Of a stretch of 64,000 nucleotides of DNA, positions 1 through 64,000 are shown one piece after another (the first letter of the stretch is position 1; every line of letters begins with the position of its first letter). The notes below the pieces were generated by a model. It was not told the DNA's origin. It searched no databases and worked only from the letters and a program-made list of their open reading frames with translations. A program made the position numbers and the translations under genes. This stretch comes from Protonemura montana. Lineage: Eukaryota; Arthropoda; Insecta; Plecoptera; Nemouridae. The stretch covers positions 26,436,651-26,500,650 of the forward strand of contig OX387603.1 in assembly GCA_947568835.1 (NCBI GenBank), written 5' to 3'.

Positions 1-290
1 GCTATGCAAAGAACAACTAAACTTCCCGACGTTTCGTAACTTGTTCCGGTTACTTCTTCAAGGGTAAGAGTAGTCCTGACAATTTTCCAATAGCAAAATT
101 GTTAAAATTAATTGTTAACTAACACAATTTTCAGGACTGCTCTTACACTTGAAGAAGTAACAGGTACAAGTTACAAAATGTGGGGAAATTTAGTTGTTCT
201 TTACTTAGCATTCAAAACCCAGTTGAAATAGTTTTTGTCAAAACTAGTGCTAAGTTTACATCAAGTAGACATGAGTCTAAAAACAATCTA
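1..290. mobile_element. MITE copy A, cut by the window edge
   Basis: Bases 1-97 and 118-211 are imperfect inverted copies (GTTACTTCTTCAAG...TAAGAG against its reverse complement), forming a long hairpin. From 211 to about 290 the sequence runs on as TTAGCATTCAAAACCCAGTT to GTAGACATGAGTCTAAAAAC. The same terminal sequence, inverted, starts the copy at 43572. The left end lies outside the window. No coding capacity. Confidence 0.6.
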
Positions 291-408
291 GATGCTTTTA
301 TCCATAAAAATGTAGCCTGTTATTTGTATATAAATTTTCATGCATAGTAAGAATAGACTAAGTGAAAACCTAAGAACGGCACTAAATGTGTAGGTCTTGT
401 CTTTCCAG

Positions 409-3400
409 CCAGCTCCAACAAGCGCATGTACGCAGCTGTCGGCTCTGCGTGCAGAGAAGCGTGCCGTCGAGGAACGGGCGGCCATCTTGAAGGAGCATAC
501 ATTGCGTCTCGAGTACGAGCTGGCAGACGCGCGTGAGGCCGGGAGATGCCGTGAAGAGGTCACACAGCTACTGCAATCGCAGCTAGACGCATTGGAGGAA
601 AAGTATGCCAAACACTCTGAGCCATAACAGCTGTCCTACAAGGAAAACACAATGCATTGAAACCATTTCATAGATCCTTTGACAGGACCCTTTACTTCAA
701 ACAAAATTTGCTTCGTTGCCAATGGTTGTAGTTCATCTTGTGCTAGTGTACCTCAGATACTTACACAGCTATTACATCTTCGGTTAAAAAAGCTTCCCAA
801 ACCTTGGTGTTGGGGAGCTTCTCAAACTCTTGTGGATTTCCCTTCCCTACAATCAAAGATAGTTAGGACCTCTTCTGATAGATGGAGTTATTTGCAAGTT
901 ATTCTTATCTCACCCCCATTGCCATTAATCAAATCAGTTTTCTCTATTATAACCTGATAGTGTTAACACACTCCTGTGGCAGATTTTCCATTCCCGTAGC
1001 CGTCACTGTGTAAACTTTATCTGTATCAAAAACTTTGAACCTAGCACAGATGTGAACTGCATCACATCAATTTGAAACTAAGAACCCGAATTGTCCAGGT
1101 ACGCTGGCTGTCAGTGTGAACTGGACCGATGCCGGCAGAGCGTGCGGTCTCAGGAACTGGAGCTGGTGCATCTGAAGGAGACGTGCCACCAGTTCAGGGA
1201 AGAGAAGGAGATCCTGCACGAGATCATCAAGGCCCGCGATGTAGAGATGGATGACCTGGACAAGGCCCTGCGCGACAAGGACTACGACCGCATCCTGCGC
1301 ATCACTCGCGAGCTCAAGGAGCGTGAGAAGGAGCACACCGAGATGAAGTTCCATGTGATAGACCTGGAGCGAGAGAAGCAGAAGTCCCTGGAGGACATTG
1401 CCGGCCTGGAGGAGCGGAACCGTGAGCTTGAACAGAGGCTGGAGCAGGAGGCGACCAAGAAGGACGGCAATGAGACCCTCATGTGGAAGGAACTGTAAGA
1501 ATACACGGACAGGCTTTATCTGCGTCACAGTTCCCTATTAGTGAATTGGTTTCAAAGTGCATAGTCGCTTTATAGGGACAGTCGGGTAAATTTAATTCTT
1601 TAGCTTTGGTTTTTTGTTAAATGCACTCAGGAAATGTAGGCAAGGTATTTGTTGGTATTTTTTTGATACACAGATCAAAACTGCAGAAAAACTTTTTTTT
1701 TATTTAATTATTATGAACACTATAACCGTTGCAAAAATTGATGCCCAAACGGGGACTCGAACCCCGATCTCCACCTGTCGCGGGTGTTGCTCTAACCCAT
1801 TGAGCTACTTGGACACTGGCTTTTTGAGACGACTTTAGTGTATTTGTTGAGAATTACTGATCTCCAAGCAGTTGAACCAAGAGGCTGTGAATACTCACAG
1901 TCACTCTGATTCTAGTGACGCTATATCACGTCACAGCCTGTCATTCTCGAGTAACTCCAATTTGACGTTGGATTCGTTGTTTGAGCTGCTTATTCAAACA
2001 GAATCAAAAAGAGAATCAGTTTTTGAATCCAAAACTGCTTGATTTCACTTTGAACCCATTTTTAAAACAGTTATTTGTTAACGTTCTCACTTCCGGCCTA
2101 GATATGAATCCTGTCTGTGCAAGATCGAAAAGATGGCGAACACGGAAGAGGACTGCCGCGCGGGAAGCGGGGCCGATCGGATCGGCCGCGCCGATGATTT
2201 CCGCGACGAGCTGCGTGAGATAATCCGGCGCCTGGAGGAACTGAAACAAAAGGACAGCGGTGCCTGGCAGGCACGCATCCAGGAGGAGGTGTCCAACGCA
2301 GTTGCACTGCTCAGAGACGAGTACGCCAACGTCGGACGTTCGGCCGCCAAGCACAACAATCAACTCGAGCAGCTCGTGCAGAAACTCCAACGTGAGCTGG
2401 AAGCCGCGGCTCAGCGGCAGGCCAAGCTGGAAGCGGAGCTTGCTGCAGCGGAGGCGGAGCTTGAGGCAGCACGACGCAAGCGCAGCGAGGCCGACCAATC
2501 GGCCGTGATCAGCGAGCTGCGGAAAGTGGGCGGCGACATGTTAGACCACACCAAGCAAGTGCGAAGTCAGTTAGACCAGCGTAACGAGGAGATCAGCGGG
2601 AGACTCGACGAAATGAAGGGGTACGTGCCACAGAGTTTACTTTCCTTACCTGGGATTGGACGTCTGGGCCGGATAATAATGGAATATCTGTACAAGCTTT
2701 ATCTGTGTAAGCCTTTGACCCATAAGGATGGAATATCTGTGTAAGCTTTGTCTGAGGTAGTCTTTGCCCCATAAGGATGGGATATCTGTGTAAGCTTTAT
2801 CTGTGGTAGCCTTTGCCCCACAAGGATGGGATATCTAAGTTTTGTCTGTGGTAGCCTTTGCCCTGCAAGATTGGAATGTCTATGTAAGGCATGCCTGTAG
2901 TGAAAGGTTGGTAGTTTCAGTTTGGTTTTATGGCAAGCGTCTTTGCTCCAGGTTTCACCAAACCGAGATTGAACTGCTCGAGAACCTGCGAACGCTGGAC
3001 GATTTGAAAGCTGCCAACAATGAACTCGAGTGCCGCTGCTCACAATTGGAGGAGGAGGCTCAGGACGCAGGACGTGTGGAGGAAGAGCTAGCCGGCCTGA
3101 AGGCAGAGCTGGCCAATCAGAGGGCGGCGTTCGCCGAACAGGGGGCGGAGCTTGAGCGCACACTGCTTGTGCTGAAAGACACCCGCAACGCAGCCACGGC
3201 ATCATGCGCTCGCGAGATCGCCGAGCTACGACAGCGGATCCAGGAGGCAGAAGCAGAGACCGAACGCGTCCGCTCCGAGAAGCTGTGCCCCACGTGCGAT
3301 GGGGGATCACCGATCAAGGAGGCGTCGCAGGAGAAGTCCGTGGTGAACTCGCTCAAGTCGGAGAAGAACGTAGAGTCGTTTGGCTCCAAGCTGGACAACC

Positions 3401-6400
3401 GCTCGTGCCCCTGTCCGAGCAACACGACGCAAACCAAGATCGTGTTGGCGCCGCTGAAGAAGACCAACACGCCGCAGAGCAACATTGCACTGGCCGAGTC
3501 TCGCAGCCGCGGCTCGTTCAAGAACTTCGACTCGGAGAAGGAGATCGAGATCCACCTGCCGGTGCGATACAGCACCATCGCCAGCCTGTCCCCGCCGTCG
3601 GAGGACAAGCCGCGACGGAACCAGGACGGATGCGGGAACTGCGTCTGTCCGACCAGTCCCGGGCATTTCGAGCAGTCGGAGGCGGAGTTTCGACGGCAGA
3701 TCAACGACCTCGAGCAGAAGGTGCGCGAGGAGAACTCGAAGCGGTTCGCACTCGAGGTGCAAGTCAACAAGATGCGATACGATCTTCAGGTGAGGCCAGC
3801 ATCTACTGTTTTCGATGGAAGTCTAGTTTATTTAATTTATTATAACATCTTGCAAGCGTACAGAAATATCACTGTGGCAAGGTATAAATACCTATTTATT
3901 AACTTAAATCTAAATCTAGTTTGCTCCTGAATAATTGTAAGCTTACGTTAGCTGCATTCTCTCTGAGACATGGATCCAGTAGATTACATTCCCTTATGGT
4001 GCAGGCCAGGAAGTAGTTTCTGCCAACCTCCATTTTGTCCCTCAGTCTTTGGCCATGCCTTCCATAAAGGGTTTCCTCAATGCCAGCCCTTATTTCATTC
4101 CAGCCTTCATTATCACTCAGGGCTCTTTGCATTCCACACAACCTTGATTTCCTTCTTCTTTGGCTGAGGCTTTTCCATCCTAGTTTTTGGAGCATATCAC
4201 TTGCGCTACCATAGACATAGGATTTGCTAGTTGGGTCCCAGCTCCACATTTACACCTTTCCCGTGACCCTCCTTGCTGCCTGCCTCTGCACACTTTTCAC
4301 TGCTTCCACCTGGCCTAGTTGGTACGGGTCCCACGCCATGCCCCCATATTCCAGTACGGGCCTAACTAGTGTTTTGTAGATCTGTACCTTTACCTGCCCC
4401 TTAAAATTGCATTATAAAATTCAGGCACCGGGTTCTTTTGGTCACTACTCTTTCAACTTGGCGCTTCCATTCCAACTTTTCATCTAACCATACCCCCAAG
4501 TATTTATAGCAGCACTGATTTATATTAGCACTGTCTCTCTACAAATAGCAAGCATATGCAACCACAAGGTTGCAGTTTTCATGCAGTTTTATGAAGGGGG
4601 ATAAATTGCATCATATTCCTTGCCAACATTGCTAAAAGTGGCAGAATGGAAAATTTTTTTGTAAAAAAAATTTTTTTTGATAAGCAAACCTATATGGCTA
4701 GACTCTCAAAAGAAACGTTTTTTCATAATTGTAAAAAGCAAAAACATTTCAAAACTTTTCTGTGCGTAATATTTGAGCAATTTACGTTTCAATTCATACT
4801 GACCAAAATAACATGCACGATCACAATCTCGTTTTTAATGAAAATGTGACCAGCAAACAAACAGAAAACCTTGCCAATAGCAGGTGACCAGCAAACAAAC
4901 AGAAAACCTTGCCAATAGCAGGTGACCGCAAGCTTCCACGCTTTGCTTTGATTTAGTTTGATTTTTGTTTGATTTCGTTTTTGCTTTGATCTGCCAGGAA
5001 AAGATTCAACTGGAGAAGGAGCTGGGCATTCTGCGCAATCGCCTGGAGCAGGACTTTGTATCACGTTACGAGCTCGAGCAGCTGCGGAAGACGTACGAGA
5101 TGGCGCTTAGCCGATCCAAGCTGGATGCCGAGAAGACGGCTGTCAATGATCTCAACAACAAGATCGGGCAGATCAGCATGCTCATGGACAAGCAACAACA
5201 GGTGAGGCAGATTGGGCCACTTGGTTCTAATTGTTAGGGTATGTGTAATCGTAGTATCTTACCAACCAATTGCTTGCCTGGGAATTTCTTGATCATTGTC
5301 TGGGGTTAGGGGCATTCCAAGGTGTTCAGTAAAATATGATATGGAAGGTAGCGTGCAAAAGTCTTTAGTCACATATAGTACAGTACAGGACACTGGTTTG
5401 GAGTTAAGGCAATTTGTTCTGTGCGCTGCATGGAAAAAATGAGGTAGTTTTATTTTTGTAACTTTGTCAATTTTGCAAGGCCCTTATTAAGCCGTTGCTG
5501 AGTGTACCGTTTGGGTCACACCATCGGCTGGTTCTTGGTTCTTGTTCTAGATCTCTTTGAGTAACATACCATTCTTCACGTTCACATTTACTCTCTAAAA
5601 AATATGTATATATATTGGTAAACCCACATACAAGTTCCCGTAATTAGGGATCGGCATTTGTTTATTCATCTTTAAAATCAACTGTCTTTGGGTGGAGTTT
5701 CAGTTTCGAAATTCCTGTTTTGTTCAACAAAGGGGATGAAAGGTCTTTGTGGATATCTTTCAGACAGAAAAATAAAATCTTGCTTTCTTAGAGAAGCTTA
5801 GAGCATAGACTGAAACGATGTTGACTGGTACCTTGATACCTTGATTAGTATTGTTGGTGGGTGGTTGGTGGCTTAGATAAGAGAAAAGGTAGGGGGTTGG
5901 TTCTTTATGCAGCACTACCCAGCCCTGACCAATCCGTTGCAGGAACCGGCTTGCGAGACTTGCTCTGGTTTGTCACCTGAATACCAGGAGGCTCGACTAA
6001 AGCTAGGTGCCGACGTAGCTTCCGTGCAAGCCACGCTGCGGGCCGAGAAGGAGGAGAACGCAGACCTCGAACGTAGGAAGCTCATCGAGAAGGGATACAG
6101 CGTCAACCTCACGCCCGCAACCCAAGTGTAAGCAGTAGATTTATTTATTGTTCTGTTATTAGAACACGGACCCTCAGGTACAGTTAATTAGAATATATTA
6201 TTTCCTTACAAATAAAAACCACACGTTATCATTTGTACACACATATTCTCACACACGTTCACAGCAGTGCACTGGTTGTAACTCGTAAGACTGAACCTGC
6301 TAGGCGAAACTATTCATTACTATTTTCATGATACCTTTTGAGTGACAAAAAAAAATCCAGTATGGGAAGTGAGTGCAAACGGAAAGTAAAAATGAGTCAA

Positions 6401-9400
6401 GATGATTTTATTATTATGAACACGATAACCGTCTCAAAAATTGATCAAAAATGAAATGGAGATCCGTCATTCTCATCAAATACACTAAAATTGTCTCAAA
6501 TAGCAAGTGTCCAAGTAGCTCAATGGGTTAGAGCAAGACTCGCGATAGGTAGAGATCAGGGTTCGAGTCTCCGTTTGGGCATGAATTTTTGAGACGGTAG
6601 TAGTGTTCATAATAATAAAATACCCAGCGCATTGCAAGCGTTTGCAATTTAAATAAGATTTCATCCGAGTCAAGATGACTTTCCAAAGTTTTTTAACCAC
6701 TTACTTCTTCAAGGATGTCACACGTTGACAAAAGAACCAAGAAAAAACTACAGTGACCAGGAAAATGTTTAAGCTTATGAATCCAATAAATTGCATAATG
6801 AACCTTTCCAATTATTTGCCCCTACCTTTGCCAATGTTGTCATACCCTTCGATAGCTGCTGATAAGTTATTAGGTATTCTTCTACAGCTGATTTGAATCA
6901 GAAACGAATATGAATCTTACATGCTACAGAAAGTATTTTCATCTGTAATCAAAGTATTAATCTCGTGCACTACCTTGAACATGAACTGTAACTGTAATCA
7001 CCGAATTCCCAATAGAGTTTGTTTATGCCAAACCTCCTTGTTTTTAGGAAAGACAAGTTGACGTTGACAAAGCCAGGCTGCAAATGCAGTCCTCAGAGAT
7101 GCCATCACACACCATCAAGCGCAGGAAACAAGAACCCGTACTGCACAATGGAGAAGTCTCCGTATAGGACCTCCGAAAAGTCCTCCTATGGCAGTTCCGA
7201 GAAATTGCCGTACTCGGAGAAAAACCCATACACAGCTGTGATGCGCAGGGAGCTCGAAAAAACCATCAGCAAACATTCACAAGGTCAGGCAGCTTGGCTT
7301 TACAGGAATTGTTGGAGGATCAGGAATTTTGAGTTGTGAGATTCATGGGTTCTAATCTTAAGGAACTCTCGAGGTTACAACTTGCTAAAAAGGAGCCATC
7401 CAGTTGGCATCTGCCAAAAAAATTCTTAAATTTAGATTATTTTTATTATTTGTGGTGTTTAATGACGCATTGTTTTGACATCTGGCCATGTGGCACTGGT
7501 CTAATGGCATCGGTGAATGAGTGGATGTTGATGAGGATGATGATGAACCTAGCCTGGCCTAGCCTAGAAGGTATAAGGAGAAAGTTGAGAGAGGGGAAGC
7601 CCGGTGCCGGCACGTAGCCTACTCCTGTCGAAGAGCACCAAGGGGAACACTGGCTTAACGTCCCTTCCGAAGGACGGTACAACTCGAACAGCAGGATTCC
7701 TCCACAAATCCATGCTGTCGAGAGGTTGATAAGCAAGGCGAGTGAAGTTGCTGTACTAACTTTCATCCCTCCAACCTCTCTCTCAAACAGAACTGGTCAC
7801 TGTTTGACTGGTTTGAACTGGTCACAGAACTGGTCACCCATCCAATACCTGACTCAGCACAGTGTTGCTTAACTTCGGTGATCTAACGAGAACCGGTGTT
7901 TCTAACACGCCAAACCGTTCGGTCTTAAATTTAAAGATTGGCATTCTGATGGAGTGAATGTGTTTTTAACTTTCAGACGCACTGAGTGAACAGCCGTCTT
8001 CAAGTAGGACAAGAATAAAAACACCGGATGAAAAGGACGAAATGATAAGAAAGAATTTCTTCACACGTTAGTTCCTTGGGAATTTTCTATACCTAGACGT
8101 TGAAGAAACGTTTGTAGAAGATTTGAATGCCACTGTGGAAGGCCACGCCAGCGACAAGTTTGCAAAGTAGCCAAAGTCAGAACGCCGTGAAAACTTTGGG
8201 GTTTTTCGGTTGGCCGGAACGAGGGCTTTTGCCCCTTGCGGCAATCGCTCGGCAGTTCAAAGTACCGAGGGCTCAGCATAGTCTGGCGAGATGCCATTGC
8301 GATACTAGTCACGTTCTAATGCTCAAAGGAATTAGACCATTGGATTTATTGTCCATGTGGATTCATACTTTTCTTCTGTAGGACCTATATCTCTCTGTAG
8401 CGATAAGATCTAGGAAAACAAAGTCTAGTCATTTCAACAAACTCTTCTTGCTCAAATCAATGCATTTGTGCGATGCCAAATATTACATTCCATCAAGTCA
8501 AATAAATGTACTCTTTAGTCAGGTTGTAGTGAGAATATGCTTACACTTAAAAGTATTATCAAGAAGATTATAGTGAAACGTGTGAACGAGATTTCGATGA
8601 AAAGTGATACAGAATGACTTAATTTTTATATAAATAATTCTCAGAGATTATTCTCAGAGTTGTCTGAAAATTGTGTTGAAGCAGGCATTAGTATCACGAG
8701 TGAAAGAGCATATTTTCGAAAGCTCACAGATTGTGAAATTACAAATGATGTAATTTTAGCATGCATTTAATGTATTTCTGTTTACGATCATATAAATGTG
8801 TTTATTTCGAATCTGACGAGTCTGTCATTGGGATGACATTGGGACAATATTCGGATTGACAGGAATGCAGGGGAGAAGTTCGAGCAGAAATTTCGACGAT
8901 GACTTTGATGATGACTTTGAAGAAAGGAAGCCTTCAAAGGAAAAGCCACCAAAGAAGGAAAAGCCCTCCAGGCCAGACAAACCACCAAAACTGGGAAAGC
9001 CATCCAAAGAGTGAGTTGATATGGCTCGAGATTCCTGGCTCTATCAGTAGTTAGTGTTAACTTCAGTCCTGGCCAAATTAATGTGGTCAAAACATACCAC
9101 TTTCTAACTATCTACATAATCTACGAAGTTCATTTAGCATCTAGAGATTGTAATTATTTGAAGATCATATTAACACCTTTTCACAGAACAGGCTTAGCAG
9201 GAAACCAGAAAATAATCTTCATATTGAGCCAGTACAAAGTGCTTTGGCTAAATTTGCTTAGCTTGACGAAAGTAGAAAACTATACAGTATACCTTTGGGT
9301 CATTCCCATAAAATTGCTAAAGAATTTTATTTGCTAGCATGTCGAAGAGCAAGCAGTACGACAACAGTAGGTACTTTTCATCCAAGTTTCTCGAATTATC

Positions 9401-10469
9401 ATGCATACTGTATGTTGCAGAAAGACTAGCATTTACTCAAGACGGAAAAGGAGAGACGGCAGCGAGTTTGGCGATAAGTCGTCACTATAGTAGGTAAAAT
9501 TGTTACTAGGTATGAGAGTTTATAATAACAATTCTCAATCTCAGTTGATATCCACCAGAGTGCGCTGGTGTAATTTGTGAGAAAGAAAGATAATATTTGC
9601 CATTACATAACTACCCAGTGCGTTTACTGAAATGGATATTACTTGCAGTTTTCTAACAGTATTACCTCCATGTTAGCTCTAGGAGACACACTTCCAAGAT
9701 ACCCCCACCTCGTCCTGAAACTCCTGAATTCTTGCGAGCCGGTTGCCGCTCTCCATGCAGCCTGCCGGCAATGAGGCCTACAACTCCCGAACAGTCCTCG
9801 ATCCTCAAGCACGAATGCCCTGCCCCGTGCAATTTGCAGCCTCCTTCTCGCCCCGAATCACTCACTTGCCCCAGGTTTGAGAATCATCATTCACGAAGCA
9901 TGTCCCCAAGCAAAATTCCATCCGCTGTGAAGCAGCAGAAGCACAAGAATGATTCCAGTCCCAAGGCTACATCCTCGACAAAACTAGTGCCTTGCCAAAA
10001 CATGACTGCAGAAAAGCCTGCGTTCCCCAGTAGCGAGTGCCAATCCCCGTGTAGTTTGGGACGGTCCAGGCCTACATCCACCAAGACGTCGGAAGTTTCT
10101 TTGAGGCAACCCAGGCCTTTGTCCTTTGAGAAACAGGAGAAGTCCAAAAACGTTACAAAACCCACGCTCAAGACAACTGGAAACTCACCGTCCCCCAGTG
10201 AGTGTCGAGCACAATGTGGCTTGCACAACCGGCAGCTCTCTTCCACCGAAGCAGTGGGCTACAAGCCCAGTCGCAAGTCCAGTCTTCTGCATAATAGAGG
10301 TATGTACTAGGAGGTATACCTCCTGGCTTCAGAGTCACTGAAATTATTTTATACTTATACTAAAAATACTAACGAATTATTTACAGAATCAGAAAATGAT
10401 GGATTATCAAGGAGCAAAACGAGGGTTCCATACGACGACAAAATAAGGAAGAATTTTTTCAACCACTAG
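409..10469 (+). CDS. Large coiled-coil protein, 3' part of gene (long splice form)
   Basis: The first exon seen starts with a splice acceptor, so the gene begins left of the window. Phase-consistent exons: 409-602, 1099-1494, 2102-2620, 2952-3789, 4998-5201, 5943-6127, 7048-7283, 8863-9010, 9338-9370, 9421-9489, 9677-10299, 10387-10469. Together they give 1175 residues and a TAG stop. The first ~750 residues are mostly heptad-rich charged coiled coil (ELKEREKEHTEMKF, LRNRLEQDFVSRYELEQLRK). Within them, exon 2952-3789 has a Cys/Ser/Pro-rich non-coil stretch (CPTCDGGSP, SCPCPSNT, GNCVCPTSPG). The tail is basic and Ser/Pro-rich: acidic DDDFDDDFEE, then PSKEKPPKKEKPSRPDK, then three or more Cys-x-x-Cys-type repeats. 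It ends RKNFFNH. An ATTAAA lies at 10604. I do not recognise the family; a cytoskeletal or centrosomal coiled-coil scaffold is a guess. The small exons 9338-9370 and 9421-9489 are the least certain. Confidence 0.72.
1690..1865 (-). mobile_element. tRNA-derived SINE, copy 1
   Basis: Read on the minus strand, a ~50-bp head is followed by a tRNA-like part at 1742-1816 with box A (TAGCTCAATGGGTTAGAGC) and box B (GGTTCGAGTCC). A 3' tail ends in ...GTTCATAATAATTAAATAAAAA. The acceptor, D and T stems can still be drawn, but the anticodon loop lacks U33. The same head and tail occur at 6459-6622, so this is a SINE and not a tRNA gene. It lies in an intron of the coiled-coil gene. Confidence 0.8.
2660..2885. 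repeat. Intronic minisatellite, ~49-bp unit, about 4 copies
   Basis: The unit begins AAGGATGGGATATCTGTGTA and ends CTTTGCCCCA. Copies differ by a few substitutions and small indels. It lies in the short intron between exons 2102-2620 and 2952-3789. Confidence 0.75.
3885..4520 (-). mobile_element. LINE fragment: end of reverse transcriptase ORF
   Basis: Minus-strand reading gives KYLGVWLDEKLEWK, then YKTLVRPVLEYGGMAWDPY, then VKSVQRQAARRVTGK, then LGWKSLSQRRRKSRL. These are typical of the C-terminal part of CR1/Jockey-type non-LTR polymerase ORFs. The piece is 5'-truncated and carries in-frame interruptions, so it is a dead copy. It lies in an intron of the coiled-coil gene. Confidence 0.75.
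4852..4927. repeat. 38-bp direct duplication
   Basis: GACCAGCAAACAAACAGAAA plus CCTTGCCAATAGCAGGT occurs twice in tandem just upstream of the acceptor of exon 4998-5201. The copies look identical, so the duplication is recent. Confidence 0.8.
6404..6446 (-). mobile_element. Tail fragment of the tRNA-SINE, inverted
   Basis: TTTATTATTATGAACACGAT followed by AACCGTCTCAAAAATTGATC is the reverse complement of the 3' tail of the neighbouring SINE at 6459-6622. It is therefore a 5'-truncated copy in the opposite orientation directly beside the longer one. Confidence 0.65.
6459..6622 (+). mobile_element. tRNA-derived SINE, copy 2
   Basis: Same family as the copy at 1690-1865: head GGAGATCCGTCATTCTC, tRNA-like part 6509-6580, tail TTTTTGAGACGG...CATAATAATAAAA. 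Several substitutions separate the copies. It sits in the intron between exons 5943-6127 and 7048-7283. Confidence 0.8.
7437..7925 (-). mobile_element. 5S-rRNA-derived SINE, copy 1
   Basis: On the minus strand it starts with a 5S rRNA-like head (ACCGGTTCTCGTTAGATCAC, GAAGTTAAGCAACACTG, TTGGATGGGTGACC), which matches the box A to box C promoter core of 5S rRNA. A body of about 330 bp follows, with the same order of blocks as the copy at 55250-55695, ending in an AATAAT-rich tail. A short duplication (AACTGGTCAC repeats) lies within the head. It sits in the intron before alternative exon 7977-8071. Confidence 0.85.
7977..8071 (+). CDS. Alternative last exon of the coiled-coil gene (short form)
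   Basis: A good acceptor (ttttaactttcag) ends at 7976. The exon enters in phase 1, matching the donor at 7283, and runs 31 codons to TAG at 8069-8071. The encoded end is IKTPDEKDEMIRKNFFTR, closely similar to the long-form end RVPYDDKIRKNFFNH at 10469. The exon at 8863 is also entered in phase 1, so exon 7048-7283 can join either one without a frame change. An AATAAA at 8501-8506 could serve as the poly(A) signal. The short form would have 888 residues within this window. Confidence 0.65.
9677..10299 (+). CDS. Cys-Pro repeat exon of the long form
   Basis: This is the largest exon of the long 3' end, about 208 codons, entered in phase 2 and left in phase 1 (donor GTATGT at 10300). It holds a loose repeat of about 30-60 residues with a Cys pair and Pro/Arg/Thr spacing: AGCRSPCSLPAMRPTTPEQS, HECPAPCNLQPPSRPES, SECQSPCSLGRSRPTSTKTS and SECRAQCGLHNRQLSSTE. 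Between them lie Ser/Lys-rich, probably disordered stretches. Exon 7048-7283 carries a related motif (GCKCSPQRCHHTPSSAG) followed by EKSPYRTSEKSSYGSSEKLPY repeats. The CxxxC spacing suggests metal binding or disulfides, but no known domain is recognised. Confidence 0.65.
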
Positions 10470-10869
10470 ATTTTAGTGGTTTTAGACACTTTCATCTCTG
10501 AAGGTAGTATTTTAAATTCTGAGCCTGAATTTCAACTAGTATCCTTTGATAAGAGGAAATAGACAAAAATAATTTTTCTGTTTTCAGTTGATAGGAACTT
10601 GCAATTAAATCCAAGAATGACGTTTTAAAAGTTGAATTTTATTGATTGCTGTGAAGTTGTTACAATTTGACTTACAATCCACTCTCATATGGTCACATGA
10701 CTATGAGTTTTAAAATGTCACATATCTGCCTCTAATAATAATATTTACATACTATTTACAGGCTATTAATTAATTACAAAATACACCTATTATTACAAAA
10801 TTCCACACATGTACAGTTGGTTCCTTAACTAATGCCTTAACTAATTAAGCATAGGATAGGATGTTAGCA

Positions 10870-11580
10870 AGGAACACGACTCTTTTTATTTATTTATTTA
10901 ATAACATAGTTTGTAAAACGATATTATTGTATAAACCGTCTCAAGAACTATAATAATATTTACAACAATATTAAAACAATATTTAATTTCATGCACTGAG
11001 ATCGCAGGTATTTGTCAATGCTGTAAAAGTTACGTTCCAGTAAGAATGTTTTTATTGCAGATTTGAATTCTTGACGCGTTTTCAATATTTTTATGGAGTT
11101 TGGTAGAGCGTTGTATATTTTCCTTCCCGACTGCATAACACCTTCCTTGGACATCTTCAGTCTGCAATACTAATGAGGCAGTTCGGCAGCATGTCTCGGA
11201 ACAGAGCCAAGTAGTCTTTCACGAACAGACTAATTTCCAATATGTACAGGCAGGGGAGAGTAAGGATTTGCAACTCATCGACAGCTGGTCTGCAGGAGTC
11301 ACGACTCCGGCGGTGTGTCATGTTCCGAATTATTCGTTTCTGCTCTCGAAACACTCGAATACTGGTAGTAGCTAAACCCCAGAAGAGGAGTCCATAAGAT
11401 AGGAGGGATTGACACTGCGCAAAGTAGACGATGTGGAGGGTAGCTCGGTCGCATTGGCTTGATAAGTGCCTGAGGGCAAAGCTGATCTTGGCCAGTTTAC
11501 CTGCTAGCTCGTTTATGTGTGCCTCCCATTTTAGGTGTTGGTCTATTATTACCCCTAAACTCTTTTGGCTACTCTTTGCG
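10870..11580 (-). mobile_element. LINE fragment, C-terminal reverse-transcriptase ORF region
   Basis: Minus-strand frames read LGVIIDQHLKWEAHINELAG, then ALRHLSSQCDRATLHIVYFA, then YGLLFWG, then REQKRIIRNM and SRDSCRPAVDELQILTLPCL, ending with SGRKIYNALPNSIKILKTRQ and FKSAIKTFLLERNFYSIDKY. This order is characteristic of arthropod Jockey-type LINE ORF2 C-termini. The fragment is truncated at 5' and broken by frame changes. Confidence 0.8.
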
Positions 11581-11976
11581 TAGCTTCATTATTAAATTTG
11601 GAGACATGATCGCATTTATAACCTGATTGACTTTATTGAATGACGTCATATTATAATGAAAGTATTTTGTCTTTTCTTCTAGCTGAAACTCCCTAATTTT
11701 GACTCTAATAGTGTTTGATGCATTGTAAGTAAGATAATGATAATAGAAATAGGAATTTGGGTAGGTATTTCTACATCATTTTAACGTTGGTTAATTCTAT
11801 GGTAAATGCATAGGAGAATGAGAAGTGGATTACACTTACTTTAGAGTTTATATACATTCTGTATTTTAGATAAGTAACACATCAATTACTTGGAGTTATA
11901 GATACAAAAATTATTATGATCAACACAACAGAAAAAACAATGAACTACGAAGGGAAAATCCCTCGTTTATTGTGAA

Positions 11977-14130
11977 CTACTTAGAGAAAATCCCTCTTTT
12001 ATTGTGAACTTCATCAGCCGGAATAATAATGTTAGGGAGGAATGAAGCCGATGTGATAGAGGAGAGTTTTGCTGTAATATTGACTGTATCATGATGTAGT
12101 GCATTCAAATCTGAAATAGCTTCTTGCAATAGTACCTGATCATCAACCAGCTGTTGACAAACACCATGAAACTTATGGTGTTCTTCTCGGGACCAATTGA
12201 GAAAAGAATGGGTAATGTTTTTCAGCAGAGAAAAATTTGATTCCCTTAACTTCTTGTGCAATAGGGTTTTAAATAAGAGCCTATCATCAAACTTCTGCAA
12301 TTTTTCAGAAGTGGTGCTGGCAGGTACATCGGACGTTTTGGTCACATCCAGCTCTTCGTCTGATTCAGGAGCCTCTCCAATTACTATCTTCCCTTTGTGA
12401 GGAGACGAAATGTTCATTGTTGGGGTGTTTGGGCCAGATCCCTGTAAAGGAAATTACGCACTGACAGTTGTTAGCCTGCAAAGATATTCGTGGGAAGTTA
12501 GCCTCAGCCGTTGGCCTCCAATAGCTCGAAATTGCTCTGAATTGCTTCGCAGACTTAGTGAACAAACCGCAGTAAAAATAGTGTATACAAAAGGAACAAC
12601 ACATAAATATTCCACCCTTAATACCGCATGCAAGCAAATAGGAACATCATTGCATTTTTCTGAGAAAAATGCAATACTAAAAAATGCAACAGTACGTGAC
12701 GGGCATTCGATCCGTGGTAGTTGTAATTTTTGGCCCAGCCCTGGGCAAAACAATGCTAACTAGTACAAAATTTTACTTTTCATTTATTTGCAATTAAGAT
12801 TTTTTGTTGGGCCCCCTCCCCCACCCCCACCCCCTCTACCCGCACAAAAGGAGTGACAAGGTATCGAATTGTTATAGTCTTAATTTTTGGCCTAGCCCTG
12901 GACAAAAAAAGGCCAACTAGTACAAAATTTTACTTTTCATTTATTTGCGATTAAGATTTTTCCCCGTTTTGGATTTTGTTTCATAGTGGCTAGCAGAAAA
13001 TCTTCGTTTTGACTCAGTACAAGTAGGAAAAGACAACGAAGTACGACACAAGCCCTTATCAACAAGGAAATGATTCATGCGGGCACCAAATTGTCCAGGT
13101 AATGTTTGCGAGCTGTTGGATTTTAATTATTTCTGCGTGTCGGGAAATTTGGGTGGTCTTGTCCAGGGCTAAGCCAAAAATGAGTTCTATCACAACTCGA
13201 TACCTTGCCATCTACTCTACCATCTGTGAAAATTTCAAGGGAGTACCCTTCCTTCATTTTGGCGCAAATAAATAAAAATAAAAATTTTGTAATAGCTACC
13301 CTATTTTTGTTTAGGGCTGGGCCAAAAATTAAAACCAATACGGATCGATACCTTGTTACGTATAATATCATCTATGAAAATTTTAAGGAGTATGCCCCCT
13401 TCACTTTTGCGCAAATAAATGAAAACCAAAATGTTGTAATAGTTAGCCTTGTTTTGTTCTGGGTCGAAGGCCCGTCAAGTACTCTATCATCTGTAAAAAT
13501 TTCAAGAGAGTAGCCCCCCCCCCCCCCCCCACCCTTCATATTTGCGCAAATAAATGAAAACCAAATTTTTGTTTCATTCAGAGCAATTGCGTGTTTTATG
13601 AGTTTTGTAGGCTCTTTTGTCGATGCGCTATGTTGAGTTGGTGCCTTTAGATGGCGTTTTAGATTTTGCGAGCTAAGCTTTTACTAGTTGCAAAGATCCA
13701 AATCACAGATGACACTATGATCTTACTATAGAATATTTAGTATATAGAGCAAAGATACTATTATATGGATATAGTGTATCCAGGTCTATCTATAGTTGAT
13801 ATAGTCTTTGATCCAGGTTATCACTTTGACAGGAAGATACATACTCTTACAAAAGGATAATTTATCTCTTCTTCGGTATCTGATTCAGAGCACTCTCCAC
13901 TAACAACGAAAGGTTTTTTTTCCATAATGATGCGAGAAATTCGATCACCAACAATAATTTCCAAGCGATTTCTGATGTGTTTGACAGCTAATGACGTTCC
14001 AATCAAAGACTGTTCGTCTTTGGACTGCTTTGGACTGTTCCAATTAGGTTCCAATTTAGTTGCAGGCACATCAACGGTTGCAGCAATAACACAGCGTACA
14101 AAAAGATAAACAAATTGATAGTAGCTCAAC
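11977..14130 (-). CDS. Candidate gene of unknown function, last two exons
   Basis: Exon 12441-11977 has a good acceptor (TTTCCTTTACAG), 154 codons and a stop. A possible AATAAA lies at 11971-11966, very close to the stop. An upstream exon, about 14130 to 13851, ends with donor GTAAGA. Both junctions are phase 0, and the frame stays open across them (EEEINYPF then GSGPNTPT). The protein is acidic/Ser-rich and then helical: SESDTEEE and PESDEELDVTKTSD, followed by LLFKTLLHKKLRESNFSLLK and LVDDQVLLQEAISDLNALHH. No family is recognised. The 5' limit is unclear because the open frame runs up to the foldback element boundary at 14141; further exons could lie beyond it. It could also be the relic of a mobile-element gene. 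Confidence 0.4.
12715..13575. repeat. Degenerate direct and inverted repeat array
   Basis: Units of about 130-150 bp contain a core like GCGCAAATAAATGAAAACCA AAAT..TTGTAATAG plus GGGCTGGGCCAAAAATTA. About three run forward (13158-13571). Two shorter units run in the opposite sense (12722-12800 and 12878-12960; AGTACAAAATTTTACTTTTC). Between units lie C-rich runs (a C18-type run near 13515). No coding sequence is supported. It lies in the putative intron of the minus-strand gene at 11977-14130. Confidence 0.65.
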
Positions 14131-14140
14131 GGTAGTAGCA
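14131..14140. repeat. Left 10-bp target duplication of the foldback element
   Basis: GGTAGTAGCA directly precedes the left arm and is repeated in the same orientation at 21899-21908 after the right arm. Confidence 0.8.
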
Positions 14141-15852
14141 GAGATAAAAGATAGGGAAGGGAGATACGTAGCCCAAGGCAGAGCAGGTGGGCTCAGGACT
14201 TTCTTAGTACTCATCGGTGTTACGGAATAGGAAAGCGGCGCTAGTAGTAGCAAACCGCTGTAGGTACCGCGGAATTCGAAAAAACCGTAGTGCATAAGAA
14301 CCGCACCACTGCGCTAGTGGTTCTTTGTACGAGCGGATACGCGCCGAGTTTAAAAGACCCGTAGTTCATGAAACCCAAGCCGCGCGCTAGAAGCACTTAC
14401 CAACGCGCGTAGCGCTGAGTTTGAATCGGGGAACATTTGATTTGATTTATTAGTTACAATTTGTATTCATACAGGTGGTAACGTTTTTTTTTTTAATTAA
14501 GAATATAGATAGTAAAATATAAGTAATTAATATTAATTATAATGATAACTATATTAATGATGATAAAAATAATAATTGATAACAATATTAATATTCACGA
14601 TAAAATAATCTTAGGAACTATGAACTTCTCTCAATTTCTCCGCTCGAGTAATAGACAACAGGCAAGGTGATGATTTGTTCACTTTAGCGACTCGGTTACT
14701 GTATCTGACATCTGTGCACTTGCTTGCCCGCTCTAAATGCTTACATTTTTTGATGTTCGGAATAACACTCGTTTTTCAATGACGTACAGCCTGAAATAAT
14801 TTCCCACGACCGTAATATGCGGTCATGGCTGTCAAAATGTTCATATCAGAGACTAAACCCGGTGCTGACTGCTGATACTGCAAGAAATTCCACAAATGTA
14901 GCTTTTTGATTTATAATTATGGCACTGGCTTATCTTAAATTATCAGCAAGTCGATTAAGAATTAATTTGTTGCGCCATTTCAAACACCGCGGAACTTTTG
15001 CTCCAACATCGACAACTATTGACTTTGCTGCTTACGACCACTCACGGTTAATTTGCTTAACTTATACAATGTAAGAGTGTGAATAGCTAGTTTGGAACGA
15101 AGATTAAAACAGGTGTATGCAAAAATATGGGAAACACGTGGTCGCGGGTGCAAACTTGATCGCTATCGATCGACGGCCATTTGAAATGAAAGGTCGAAAT
15201 TGTTGTTGTACCCAAAGAATACGTTAAAAAGGAAAACGTCAGATTTTCCATGGCAACTATTGACGCGGACACGTCAAGTTGCTCATGTTTAAATCTGAAT
15301 ATTCCCAACTGCAGTCATTAAAGACGGCATCGTTTTCATCTATAGCACTGAATTACTAGCTGTGCAAATAAATCACGCGATGATAGCAGCCCAAGGATGG
15401 CCGTGGCCGGGTGGATAGGTACGGTACGCACGGAAAGATAAATCATCCAGGGTGATTCCACCACATTTTCAACTACTGCTGAAATTGTAAAAAGTCAAGA
15501 TTGCACTTGATGGCGGTAATTCACTTTGTAAGTAACAATGACGATCGACAGCCCGGGTAGTGGAAAAGAATATACCTATGCCGGCTAGCCAAGTTATTTG
15601 ATAATTGTCGGAATCGAGCTTCTGACATTTTGAGGAATTGCATTTTGGTATTTTTAACGCCGACACAGCTCTCCAAGCAACGTCAGGTACATCGCCAGTT
15701 TTGACGCGGATATGACAAGTTTTGCAGATAAAGGTCTGAATTTTGCCGACTGTAGTAAACGATGCTATTGTTGTGGCAAAAACCACCCGGCGGCAGCTCG
15801 TCTGGGATGGTCGCGGCCCGACGAGCAGGTACGCAGGGGAAGGGTCGCAAAA

Positions 15853-16104
15853 ACTCAGGGATATTTCTCTACAATATCAACAGCTACTGATATTTTACGA
15901 AGACGAGAGTTGGGCGATACAAATTTCAGCTCGCATGGGTTTTTCTCGGCTGCTTGAATTGTTAGTCATTTAAATAATACTCATTTCGGTTCGCTGCTCG
16001 GGCCGGCAAATTTAATTTCACAGAGCATCGAATTTGAAGTGTTTTAGTTGAACAATTAGACGTTTGGAAGACCACGGATGATACTTAATTAAAATGACAC
16101 CCAG
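15853..16104 (+). repeat. 252-bp internal duplication, left arm, copy 1
   Basis: Starts ACTCAGGGATATTTCTCTAC and ends AAAATGACACCCAG. It appears identical to 16393-16644, exactly 540 bp downstream. Mirror copies lie in the right arm at 19944-20195 and 19404-19655. Confidence 0.9.
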
Positions 16105-16392
16105 GCCTTTTTTGAGGTCAGAAATGATGAGGCTGGCAAACACATACATATTTGCATAAACTTGAAAGGAACTCAGTTAATTCTATTTAGTTCCACTTAG
16201 TAGTTTGGAAAGATTTGATCAACTGTAGTTGACTTTTGTAGGCTAAAACTTGATGAAGGGAAAGACGACGATAAAGAGGGATCTCGGCCGGAGCTTGTGG
16301 GTCCAGCAGATAACAAGTTATTTGACAGGGATTTGCATAGTTTTTTTTTGCTGCGAAATTGAAGACGAGAGAAAGGTGGGATATTCAGGGAT

Positions 16393-16644
16393 ACTCAGGG
16401 ATATTTCTCTACAATATCAACAGCTACTGATATTTTACGAAGACGAGAGTTGGGCGATACAAATTTCAGCTCGCATGGGTTTTTCTCGGCTGCTTGAATT
16501 GTTAGTCATTTAAATAATACTCATTTCGGTTCGCTGCTCGGGCCGGCAAATTTAATTTCACAGAGCATCGAATTTGAAGTGTTTTAGTTGAACAATTAGA
16601 CGTTTGGAAGACCACGGATGATACTTAATTAAAATGACACCCAG
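16393..16644 (+). repeat. 252-bp internal duplication, left arm, copy 2
   Basis: Second direct copy of the block at 15853-16104. The sequences diverge immediately outside both edges. It contains a short ORF segment, but nothing indicates that it is translated. Confidence 0.9.
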
Positions 16645-17133
16645 TCAACCAAACGAGCAAAATGACCTGTTCTATCGACTACAGCAACTACTACAGTTCT
16701 AGGCCAGGTCAGGGCCGCTAACAAGAGAACGCATGGTAATCATTAATAAAAAGCAACACCCCTCACCACTGCCTGCAATAGCTGTGGACGCCCTTGATAA
16801 AATGGAAGCCTGCCCGCAGGCGTCAACCCGTCAAAGCTAAATAAAACAATAATTAACAATATTAAAACTTTCTATAACAGTTAATAGAATATTACCTCAT
16901 CATGTAATACAATATACAAATTATTAGTGGACAATTTTCAACAGATCATTTTCTCGTACCCAATTTGAGATTTCATTAGTTGGCAATTTATTTGTGTATG
17001 TATACTTCTCTTGTATCGTTTTGTATCGACTTACTTATTCTTGCTCTTTATCGACTTGCTAATAATTTAACATAAACATAGCAACATAGTACCGTGCAAG
17101 TTATTTGAAACGCAATGAGACATCTTGCTTGCA

Positions 17134-17345
17134 CCGACAGCGAGTCCGGGCGAGTCGCTCTGACTCGGGGAGACCCGTAGGGAGATTGGAAATAGAGATC
17201 GTGGACATTTTAAACGCAATGACCGTGCAAGTTGTCTCATTGCGTTTCAAATAAATATATTTTGGGTTCAATTTCCATGATCCCTATTTCCAATTTCCCT
17301 ATGGGTCTCCCCGAGTCAGAGCGACTCGCCCGGACTCGCTGTCGG
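17134..17345. repeat. 72-bp-arm hairpin inside the foldback core
   Basis: Arms 17134-17205 and 17274-17345 are near-perfect reverse complements (CCGACAGCGAGTCCGGGCGA and TCGCCCGGACTCGCTGTCGG at the ends), around a ~68-bp loop. The loop carries TGCAAGTTGTCTCATTGCGT, whose inverse lies just left of the hairpin (17107-17122), so the structure is nested. TACCGT occurs on both outer sides. It is either a small MITE inside the larger element or a recombination/replication structure. Confidence 0.75.
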
Positions 17346-19063
17346 TAGCTACCGTACAGAATTGGGCGCCGCGCACCGACGTACACGGACCTCGGTTTCA
17401 TTGAAACTAATTGATCGAGATAAGACTAACATTTCTAGAATCTTCATGTTTTAGGGTATCTAATGACATATTATCGCTCACTAAATTGTATTGACTGGTG
17501 AGATTTCGGCGTTGATCACGGGCGGAAGTTTTATACTCCTTTTAGCATGATTAAAAACAATCATTATATTTGGAATTAGATAAGTAAGATTTCTGAAAAC
17601 GTGTTATTCCCTCAAGATAAGTATTGTAGATGTAAAAAAAATTACGAATCACTCAATCTTTAACTTCTTCAAAAACCGAAGGCGACGACGCGAAGTTTGT
17701 TTTTCCGAATTTCCCACAAATTTCCCGCAGAATAATTGTTTGAGTATTTTATTAGTGACTCAGCAACCTAACACGTGGGAATTAAGCCATGCAAATAGAT
17801 TTGCTCTCATGTTGATTGTCACATTCCGTATGAACGCCATAATGGGCGAGGAGGGTAGAGGCCTAAATCAGAAGTTTGCTACAACTCGTTAAGAACCTTG
17901 TGAGGCCACCGTGTGATGATTTACCGAAAATTCTCCCATGGAATATCCTCAATAATTTACGAAAATCAAAATTTCATTAAAATAATCCAATATTTTGTTG
18001 AATTTCAGCCAATCCAGATTTATTAGGGAGTTTATAGCAAAATTCACATTAGACCATACCGTTGTACACCCCTAAACATCACCTAATAATAAGGCTTTTT
18101 CGATTTTCAATTTAAGACAAAAATCGTCGCTTGTTTATTTGTTATTAACTTACCGTACACGAAATTAGTTAGAGATTATGAACAATAAATAAGGGATGAA
18201 ACATCTTCTTAAAAACATTTGCGATGTCGTGAGCAGGGCAGTATAAGTTAGATTTCTTACCTGAAACATCTACATCTGTTTTCATACTAACTAATTCCGT
18301 GTCTACTGTAAGAGTGACACTTTAATTTCCTTCCAATTATGAAAAAATATGAAAATATTTCCTTCCAAAATATGAGTGGTAGGGCGCCTATTGCTTCACG
18401 TCTTGAATGCTACTGTTTTCAAATTTTTGTTTTCCTTTTCACGAGGAGAGGGGAAAGTAAAAGATTTAATAGAATTTGTATTCTAATGCAAAAAAAGTAG
18501 TATCATTCTTTGATGGCAATAACTTCTCGAATAAAAACATTGTATTTTCAAAATCGACAATTACTACCTAAACCAGAGCCTAAATTAAACTCACACAACA
18601 TAATAAGTCAGCCACCTAAACGCTGTATTTTGACCCAAGATGGTATTGCACACGGGATTGAAGATAAAACAAACAAGTCTTTAAAATGTAAAAATTATTG
18701 TCTTCCTCAAAACGGTGTTTGTTGCTTATAATATAATTTTCACAGCTTTCAGCTTGCGATTGGTTTTCATTGGTTTGGTTTATAAATCATCTTCGCTTTC
18801 TATCTTCAACATGATTGAAGATGTTGTGGCAGTTACTGCAGCAGCGACAAACTTCACGATTACAACTGCATGTTGTTCTAAAATCGTTCGAAGTTTTCTG
18901 CACTCGAGAGATATTGGAAATAGTTTTTCAGCAATAAATTTAGATTTGAAATGCGAGCATGTATATTCCGCAGCATTTACATAAACTTAGTTACATTTCT
19001 TGCGCTGCGCAGCCTGAGTATTTTTTTGTGACCAATATTTCTGCTGACAAACACGATGATGTC
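17346..19063. other. Remainder of the foldback core, no gene recognised
   Basis: AT-rich sequence with two short plus-strand ORFs (18510-18731 and 18715-18984). Neither has recognisable domains or transposase motifs. If the element once carried an enzyme gene, it is not visible here. Confidence 0.5.
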
Positions 19064-21898
19064 GCCAACTAATGAAATCTCAAATTGGGTACGAGAAAAT
19101 GATCTGTTGAAAATTGTCCACTAATAATTTGTATATTGTATTACATGATGAGGTAATATTCTATTAACTGTTATAGAAAGTTTTAATATTGTTAATTATT
19201 GTTTTATTTAGCTTTGACGGGTTGACGCCTGCGGGCAGGCTTCCATTTTATCAAGGGCGTCCACAGCTATTGCAGGCAGTGGTGAGGGGTGTTGCTTTTT
19301 ATTAATGATTACCATGCGTTCTCTTGTTAGCGGCCCTGACCTGGCCTAGAACTGTAGTAGTTGCTGTAGTCGATAGAACAGGTCATTTTGCTCGTTTGGT
19401 TGACTGGGTGTCATTTTAATTAAGTATCATCCGTGGTCTTCCAAACGTCTAATTGTTCAACTAAAACACTTCAAATTCGATGCTCTGTGAAATTAAATTT
19501 GCCGGCCCGAGCAGCGAACCGAAATGAGTATTATTTAAATGACTAACAATTCAAGCAGCCGAGAAAAACCCATGCGAGCTGAAATTTGTATCGCCCAACT
19601 CTCGTCTTCGTAAAATATCAGTAGCTGTTGATATTGTAGAGAAATATCCCTGAGTATCCCTGAATATCCCACCTTTCTCTCGTCTTCAATTTCGCAGCAA
19701 AAAAAAACTATGCAAATCCCTGTCAAATAACTTGTTATCTGCTGGACCCACAAGCTCCGGCCGAGATCCCTCTTTATCGTCGTCTTTCCCTTCATCAAGT
19801 TTTAGCCTACAAAAGTCAACTACAGTTGATCAAATCTTTCCAAACTACTAAGTGGAACTAAATAGAATTAACTGAGTTCCTTTCAAGTTTATGCAAATAT
19901 GTATGTGTTTGCCAGCCTCATCATTTCTGACCTCAAAAAAGGCCTGGGTGTCATTTTAATTAAGTATCATCCGTGGTCTTCCAAACGTCTAATTGTTCAA
20001 CTAAAACACTTCAAATTCGATGCTCTGTGAAATTAAATTTGCCGGCCCGAGCAGCGAACCGAAATGAGTATTATTTAAATGACTAACAATTCAAGCAGCC
20101 GAGAAAAACCCATGCGAGCTGAAATTTGTATCGCCCAACTCTCGTCTTCGTAAAATATCAGTAGCTGTTGATATTGTAGAGAAATATCCCTGAGTTTTTG
20201 CGACCCTTCCCCTGCGTACCTGCTCGTCGGGCCGCGACCATCCCAGACGAGCTGCCGCCGGGTGGTTTTTGCCACAACAATAGCATCGTTTACTACAGTC
20301 GGCAAAATTCAGACCTTTATCTGCAAAACTTGTCATATCCGCGTCAAAACTGGCGATGTACCTGACGTTGCTTGGAGAGCTGTGTCGGCGTTAAAAATAC
20401 CAAAATGCAATTCCTCAAAATGTCAGAAGCTCGATTCCGACAATTATCAAATAACTTGGCTAGCCGGCATAGGTATATTCTTTTCCACTACCCGGGCTGT
20501 CGATCGTCATTGTTACTTACAAAGTGAATTACCGCCATCAAGTGCAATCTTGACTTTTTACAATTTCAGCAGTAGTTGAAAATGTGGTGGAATCACCCTG
20601 GATGATTTATCTTTCCGTGCGTACCGTACCTATCCACCCGGCCACGGCCATCCTTGGGCTGCTATCATCGCGTGATTTATTTGCACAGCTAGTAATTCAG
20701 TGCTATAGATGAAAACGATGCCGTCTTTAATGACTGCAGTTGGGAATATTCAGATTTAAACATGAGCAACTTGACGTGTCCGCGTCAATAGTTGCCATGG
20801 AAAATCTGACGTTTTCCTTTTTAACGTATTCTTTGGGTACAACAACAATTTCGACCTTTCATTTCAAATGGCCGTCGATCGATAGCGATCAAGTTTGCAC
20901 CCGCGACCACGTGTTTCCCATATTTTTGCATACACCTGTTTTAATCTTCGTTCCAAACTAGCTATTCACACTCTTACATTGTATAAGTTAAGCAAATTAA
21001 CCGTGAGTGGTCGTAAGCAGCAAAGTCAATAGTTGTCGATGTTGGAGCAAAAGTTCCGCGGTGTTTGAAATGGCGCAACAAATTAATTCTTAATCGACTT
21101 GCTGATAATTTAAGATAAGCCAGTGCCATAATTATAAATCAAAAAGCTACATTTGTGGAATTTCTTGCAGTATCAGCAGTCAGCACCGGGTTTAGTCTCT
21201 GATATGAACATTTTGACAGCCATGACCGCATATTACGGTCGTGGGAAATTATTTCAGGCTGTACGTCATTGAAAAACGAGTGTTATTCCGAACATCAAAA
21301 AATGTAAGCATTTAGAGCGGGCAAGCAAGTGCACAGATGTCAGATACAGCAACCGAGTCGCTAAAGTGAACAAATCATCACCTTGCCTGTTGTCTATTAC
21401 TCGAGCGGAGAAATTGAGAGAAGTTCATAGTTCCTAAGATTATTTTATCGTGAATATTTATATTGTTATCAATTATTATTTTTATCATCATTAATAAAGT
21501 TATCATTATAATTAATATTAATTACTTATATTTTACTATCTATATTCTTAATTAAAAAAAAAAACGTTACCACCTGTATGAATACAAATTGTAACTAATA
21601 AATCAAATCAAATGTTCCCCGATTCAAACTCAGCGCTACGCGCGTTGGTAAGTGCTTCTAGCGCGCGGCTTGGGTTTCATGAACTACGGGTCTTTTAAAC
21701 TCGGCGCGTATCCGCTCGTACAAAGAACCACTAGCGCAGTGGTGCGGTTCTTATGCACTACGGTTTTTTCGAATTCCGCGGTACCTACAGCGGTTTGCTA
21801 CTACTAGCGCCGCTTTCCTATTCTGTAACACTAAGAAAGGCCCGAGCCCACCTGCTCTGCCTTGGGCTACGTATCTCCCTTCCCTATCTTTTATCTAT

Positions 21899-21908
21899 GG
21901 TAGTAGCA
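21899..21908. repeat. Right 10-bp target duplication of the foldback element
   Basis: GGTAGTAGCA, identical to 14131-14140 and in the same orientation. A 9-10 bp duplication is typical of Mutator-like/Foldback transposition. Confidence 0.8.
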
Positions 21909-24388
21909 CATTCTTTAGGTAAATATGTAGTATACCGCCCCACGGCTAACCGTTGTCGGATTGCGTTTTTGTGGTATATTTGTATTTGTTTTTCAGTTTT
22001 CATGTTTGTTTGTGTGCTGTCTACCGGACAATTTGAAATCTCAGAACTTGAATATGCAAAGTTTTAAGTTTTTAAATCAAAATTTATGAAAATTTTCATA
22101 AAAATCAAGAAACATAAAGGTTAAAATTTGCAAGTTTAGTTTCCACTGCAAAATGTTTACAGTACGAATTTTGAAACTTACACAATATATACCTTCAGAC
22201 ACAGTGTAATTGTAAACAAGTTACCCCTCTGTAATGGAGGCGATGATCTACCACAAATGAGAGATAACACCACCCACAGCACCAACCCCCAAGCACGGTG
22301 TAAATGTCAAATGGCTACCGCTCTGTACTAATATTCGATGTGCATAACTATGTGAACGATAACGGATCATCACACAACGGTTTTACAGGAATGTCTGAAT
22401 CAAGGCTAGATACACATGACATGGGAGATGACAGCACCCACAGCCTCGACCCCCAACATTAAGCCTATTTGAAATAAAATGGGTGGTGGAGGTGATGATG
22501 TACCACTACATATTTTGATATTTTTCAACAAATTTTTTAACCCTCAGGCTATCCAAACATAACTAGAAAACAAGGTCACTTAATCGTAACTCAAAGAAAA
22601 GCTCCGCTCCTGTAATAAGCTTTCGTATCCAAATTCAGGAAAACAAGAAATTGATAGTCGTTGATGTTTTTTCAATGAATTAAAGAATGTAACCGGCTGC
22701 TTTTTTTTACCTGGTACCAGTGGACAGCACTATTCTGCCTCTGAAATTTGATGCCCTAGGCCCAGGTCACCTATGCCTAGTTTGGGAGCGCATAAAGTGG
22801 GCCTCTGTATTCTTGGCCTCAAAATGGGTAAAGTCAGCCCAACTACTGTGGGTCTCAAAGCAGAAAACTAGGCCCCTAAACCACCACTCGCATAAACTCG
22901 GCCTCAATATTGTTGGCCCTAGAAAAAAACACAAGGTAACCACACGAATGCCGTGTAGCCAAGTCTCTAGCTGAGGGACGGTTTATTGAATCCTCATTAA
23001 GGGAACTGTCCAAAATCCGATATCATTAATCCAGGCACGTAGATAGACATGCAAGTCATCTCAAGAGTCAGGATGCAGTGATTGGTGTACACAAAGGTGC
23101 AGGTATTTATTCTTCGTCTTAACCACAGGTGGCATTCACTAGGTTGTGAGTTCTTACATGGCATTTCCTAATAAATCCACTGCTTCAGCATATAAAATAA
23201 AGACTCAGTGAAATATAATTATATGTAAATTATAATATATTATGCAATATTTAATACGTTTAGATTTCAATGGCAAGATTCAAGCTATGAGGGAGTTGCA
23301 GCAGATTTAACACTCACAAAGAAAATACTTGTTAGGTAATATAAAAACTGCAAGTCGCTTGTATTAAATTTAGAAAAAGTCATTAGATTGATTTACTTAT
23401 TAATAAATTGTTACTCATTAATTTGTACTAGAATAACGTGGGCTAAACATATATAAATATCTATTCTTCTTGGTTAGAGAATTAGTAATAGGCACCGATT
23501 TTCACAAAGGCAGTAGTCAGATCATAATAATCCCAATATTTCCACACAAAGATATATCATTCATTGGCGTCCCTCCGGTAGTTTCTTGAGACAATAGCAA
23601 GGACCAATACCAAGGATGGACACACCCTTTCAAATGCAAGTCATCAAAATATGGCACTCAAGCATCCCACTTCTTCCTACAATTACTCAGTACCTTCAGC
23701 AGAGCTCCGTAGTACGTGAGGACCATTCCAAATACATCCTCCAAATAGAGCCACAAAAATATTGGACTGGTAGAAATGCTGAAGAACCTCACATCTCCAA
23801 AATGCAATTTTTTTATGGCTATCAAAACGTGGTTTTCCAATTAACCAGTTTCATCATTTGTTTTATGGTTGTATCACTGAAGAGATAAAAGGTTTTGCTT
23901 AAAATAAAGTTTTTATCCCGATATTACACAACAAATCTACCTTGCTAAGCCATGTTGATATGAGTCCAGGGTTAGCACATATTGCCAGCAAGTCATTTTC
24001 AACGAACACATGCACTATTCTTCCGAGCATGAAGGCAGGGAAACAGCAAAGGTACAGGAACTTCAAACCAAGATACTAAATGTTCCAGTGCAGATAGATG
24101 TCATTATCACCCCTTGGAGCAAAGGCATTTCTGTATAAACTTTCTGTGATAGCTGCAATTTCTTAAGCTTCCATTTTAAACTCTAATTTGGTATGGTCCT
24201 CTCTGGTACAATTACATTTGCCCTATTTGTGTATACTTCCTAATATATGCATATATAAATTCTACGGTTAGGTAGTATACTCTCTTCTTTCTCCATAATA
24301 TAATATATCAGCTTTATCCCGCTCTTGAGAAGCCTCTCGAGTCAGGACTCAGGCAGATGAGCCAACCAACATAGTAGGTCCCGTTGCT
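21909..24388. other. Gene-free spacer between the foldback element and XXYLT1
   Basis: AT-rich. A loosely repeated block occurs near 22220-22500 (GATGATGTACCAC and ACCCACAGC...CCCCAA motifs). Diverged short repeats built on GGCCTC..TATT.TTGGCC lie around 22740-22920. No coding exon is supported. Part of 23000-24388 is probably the XXYLT1 3' UTR, but no close poly(A) signal was identified. Confidence 0.5.
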
Positions 24389-27322
24389 TTATGAGACAGG
24401 CATGGGGGTGTTACAGTTTCCATGGTAGACGTGGATGGGCGGTTGGCACGCGTGGAATGAGTCGAATACGGCAGCGTACCCGTGGTCGCGCCACCACGTG
24501 CATAGCTGGCGGTTCCATCCGCACGGGAGCAGGTATACCAACTGTGGGGCAGACGCAGCCAGCAACGTCAAGAAGTCTTGGTCGCCCAGGTGTCCCTGGA
24601 ATGAAATGCATTCATCAGCCTTGATTGGGACCAACTTTTGTCAAGTACAGAAATTGTGTAAATTATACATAGTGCACTCATCGCTCACGTACTTGACATC
24701 GCCAATGGTATTTTATAACCAGTGCAGCTAAGAGTGGCAAAAGAAGAACTACAGAACTGTGGTGCAGAAGTATCCGTGGCTTATTCTGGTTTTGCACTTA
24801 TTTTGATTAGTTTGGTTGTACACTAACAACCAGTTCTCAAAGCTTACTTGTTTTCTTAGACTGGCAAAGACTTATAAAGACCTACTTAAATTCTTTGATA
24901 TACATGCTGTTATCTAGAAATCATCCTAGGCCCGGTTTTTCAGTGGCCAGTTACGTAATTAACAGACAGTTCAAACAAAATACATCTTCCGATTAGCTGT
25001 TGCCAGGCAAATAACAGACAGTTAGGTTCTTTACGGACCACTGTAAAACCGGGCCTAAGTAGATCTTTTATGTAGTAAAAAAATCAAATCAGGTTTATAT
25101 ATACATTCATAATTTAAAATTTATTGGCATGTATTTTTGTTTCTCGTATTGTCACATTCCATATTAAAGGGGCATTTACCCTTCAAAATTATTTTTACCA
25201 TAGATTTGTAACTTTAGTATGAATTGAAATTGACCTATTTAAAAGAATTTTCTAAAAAATGGATCTGCAACTAATTATCTAAGATTTTTGGCTTTTCGCG
25301 CGGCGCGATCTGTGAGCTGAGTACGATTCTCTTGTAGAGTACTGTCTTTCCCTGCGGACGCTCTGTTGGCCGCAGTCTATCCCCTCCCTAACGATTCTTC
25401 CTTCCGAGCGCTGTCGCTGCCGCTATGGCTCGGCCACGGCACGCTCAGAGCGACATTGCACGAAAATATGCAGCATGCTAATTACTTACCTGCGGTAATT
25501 CGCTGACTGTAGCTAAACGAATAATCGTATCATAAAGCCAAATTATTTCAACACAGAGGAAGGATGGAGGACTAAGCTCAAATTATTTTAATTTTATCTG
25601 ATCAGAGGTTTGTCTAGGTGCTAGGGGTCGAAAAAGCACTACGGGTATATTTCTTATGGGAGTTTTTTTTCTAAGCACCCAAGCCAAAAACGCGGACTTT
25701 GGCAATTTCTGCACGGACGACCATGGACACAGGAGTTTTTTAAAGTACAAATGCCATTATTAAATCTTCCAAATCGATGGTAAAAATTAATTTTTAAGGG
25801 TAAATGCTCCTTTAAGTTACCAGCTACTCCACTTTTGTGACACTTGTCTACTGATTGTGTTTAAAAAAGTATATTTTCTCGATGCTAATTCTGCTTATGT
25901 CCTCCAAGCCTCACCTTGAACGAGTAGGTCTCTGTGAGGCGGTTGACTGCCTCCGCGGTTAGAGCAAGGCGGTACGCTTCTGATCGTCGCATCCGCTCGA
26001 GGTCGAAGAGCACAACCCCGCTGTTGAGACCCGGGAAGCCAACACCTCGCGGCTCACCAAACGGTGTGTGCGGGTTGCGTTGGCGGTACGCATACAAAAC
26101 CTGGCGGTAAACTGGCGTCAGCTCCGGAGCCAGCGCAAAAAGCGTTTCGGTACCAAACCTGCGGAAAGCCAGTGCAAAAACAGGGGTAAGACTGAGCTCA
26201 TGTCTAGATCCTGCATGTAAGGCAGTTCTGGGTGGAGGGTTTGTAGGTTTCGTGAAGGTTGCATTTAAGTTTATTACTCATAGGTCTTAAACCAGACACA
26301 TGCAATCAAGCTATTGAATATAAATAGACTTTTAGCTGGCCTTGGGAATTTTGTAGTAGGTAACTTGCTTAACTACTAGACATGGCTCAATAGTCTGGAT
26401 TGAATTACCTCTTGAAATATTAACAGTATTAAAGTAGCCAACCACTACTTGTGTGCGGTAAGAACATAGCTTAGTAGGTCTGTCAAAAAGAACTTGGTTG
26501 ATACGATACTACCTTCGATGTGATTCTTACAAATTGCAGACTCAGAGAAAACAAATGAACAAAAGCTCAAAACAGCAAAAAATTCAACAAATTATCACTA
26601 GTCTCTATAAATACATTAACATTTCTACAAGATAATAAAGTGGTAGGAAGATATAGCTATAAAAGTATAAGATATAATTATAGTGCTTTTTTTAACCTCT
26701 CAAATTCATTGAATATTTCTGCAACATCGGTCATGAGTTTTGTATCTGCGTCAAACAAGACAGCTCTAGTCTGATCTTTTGCGAGACGATGTAAGCCCAG
26801 CGAGAGAAAAAATAAGGAATCGCTGTAGTAGGTGCCGGGCCGGGAGCTGAAGTGCGGCCTCATCGCTATCACAATATCTTCGATCTCTGCCGCGCAGACA
26901 GCTACATCATAGAATACAGTTTCTAAATACTTTTTAGTCAACTGTTGCACATTCCCCAGAACTTCTTCTGCGATAGGAAGACTGGCATTATCAGTAACCA
27001 GATTTAGCCTCAAACGCGAAGCGGAATGAACTAGTAACGAAGTTAAGAATGTTTTAAATTTGCTTTTTAATGGTGGGTTCGTGGGTAATTTGGTAAATAT
27101 ACACCACACATTGTAAGCATATCGATTGTCCAGCTCTGGAAAATGGCCAGCCTTCGTCAGGGAGGAAGATTGACGAAATCGCTCTTGCTCAGTACTGTTG
27201 CCATTGTGCTTAAAAAATCTCTGTGTGATTACGAACTCATTCGGTTGAGTTATCATATAAAATACCACTGAGAAGCACACGAAAACAAGTAAGCCTATCA
27301 AAGTTTTCTGATACAAACGCAT
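24389..27322 (-). CDS. XXYLT1: Xyloside alpha-1,3-xylosyltransferase 1
   Basis: Three exons with consistent phases: 27322-26697 (ATG to donor GTTAAA), 26158-25915 and 24595-24389 (TAA stop). They encode about 358 aa, in the size range of the family. The protein has a short cytosolic tail, one N-terminal membrane anchor (LIGLLVFVCFSVVFYMI) and a lumenal GT8-type domain. The domain includes NVWCIFTKLPTNPPLKSKFK, FDADTKLMTDV (DxD metal-binding motif), FGTETLFALAPELTPVYRQV, GLNSGVVLFDLERM, HLGDQDFLTLL and the C-terminal HGNCNTP. The family adds the second xylose to xylose-glucose O-glycans on EGF repeats, such as those of Notch, in the ER. It faces the COX14-like gene head-to-head. Confidence 0.93.
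24929..25055. mobile_element. 127-bp MITE with TA target duplication
   Basis: Terminal inverted repeats GGCCCGGTTTTTCAGTGGCC and, inverted, GGCCCGGTTTTACAGTGGTC are flanked by TA on both sides (24927-24928 and 25056-25057). Size and TA target fit a Tc1/mariner-type MITE. It lies in the last XXYLT1 intron. Confidence 0.75.
25168..25811. mobile_element. 644-bp non-autonomous element with TTAA duplication
   Basis: Ends AGGGGCATTTACCCTTCAAA and, inverted, AGGAGCATTTACCCTTAAAA. The similarity continues for about 40 bp (ATTTTTACCAT). Both sides carry TTAA (25164-25167 and 25812-25815). The TTAA target suggests a piggyBac-mobilised element. There is no ORF of note. It is nested in the same intron as the TA MITE. 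Confidence 0.75.
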
Positions 27323-27738
27323 TTAATTTGATCGCATTATAGTAAAAACAATCCAACTAGTTGAAGTTACGATATTCGCTTACACGATATCGCAATTTAC
27401 TTGGTAAATACGGTAAATACACTTTGACATTGACATTTCGCACTTGACGTGGGTGGCCTTGAAGAAAGATTAACGCCCCCGCGCACTGTACTGAACTACC
27501 AACATAGAAAAAATTAAAGGTAGTGGCACACTAGCCTACACTAACCTATTATTTGTTTCTGCCAATTTGAACAATATTCCTTTTCGTGAAAGAATAAGGA
27601 TATTCGTCTAAAGCTGATCTGCCAGAGTTTTAGCTGACAGCTGATAAAGGATTTGAGGGCAAAATCAAGTGGGCATTTTCCGGACTTGCCTCATTCAATC
27701 GGGGAAAAGAAGAAACTCCTGGAAAGTAGCTAGAAACC
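27323..27738. promoter_or_regulatory. Shared upstream region of XXYLT1 and the COX14-like gene
   Basis: Only 416 bp separate the two divergent start codons, so a bidirectional promoter is inferred. No TATA box at a convincing distance was seen. The segment holds both 5' UTRs. Confidence 0.5.
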
Positions 27739-27993
27739 ATGTTCAATCACCGAGCAAGGAATCTTTTGTTAGACAGACTGCACAAGGGGTTTGTCGTGAC
27801 TTGTATCGGGGTGACAGGTTATGGCTGCTACCTACTGGGTTGGCGTTTTTATCGATACTTTACGGTAATCAGACCAGAGAGACAGTTGGAGGATGTAAAG
27901 CAACAGACAGAGCTTTTGGCAGAAGGAAAAGAAATGGGGGAATCAACCAATTTCTCTACGTTTCAAGACACCGCTACGGAACTCAAGACATAG
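27739..27993 (+). CDS. COX14: COX14-like cytochrome c oxidase assembly protein
   Basis: A single 84-aa ORF with a good start context (gaaaccATG). Residues about 13-48 align with the COX14 core: LHKGFVVTCIGVTGYGCYLL and RFYRYF..I.PERQ match the family pattern K.F......T.YG.YL...R.Y.YF...R..RQ. One membrane segment spans about residues 18-35, followed by a polar matrix- or IMS-facing tail longer than in the human protein (57 aa). COX14 sits in the mitochondrial inner membrane and helps load COX1 during complex IV assembly. An AATAAA at 28299 gives a plausible 3' end. The assignment rests on a short conserved core. Confidence 0.72.
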   Translation: MFNHRARNLLLDRLHKGFVVTCIGVTGYGCYLLGWRFYRYFTVIRPERQLEDVKQQTELLAEGKEMGESTNFSTFQDTATELKT

Positions 27994-28304
27994 ACATATG
28001 TGTTCAGTGCTACTAAGAAAGTTAGCCAAAATTTAGGAAACCATTTAAAGTCTTCAACCAAATGCTCACTGATTGTTATTGAATATACTTGTAAATAGTT
28101 AAACGAACTCTTATTAATGCCATGATCTTAGATGATGTTTAATTATACCTTCTTACCGACTCCACCTTTCCTGAGTGCTGATAAATTTGCAACACAATAG
28201 CTTCGTACATTCTGGGAGGTAACGAGAGGTTCCACTGAGATAACAAGGTAACAATATACATTACATTGAATCTGAACCACATCCCAATGAAAACCTCAAT
28301 AAAA

Positions 28305-29876
28305 GGCTTCTACAAATATTTAAATTATGAGTATTTGCAATTGCAGGAAAATTATATCATTTTTAGCAAGACGTTTTAATAGGTTTGTGAATCGAAGATT
28401 TGTTCTGATCGAACACATCAATGCCTTCAGCAGAAACAAAGTTTTAAGATTGGGTTACAAAGTTCTTCCTCTTTGCATTGTTTGTTTTGGACTTTTCTCA
28501 TGAATGTAGACGTCTGTTTTTCTTATATTTCGGCACTGTTGTGGTAATACAGAATGCACCTATTTATTATTTCAAAACTATGGTCTTTATTGGCAATAAG
28601 TGTGGTTCAAATTTTCTTGTGATTGGCTTTCAGAGTCTATCCACTTGAAGTACACTGATTGAAAAGTTGGTAAAAAGTTTGGAATTGCTGACACACTCAT
28701 TGTGGTCAAGGAAATGGAACAATGCTTGGTATAATTAAACATTAAACCTCACTTCAAATATTGGGCAACTTTATTATAGCATAATAAAAAATGTTAAAAG
28801 GCACCAAGTTGGACAAGATAAGGCAATGAGGTGGGTGATTTGATGTATAAGAGAAACCTTTGAATGTACAATGTGTGAAATACTTGAATGGAAGAACACA
28901 CAGGAGACAATCATGGGCTTAATATTCTGTTATTTGGAAAGAAAGGTAGACTGGAAAAACATTCAACTGAACTGTGATACGAAGCCAGGACGAGTGCTCT
29001 CGTTGCCGGTTGGATGCTCTACCAACTCGATCCTCTCGAGGGGGATTGTAATTTTTTTTTTTACACAAAATAAAGACAATTTCAAGGTGACTGAAACTAG
29101 AAACGCAAGTGCACGTAGAAATTATAGATTAAAATGCACAAATCTAAAATATTATAAATCTGTTTTCAATGCAGGCACTCAATTCTATGGTGAGCTGTCA
29201 ATAAAAATAAAAATAAAAATTTTAAGAATATCAGGAATTTTAAGCAGAAATTTATCGAGTTGATAAAATGGTCCTGGTACTTAGGGCTATTCTACTAGCA
29301 TATTCCGTTTGTATTCTTATTTGTAATTCAGTTTTTTTATATCACAGTATTTTTTTCCAAAACTGAAATGAGATGATCAGAGAGCGAAAGAATAATTTTT
29401 GAATCGACCGCATCTCCAGTAGTTCCAACGCGCGTCCCCTGATGCGACGAAGCAAAGAAGGAGGCTGCTAATTGCTATTCACACGTTTGACAGCCGACCG
29501 ACTCGTCAGTCGCGCGCTGCAATGCACTTGCATCTCGTAACGACCTGAAATTAATTAAAATAACAGTGTCTTTATGTACGAATCATTTTTACATTTCCCT
29601 TGGGATAAGAGCCGTTTGTGTAGCGATACGAATTCCGTATGACAAGTGTACGTGCGCTTAGATAGAAGGAGTGAACGTCTGTTGTGTGATAAGGTTCTTG
29701 GTGGTTCTTGGGTTTGCGATAATGAATTGTTGCTAGCTCCCAGAGAAATGCTACCCGTCCGTGTCTGAAATAGGATGCAGTAAACGGTTTTCCGATAAGT
29801 TTCGTTTGTAGCTAGACGCTAGTACGCTAGTATGATTTTAAAGTTATTTGCAGTACCTACAACAAGTTAATCTGCA
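28305..29876. other. Spacer between the COX14-like gene and csw, including the csw upstream region
   Basis: AT-rich without supported exons. The last ~450 bp before 29877 are somewhat GC-richer and probably contain the csw promoter and 5' UTR. No TATA or clear initiator was identified. Confidence 0.4.
28975..29045 (-). repeat. Degenerate tRNA-like (SINE) fragment
   Basis: The minus strand reads GATCGAGTTGGTAGAGCATC (box A-like) followed about 30 nt later by CTGGCTTCGTATC (weak box B). The stems do not close properly, so it is likely a decayed tRNA-derived SINE head and not a tRNA gene. Confidence 0.35.
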
Positions 29877-32800
29877 ATGGCTTCCAGAAGGTAACCCAAC
29901 TTCAACATATTAAAATTGGTTTCCTGCCTACACATCCTGAGTTATCACCACAAGCTAATCTACACTGACAAAGTTTTTCTCTTGGCGAACAAAACCACAG
30001 TTTATCAGTTCTGACTGCAGTCCAGAATAGCTTGTGCTTAGTGTATTTCCATCTATAATTTGCATCCTTACCAAGCTTGGTTGGTTTACTGGAATCAAGA
30101 AGATATTTTTCTGGTTGTTACTTACAATCATAATGCCAGTCTCCACGTCCAATTACTTCCCATCGTATTCGCCACCAGACTCGCCTTTGCCTCTTTATGA
30201 GAACAACTTGACTGCAATCTGTAGTAGGTTCTCACAACCTGTGATGATTTCTCGCCATTACAGATGGTTCCATCCAAATATTTCCGGCATCGATGCCGAG
30301 TTCCTGTTGATGGAATGCGGCTTCGATGGGAGTTTCCTGGCGCGGCCAAGTCGAAGCAATCCAGGAGACTTTACTCTGTCTGTTCGGTAAGCCATTTACT
30401 CTCAAAGCACTTGTTTAAAATATATTTGTGTTATTGATTAGATGCACGATCTGTGCACTAATTAAAATGGGGATGTAAATTAAGTTTGCCTGTCAATGCT
30501 TTCGACAGGCGGAATGGAGAGGTTACGCACATCAAGATCCAGAACACAGGGGACTTCTACGACTTGTATGGCGGGGAGAAGTTTGCTACACTCTCCGAGC
30601 TGGTGCAGTACTACATGGAGAACCAGGGACAGCTGAAGGAGAAGAACGGCGAAATGATTGAACTCAAATACCCACTCAACTGTGCAGATCCTACCACTGA
30701 ACGGTGAGTTAAAGCATTCTTACCCACATCGTATCATAAGGGTAACAAAGCTGTACGAAATCCTGGCTCCAATGATTGTCTCCAGTGTGTAACATGGAAG
30801 GAAACTGGAAAGTATCAGTTCAAGAAAATATGCAATGTCTTCCAACAATTTACATAAATTACTCAGTACAAAAAAAAAACATAAAAAAGCAATCACAATA
30901 AAATGGCATCATCATTGTCATAATTAGTACCAACAAAGATCTACGATCCCATTGCATTTGTGGCTCTGTGTATGATACTTGTTTTGACATCATCCAGCCA
31001 ACACCAGCAAAATTGGTCGGTTAATGCCTTTGTTCTTGTATTCGACAACATCCGCCAAAAAATGGCGTAATCAAATGTGACTAAATTTCCAGAATCATTC
31101 AGGAGGCCGATGTTTTCCACCCATTTAATATATATATATGTGTGACAGGCTAGTGGAAGCCTCTATCTATCTTGCTTCCTCTCCTATGACCTGCATCCTG
31201 TGGGCCTTGACAGGCAAGAGAGTGGGAGAGAGCTTAGAGCAAGAGGGACTGACTTTTGCTTGCCCCTGCGTGAGCTAGCTTAGGCCACCGGCTGCGCTAG
31301 CACATGACTTTCTCTGCTCAACCACCTGGCTATCTGGAAACGTATGTGCTCCCTGTCCACAGCGACTTCCACCAAAGACTCGATGCCAAAAGACTCATAA
31401 CCGAATATAATCTGTTACCAATCATGCGAACACCTTTGAAAACTGTGGCTCGGTGGTCATTACCAAGAGCCATGCTTTTAAACAACGGGGGGATGGGGAT
31501 GGGCATTGAAACGTGCGGTTTTCCGCCATATGGGCGCCATGCCATCGTCAGATGTGTGAGCTGGCCGGCCTCCCACGCAAGGCACCTGAGAGCTGGCCTT
31601 GGTCAGCCAAGGTCAGTTGTGTCATCCATGCTGGAGCTGGCCTAGTTGCTTGCATGCGTTTGGCCCAAGAAGTCTGCGTGAATGCAAGGGGGCACCGGTC
31701 AGCTCGCATTCGATTCACTCGCAAGGTCAGTCCACGTTTCGGGGTCCCTGCGATCCAGGGGTGACATTTTCCTCGGGTGTTGTTATTTATACCTTGATTC
31801 ACCTTCTACCTTGCAGTCTCCCAGTTGCTGCACTAACCAGTCTGTAGCTAATTACCCCAACTTATAAGTTATTTAACTGCTGCTTTGGCAATGCCTTGAA
31901 AACTTATTTGCATTCTCGATTTGGTGCTTGCAGTCATTTTGGCCCATGGCTATATGAGCCTTGTGGAAATTGCCTATTAAAGTTGTATATATTCACGGGT
32001 TAGTTATTGGTTAGCAATTTAAATTCTATAGTGAAATGCGGTGACCATGCCAAGGGGGTCAACTCCTTGGGCACCTACTCTGGTCACCAAAACAAGGATA
32101 CATGAGAGCAGAGATATGCACTTTACATTTGTCCCATCTCTGCAAACACTACTTGCCACCTCTGGAGACGTGCCCCAATGCACTTGATGCTGCAAGTAAT
32201 TAGCTTATAGTTAGCACCGTTTAGCAGGCTTGTTCTCACTTCTGAGAAGAATGCTGGTTGAAAAAAATCCATACGGCTGAATCCAACGATTCATCTAGAA
32301 ACAAATCCTGAAGAACATTTTTCTATCTGAAGTCAAATTTCAATTATCTCCATCTAGATATAACAGCAGGATTTTTGAGCTAAAATGAATCATTTTTCGA
32401 TAGCTGCACCAGGACCTGTGCTGGTCCAACCTTCTTCAAAGCATCATATACTGCACAGCTCCATTTCTTCTTGTAGACAATTGTACTGCATCCTTTAATT
32501 GCCTCATCTCATCACTTTCTCTTCCACTCACCAGCCACTCCCTTCCCTACCCCACCATTCTTTCTTTATCTCTGTCACACACACACATCCAGTTGCATAT
32601 GCCCATGCTTCTCAATGCTAAGACAAAGTTCTGTCCCTGTCTATTTTCCTCTGCCAAAACTGGAGGTTTCTGTCCCATCTCTGATCAGACAGGGATCCGG
32701 ACTTTGATTAGGATTTGGTTTCCAATGCTTGGGTGTGCACTGGGCACCAATTGCATGACATGGGCTCTCCATCGTACGATGTCACCGACAATTGTCATGC

Positions 32801-35800
32801 GAAGAGGTGCGCTTCCCGCTTCCGACACCTACATGAGGTCCCAAGGACACAACACGCCACGAATAATAATCACAACAAGGCTCTGCACTGCCTCCCTGAG
32901 CCAGCCAGCCAGCCACAGTTAGGCAGAGAAAAAACAGCACATCTGGGTCACACCTTAAAAACCTGCCTACCACACTGTTTAAAACACAGGCCTCGGGCCA
33001 TCAATGAACTTGCTGTAGAGTTAAACAACCTGGCCGCTTAAATTAACTGGCAAAAAATCACGACCATCCTTTTTAGGAAGTCCCAGTTGTTGTGAGGTAA
33101 TAGCAGACTTGTTGTCCAATCATGTTGTTGATGTAGGAAGTGAGTAGGAAGTTGTTGGAGCTCTCTTTCTGGCATTCATAGCAATAATAGCAGAGTGACC
33201 TTAGGACATAGTATCTATTCAGTTGTCAATAAAAACACTCATATCTGGTTGAGTAGATCTAGGAATTATGCATGAATGATCAATGCCTACTTTAGTGCTA
33301 GCCATCTACCCACAGCAAATACTTTATGAACAACTAAGTTTCCCTTTAATTCTTGGTACCTGCCCATCTGTACCTGCCCAACCTTGTTTGTGTGATACTC
33401 ATAGTCAAACGTGAACAGAGAAGTTTATGTTTCTTGATGATGCCTCATTCCTTTGAGTGGAAGGTGTGCTTGGTTAAATATGTGTCTTGGCTTTTGGGTG
33501 TGTATCTTGAAGAGATAAGGTAGCTTTGCAAAGGTAGAAGAGTAAGATATTTTCCTAGAAAAATAACTGACGGTATTATTGATTGTTTACAGTGAAACAA
33601 TGAGTTCTGGCCTATACTTCACTAGATAGCAAAGATATTGGAGATTACAGAACTGGATTCACTTTCTTTGGATAAGATTTTTGGAATCAATATCAGCAAT
33701 TTCCTCCAATGTCATGAGATCTAAAGAGCTCCCAGCCTACTGCCTCCTGTTGGGTTGAAAGTGTATCTCAGGAAATGCCGGGACGGCAATGGTTTGGCCG
33801 GATATCCCTGTGACAGACGTCTACCTAGGTGTCTTGTGAGACTGACAAGGATGTCCCCCTCTCCTCCCTGTCATTGTATGGCATTGGTATGCCAGGAGGT
33901 GTCTCCATTCGTGGCATGGCTCAATGACAGTCTGGGCCCATTGCCACAGCCTTCAAGCAGCCTCTGCTAAGGCAGCCAGTCTTTAGCAGGCAGCTCTTGC
34001 GTCCACACTTGAGCCTTGCTGCCTCCGCAATCTAATTCCACCCCACAATTTTGCGCTATTATTTCGGGCTGAACTCCCTGCGACTTCCTTGGCCAATGTG
34101 TTGTGATCCAGTGTAATTTTCTACAAATCTATTGTATTACAAAAATTGAATCAAGTGTACCCTGGTTGGTGCAAAGCGTGATACTAAGGACCGTGAGTAG
34201 GCTACCTACCGTTGGGTGTGCTAGGTGTGTCCGTTTGTTTTGTGCCTGGCTCGTGATTGGTGAGAGATGTGTCCCTCGCGGACGTAGCAAGGAAGGTGAT
34301 TGGTCCGCGCCATGAACGCCTTGGCGCGGAACGGCAAGGCTCCGATGCGGTGCTCCAGCCTCGCGTCCGCTGTTGCCTTGCCAACGACTCGCATCATCGT
34401 CACGACGATAGACCAGCTGCGTACGGCGGCCATCCTGTTCCAGTGAGTCAAGGGGTGTGGGTGGGGGATCCAGGGCACCTTGCACTATTGTCCAGTGGGT
34501 GTCTGGTAGCAGGAAAGTTTTGCAAATTCTGGAGCATAGCAAGTGACTTATGCAAAATATGTTCTTAAAACCAACTGTTTTTCGGTGCCCCATGCAATGA
34601 CTTTATGCTGAGGGAATGTGATTTGTATGACTTCATATATATCCACCGCTCTAGCTTGTCCATGGGTTGACATCATAGCCGCTGTTCCAATACGAAAGTA
34701 AAGTTTATATTAAGGACCAAGAGTTTCAGGAATATTGGGAACAATCATTTCCGGTTTGGGGCGTTCCTTTTTGAGCTGTTAGATTGTAGACAAGTGATTG
34801 ACCACTTTGTTTGATGGGGTTTGAGGGGGGTTCTTTGTTGGCTTGCCCTGTTTTTGGAATCCAGGCAGGGATGCATTCATGGAACATATGACCATTTTTA
34901 TTTGTCTCTTTATTTATCCATTAATCACAAAGTTTACAGTCAAAGAGTAAAAGGATGTGGACTTTTCCAAATTAAAAATACATTATAATTAGAAATAAGT
35001 TGAAAATAAATTACAAAAACAAAGCGTAATACTAAAGTTATTAAAAAACAAACAGTCGCACCTTTTTCGTAGCCTTCATGTCCAATTTATAAAATAAAAA
35101 CCTTTATACAATAACAATTTATTGATAGTAGGTCTAAACTTTTGGCTTGCAACTTTTGAAAGCAAGCAATTGGCTTGCTTTGGGGCTATTAGCAGAGAAA
35201 TCAGAACGTCCAAACCATACTTCTTTCTGATGGCCAGTTCATGAAATATTGGGAAAGAAAGCCAGGTTTCCGTGCCTTTTATCAATCTTTTATCTGTGGA
35301 TTGACCCACTAATTTCATGTCCAGCTTTGAGCATCCGGTCAGGAATGCAAGAATCAATTTGGCCAGTACAACCCTAATTTACAACCAGCTGTGATTCATG
35401 TATTCTTCAAAATAGAATCAATGTCAAAATGAAATGTCCTATCAACTTTGGATTCCAGCCAGGCCTGCTTACTGGATTGTTTACCAAAGCCTCAAGAAGG
35501 TGATGAGCACGAGGTAGTAAAATCCTCCCTTAATCCTTCTGGATATTGGCATAATTATTGTAACTTACAGGAGGGAAAACGGTTTTCTAAATAAAAAAAT
35601 AAAGAAGCTTGCCAAAAACCCCAGACAGTTGTTGGTAATGTTTTAGTAGCAGTCACAGCACACTGCATTTTTGGGAATTTTTGTAGTTCGGGATGCAGAC
35701 AGTTATTTACAGGAGAAAAAACTAAACACTGAAATAAAAAAATGCATTATAGACAAGATTTGCTTCTTAGTTAAATAGAAATATGCTGGTTCTTAATTAC

Positions 35801-38800
35801 AAAGCGTTCTGATACACGGCCAATAAATTATGCTGTCTGTACTTTCAGAATTATTTCACACAGATAAGCAAAATCCATAATTATCTCCTTGATCAAAGTT
35901 AACGGCTGATTTTCCTGGTCTCAGTTTTCCTGGTCAAGGCTTTTGTTATTCTTGTCATTGGTCATTGTTTCCACAGTTCATAAGACTGAGTACCGTGAAT
36001 CCCAGCCGTGAGGAAAGCACCTGACTTGCATGCCAATGCAATCGACGTCCTTACTTAACAAAACTCTCCTTCTCATTCCGTCTTCTACAGGTCCTCTTTT
36101 GGTGCCAACTTCAGAGACTTTGTGGCAGAACATCAATCTTAGCAAATCTTTGTTTCTTTATCAAATACCATGCATTTGCATGTGTTGTACTTTCGTAGTA
36201 AATGCTGTCAACACCTTTACAGGCCTGCTTTGAAATTAATGGCTATGACACACATTGTAGGCAGGTTAAGAGGAGGATATGCATTAGTTTCCTTTCCTGG
36301 GGCATTAGTGCATTTACTAACTGCACTTGTTGATTGCACAATAATATTGTGATGCACTGGCTAGCCTTGGCAGTTAAATGCAATTGCATGCCACTGGTGT
36401 AGGCCTGTGGTTGGCTTAAGTGGATACCTAAGTGGATTGTAATGGTTTAGCATCCCGTGATGAAGCCAAGAAAAGGCTGGCACTTTCTGTGAACGATCTC
36501 TGGTGTTCGAAACGTGCTCTGTAAGTAAGTTGCAGTTTATGTCAACGTCCGATACAACCCTCGAAGATCTTTCCAAGTTCTAACGAGTTCCGTTGTCGCT
36601 TGCTTTGCCTGTGGAAACCTGCTTAAAAATGCTGCTTTGCCACACGTTACCAAAATTGACAGAGAATTTTCAGTTTGTTCCTCCTCATTATTTTTGACGA
36701 CGTTCTCTCGTTTTGAGAGTTTCTGCGTAACCTCTGGTGCGGTTGGTTTTTTTTTTATGGTGCCATGTTTTATCACAGCTAAGACTGGCAGTGTCCGAGG
36801 CATTTGTTCTTCAGTCGAGCAGGAAAGTAGTGCAAAAGTCACAGGATTGTTCAACCCTACAAAAATAAAAAGGGTTAAAAGTCCAAGATGGACCTTTCTA
36901 GTAAGATTGACTCCGTTAAGCCAGCAGTAGTTTGCATAATTATTTTAATTATTTGATCGTAAATACAAAGTTTTCACTGTCTGATGTTAAGTTGCAACTC
37001 TTTGGCTCTAGCTATCTTGATGCCACTTCCCCTGCTTCAGCTTATCTTTCCCTGCCTCGCTGAGCCACTCTCTGCTGATTTCAAAGCAGCTATTAATGTG
37101 CATGTCGACTCATGAAAACCTAACAAGGGAAATGCCTGGCCGGATCACTGATTTGCCAATTTGAGGTCGATGTAACGACAAATGTAAGCGCATGTCTATC
37201 TCGGCATGGGCTCATTTCCTTTGGACTTTGGTTATCTTTTCCTGTTTTGTTAGTTACCAATACCTACTTGGCCACGCTCTGTACTTGTTTAGTTTGGGCA
37301 GAAAAGCGGAGTGATTCAGTCCAGCAACAATCAACTCCTGTGTTTGCTTGGGCTTGCTAGCCATGTTCGTCGTACTTCGCGACTGTGTGTCCAATAAGTG
37401 GGACTCTCTCCGTTGTTTGCCGATCAAAGAAAGATTGCGCAATGCGTGCGAGTTTTTCCAGCCAGCGGCAGTGGCTACGACTTCCACTTTTTCTGCCGTT
37501 CGCGAGTTGACGGCTAAAGTCCACTTGCGGTGCAAGGTCGCTGCTGAAAACTTTGCTAAGAGGTAGCTGCATCGACGTTGACACAGTGGTCTGTGTTGGG
37601 TTCCCACTGTGGCTGGAATCTGGGACCAACTTCCACTCTTCTAAAGCTTGAAGCATTCTTGCCCTAAGAGAGAACCACCCATCTTGACGTCGTAGATATA
37701 TTTTCGTCATGCATCAAAGCTTATTCTATGATCATGGCCATGTTTATGTGGCCTAAATGTAAAGAATGATAGTAGAGGGCATGCTGAGATTGTCAACTTG
37801 GATGGTGCCAGCCCACACGACCGCCCTAGGTAGTTTTTTGGCATCTGGATTTTGAGGTGCCCTATGTTGACAAAAACAATCAATGCTCTCCAATGAAAAA
37901 AGTCACTGTGTAGAATTGTCTTATGAGGTTCTCTTTTATCCAAAATCCCAACCTTGCCAATGTTCTGGAATGGCTGAAATGGAATGAGTCAACCACACAG
38001 TTGTGTTGGGTTATGTTTCAGGTGGTTTCACGGCCACCTCTCCGGCAAGCAGGCTGAGAAGCTGATCCTGGACAAGGGGAAGAACGGCAGCTTTCTGGTC
38101 CGGGAATCGCAGAGCAAGCCTGGGGACTACGTACTCTCCGTGCGTACAGAGGACCGCATTACACACGTCATGATACGATGTCAGGTAACCAATCACTAGC
38201 CTTTGGGACTTTTCCTCAATGGTTTCATTGCTCTATTGTCAAGATGGGTTCATTTGAAAGACAGTGTGAATCCTCAGCAAAGCTGTATCTCAAGGATGGC
38301 TGGGATAAAAGTTGGAACGAGTTATCTAAGCCAAGTCAACGGCCCAGTATGGATTTGGCTCTTCTGTACGCTGGTATGACGTAGTTATCAGTATAATCCT
38401 GTCACCATCTGATTACTGCTTGGCACAGGGTTTTTCTAGCGTCTCTAACTGACACCAGGCATGCCTTTTTATATTTGCGGTATTTTGCCAGCTACAATAC
38501 TCTGAAAGTTGCTTTACTTTGTTTATTAAAGTGTTTTCCTTAACCCTTACTAGTTTTCATTTTTTTTCATTTAAGTTAAAACGCAAGTAATGGCAAATGC
38601 TTTTACCGTTATGATGCTTTAAAAGTGTTCAAAATGTAAATAATAAGGTCTATTTTTGTTTTATATAAGTGTTTTTAAATAAAAATATTAGGTTCCCTTG
38701 TATTACCAGAACGGGTTGATGTGATCAGTTTGAGCCATGTTATCAATTGAAACCAACATCCTGTTAACAAAACAGTGTTGCCTGGTGATAGATTTGTTCG

Positions 38801-41800
38801 CTAGTCTGTGGTCAGTACCAGTACATCAGAATGATCCATCTGCTTTAACCCAGCCCTATGGCTGCATGACCAGACAGGGAGTATTGATCTACCCACACCT
38901 GCCGGTGGGTCACTCAACGTCTGTATGGCATGCCATGCCCTCACTCCCTGGTCCAACTCTTGGGCTTGAGGCTACGTTCAGTGTCGAGTTTCTCAACTGC
39001 ATGCAGAATTACCCAAGCATAATTGCCGGGGAGCCACAGTCAAGTGGGTGCTGAGAGTGCGTGGGTCTTTAGTGGGCAGATTCGTTTAAGAAACAGAACC
39101 TTTTGTCACACCCTGCCCTGGCATCGGTGCTCTACGCCTGCTAATCAACCGTTCTGCTTGATTAGCAGCTAAAAAATTCCATAACTTTCCAAATAAGGCA
39201 GAAAACAAATTGTATGTCCCGTTATTTCAATCAGATTGAGTTATTTTGTTGCAAAAATGGCAAAGTATTCCTACATTTTTCTGTCTGATAAAAAATGCGA
39301 CGACTGCACTTGTCAAATCAGGCATGCAGCCTGGGAAACATCTGAAGACCATTACTATGCTAATCTTCCTGTTGTTAAGGTGAGATTTTGACTTTTGTTA
39401 CCTGCATAATTTTTACATTGGTGTTTGAAAAGTGTTAAACAGCAGCTGTTGTCTTGTGCTTGGAAGTCCTAATACTGGGTTCATCTTAACTGCGTAACGT
39501 TAATTGAATCAATTCAGCCATTGACTACCAGCAAAGACAGTCGACGAGTGAATCCACGAATTCACGTGGACATAACCTGATCTGTGCCGCAGGACAACTG
39601 CTACGACGTGGGAGGTGGGAAGCAGTTCGAGAGCCTGACAGAGCTAATCGAGCACTACAAGCGCAACCCGATGGTGGAGACCAGCGGGACAGTGGTGCAC
39701 CTGAAGCAGCCGTTCAATGCCACGCGTATCAACGCCAGCGGCATCGACAGCCGCGTGAGAGAGCTGCAGGTAACCCAGATCGTGAGTCACACCGCACGCA
39801 CCATTCATTGCATCCACCACGAGGGAACGCACTTTGGAAGAGGGCTTTTTGGTGATCGGTTCTTTGGGGGCAAAATCTTGTTCAGCAAATGGTCTGTATG
39901 GCCAACTCAAGTTACTGTGGCCAAGGTTTCATAAAAATTGCACCCAAGATGAGTGTCAAAGCTGTTAAAGTCGGGCTTTCAGTGTTGGTAAAGTTACTTT
40001 AACATGTCATGGCATTAGATTTCACTTGGTATTGTTTTGTGTTACCTCGAGAAAACACTGGCCAGGTCAAATTAAAACACAGATAAAGACAAATAACTTG
40101 GGCAGAACAAATATCTTGAAACACAGTCATTATTTAAAATATTTCACTCACATTCTGAGGTGAAATCACTCAGCTGCTGATTTTATCACAACGTGCGCCA
40201 TTCAAACAGAGCCAGTGACTTAATCGGAAAATGTCATTGGCAGGTGTACTGCAGAATAAACCTTGATAAGCAAGACGTCTGCATTTTCTCTTCACTAACC
40301 ACCAGAATAAGTAGTTGAGGGCTGTTACTAACAATCTTAAGTTGCTGGGGAGAGGCTCATAACATAATGCTTGTCGTATCTTCAATGACCAGTTATTGGT
40401 GCATCCACACGTATTACCTTCAAATCTCTGGCTGACCATTGCTTTGCACCAAAGTGATTGTCTCACTGGTAAGTTGGGACCCTAACATCTTGCCAGCCCA
40501 AGAATCCCAAGTGTAATCCTGTACTTTGTGAATGGAGTAAAGCTTTCCATTAAACTTTCCATCAAATTCCTATAGTTGTTCCCAGGATTTCTTGGTCTTT
40601 CCAGCCCATTCAATCGGGTGAAAACAAACTAATGATGGAAAAAACTGATGTGGATATTTTATCCTCGAACTCTATATTAGATAAAAGATTTTTCCAATTT
40701 TATTTCTTGTTGACTTTAGCATGAGCGTCAACACCATTTGTGTCAATTTCTTTAAGCCGTTGTGCGAGGGTGGTTAACGCCTTGTGCCGTGTCTATCTGC
40801 AGAAAGAGAACGGCACGTCGACGGGCAAGCCCGGCTTCTGGGAGGAGTTTGAGTCTCTGCAGCAGCAAGAGTGCAAGCACCTGTTCTCTCGCAAGGAGGG
40901 CCAGAAGGCAGAGAACCGCAACAAGAACAGATATAAGAACATCTTGCCTTGTGAGTGTACCCACTTTAATAGATGCATGCTGTCATAAATGAAACATTTT
41001 CCAAACTGCCCAAAATACTTTTCTTCCCTACCCTCCAACATTTCGTCGTCTACGCTTGCTCTTCTATTCCCTATATATTTCCCCTTAACTTAAATGGCAC
41101 TTTTAACTAAACCACATCATGCTAGATTAAACGCCACAAAAGACTGAATGTCTTTACAGAATTAAACCATTCCCCTTCTGAAATCATTCCCCTTTTTTTT
41201 GAGTGGCCCTGGTAGAAGCTAGATGCCGATTGCTTTGTGCCAGTATTTACCGTTAAAGAATGTTGCAAATGAGAGCAACCCTGATGATTTTAATGAGAAC
41301 CAACATTGGTTTTGATTGCCAAGTCTTGTCTTGGCTGAGCCTGCTTGTACCTGACTTGCCCCTCTGCTTGCAGTCGACCACACACGAGTGAAGCTAAGGG
41401 ATGTGGACCCTTCAGTGCCGGGCTCCGAGTACATCAATGCCAACTACATAAAGGTGCGTCCATTCAAATGAACCAAACCAGCGTCCAAAGCTGATGCATT
41501 CATGCTTCTCATCACAAGTCGCAATGGAAAGAAAACCCCTCAAAAACTTTTCGATTTGTTTTTGGCCTTCTTAGGTTTAGATGTTGTATAGATCTTAAGT
41601 ATACTGCCCAAGTTGCATCAGGAATCAGGAATTACTCTTGCACCATCAAACTTTGTAGTTGAGGTCTTAGATCAAATCTGCACAGAAATTCCAAAAAAAG
41701 TGGGGGAAAGGTCTTTAAAGCATTGTGCCTTGCCTTTTTATGACAATAATGATGATAAGTAAAGTGTTTCATACTACGAGTCTAGATCCCCAGTTCATTT

Positions 41801-44800
41801 TTCGTTTGTCTCGTCCTGAGCTCCTTAATTTCTGCTAGAATTGTGTTAAACATTGACCATTGGAAGACAAATGGGGAAAGAGTTAGAAGCTGTCAGTGAT
41901 TTTGTTTGCCAGATTTGCTTGTCAGGTTACATTGCCATTATGTTCCAGCCCGAGGAAGACTTACCTTCTGGGCTGTCAGATGAGCCACCCAAGTGCTACG
42001 TGGCTACGCAGGGTTGTCTGCCGGCTACCACCACACACTACTGGGACATGGTGTGGCAGGAGAACTCACGTGTTATCGTCATGACCACCAAGGAGATTGA
42101 ACGCGGCAAGGTAGGCTCGCTCAGCTGGTCTAATGTTAGACTCCGGGATCCAGCCCCGGCATCTGGTGTTCTAAGCCACATTAAAAAAAATTGAATTGAA
42201 ATATTTTCAATAAATCAACTAAATTTTGTCTATCAGCTATCTGTCTACTATTTACTAACAACCATTTATCAACAACCTATTCAAAGATAAACATTCACCC
42301 TTGAAAAGTGACAAGAATCCACAGAGCAAAGTTTAAAGTTAACTTCAGAGTTAAACAAAAAATCATCCAATATTAGAGGTTGTTTCTAGATTTTCAGGGG
42401 TTGTTACGATGGTGATAACAATTTCACCCCCAAATTTATGGAGGTCAAGTTTAAACTTGCTTTTTTTTGATCCTCTCTCAAGAAAAGTGACAAAAACCCA
42501 GCCTGTAGTTTTTACATGTAATGTAGAGGAAACCATAATTCTGTTCAGCTCGTCTTAACAAGCCTACATTTTCGAGTTCCTTTCAACGCTGAGCAGATTA
42601 GCTTCTGACCGAAATGGAGACCAGTCAGCCTTACTGGCAACATTGGTCATTGCCAACATTACCAACATTGCCAACATTGCTTTCACAGAACAAGTGCGTC
42701 CGCTACTGGCCAGAAGAAGGCCAATCCAAGGAGTACGGCAAGCTGACAGTCTGCAACATTCTCGAGTCCTCTACGGCAGATTACACTCTCCGAGAATTCA
42801 CGCTGGCCAAGGAAGGCTTTCCCAACGAGCGCAAAGTCTTCCACTACCACTTTCAGGTGAGCCGAGTCATTCCGTTTTGTAGCAGGCTTTCGAGTGGTTG
42901 GCACCGCTACAGTGTTGACTGGCTTTTAGGCATGGCCCGACCACGGTGTCCCTGCTGACCCTGGCTGCGTGCTGAACTTCCTCCACGATGTCAACGCCCG
43001 GCAGGAGTCTGTGCCCGAAGCTGGCCCGGTGGTCGTACATTGCAGCGCTGGTATCGGTCGCACAGGAACCTTCATCGTCATCGATATGATTCTGGACCAG
43101 ATCAAGCGGCAAGGTACGCTTACCACATAAAGTAAACCCGGCCAGCAACTTTCATATTTTGATGCTTTTTTATTTTTTTTTTATTTTTTTGCACTGTCTA
43201 ATTTCTTGGACCCTTGACAGGGTGCTACTAAAAGGAAACTAATGTCCTTTTGTTTATTTAAATTCATATGCTATAGCATTTTTATACTGGGTACCTAACA
43301 AATTTATTCCATTCTTTGATTTGCAATATTCTATTACTTATTACTTATACATGGCTATTTGATTAGTCTTGTTGCATAGTAATTTGTTAGAAAATACCAA
43401 GAAACTTGTTTAAATTTTGTTATCTGTTTCATCAGTCATCATTAGGCAGTGGAAAAAATGTGCTATGAAATCCACGGAATACTACATACTATTGTAACGG
43501 ACACTGTTCCAGTAACAAAGATATCCCTATTGCTTGCCAGGAGTTTCAGAAGAGTTTGTTAGCTATGATGGTTTTTAGACTCATGTCTACTTGATTTATC
43601 CTTAGCACTAGTTTTAAGAAAAACTATTTGAAATGGGTTTTGAATGCTAAGTAAAGGACAACTAAAGTTCCCTAATTTAGTAATTTAGTAGCTCTTTACT
43701 TAGCATTCAAAACCCATTTCAACTGGTTTTTGTTAGTTAGTCAGCTCTGTCAGCCTCTACGAAATGTGCCTCGAGTTGTGTCAACTAAGTCCTTGTGTGT
43801 CCCTGTGTGTAGGACTCGACTGCGAAATAGACATCCAGCGCACGATCCAGATGGTGCGTTCCCAGCGCTCCGGTATGGTGCAGACCGAGGCTCAGTATAA
43901 GTTTGTCTACCTGGCCGTACAGCACTACATCGAGACCGTCTCACAGCGAATGCAAGCCGAGCAGGTACGTCTCAAACCCATCGTCTCCACCGTGTACATA
44001 CCGCAAGCAGTCAAGCCAATGCGATCGCAGCCTTGGTTGGGGATCGTGTCACTTTTTCACAAGAGACAACAAACGTTATCTCGGTAAATTCCTGGGTTAA
44101 TCAATGTGATTTAGCGAAATAACGTTTGTGATCGCTAGCATAAAAGTTACACGATCGATACCCAGGTTGGCTTTGAGGGAACGTCTGCATTCCGTTGCTA
44201 GTTTGTGTTTGTCTGTACACAATCCACACATGCTTTGGACTGGGAGCAGCAAAATTACAAAACCATTTCCACTCACACTTGGCTGAAGAGGTCTCGCCCT
44301 GTCACTGTACATAACCTGAAAGCCGTCGGATGGTGCTAAATGCCGTCGGTACGGAGCTGCTTGTTGCGTTGCTGAGCGTGGGCGCCGGTGTCTTGCAGAA
44401 GAGCCTGCAGCTCGGCCGCGAGTACACGAACATCCGGTACTCGGCGGAGGTCGCCGCTGACCCGGCTGTGGCGGCCGCGAAGGGCCTGACGCTGACGCTG
44501 TCACGTTCCACCACCTCGCTGCCAACTTCGCCAAGCGGTCGCGACAACAAGCGCGGGCCCAGCCGTGCAACATCCGATGCACATCTGCCAAGGTACGGCT
44601 TTGTGCTGACACGCCGACTTCGAGGCTTGCATGGGCATCTCTCCCGGGCACATAATGCAGACATTTTCTTATCCCCATGAGCTCCAAGTTACCTCTACCA
44701 GTGAATTAAGTAGGATTATTAGCGTTGAGTGTAGGTTATAGGTAGAGTTTCAACGTCAATGTTACAGTCTCTGCGTGAAAGATGTCTACCTCACCGACAA

Positions 44801-45950
44801 AAATGCAGAGTACCGGAACGTCACGTTAAGTGGAGCCACTGTCGTATGAAATTTAATTTCGATAATTTTCGTAGGTTACTCGCTTTTTAATATCGTTACG
44901 TGTGTATCAATCGTTGAGGTAAACATTGATAGAGATTTTTTAAGCGTGAAAAGTCTCAAAAGCGAGTTAACCTACGAGAAATATCGAAATTAAAATTCAT
45001 ACGACAGTGGCTCCACTTAACGTGATGTTCCGGTACTCTGCATTTTTGTCGGTAAGGTAGTCATTTGGCGGCCATCTTTCACGCGGAGACTGTAACATTG
45101 ACGTTGTTTCTCTACCTATAACCTACGCTCAACGTTATTAGCTATTTCGAAACTACAAAAGTAATAAGATTACATAAAATGAGTTTAAAAGAATTAACAC
45201 GATGATACAGTTGACAAAATTAAAACACAGTTCTGCTATATCCATCTGAATCTGAGGGGTAGGGTGGTAACAAGGCTCTAATATTCTTCTGACAAATTTT
45301 ATTCAATTGCCAAATCTTTTTTTTTCTATTGAACTGAAGAAAGAAAATGTTAGTGAATGCGAACGTTGTTTTCAAACATTGGTTTACCACGATGCTATGT
45401 TTTCTTATATCAGTAACACCAAAGTCTTGAATAATCTTGCTACACCGCGCTACCATGACAACGTAACAACGAGGTAGCAAAATAACGTTGGCACAGCCTG
45501 GAGTAGCCATGGGTGGGAAAATATTTGTTTTACTGCCTGCTTTGCCACCTCCTGGCCCATCTTTTTTTTTTTAAGGAAAATGCAAGATACCTGCCAAGGA
45601 ATCTTGGAGGCTGGGTATCCTGGCACAGATGTGAGGAAGTTCCCTCTGGATTGGCAAAACATCTGTTTAACCTAACCTGCTCGACTCCCAATAGCTTTCT
45701 CTCCAACCTACACAGATGTGAAATGCTTGGGGATAATTTATTTGCTTATAGGCTTTGTTAAAGGTAAGATACGACTAGGACAAGAAAGTTTAAAATGTGC
45801 GTTGCTTGCCGCAGGCCGCCTGATGACCTCCCGCGTCAGATCTACGAGAACATTCCCCTCAAGGAGCGCAAACTGTCAGCCAACAGTTACAACATCGGGC
45901 CGCCCCCGAGCTTTGCTCCGCCCCCGCCGCCGCCCCCTCGCAAGACGTGA
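29877..45950 (+). CDS. csw: SHP2-type protein tyrosine phosphatase (corkscrew)
   Basis: Thirteen phase-consistent exons encode 631 aa: 29877-29890, 30264-30386, 30509-30703, 38022-38184, 39593-39769, 40803-40950, 41374-41453, 41949-42110, 42689-42856, 42930-43113, 43813-43964, 44399-44592, 45815-45950. The N-SH2 starts at MASRRWFHPN ([18 protein letters not shown]). The C-SH2 starts near residue 112 ([27 protein letters not shown]). The PTP domain starts near residue 240 ([20 protein letters not shown]) and includes TQGCLPATT, the WPD loop (AWPDHGVP) and the catalytic loop [13 protein letters not shown] (Cys about 448). The tail keeps two SHP2-type phospho-tyrosine sites (EYTNI, IYENI) and ends [16 protein letters not shown]. 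The family works downstream of receptor tyrosine kinases to promote Ras/MAPK signalling. The start of exon 41949 is the least certain; an upstream acceptor would add 14 residues in frame. The third intron is 7.3 kb. AATAAA lies at 47305. Confidence 0.96.
30704..38021. other. Large csw intron, 7.3 kb, between the two SH2 domains
   Basis: No exon, RNA gene or complete element is supported. It holds (TA)n near 31130, a (CA)n run near 32578 and several GC-richer patches (31300-31780, 33720-34060, 34180-34480) with short ORFs on both strands that match nothing recognised. An intron this long early in a signalling gene is a usual place for enhancers, but no specific sites were identified. Confidence 0.5.
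43572..43738. mobile_element. MITE copy B, same family as copy A, in a csw intron
   Basis: It begins TTTTTAGACTCATGTCTACT, the reverse complement of the right end of copy A, and has inverted arms around TTTTGAATGCTAAGTAAAG and CTTTACTTAGCATTCAAAA. The right side is shorter than expected, so this copy looks truncated. It lies in the csw intron between exons 42930-43113 and 43813-43964. Confidence 0.55.
44723..45134. mobile_element. 412-bp hairpin MITE in the last csw intron
   Basis: Arms of about 165 bp start CGTTGAGTGTAGGTTATAGG on the left and, inverted, CGTTGAGCGTAGGTTATAGG on the right. They pair over most of the element (CTCTGCATTTTTGTCGGT, CCACTGTCGTATG). A 7-bp direct repeat TTATTAG flanks it (44716-44722 and 45135-45141). 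A 7-8 bp duplication would suit hAT or P-type mobilisation; the family is unassigned. The arms are about 90% alike. Confidence 0.8.
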
Positions 45951-48900
45951 CCCCAGCCAACTCCCGCCCCTACCGGCCCCTAGGTAGGGCCGCCATTGAT
46001 TGACGGAACGTTGCCGTGTTTTGCAATCAACGTTTCGCTCTCTTTTCACCACGGCCAAAGCCTGTTTATTTGTGGCTTGTGTTGGGAGAGTCGATTGGTT
46101 TCCAGGAAGACGAGTTTGCGTTTTGTGTCTTAGTCTCAAAGCCTGCCGTCGGGCGGCCGCTAGGAGCAGGCAAATGTCGCTGAATTCCAAGCGAGTTGGC
46201 GTTTCCATAACGTTCGGCACGCACTAGACTGCGTGCTCAATTACAAAAATATGTGATTTAATTTATTATCGACAGTTCAAAAATTGTATCGAGATAATAT
46301 TAGTGAATATTATGTATGCATTTGGAAGCGAGGCTAAATATTATTTGAGAGCTTTTCCGTACACGTATTATTAAGGTGAATGGTAGACTTTGCAGAATGA
46401 CTTTAGGATGCAGATGCAAGCTTTTGCTAGCCGCGATGGTTATTTAAAGGAAAGAATCGAGAAGTGGATTGTTCGCATAATGTAGAAACGTTGTAGTTCA
46501 CCGAATTGCTGGCTCCAAGAGTCGTTTGTTGTCGATTTCTGCACACCTTGAACCAAGGTGAGAGAGCAGTAGATTTTGATAAAGAAAAATTTGACATTTC
46601 AAAGCAAGGTTTTACTCTTTGAACTGATGTCCAGGCTAAGACTTGAAACAAGTGCATTTTATTTTTAGCACTTCTGCCCGCATCGAACCTAGGCCACATG
46701 ATTGGTATATTTTCCGTCGAGAAGCATCTTAGTCAAACACGCTCTCGACTGAGGTCATCGCCCAGGTTGTCGCGATGTCGGTTAGAATATTACTCGTAAA
46801 CCTAAATCGATGTGTCCACTGAAACATTATTATTATTATTATTATGCAATTATTGTGATTCATGTGCGTTTGTCTGGTGATATGTATTCATTTACAATGT
46901 ACATAAATTACACAACAATTATGCTATTATGTTCATTGCAATTGCAATGGTTTTTATTACTGTTAGCCAAATCAGGAAAGAGTCGGATAAGACATTTTTT
47001 TAAAGGGATTCCTTAATTACCCACTCCATACTTGTCTAGATATCGTGGATTTCTAAAGATCATGAGTATGTGGAAGGGAGTGGCTTCTGGCTGTTAGTTT
47101 AGGCAGTGGTTGAATGCTTTCATGTGGGTATTCCAGTGCAAGACAGGGTCAGTGGCACCAGGAGGTTGTCCCAAAGTCTGAGATTTGAAACTGTTTCTTT
47201 TTTACCAAGCATTAGAGATATCCTGGCTGGAACCCTGTCCCTTTGGCTAGCACTGATCCAAATTTGCTACTCAGTAATAGCAGCTTTGTGCTGTACTGTC
47301 AAAGAATAAAGATTATGCAAAGTCTAAACATAAGAATAGACTAACCAGTATTTGTGTGAGTTTGTTATGTGCATGAAGGCCAACTAGGTTGGTATCCAGT
47401 TCCTCGTAAAATGCTTCCAACCAAAACAAACTGTGCTGTTAGCATCATACGTATGTTTACATCTGAGTCTGGATAGAGTGCAGGCAACTGACCTATTGGC
47501 TATTTCTTACCCACGCAAGGTATTTATTATGAAGCCTATAGCGGGGTTCAGTTGAGAGAGAATACCCATCAGTGTGCCAGTGGGTGGACTACTTGACGCC
47601 GGCGCACTTGTGAAATTGTAGTTATTATTAATTAGCATGTGATGCAAGTGTTAGGAGTCATGGGTTGTGATCGTAAGAACGTCATCTCGATGACGATTGT
47701 TGCGTACGGTGCCCGTTGGGAGGTTCTGTTCGAGCCAGGAGCCTGTCTGAGCAGGTACCAGCAGTCCAGAAGACCGGACTCTTATGCAACAGCAGCCTCC
47801 GAGGACGCCGTCGATGACCCACTACCTACGTCAAGTTACTGCCAAGGTACAAACTGGTAGGAAAGGTATGCATTCTTGGTGTTATGTAATATCTTTACTT
47901 GACCCCTACTTCGTCGTTGGCACCTTGCTCGACTGGAATATCATACCATTTGTTCGGCTGGAGCTGGGTGCTAACTGCTTATAAGGCGGTCAAAACAGGA
48001 AATTTGTACATCTCGTCTTCGCAGCTCTTTGGTAAGATGAAATCCATGTGTTCTTGAAATCACCTGGTAATCATTTGAGTCCCTGTTTCAATCTTGGCAA
48101 GTAGAATATCGAAACAGTGTAGCTTACTTTCGTCACACCAGTTATTAAAAATGTAATTGCCGTTGAGTTCGTTGACTGTTAGTGTTGGCCAGGTAGCAGG
48201 TACCAATACCTATTACTGTGAACCTAAGAATTGCAGGATTTGAAGTAACTAGAGTCAATACCAGCGAAGCGCCTTTTCATAAACTTACAACTATAAGGTG
48301 CAATTCACATAAGTAGTTTGGGAAAATTAGACGCAAGTAAGCTGTACAGCAATTTAGGTGGACACCGCTCACGAATAATCGATTCTCTTAACTGGAACCC
48401 AGAGGTATATACAGAAGTTGTGCCTACAAGTGCAGGATATGTCGATCGTATCCAGGATTTTATGGTTGGCATGATATCACCTTACCACGGCCTTCCCCTT
48501 CGAGTACAGGGTAGCCTTCGAAATGCAGACATAAGCCGTAACGTCGGTCACGAATCGCATAGTCGGCCGCCCTCGCTGTTACATAACACTTTAATTCGTG
48601 ATCCTCATCTCGAAGGACACCAAGTGGCGACCATGTTATAAAAAGCTAGAGCTGTCGGGAACTCTGATAAAACAGGCTCTCCCTCTAATAGTCTAATAGT
48701 CTCTGTGCCAAAGACGTCTTTGCTCTTGGTTTATCTGCATGATAAAAGGCTGTCAACGAATGTGCAGCGTGCTTTGAAGCGCACACTTAGCGCTATGAAC
48801 GTCGCTTCACTTGAATTACTGTTAAGCCCACGGAATGGTTGCGTCATGTACATCTACGTCTGCAGGAAAGATGCTGCTTATTGTGAACTTCCAAATGAAA

Positions 48901-49256
48901 TTAGAGTACCAATGCTTATAACCTGAGGAAGAGAGGGAATTCCCGCTCGTCTTCACCTTGACGATCGTGACGTTATTTTTTTCTAGAAAGAGTCGCAATT
49001 ATAGGTAGGCATTAGAGATGCTGAAATTGAAAAACAAAGCTCTCCCTCCCTTCCCTCTTTAAGTGCCAACTTTGATCGGCCTCCAATCATCGTTGACCAT
49101 CTCCTATCTATGGTTTCTTGTTGTCGGCTTCCCAGAGCGCAGTCTCTTCGCCACCGGAATAGACGACACGACCAGGCCTCCGTACAGGGCTCTGGAGGCG
49201 ACGCTCTGACGTAGCGGATCGACCGACGCCGACAGCGACCTTGCAGGCGTCGCGAA
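45951..49256. other. csw 3' UTR and spacer
   Basis: The csw 3' UTR probably runs to about 47330 (AATAAA at 47305-47310). An (ATT)n run lies at about 46827-46845. Beyond that no gene is supported; the ORF at 48318-48641 (107 codons) has no recognisable domain or splice context. Confidence 0.5.
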
Positions 49257-49282
49257 ATGAAGACCGACATGACGCTGGAAGG
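49257..49282 (+). CDS. Candidate alternative first coding exon A of the transporter
   Basis: ATG in a GC-rich patch (cgaaATGA) encodes MKTDMTLE and ends in donor GG|GTGAGTGAG. It leaves in phase 2, the phase needed to enter exon 52419-52539. Only eight full codons, so evidence is limited to donor quality, phase and GC content. Confidence 0.4.
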
Positions 49283-50778
49283 GTGAGTGAGAGATCGGTG
49301 GAGATTGTGTGGGTCACTGCATTTCCTTGCCGTGCCTTGCATTCTCCATGAATACTTTGTAATGTGTACGAAATGAAAAAGAGTTGGCGATTATAAATTA
49401 GCAAACGCAATTTTTATCGAGATTTAACTTCGAGTGAACTGCTTTGCGACTCCAACTTCGATATTTCAGGCATGGACACTTTAAATTCTGTGAAGATTTA
49501 ACTCAAACATTACAGCTCTAGGTTTTATTTGCCGTAGGTATATACAAATGTGATTATTATGAGAAATTAAAAACGGGACCAAAAAGAGATTTGCAAGCAC
49601 GCACACTGTAATTTCGAAGTCGGCATTGATTGTCAAAACCATCACTCTGGTGGCTCGTGATAACCTTTGAGCCTTGACCGAAATGTCTGACCAATATTTG
49701 ATTATCCCATAAGCTCGGGTCATGCCTACTTACGACGACAATAGCAACGGCCACATGCACCGAGCCACCAACAAGCGATTAGCGATGGAGGCAAACAATG
49801 AGCGGGCAGAGGTGACTTGGATTGACACCACACACCTTTGCCGCGCGCATAGGAGGTGTTTCAGTATCATGTGATTCAACTTGAAGGGGCGGCTCGTCTT
49901 CGAGGCACACATCCTGTGGGATCCTGTCAAACCAAACTGTCGTTACGTTCAGTAGTCGAAGGTGTCGGTTACCAAAGCACCAGTTCAGTAGCCCCGGCCC
50001 AGATACCTTAATAGAGTTCGACTTCTGCCAGCTATCGAGTGTCAGTCATGACCGGCAATCCTCGAAGAACCCCATCTCTTCGCTGTTCCTCGCGCTGCTA
50101 ACTGATGGCGATACCACCCTGCAAGTAAAGCTGCCGTTCGCCGCAGCTACAGCAAAGCCGAGGAACTGCAACCAATGACTACACTGCGACAGCAAAAGGC
50201 TGAGAGATTTCAACCAATGATTGCATTGTAATTGTCACCGACCGGGTGACAAGGGACAAGCCTTCAGGCACAGCGAGCTAGTTGTGGACACGGTGGTGAT
50301 ACTGAAGTCAGTGCGCACCTAGCACCAATTAGCTTACCAAGTACGTCAACTATCGGTCGGTCTTGTACTTGCTGCGCTTGACCGATTGACAATCAATGAT
50401 GTCGGAGTCGATAGATGGTGTCTTGAATTCGCATCTCCCAAATCGCCCTCTCGCCACAAACTGCCACCGAACTCGAACTCGATACAAATGGCTCTCGTCA
50501 CCGCATGAAAAACAACAGCTCACTGTGACGTAATGGGCGCCAGCCGACCAATCGGATCGACTCCAATTGTGTCGATTTTTGCCCGGCCGCTAAGCCCCAG
50601 AGATCCCCGAGCAAACTTTGCGGTCCTTTCGACGGCAATGTCCCTGGCACACATCCACCAGCACCACATTCTGGCGACGTGTAAGCCTCCCTCCAACGCC
50701 GTCGCGAGCGCACTTCGCTCATCTCAGTCGCTCGGGGGCCTAGAGTCGTGAAAAAATCAGCCACATAAGCTGGTCGGT

Positions 50779-50812
50779 TATATAAGACGACGGGGTACGC
50801 TCAGACCGCAGT
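50779..50812 (+). promoter_or_regulatory. TATA/initiator core promoter of the transporter
   Basis: TATATAAG at 50779-50786 is followed 31 bp from its first T by CGCAGTC, an arthropod-like initiator (A at 50810). This would place transcription start 34 bp upstream of the ATG at 50844, a short 5' UTR. A second initiator-like TCAGAC lies at 50801. Confidence 0.65.
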
Positions 50813-50843
50813 CTACGCGTGCCGTCGAAGGTCCCCTATCACC

Positions 50844-53800
50844 ATGGAGGCGTCGGACAAGAAGGCAACCAGAGAGCAATGCCAGCCAATGCTCGGCCCC
50901 AGGTATGGACCGGTCTGTTTGGGTCGGGGTGAGGGCTCGTTAGGCGGGACGATGCGTTTTGTCTGGAGGCTCGATGTCGGAGCCATGCACCGCGAGGACG
51001 GCACCGTCCGCTTGTCGCTCCAAGTATCGCTATCGGTCTGTTAGCCGGGATCCCCTAATTAGGCGCCTACCGTACGCCCGGTGATATCTACAGCCACTCA
51101 TTACGTCGTCGTCGCCCAACAAGATTATTATGGTGGAAATTGGGTCGGGCGGGCAGTCGTCGCAGTTGTGCCCTCCTGCCATGGCGGTCTGGACGGCGTC
51201 CTCGGACAACGTCACCTGGATGGTGGATGTACCACTAGAACGGCGCCTCATCGACGACCCCGAGTAAGTTTTCCGCCTCCTTTCGTCTCGTTTGGCGACG
51301 ACGAAGACGTGGTTTGCACAACCCAGTTAGGTGGGAAGGGTTGCGGGAAACTGGTCGTTTGTCCCCTTCGATTGAGTCTGTGGGAGTCCCCTTTTTAAAA
51401 CAATAAATCTAATCAAATCAAATCATGATCGGGGGACCTTTCCTGTGGTGCGATGAGAGATACATTCTTCTTCACATGTCTGGAGTGTCTTTGGTCCAGG
51501 TCCTATGGTCCACGTCAGTCAAAGCCAAAGGAGAATGTGATCCTCTATATCCCTTTGAACGACCGAGCTTCTTGTAGTGTTTGCGTTCCTCGAGTGTTTG
51601 TTAAACGACCGAGACTTGCCATTCTTCGGGCTTTAGTTTTAATCTTATCGCTTTGAAAGAACCGATTTCACCCCGAATATCAAGCGTTCTGCAACACGTC
51701 TTGGCCCTCTCACGAATCCAGCTGCATTCAGCAAACAGGCTCAGCGTCGTTCCGCGGTTGCGTGAGCGCGGTGCACTAATCAGCCGTTAATAAAATCTAA
51801 TTTACGAGCTGACATGAACTTGCGTTGTTTGCCTGCGTCGATTGCAAAACAAGGCACCGACTCGAGACACTTCCTGCCACATGCCTCGTTATCGCATTGT
51901 CATCGTATTGTCCGGAGAGACAGATCGGTGCAATTGTTTACCTACACACATAGGTCCCTGATGAAACAACCCGTCACAGTTTCAACATTCCCATGATCGG
52001 CGACAGGCAAATGAGAGCACACGAGACACGGCCAAAGAGACGGCAACACACGTCCCCTTGGAGCCACGTGCGACACTTAGCGCGCCCAACGCAACAGTTG
52101 AAACTCGCACAGGGCACGCTATACATATGAGGATGCACCGCGAAGGACGTCCGCGTCGATCGTCAAGGCAACGCGGTGACATTGACGAACCGTTAAGTCG
52201 TCGGACCGGCACTCAGTCGCATGCCGCCGTGTGTCATCGGCGTCGTTTTTAGCTCTCTAGCGTAGAACCGGTAGAACCCATGGCTGCTATGGGTGGGCGA
52301 TCGTCTAGGTAGGTGTCCAGCGTCTACAAGACTATCGATGTCTTCGGCTGGGCGGTCACCCTGTTCGTCTAACACTTGCTTTGAGTCTCACGGGTGCGTT
52401 CTGTTCTGAGGGGTGCAGCCCTGGCTACAATGGGGTACATGGCGAGCGGCTCGGCGGGAAGGCGGAGAAGCTGAACTTTGCTGACGTCGACCCCGACGCC
52501 GACGTCGTCAAGAAGTCGCTGAGGACGGCGCTGCCTCAGGTGGGTCTGTCTTTCTGCTTTGACGTGTTTCCTTGTCAAAGGAGTTCTTGCCATCAGGGTC
52601 ATCTTTATCACAATCCTGTTTCGTGGCTCAGAATTTGCCGCATTTCTTGCACATTGTTGATAGGGCCGCCCGTACAAATGATATCCCACCATTTAAAAGG
52701 GTTCTTTTAAAGATAATTTAAGATCCAATAAAAGTTTTTCTTCCTCCAAAATTTGGTACCAGATATGCCTATATCCCAGAAAAAATTATACAAAAACGAA
52801 CTCCTATTTACCTTTTTACAAAAGAAAATTAAACTATTTAACTAAACTACGAGTTTGATCTATGTACTAACAATTTGTTTGAAATTAACTCGGGGGTTTG
52901 GTACGTACTTACAGCAAACACATTCACAGAAATAGAACACAATTTCTCCGATTCTAAAGATGCCCACTAACTTCCCTGCGATCCATGCCACTCTCAATGC
53001 CAAGAGACGACGCAAGACATGGCCAAGGAAGTCAGATTAGTATCTTAGTAAAGCGGTGTCTGCGAGTACCAAGTTCCGCTACTGGTTCTTGGTCTCTTTT
53101 AGGTCCAACCAAACCCGAGTGCTATGCAACGCCCCCTCATTTCTCCACCTTTCCAGGTCCTGGCGACGTCGGCGAAGAACATATTGCTGCTGGGGTACGG
53201 CATGACCCTCGGCTTTCCGACCATCGTGATCCCCGCACTGAGCGCCGCCTCCCGTGGGGACGCCGTCGACGCCGACGTCATATCACTCGATCGAGACCAG
53301 ATCTCTTGGTTTAGTAAGTAGTCTGTGCACTGGTACCTGCTGTACCCACGATCTATTGAGTAATCAAATAGAGGTCATCGACACGATCTCATTCTATACC
53401 CATGGAACATAGGCTCTGTCAGGTGATCTCAGCATCTCCATGGCTACCAAACGTTGAATCTAACATTGAACCTCCTATGCTAGGCCATGATATACCTACG
53501 CGTGGTAACATAAGATAGCAGAATTGAGAAGCTCTGTCAGGTGATCTCAGCATCTCCATGGCTACCAAACGTTGAATCTAACATTAAACCTCCTATGCTA
53601 GGCCATGATACACCCGTGGTAACATAAGATAGCAGAATTGAGAAGCTCTGTCAGGCGATCTCAGCATCTCCATGGCTACCAAACGTTGTATCTACCATTG
53701 AACCTCTTATGCTAGGCTATGATGTACCCGTGGTAACATAAGATAGCAGAATTGAGGAGCTCTGTCAGTAAGATCTGAGCATCTCCATGGCTACCAAACG

Positions 53801-56800
53801 TTGAATCTTCCATTGAACCTCCTATGCTAGGCCATTATATATCCGTGGTAACATAAGATAGCATAATTGAGAAGCTCTGTCAGGCGATCTCATCATCTCC
53901 ATGGCTAACAAACGTTGAATCTACCGTTGAACCTCCTATGCTAGGCCATGATATACCCTTGGTAACATAAGATAGCAGAATTGAGAAGCTCTGTCAGGCG
54001 ATCTCAGCATCTCCATGGGTAACAAACGTTGAGTCTACCATTGAACCTCCTATGCTAGGCTATGAAATACCCGTGGTAACATAAGACAGCAGAATTGGGA
54101 AGCTCTGTCAAGCGATCTCAGTATCTCCATGGCTACCAAACGTTGAATCTACCATTAAACCTCCTATGCTAGGCCATGATATACCCGTGGTAACATAAGA
54201 TAGCAGAATTGAGAAGCTCTGTCAGGTTATCTCAGCATCTCCATGGCTACCAAACGTTGAATCTACCATTGAACCTCCTATGCTAGGCCATGATATACCC
54301 GTGGTAACATAAGATAGCAGAATTGAGAAGCTCTGTCAAGCGATCTCAGCATCTCCATGGCTAACAAACGTTGAGTCTACCATTGAACCTCTATGCTAGG
54401 CCATGATATACCCGTGGTAACATAAGATAGCAGAATTGGGAAGCTCTGTCAAGCAATCTCAGTATCTCCATGGCTACCAAACGTTGAATCTACCATTGAA
54501 CCTCCTATGCTTGGCCATGATATACCCGTGGTAACGTAAGATAGCAGAATTGAGAAGCTCTGTCAGGTGATAACAGCATCTCCATGGCTACCAAACGTTG
54601 AATCTACCATTGAACCTCCTATGCTTGGCCATGATATACCCGTGGTAACATAAGATAGCAAAATTGAGACGCTCTGTCAGGCGATCTCAGCATCTCCATG
54701 GCTAACAAACGTTGAATCTACCATTGAACCTCCTATGCTAGGCCATGATATACCCGTGGTAACATAAGATAGCAGAATTGAGACGCTCTGTCAGGCGATC
54801 TCAGCATCTCCATGGCTACCAAACGGTGAATCCACCATTGAACCTCCTATGCTAGGTCATGATATACCCGTGGTAACATAAGATAGCAGAATTGAGAAGC
54901 TCTGTCAGTCGATCTCAGCATCTCCATGGCTATGGTGAATTTTGCTGTTTAAAATCAGGTCACAAAAAAGGTGTTGAGATGTAATTGTTTTCAGATTCAT
55001 GTCTACTTTGATTATTTTTTAATTTTACTTTAATTTTACATTTATTTTGTTTACTTAGTTTTTGTCAATGTTGAGATGTGCTTTACGGCATTGCTCTGCG
55101 CTGAGGAGGTTTGCCTCGACGTTTCGACGAGACACGGCTTGTCATCTTCAGGAGAATTCCCTTTTTAGGGCGGCAAACCTCTTCGACACAGCAATACCGT
55201 ACGACACATCTGAACATCATACCACGGCTCTGAAAACAACCACGCGACCAACAAAAGCACCGAACGGTTTGTCGTGTTGGAAACACCGGTTCTCGTTAGA
55301 TCACCGAAGTTAAGCAACACTGCGCTGAGTCAGGTATTGGATGGGTGACCATCATACTCATGACCAGTTCTGTTCGGGACAGAGGTTGGAGGGATGAAAG
55401 TTAGTACAACAACTTCATTCGCCTTGCTTATCAACCTCTCGACAGCATGGATTTGTGGAGGAATCCTGCTGTTCGAGTTGTACCGTCCTTCGGAAGGGAC
55501 GTGAAGCCGGTGGTCCCCTTGATGCTTTTCGACAGGAGTAGGCTACGTGCCGGCACCGGGTTTCCCCTCCTCCATTCTAGGCTAGGTTAGGTTCATCATC
55601 ATCCTCATCATCATCCACTCATTCACCGACGCCATTAGACCAGTGCCGCATGGCCAGATGTCAAAACAGTGCGTCGTGAAACACCACAAATAATAATAGT
55701 ACAAACAAAAACGATGTTCTTACAAAAATACCAGCAACAGCAGCAATTTGTGCAGACCACCGTGAAAATGCTGCGACAAGCGAGCGCGACAAAAGTCTTC
55801 ACCACGGCCCCTATGTTGCAGGCAGCATCAACTTGGTATGCGTGCCGCTAGGCTGCTTGGCGTCGGGCGCTCTCACGGCCCCGTTGGGTCGCCGCAAAGC
55901 CATGATGTTTGTCAACCTCCCGTTCATCGCCGCCTGGTTGATATTCCACTTCGCCGACAGGGCCGCCATGCTCTACGCGAGTCTGGTGCTCACAGGACTC
56001 GCAGGGGGACTCTTGGAGGCGCCGGTTAGTGACCCCACGATCGGCAGTGAAGGGTGCTATTTTCTGCCCAAATTGCTACACCTGTTTGACCAAGAAGAGT
56101 CAGGAATTTCTGGTCATCGCCGATCATGTACATACTTACAGTTAACGTCCAACCGCCCTGCATGATTTGCAACGCAAGCGATTAAACGCCTCCCCCGTCC
56201 CGGTTCTAAGCTCAATCGGCCTCCCATGAAGACCCCTCGGGGCGACTTCCGAGGTCCATGGAGTTAGCTCTTCCAACTTCTACAGACCAACGTAGCACTC
56301 GTAGATTTTCAATTGCTGAATAAGTGATATTTGGGGGTAGTGAAAAAGTGTGAAAGAAAGGGTTGGTGTTACGGTGCGGGGAAATATGAAACGTTACTTC
56401 TTTAGGAGTGGGAAAAAGAGCCACATCCTGAAAAGACGCTCAATGAAGGGAGTGGGAAGGGCCGAGTCTCCTAAACCTAAACCTTAAAGCCTAAACCTAA
56501 CTTCAAACTTCACTATACCCCGACCCACGCTGACTCGAGGTGCCACCTTGTCGCAGGTGCTTACCTACGTGGCCGAGATCTCGCAGCCGCACCTGCGGGG
56601 CATGCTCTCGGCGACGTCGTCGATGAGCGTCATTCTCGGCGTGTTCATCCAGTTTCTGCTCGGCAGCCTCCTACCTTGGCGCACGGTGGCTGCCGTCAAC
56701 CTCTGCTTCCCCGTCGCGGCGCTCACGGCGCTGTTCTTCGTGCCAGAGAGCCCCTACTGGCTCGTCGGTGCGTACCCCAAACATTTCCGTCGTGATGCCC

Positions 56801-58588
56801 TCGCTAGGTCTGCAATAATCGCATGGACCGTGGCCCAAACCGTTGTGGGGAACGTTACCCACTAAAGTAGCACATTACCACCTTCTCATGTTCTCATTCA
56901 TAAACGGATTTATAAACTACTTTCAGAAGTACTATTTCACTACAGAAATTATAAAATGTGATAGTTTCAGGCTTGTGTGCCTAGAAAAAGCATAGCTTAT
57001 TAGAATCATGGATATATTTATTTACCCCCTAATAACAAGAATATGCTACTGCTTGAAAAAACATTAACTCTAAGACTGATATTCGTAATTTGTCGATCAT
57101 TCAAGGGCTATACAAAAAGATCCCTGTGATAAGAAAGTTCGGTCCGGTTTTTGGAACATTCTAATGCCATTTGCGCGTCGATTGAGGCACCGTGCACTTT
57201 GGCTTAAATATTTCATTGCTTTTAGAATCTCCAGTGATAGCTGGACACACTTTCCTGCGCATGCTTAGACTTTCTTAGGGCATCATGGAGTTAAAAGAGA
57301 GCCAGTGTTGCGTACGACGACACAAATTGTCGCAAGCAATCCCTAACAGCAACCGTACCTGATTGCCCCGTGCTGCCCGTCCAGGTAAACAACGCCTGGC
57401 CGAGGCTGAACGCTCGCTGTGCTGGCTGCGTGGCTGGGTCTCACCCTCCGAGGTGCGCGTCGAGCTGGCGACCATCGTGGCAAGTCTTCAGGCGTCGAGT
57501 GCTACGACGTCGACGCAGACGGCCACCTGGAGGCATTACGTGCATCGCACCTTCCTGCGACCCTACCTGCTCGTGTCGACCGCTTTCTTCATCGGCCACT
57601 TTGCCGGTGTCACCACGCTGCAGACGTTCGCCGTGACCATCTTCAAGGTAGGCCCCGACGGCTTGGGGACCCGTTCTCTGCCCTGGCGCACTGGCATGCC
57701 TTGCAGAATGCTGCAAAGCATGCGTCACTCCTGGGAGTGAACTGTTCTGCTCTGTTCAGGACCAAAAGCCGTGTCAGTAAACCCGCACTCCGAACCAGCA
57801 TCTTCTTGAAGATCTGAACCACTGCCCTTACGTTCCTGAGAGAGTTGACCTCTGTAATGGTCAGATAGGCGTGTGGCTTTCTGCGGATGGAATGTCTGCC
57901 TGCCATATGAGCCAAACCCCAGCTGTCCCCGCTATGTTGGCCTCGGAGAGGTTGTCACGTGAGCCGACACGTGTCTGATCTATGTGCCGTGCAGGAGCTG
58001 GGCACACCGACGGACGCCTACATCGCCACACTCTACCTGGGCCTGGTCGAGCTGGCCGGCAGCCTGCTGTGCGTGCTGCTCGTGCACTGGACGGGCAAAC
58101 GCCCTCTCAGCTTCGTCTCGCTCGCCGGCAACGGCGCGTGCTTCGCCGTCGTCGCCACTTACGCGCACCTCGCGACGCGTCCCGGCGCCGACGTCGCCGC
58201 CTTAGCGTGGGTACCGATGACCTTCCTGTTGCTCGCCGCCTTCCTCTCCCACATCGGCATCCGGTTGCTGCCGTGGATTCTCGTCGGCGAGGTGTTCCCA
58301 CAGCGCGTGCGTAACGTGTCGGCCGGTGCGTCCAGTTCCATCGGCTACATCTTCGGCTTCCTGGCAAACAAGACGTACGTGTACATTGTAGACGGCATGG
58401 CGCTGGCCGGTACGTTCTACCTCTACGCCAGCGTCAGCCTGCTAGGAGGCATCTTCCTCTACTGGTACATGCCGGAGACGGAGGGCCGGACGCTGGCTGA
58501 GATAGAAGAGCACTTTGAGGGGCACGTCGACCTGCGGCACGCCGGGACAGCAAGGCCAGTCAAGGAGATGGAGGGCACGAGACTCTAG
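50844..58588 (+). CDS. Facilitated trehalose/sugar transporter, Tret1-like (SLC2/MFS)
   Basis: Seven phase-consistent exons encode about 535 aa: 50844-50902, 52419-52539, 53157-53313, 55822-56024, 56557-56767, 57385-57647, 57995-58588. The TATA-linked start gives MEASDKKATREQCQPML. Membrane segments of the 12-TM major facilitator fold follow. Sugar-porter motifs include LLLGYGMTLGFPTIVIPAL, SWFSSI, GRRKAMMFVNLPFIAAWL, YVAEISQPHLRG, PESPYWLVG, SLCWLRGW, PWILVGEVFPQRVRN and the C-terminal PETEGRTLAEIEEHF. The order and motifs match arthropod Tret1-type carriers of the plasma membrane, which move trehalose or glucose down their gradient. Substrate is inferred; hexose specificity cannot be excluded. 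Two other first exons (49257, 51181) join in the same phase. Confidence 0.9.
51181..51263 (+). CDS. Candidate alternative first coding exon B of the transporter
   Basis: ATG in a strong context (tgccATGG) encodes MAVWTASSDNVTWMVDVPLE and seven more residues to a strong donor (GA|GTAAGT). It leaves in phase 2, as does exon 50844-50902, so either could precede exon 52419. It cannot follow exon 50844-50902 in frame: reading on from there meets a stop. It therefore acts as an alternative start if used. Confidence 0.5.
51264..52418. other. Transporter intron
   Basis: GC-moderate sequence. Short ORFs on both strands show no domains. No repeat or RNA gene recognised. Confidence 0.4.
53410..54932. 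repeat. 114-bp tandem satellite, about 13.4 copies
   Basis: The unit is AAGCTCTGTCAGGCGATCTC, AGCATCTCCATGGCTACCAA, ACGTTGAATCTACCATTGAA and so on, ending ATAGCAGAATTGAG. Unit starts (GCTCTGTCA) recur near 53413, 53531, 53645, 53759 and then every 113-114 bp to 54898. Copies differ by one to a few bases. The first unit has a 4-bp insertion. The array lies wholly in the intron between exons 53157-53313 and 55822-56024. Confidence 0.95.
55250..55695 (+). mobile_element. 5S-rRNA-derived SINE, copy 2
   Basis: The head at about 55258-55357 resembles 5S rRNA (CACCGGTTCTCGTTAGATCA, CCGAAGTTAAGCAACACTG, TATTGGATGGGTGACCATCA). The body (GGAGGGATGAAAGTTAGTAC ... GTTCGAGTTGTACCGTCCTT) is shared with the copy at 7437-7925. 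The tail is ACCACAAATAATAATAG. The 5S part has diverged and is fused to an unrelated body, so it is a SINE3-class element and not a 5S gene. It lies in a transporter intron. Confidence 0.87.
56025..56556. other. Transporter intron
   Basis: 532-bp intron with donor GTTAGT and acceptor TTGTCGCAG. It holds a short CCTAAACCTAAA-like run near 56471-56500. Nothing else is seen. Confidence 0.45.
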
Positions 58589-60180
58589 TGGAGTCTTGGG
58601 CTTTCGGTGCCTTGTTTCGACGCCTCGACCTTCTCCGTTAGGCAGCAAGTCCGTACCTCGGAACGAAGTACCGGATAATGTAACAGCCCAGGTTCCAAGT
58701 GTTAACCAACGCGACTTCCTAATCGGTCGATGAGTTCGCGTGTGCTGTGAAACATTCCCTAGACCTTCGAGGCACGTCTCTCGAATTTTCCTCGGGGCAG
58801 ACCTTGCGTCGGCGTCTCCACCCTTGGACTCGCACGACGGCGCGATCGATAGGCCGGCGTCTGGCGCTGACAGGGCGCCGCCCGCCAGCCAATGGGCGCC
58901 CGACCTGTCAACCACAGCCCTGGTTACCGTTGCCAGGGCGCCCCGTCCCCTCGCGGGTCATATAGGCGAGGGGGAAACTTGCAAGATGCACTCTTTGATT
59001 TGTTTTATTTCCGGTTTGAAGTTGGTGCCGTGCTGCGCCTAGACATACGCTTTGGTGTAATTTTTTACCTACACTTTATTCTGTCTTTGCAGCATACGAA
59101 CAATTATAGGTATCTGTACCTAATTATGAAATCTCCTCCTGTTTTGAAAGTTGTCACAAAAGCCTGACGGGGCTTTGGTGTAAGCTTTGGCACACACAAT
59201 GTATTTTTTTATGGTTAAGACGATTGTAACAGAGACCACGATACAAACCTAGTGAAATGCATCCACATTACTGTAGACCGGTAGCTATCTAAAGCAATAT
59301 ATTTTTGTCAATTTACCTTTACGCATTTGTGTAATTACGTTGCTCACATAGATTTGTCCGTATCATTGTTAGCTAGTTATTCGCCGAAGCAATGGGTTAC
59401 TTCCCAAGGTTGCTGGCTGTCAGGGTTCAAACAGCGAGTTCCGTACCTCTCATCGTACCTACCCACCGTAAACAAGGCGTTGCTTGGTTCTCTGCTTCCT
59501 TTTATTGAAGAATACAGAAGACGACATCGACCTCGATTGAGATGTTAGATTCTGTTGTTAGTCACAGTTCATGTGTCGGAATTCGCCTTCAGAGTCTCAG
59601 GATGGCTGAAGACTTGGCCCGATCGGGCGTGAGCCACGGAATCAAGTCGTATGATGCCAATGCATTGGGTGGGTATGTAAGAATTTTCTTATCGTCTTAA
59701 AATAACACGAGACATGCATAAGATGCCGAGGATCTTACTTAGTAATAATAGTAATAATAGTACTTATTATGACTAGTTTAAAATGAAAAACGACTGGTTT
59801 GTAAAAATAGGCCATAAGGCTCTACTGAAAGGTACAAGCTTCCCGTTTAACAAAATCTTGGTTCAGGAATTATTTTAATATTGATAGTTTTTTTTAATGC
59901 CTGACCACTTTGTTTGGGCACTGTCTGTACTTTTGGAGAGAGATTGCGAATATATTTGGCTCGAACGACCGATTTTTATCTCAGTCAAACAGTTTACTCG
60001 CACTCGGTGGTAACCAGGCAACCTCATGCAGAATTCACCATCACTGATGACAGATCCACACTCTGCCCTTCAAACGTAGGGTGCTGAGAGGAGGAACTAG
60101 GTCCGGGCAAATCGCCCTCGAGTGCAGCTTGCAACTTTCAAGTACGTCTTCCCCCGTTATGAGGGGTAGGGGCGCTGAGG

Positions 60181-60434
60181 GGGGGGGGGGGGTCGCCTGG
60201 AGCGACGGGTGCGTACAGCCTCGTTAACAAGTTGTATCACGCACGTGTCGAGCGCACGCGTGAGCCACGTGACCACGACGCACGTGCGTCGACTTGTGGT
60301 TGTCACGTTCGATGGTTGCGAGGCGTCGCGACGCTGGCCAACATGGCGGCCTCCCCGTCACGGCGCCGACGGCGAGGGGTACAGAGATTGATAGCGTTCT
60401 AAAAGACCAGATGCACGGGGGGGGGGGGGGATTG
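60181..60434. promoter_or_regulatory. CACGTG cluster between two G-runs
   Basis: Three CACGTG-type sites lie within 60237-60295 (gcaCGTGtc, gccaCGTGac, gcaCGTGcg). The region is bounded by G-runs of about 14 bases at 60179-60192 and 60417-60430. CACGTG binds bHLH factors; a regulatory role is inferred only from clustering. Confidence 0.3.
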
Positions 60435-60801
60435 TTGAGACTCTAGAAGCTAGCTCTATCTGGAATACAATATGCTCGGTGGTAGTCTGATTGGATTTGG
60501 TCAAACAATTACCGCCCCATGCCACTTCTTGAAGGGAAGCCGGGAGTTGCTGTCGGTTTTTTTACATCGCCTTTTACGATGTCCTGGGTGATGATAGTTG
60601 ATAACAACTACGAGTCCTGCTTTCCAGGCAGAGCTCGACGTGTCGCCTCTCCTTGCAATCCTCTATCCACGAACTCAGGGGCTGGGAGTGAGAAGTGAAA
60701 CCGTAACTCGAAACCGGGCTCGATGCCCGGTGGTTGTCGACCTTCCAAAGGTTGTTGCCAAAAGTGGGAAAAATAGACGGTGTAGAAACTGTTTGCCGTA
60801 C

Positions 60802-60848
60802 TGGCCACCAAGAAGGCTGGGACCTCGTTCCAGCCTTCTTGGTGGCCA
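60802..60848. repeat. Perfect 19-bp inverted repeat
   Basis: TGGCCACCAAGAAGGCTGG and CCAGCCTTCTTGGTGGCCA are exact reverse complements around a 9-base loop. No U-run or coding context explains it. Confidence 0.85.
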
Positions 60849-63356
60849 CGCTTCAAATCGACCATCGACTCTGGAATAATTGCAACTGGTCTACAGGTCT
60901 ATTGGATCCATTGGAAATTGAGCCGGCAGCAATTTTTCAGGAAGCGGGTCCACAATCTGTCCGGTATCACCCCTTCAAAGGTCTTCAGCTCCCTCGAGGA
61001 GTCGTCAATACCCTCTTGTACCGGCACTTGCCGTGATTCGATCGGCTTGCGGTGACAGATAACATGCCATCCTCCGATGGTTTAGTTCAACACCCCCTCC
61101 CCTCCCCTCCCACCCTACAACTCCCCTCCCGAGCGTCCCCCTTGGCAAATGAACTGTGTCAACATTTATCACCGCGATTTGCCGCGTCAGTGCGCGCGCA
61201 TACCACGACAATGGACGTCACAATGGACGCAACAATGGCGGTAGTCGTGGGAAAACACGGGGCTGTGATTTCCGGCTGCCGCAGGAGCCGCTCGATGATG
61301 TAATGTCTGTCATCTCCAAGCAGAACCAGGGACGAACCCCTTTTAGGGCGTCTGCGCTCGGGCTTGCTGCTATGCGTCGTCGTTGCGTCGTCGGTGCATG
61401 GCAAAGGCAGGGATGCGGTTGGTTTGGAATTACCTGGCCGTACAGGTGCTCGAGATGGGAATTGTTCCGCACACCCAGGGTGCAAATGGCCCTCGCCGTT
61501 CTTTCTGAATTTGGCACATGTTCGACCAACACCGTCACGTCCAACACACCTGCGATCCGCTTCCAGGAAGCCCGGACGATGCAAGTTCTCGATCGTGCCG
61601 GCGCGTGCGCACGAAGATGAGATTCTTATGGGAGACTCATGACTCATCGCATGTAGCCCGTTGTAAAACTGTGAAATGTAATGATCTAAGACAAAATCGC
61701 TATTGAGCGAAATAAAAGACAATTATCGTTAATTATTAGGCTTCGCGAATTCACTCCTTGAGCGTTGAAGAGCGATTAAGAGGCTGAATAAGGCGAAAAA
61801 ACTGCGGAAAAACCCGAAAACACATTTAAAAATCTAAATGAATTTGGCAAGCAAACACTTGAGGATCTGTATATGATATACATGATCATGCATGATATAC
61901 CTCAATATTTGCAAAATTGTACTAAGCTTTGTCAAGTTTTTCGCCATAAAATTAATTTTAAAATTTAGCAAAAAGGATTAATTAAAAAAAAATCTAATAA
62001 AAAAGTGATCAGTCCATTTTTTTTAAAACACGTAGCAGATCTAAGTTTAGAGATTTTAATTATCCACTGAAAATGTCATTCGAATCGGTCCAGCTGACAT
62101 TGGTCAGTAACATCCTAACAAACATACAAAAAACAGGTATGATTTTTAAAGTCTAGCCTAAACGAGCCTGACGACAGCAATTATATCTGCATTGCCGGCA
62201 CCATCAGGTACTTCGCATCAATGTTACGTCACGTTATCCTGATCTCGTAAACACAATTAAATCAGTACCGCAATGAATGCTTACAAAAGACAAACAATCA
62301 ATTGAACCACAAAACCCACAGGATCTACCGTGCCTTGGCTGAGGGAAGGGGTAGCTGCCCCATTAGAAAGGTCGAACCATTGAACGGCGTGAGACAAACC
62401 AATACATGGGCCCGACCCCAAACCCCATCCGATTGAGATTTCACGGGTGGTGCTCTGTTTGCAAATATTCTCTCCCATCCCATCCCTCACAGGCCTGGCA
62501 TGTCACGAGCACTCGCCCGGCCAATTTCCCCCTCGTCGGCGCACGCTAGCAAAAAAAGTCGCCCCTTTGTCTGCTACCAAGTACCCGTCTACGCACTGCC
62601 GGGGTGGGGGCGATTGGCTTGCAGAGTGCGACGAATTGGGGGTAATTATTATTCAAACTGTTTACACAAGTTGCGGCTCCCTGACTCGAGTGGGACGGTG
62701 ATAATATGTTTGTGTTTGATGGTCAACTGCCGCGCGATTACACGGATCTTTGTAGATGCAAGCTCAGATGGACGGGGGCGATCGCTTCCCATGGCTCGTG
62801 ATGATGATACGCCGTACAGACAAAACGCAAAAACATGTCGACAGGGGCGGAAATGCTCGAGGACTCGCTGGTTCCAAACGTGTACCAAAAAAATATTAAC
62901 TGCATGCTTCAAGTCTATAAAAATATTCAGGGCAGTTGGCCGAGTTTTGTTTGATTTGTTTGTTGCGAATGTCAGGTTTTCTTTGACTCATGTGAGCAGT
63001 CAATGAGCTAACTGTAATCTTCAGACAGATTGATGTCCGGTCGGTCCTGTTGCCTGGACAGCGTTCAGAACTCGCCGTAATGCAAGACGCAGACTCGTGG
63101 AATCATCAATGTTTTCCAAAGCAAATCAGAGCAGTAACCATTTTCAAAAGTCCCATGGAAATAATTAGACCGATGAAAACAAAATTGAAAAGTCGCCCTC
63201 GGCCGATAAGCCTCATTGTTGGAATCGACTGTGAAAGTGGCTCCCCCTCCCCCACCCCCCGGTTTAAACACGGTGTTTACCGGCCATGTCTTTGTGTCTT
63301 CCAAGCCGCGTTTGACCCGGACTATAATCTCCCACCCCCTGATTTGCATGTGGATG

Positions 63357-63358
<2 letters not shown>

Positions 63359-63393
<35 letters not shown>
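63359..63393. repeat. Poly-G run of about 35 bases
   Basis: Uninterrupted G-run after GATGCC, followed directly by CACGTGGC, with a second GCACGTGCC at 63413. The length may be affected by assembly or sequencing error. Confidence 0.85.
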
Positions 63394-63396
<3 letters not shown>

Positions 63397-64000
63397 GTGG
63401 CTTTGGGTGGGAGGCACGTGCCCTATGTACGGGGTAAGCTGACAGGCGGATGGGAAGCGTCGTCGCCTCGCGGTCACCTGACGTCAGGGTGGGGGAGGGG
63501 GGCGGCAAGGCGTATGGGAAGATGCCGGGATTATCTTCCGGGGTCTGTACCGTCCAATGTAGCCGACCGTGGCTCGGTTTAATTGTTGTGATAACGGTAG
63601 TGCTTGTTCTCGTCTGATTCGAAGTGAGGCGGCGATGTTGGATCGTTCTGTGTCGAGATGAGAACGGGGCCCGGGAAATCGCACTCGATGTGTTTTAAAA
63701 TATATCAACTATAAAACGGGTGGTGAAACATCTGGGAATCTCCAAAGATTGCTCGCAATCAAACGGTCCTGGGATTCGAAATCGAACTCGAATTTGTCTC
63801 CATGTTTTCAACTTGTTCCTGGACCGCAGATGAACTCTTAATTTAGATAACATGTGTCTTTTTTATTTTTTATTTTTGATACAAAATCAAATAATAAACA
63901 AAATAAATACACATATTAACATAAAACCTGGTGAAAGATGCAGTGCAAATTATTTAGGTAAGGCAAACACTTTATTCATGAGCCACTAATGGCGTTGAGG

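What the first reader, a model, noticed from the sequence alone, without database searches (positions are those of the whole stretch)
14131..21908. 7.76-kb foldback element with 2.85-kb arms and a 10-bp target duplication
The arms pair with a constant coordinate sum over ~2.75 kb, are nearly identical, and the whole is bounded by GGTAGTAGCA in direct orientation. Inverted repeats this long are rare and genetically unstable. No transposase is visible, so it would depend on an unknown partner. The MuDR/Foldback placement follows from target-duplication size and arm length.
Basis: partly seen in the sequence, partly recalled or inferred. Interest (0 to 1): 0.78.

Follow-up and report, generated by a model that had tools for sequence, protein, structure and literature searches.

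The report
P-type foldback jumping element, eight copies
The long inverted repeat is a real, recently mobile piece of DNA that carries no enzyme of its own and appears to jump the way fruit-fly P elements do, in an insect that is probably not a fly.

Summary
The inverted repeat is real: 14139-16984 against 19064-21899, 99.3% identical. It is one of eight dispersed copies in this 258-Mb genome, so not an assembly artefact. Read across copies, the target duplication is 7 bp (GTAGTAG), not 10; 7 of 7 copies with intact ends have perfect 7-bp duplications of the form NTNNNAN, the size and kind of target reported for Galileo (GTANTAC) and found here for transposase-bearing P elements. The genome also holds solitary 17-18-nt copies of the terminus between 7-bp repeats, as expected of scars from the 17-nt staggered cut of P transposases; a verified P family here leaves similar scars. 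Best explanation: a non-autonomous foldback element moved by a P-superfamily transposase. The MuDR/Foldback placement is not supported. The arms exchange sequence (some mutations, an insertion and a duplication are in both), except in the outer ~86 bp, where a 10-bp spacer and four bases keep the two ends different in all seven copies with intact ends. No transposase gene with these ends was found; the partner is unidentified and membership in Galileo is not claimed.

The parts
14132..14138 (+). left 7-bp target-site duplication GTAGTAG
14139..16984 (+). left arm; outermost 18 nt CAGAGATAAAAGATAGGG
14139..14155 (+). terminal 17 nt, the length left behind in solitary scars elsewhere in the genome
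14207..14216 (+). 10-bp spacer present only in the left end (placement ambiguous by a base or two); the right end lacks it in all 7 copies with intact ends
14431..14622 (+). 192-bp AT-rich dispersed repeat inserted in the left arm; absent from both arms of L015
15853..16104 (+). 252-bp direct repeat, first copy in left arm
16393..16644 (+). 252-bp direct repeat, second copy in left arm (540-bp period; the extra unit is missing from some copies)
16985..19063 (.). central 2,079 bp without long open frames; 0-4 differences in 2,046 aligned positions among the seven young copies; holds an imperfect palindrome 17133-17346 and a ~540-bp dispersed repeat
19064..21899 (-). right arm; outermost 18 nt (read inward) CATAGATAAAAGATAGGG; carries the 252-bp repeats at 19404-19655 and 19944-20195
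21426..21617 (-). the same 192-bp insert in the right arm (mirror position, computed from the arm alignment)
21900..21906 (+). right 7-bp target-site duplication GTAGTAG

Best explanation
A non-autonomous foldback transposon that moves by cut-and-paste, driven in trans by a P-superfamily transposase. Shown: a multi-copy, recently dispersed element with perfect 7-bp duplications; a target preference like that of P elements in the same genome; solitary 17-18-nt terminal sequences between 7-bp repeats; arms that exchange sequence within a copy while their outer ~86 bp stay different. Inferred: these solitary ends are scars of 17-nt staggered cuts at the ends of this family and of a close relative; the arms are homogenised when the break left by excision is refilled and synthesis switches between arms; the 10-bp difference between the two ends (about 69-78 bp in) matters to the transposase, as the unequal spacing of P-element ends may. 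The partner gene was not identified.
For: Duplications: 7 of 7 copies with intact ends have identical 7-bp flanks; all 7 fit NTNNNAN against a window background of 8.2%, and so do 4 of 5 P-element duplications read here. Galileo: 7 bp, GTANTAC (PMC4168063, passages). P elements in this genome: 138 PF21787 matches; one family with an intact 1072-aa frame carrying THAP, HTH, RNaseH and GTP-binding domains, inverted ends CGTTGAGTGTGCAT and duplication GTATTAC; four further elements with that end, each with a perfect 7-bp duplication. Scars: of the 54 solitary places within 2 mismatches of the terminus 9 have an exact 7-bp repeat, 10 have at best 6 of 7 and 35 neither; control positions give 0.70% and 7.8%. 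Of the 15 with an exact 17-mer CAKAGATAAARGATAGG, 7 have exact repeats, 4 have 6 of 7 (all four beside a second, inverted piece of end, by eye), 4 neither. Solitary ends of the verified P family: 3 of 10 exact, 5 of 10 with 6 of 7, 2 of 10 neither (an 11th place, L106, is by eye a truncated element and was left out). P transposase cuts 17 bp inside the end (PMC7776569, passages). Arm exchange. End asymmetry; compare.
Against: No transposase gene with these ends was found. Of the 71 end-like sites, P-transposase matches within 60 kb were a 60-aa fragment 1.1 kb from copy L010 and matches 32 and 43 kb from two other sites; the last is an exact G-variant 17-mer, too far off to be one element of usual size. 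No facing pair of G-variant ends was found among the exact matches except one 5 bp apart. The P family with known ends has different ends from the foldback. Most scars carry G at nt 11 where the foldback has A, so they come mostly from a relative. The searches that chose the scar places enforce part of the conservation through nt 17; only the loss of conservation from nt 18 on is free of that. 4 of the 15 exact 17-mers show no repeat. An intact MULE frame lies 2.4 kb from copy L015, outside that copy's 7-bp repeat.
Confidence: 0.85

Rival explanations
1. A MuDR/Foldback (Mutator-superfamily) foldback element, mobilised by a MULE transposase.
For: 54 MULE-domain matches in the genome, the best an intact 548-aa frame 2.4 kb from copy L015. 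Foldback architecture with long arms is known in that superfamily (recalled; the Tm1 paper PMC3169594 was seen only in a search listing).
Against: Duplication 7 bp in 7 of 7 copies, not the 8-10 bp of MuDR (recalled); solitary 17-18-nt ends and GTANTAC-like targets fit P; the MULE near L015 lies outside that copy's 7-bp repeat, and no listed MULE match falls inside a copy.
Confidence: 0.07
2. A hAT-like or other DNA-transposon foldback (CAGAG ends, and T at position 2 and A at the last but one position of the duplication, are seen in hAT elements).
For: CAGAG start and NT...AN duplications resemble hAT (recalled).
Against: hAT duplications are 8 bp (recalled), here 7; the other end is CATAG; hAT footprints are short, not 17-nt single ends (recalled). 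No hAT family search was run.
Confidence: 0.04
3. An inverted duplication of ordinary sequence or an assembly artefact.
For: One genome assembly only; no reads available.
Against: Eight copies at eight places on four contigs (C1, C2, C11, C16), each with its own flanks; 7 of 7 intact copies with perfect 7-bp duplications.
Confidence: 0.01
4. The arms are alike only because the foldback formed recently by one inverted duplication, not because they exchange sequence.
For: High arm identity in every copy; 6 of the 10 single-copy arm changes between positions 90 and 1733 are in one arm only.
Against: The other 4 of 10 are at mirror positions in both arms (L014 at 223, 374, 750; L010 at 949). Between the same positions L015 differs from the other seven at 10 sites, in both arms at 9 of them. 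A 192-bp insert is in both arms of seven copies and in neither arm of L015.
Confidence: 0.06

Closest known systems
Galileo (Drosophila, P superfamily)
   Same: Long, internally repeated arms; 7-bp duplications with a palindromic GTANTAC-like preference; arms that extend by duplication and take in other repeats (PMC4168063 and PMC3573991, passages).
   Different: The host here is probably not a dipteran; no Galileo transposase or end sequence was compared; none of the 7 duplications is exactly GTANTAC.
P element of Drosophila and the P families of this genome
   Same: Scar type, 7-bp duplication and target motif of the local P family; unequal two ends, as in the fly P element (PMC7776569, section read).
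   Different: The fly P element makes 8-bp duplications and has 31-bp inverted repeats; the local P family whose ends I read has other ends.
MuDR/Foldback, including Drosophila FB
   Same: Foldback shape.
   Different: 7-bp duplication and P-type scars.
Tetris (Drosophila virilis foldback; PMC4079207, search listings only)
   Same: A foldback with relatives beside tandem arrays: two one-armed pieces here adjoin 91-bp arrays.
   Different: The arrays lie beside one-armed pieces near contig ends, not inside the seven full copies.

Membership tests
P superfamily (as a non-autonomous substrate) | 7- or 8-bp target-site duplication | tested here: met
   7 of 7 copies with intact ends, 7 bp
P superfamily (as a non-autonomous substrate) | cleavage 17 nt inside the end, leaving scars of up to about 17 nt | tested here: met
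   Indirect, from scars: 7 of 15 exact-17-mer solitary places with exact 7-bp repeats, 4 with 6 of 7, 4 neither; similar scars from a verified P family. No cleavage assay.
P superfamily (as a non-autonomous substrate) | ends shared with an element that encodes a P transposase | tested here: inconclusive
   none found; ends more than 2 mismatches away were not covered, 35 of 135 places were not listed, and 119 of 138 PF21787 rows were compared (the other 19 lie beside those)
P superfamily (as a non-autonomous substrate) | encodes a THAP/RNaseH transposase | tested here: not met
   no frame over 135 aa, no PF21787 match in a copy; expected of a non-autonomous element, so the claim made is 'works as a P-type substrate'
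Galileo | 7-bp duplication, target consensus GTANTAC | tested here: met
   length met in 7 of 7; preference NTNNNAN 7 of 7, exact GTANTAC 0 of 7
Galileo | long, internally repeated terminal inverted repeats | tested here: met
   2.85-kb arms with a 252-bp direct repeat
Galileo | conserved terminal ~40 bp of Galileo and a Galileo-clade transposase | not tested
   no Galileo sequence was held; membership in Galileo is not claimed
MuDR/Foldback | 8-10-bp target-site duplication (recalled) | tested here: not met
   7 bp
MuDR/Foldback | MULE transposase in an element with the same ends | tested here: inconclusive
   54 MULE matches, none inside a copy; one 2.4 kb outside L015 whose element ends could not be read

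The most novel reading that the evidence does not exclude
P-type transposases may demand two unlike ends, as V(D)J recombinase demands 12/23 spacers, and this family shows it in nature: exchange between arms erases differences over ~2.7 kb, yet a 10-bp spacer and four bases in the outer ~86 bp stay end-specific in all seven copies with intact ends, while the one copy that lost its termini (L015) is alike there in both arms.
Probability: 0.25. Interest if true: 0.68.

Novelty: new member of a known kind. Interest (0 to 1): 0.5.

Why it matters
In the search listings I obtained (one search was swamped by unrelated papers) long-armed P-superfamily elements are described from Drosophilidae; one in another insect order would widen the range in which such elements could drive inversions. 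This genome holds scars, young copies and transposase-bearing P relatives side by side. Arms that exchange sequence except at the outer ends make the question whether P-type transposases need asymmetric ends directly testable.

Tried and rejected
MuDR placement: set aside on duplication size and scars. Coding capacity of the element: four of the 28 listed frames of the element and its left flank, plus one of L016, scanned against Pfam; two weak hits far under the cut-off. Autonomous partner: sought by PF21787 and PF12017 searches, by distance of end-like sites to transposases, by arm homology and by a wider end pattern; not found. L016 and L017, which carry one arm and then a different interior, were first taken for a longer, possibly autonomous form; arm pieces recurring at about 150-190-kb spacing near contig ends make subtelomeric repeat units the better reading; their right ends were not reached. 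The 997-aa P element L102 showed no inverted ends within 5.2 kb. The TTAGG search was first read as telomeres; its listed places lie inside C1, and the contig ends I then looked at carry another repeat. No comparison with other species was possible: the tool states that this genome has no relatives in the collection.
Full report
Observation. The window is G000:C2:26436651-26500650 of a 258-Mb assembly in 34 contigs. Self-comparison gives arms 14133-16984 / 21905-19064 at 99.33% over 2,852 bp with 10 gap bases, and GGTAGTAGCA at 14131 and 21899. Searching the genome with the left end and with the centre gives seven further copies: L009 (C16), L010, L011 and L014 (C2), L012 and L013 (C1) and L015 (C11). 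Those two searches score only their best candidates (40 of 84 and 40 of 468), but the end pattern lists all 71 sites within two mismatches, among them seven facing pairs of ends at 6.7-8.4 kb: the seven copies with intact ends.

Duplication size. The junctions of the seven show termini CAGAGATAAAAGATAGGG at one end and CATAGATAAAAGATAGGG at the other in 7 of 7, flanked by perfect 7-bp repeats: GTAGTAG (window), CTAGTAG, GTTCTAT, ATAATAT, CTTCTAC, CTTGCAG, GTATAAC. The element is 14139-21899. All seven duplications have T at position 2 and A at position 6, against 8.2% of 7-mers in the window. The eighth copy, L015, has lost 13 nt near one end and 19 nt at the other but has a 7-bp repeat GCTATAT outside, which does not fit NTNNNAN (read by eye).

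Age. The seven copies differ from one another at 0-4 of 2,046 central positions, and from L015 at 32-34 of 2,036. They are young and descend from one foldback.

What moves it. The genome is rich in P-element transposases: 138 matches to PF21787 (150 of 170 candidates scored), among them multi-copy open frames of 1072, 1019 and 997 aa. L061, with 1072 aa, has THAP, HTH, RNaseH-N, GTP-binding and RNaseH-C domains, 75-bp inverted ends at 93% and a 7-bp duplication GTATTAC. The pattern CGTTGAGTGTGCATATAG finds 36 matches: 12 facing pairs and 12 solitary hits at 11 places. I fetched both junctions of four of the other 11 pairs (7.8, 6.4, 6.5 and 3.3 kb); all four have perfect 7-bp duplications. Of the five P duplications 4 fit NTNNNAN; ACAATAT does not. 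The fly literature gives Galileo, a P-superfamily foldback, 7-bp duplications with consensus GTANTAC, with three 8-bp cases (PMC4168063, passages), and P transposase a cut 17 bp inside the element end (PMC7776569, passages).

Scars. Of the 71 sites, 14 are ends of the seven copies and two are the single ends of L016 and L017; the other 55 hits lie at 54 places, all of whose flanks I read. The reversed-pattern control gives 29 hits, so perhaps half of the 54 are chance. By one rule for all: 9 of 54 have an exact 7-bp repeat 10-45 nt on, 10 have at best 6 of 7, 35 neither; 37,520 control positions in 14 of these loci give 0.70% and 7.8%, that is 0.4 and 4 expected. Among the 15 places with an exact 17-mer CAKAGATAAARGATAGG, 7 have exact repeats (L034, L035, L049, L052, L054, L057, L069), 4 have 6 of 7 directly beside a second, inverted piece of end (L053, L067, L071, L079; the second piece seen by eye) and 4 neither (L045, L050, L070, L077). 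The exact repeats start 17 nt (L049, L055) or 18 nt (L035, L052, L054) into the end, or further on where filler or a second piece of end intervenes (L034, L057, L064, L069). In the 11 with G at position 11 the sequence varies from nt 18 on; conservation up to nt 17 is partly enforced by the search. The transposase-bearing P family serves as positive control: of its 11 solitary places one (L106) is by eye a truncated element; of the other 10, 3 have exact 7-bp repeats, 5 have 6 of 7 (L105, L108, L110, L112, L113) and 2 neither, several with both ends facing each other. This is what refilled and rejoined 17-nt overhangs would leave.

Partner. I compared 119 of the 138 PF21787 rows (the other 19 lie beside those) with the 71 sites: within 60 kb there are only a 60-aa fragment 1.1 kb from L010, a match 32 kb from a two-mismatch site on C3, and a match 43 kb from an exact G-variant 17-mer on C16. 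No facing pair of G-variant ends exists among the exact matches except one 5 bp apart, which looks like a scar itself (L079); 35 of the 135 one-mismatch-or-better matches were not listed. So the close relative that left most scars is either gone from this assembly or has changed ends. 54 MULE matches exist, one 2.4 kb from L015; none lies in a copy.

Arms. Of 2,836 mirror pairs in the window copy 7 differ. Differences shared by all seven copies are at positions 3, 57, 60 and 86 and a 10-bp indel near 69-78; none lies further in. Between positions 90 and 1733 (further in, one arm is missing or realigned in several copies, and those sites were left out), changes found in one of the seven copies are at mirror positions in both arms in 4 of 10 cases (L014 223, 374, 750; L010 949) and in one arm in 6 of 10 (L014 508, L010 1733, window copy 560, L013 463, 465, 474); two more (413, 451) are shared by the left arms of the window copy and L010. 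In the same stretch L015 differs from the other seven at 201, 242, 259, 987, 1068, 1074, 1202, 1389, 1552 and 1697, in both arms at 9 of these 10. A 192-bp AT-rich insert, a dispersed repeat with 11 other places at 88-97% and two partial ones at 85%, is in both arms of seven copies and in neither arm of L015. By alignment gaps the 540-bp duplication is in both arms of the window copy, L011 and L014, in one arm of L013 and in neither of L009, L010, L012 and L015; L012 has a further insert of about 290 bp in one arm only. Sequence thus passes between the arms of a copy, though not always. I infer that this happens during refilling of the gap left by excision; breaks after excision are among the causes suggested for Galileo arm extension (PMC3573991, passage).

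Ends. The outer ~86 bp escape this exchange. There the two ends differ by a 10-bp spacer at about 69-78 bp, in 7 of 7 copies; in L015, whose termini are damaged, both arms carry the spacer and agree with each other. In the fly P element the spacing between terminal repeat and transposase site is 9 and 21 bp at the two ends, likened to the 12/23 signals of V(D)J recombination (PMC7776569, section read), and the first THAP site of Galileo is about 70 bp from the end (PMC3688188, passages). That the asymmetry is held by selection is inference; that exchange simply does not reach the outermost bases is the plain alternative, and L015 is a single case of older descent.

Host. ZAD-like and C2H2 zinc-finger frames (L021; recognised by eye) suggest an insect. 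Two of five contig ends looked at (C1 right, C11 right) are pure (TTTGG)n; on C1 the array begins by 33,120,494, about 2.2 kb from the end. A short telomere repeat argues against a dipteran (loss of telomerase in Diptera: PMC9693754, passages). TTTGG is named as a telomere motif of Lachnaia leaf beetles in a reference title (seen in PMC12287714), so a beetle is possible, no more. TTAGG arrays are also abundant (15,571 matches against 1 in the control), but the 100 places listed lie inside C1.

Noticed in passing
G000 C1 and C11 right ends (L123, L126): The contigs end in pure (TTTGG)n, about 2.2 kb on C1: a probable non-canonical telomere repeat, beside abundant TTAGG arrays whose listed places lie inside C1. 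Three other contig ends looked at carry other sequence.
   Followed up: partly
L016 (C11:17738321), L017 (C14:12606671) and C11:17887919, 18056943, 18244659, 18423230; C14:12774260; C5:332152; C12:408114; C13:475907: A ~735-bp piece of the foldback arm recurs at 98-99% identity near contig ends, at about 150-190-kb spacing on C11 and C14: subtelomeric repeat units may have taken in (or given) arm sequence; L016 and L017 adjoin 91-bp tandem arrays of 55 and 22 units.
   Followed up: partly
L015 (C11:4497189-4503508): Both termini are trimmed (13 and 19 nt lost) inside a preserved 7-bp repeat, as if an excision had been started and the ends rejoined.
   Followed up: partly
L056, L064, L068, L072, L073: A second set of end-like places, CATAGAAAAARGATAGG; L064 has an exact 7-bp repeat, L056 and L068 6 of 7: perhaps scars of another related family.
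   Followed up: partly
C5:286785, 296555, 442546, 452317 and others: Many copies of CAGAGATAAAGGATAGC, one base from the scar sequence, several near contig ends.
   Followed up: no
C11:4505873-4506154: Intact 548-aa MULE open frame 2.4 kb from foldback copy L015.
   Followed up: no
window 53413-54932: Tandem array with a period of about 114 bp, about 13 units, roughly 92-94% alike (self-comparison).
   Followed up: no
window 1-209, 43615-43735, 44042-44156, 44717-45140: Imperfect palindromes of 115-424 bp (74-84%), some related to each other: probably small inverted-repeat elements.
   Followed up: no
window 57911-58588: Sugar transporter gene fragment (PF00083, E 1.7e-27).
   Followed up: no
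C15:3.25-3.40 Mb: Eleven arm fragments at 80-81% identity recur along this stretch, which also holds two 1019-aa P elements; the one part read (L021) carries zinc-finger frames.
   Followed up: partly
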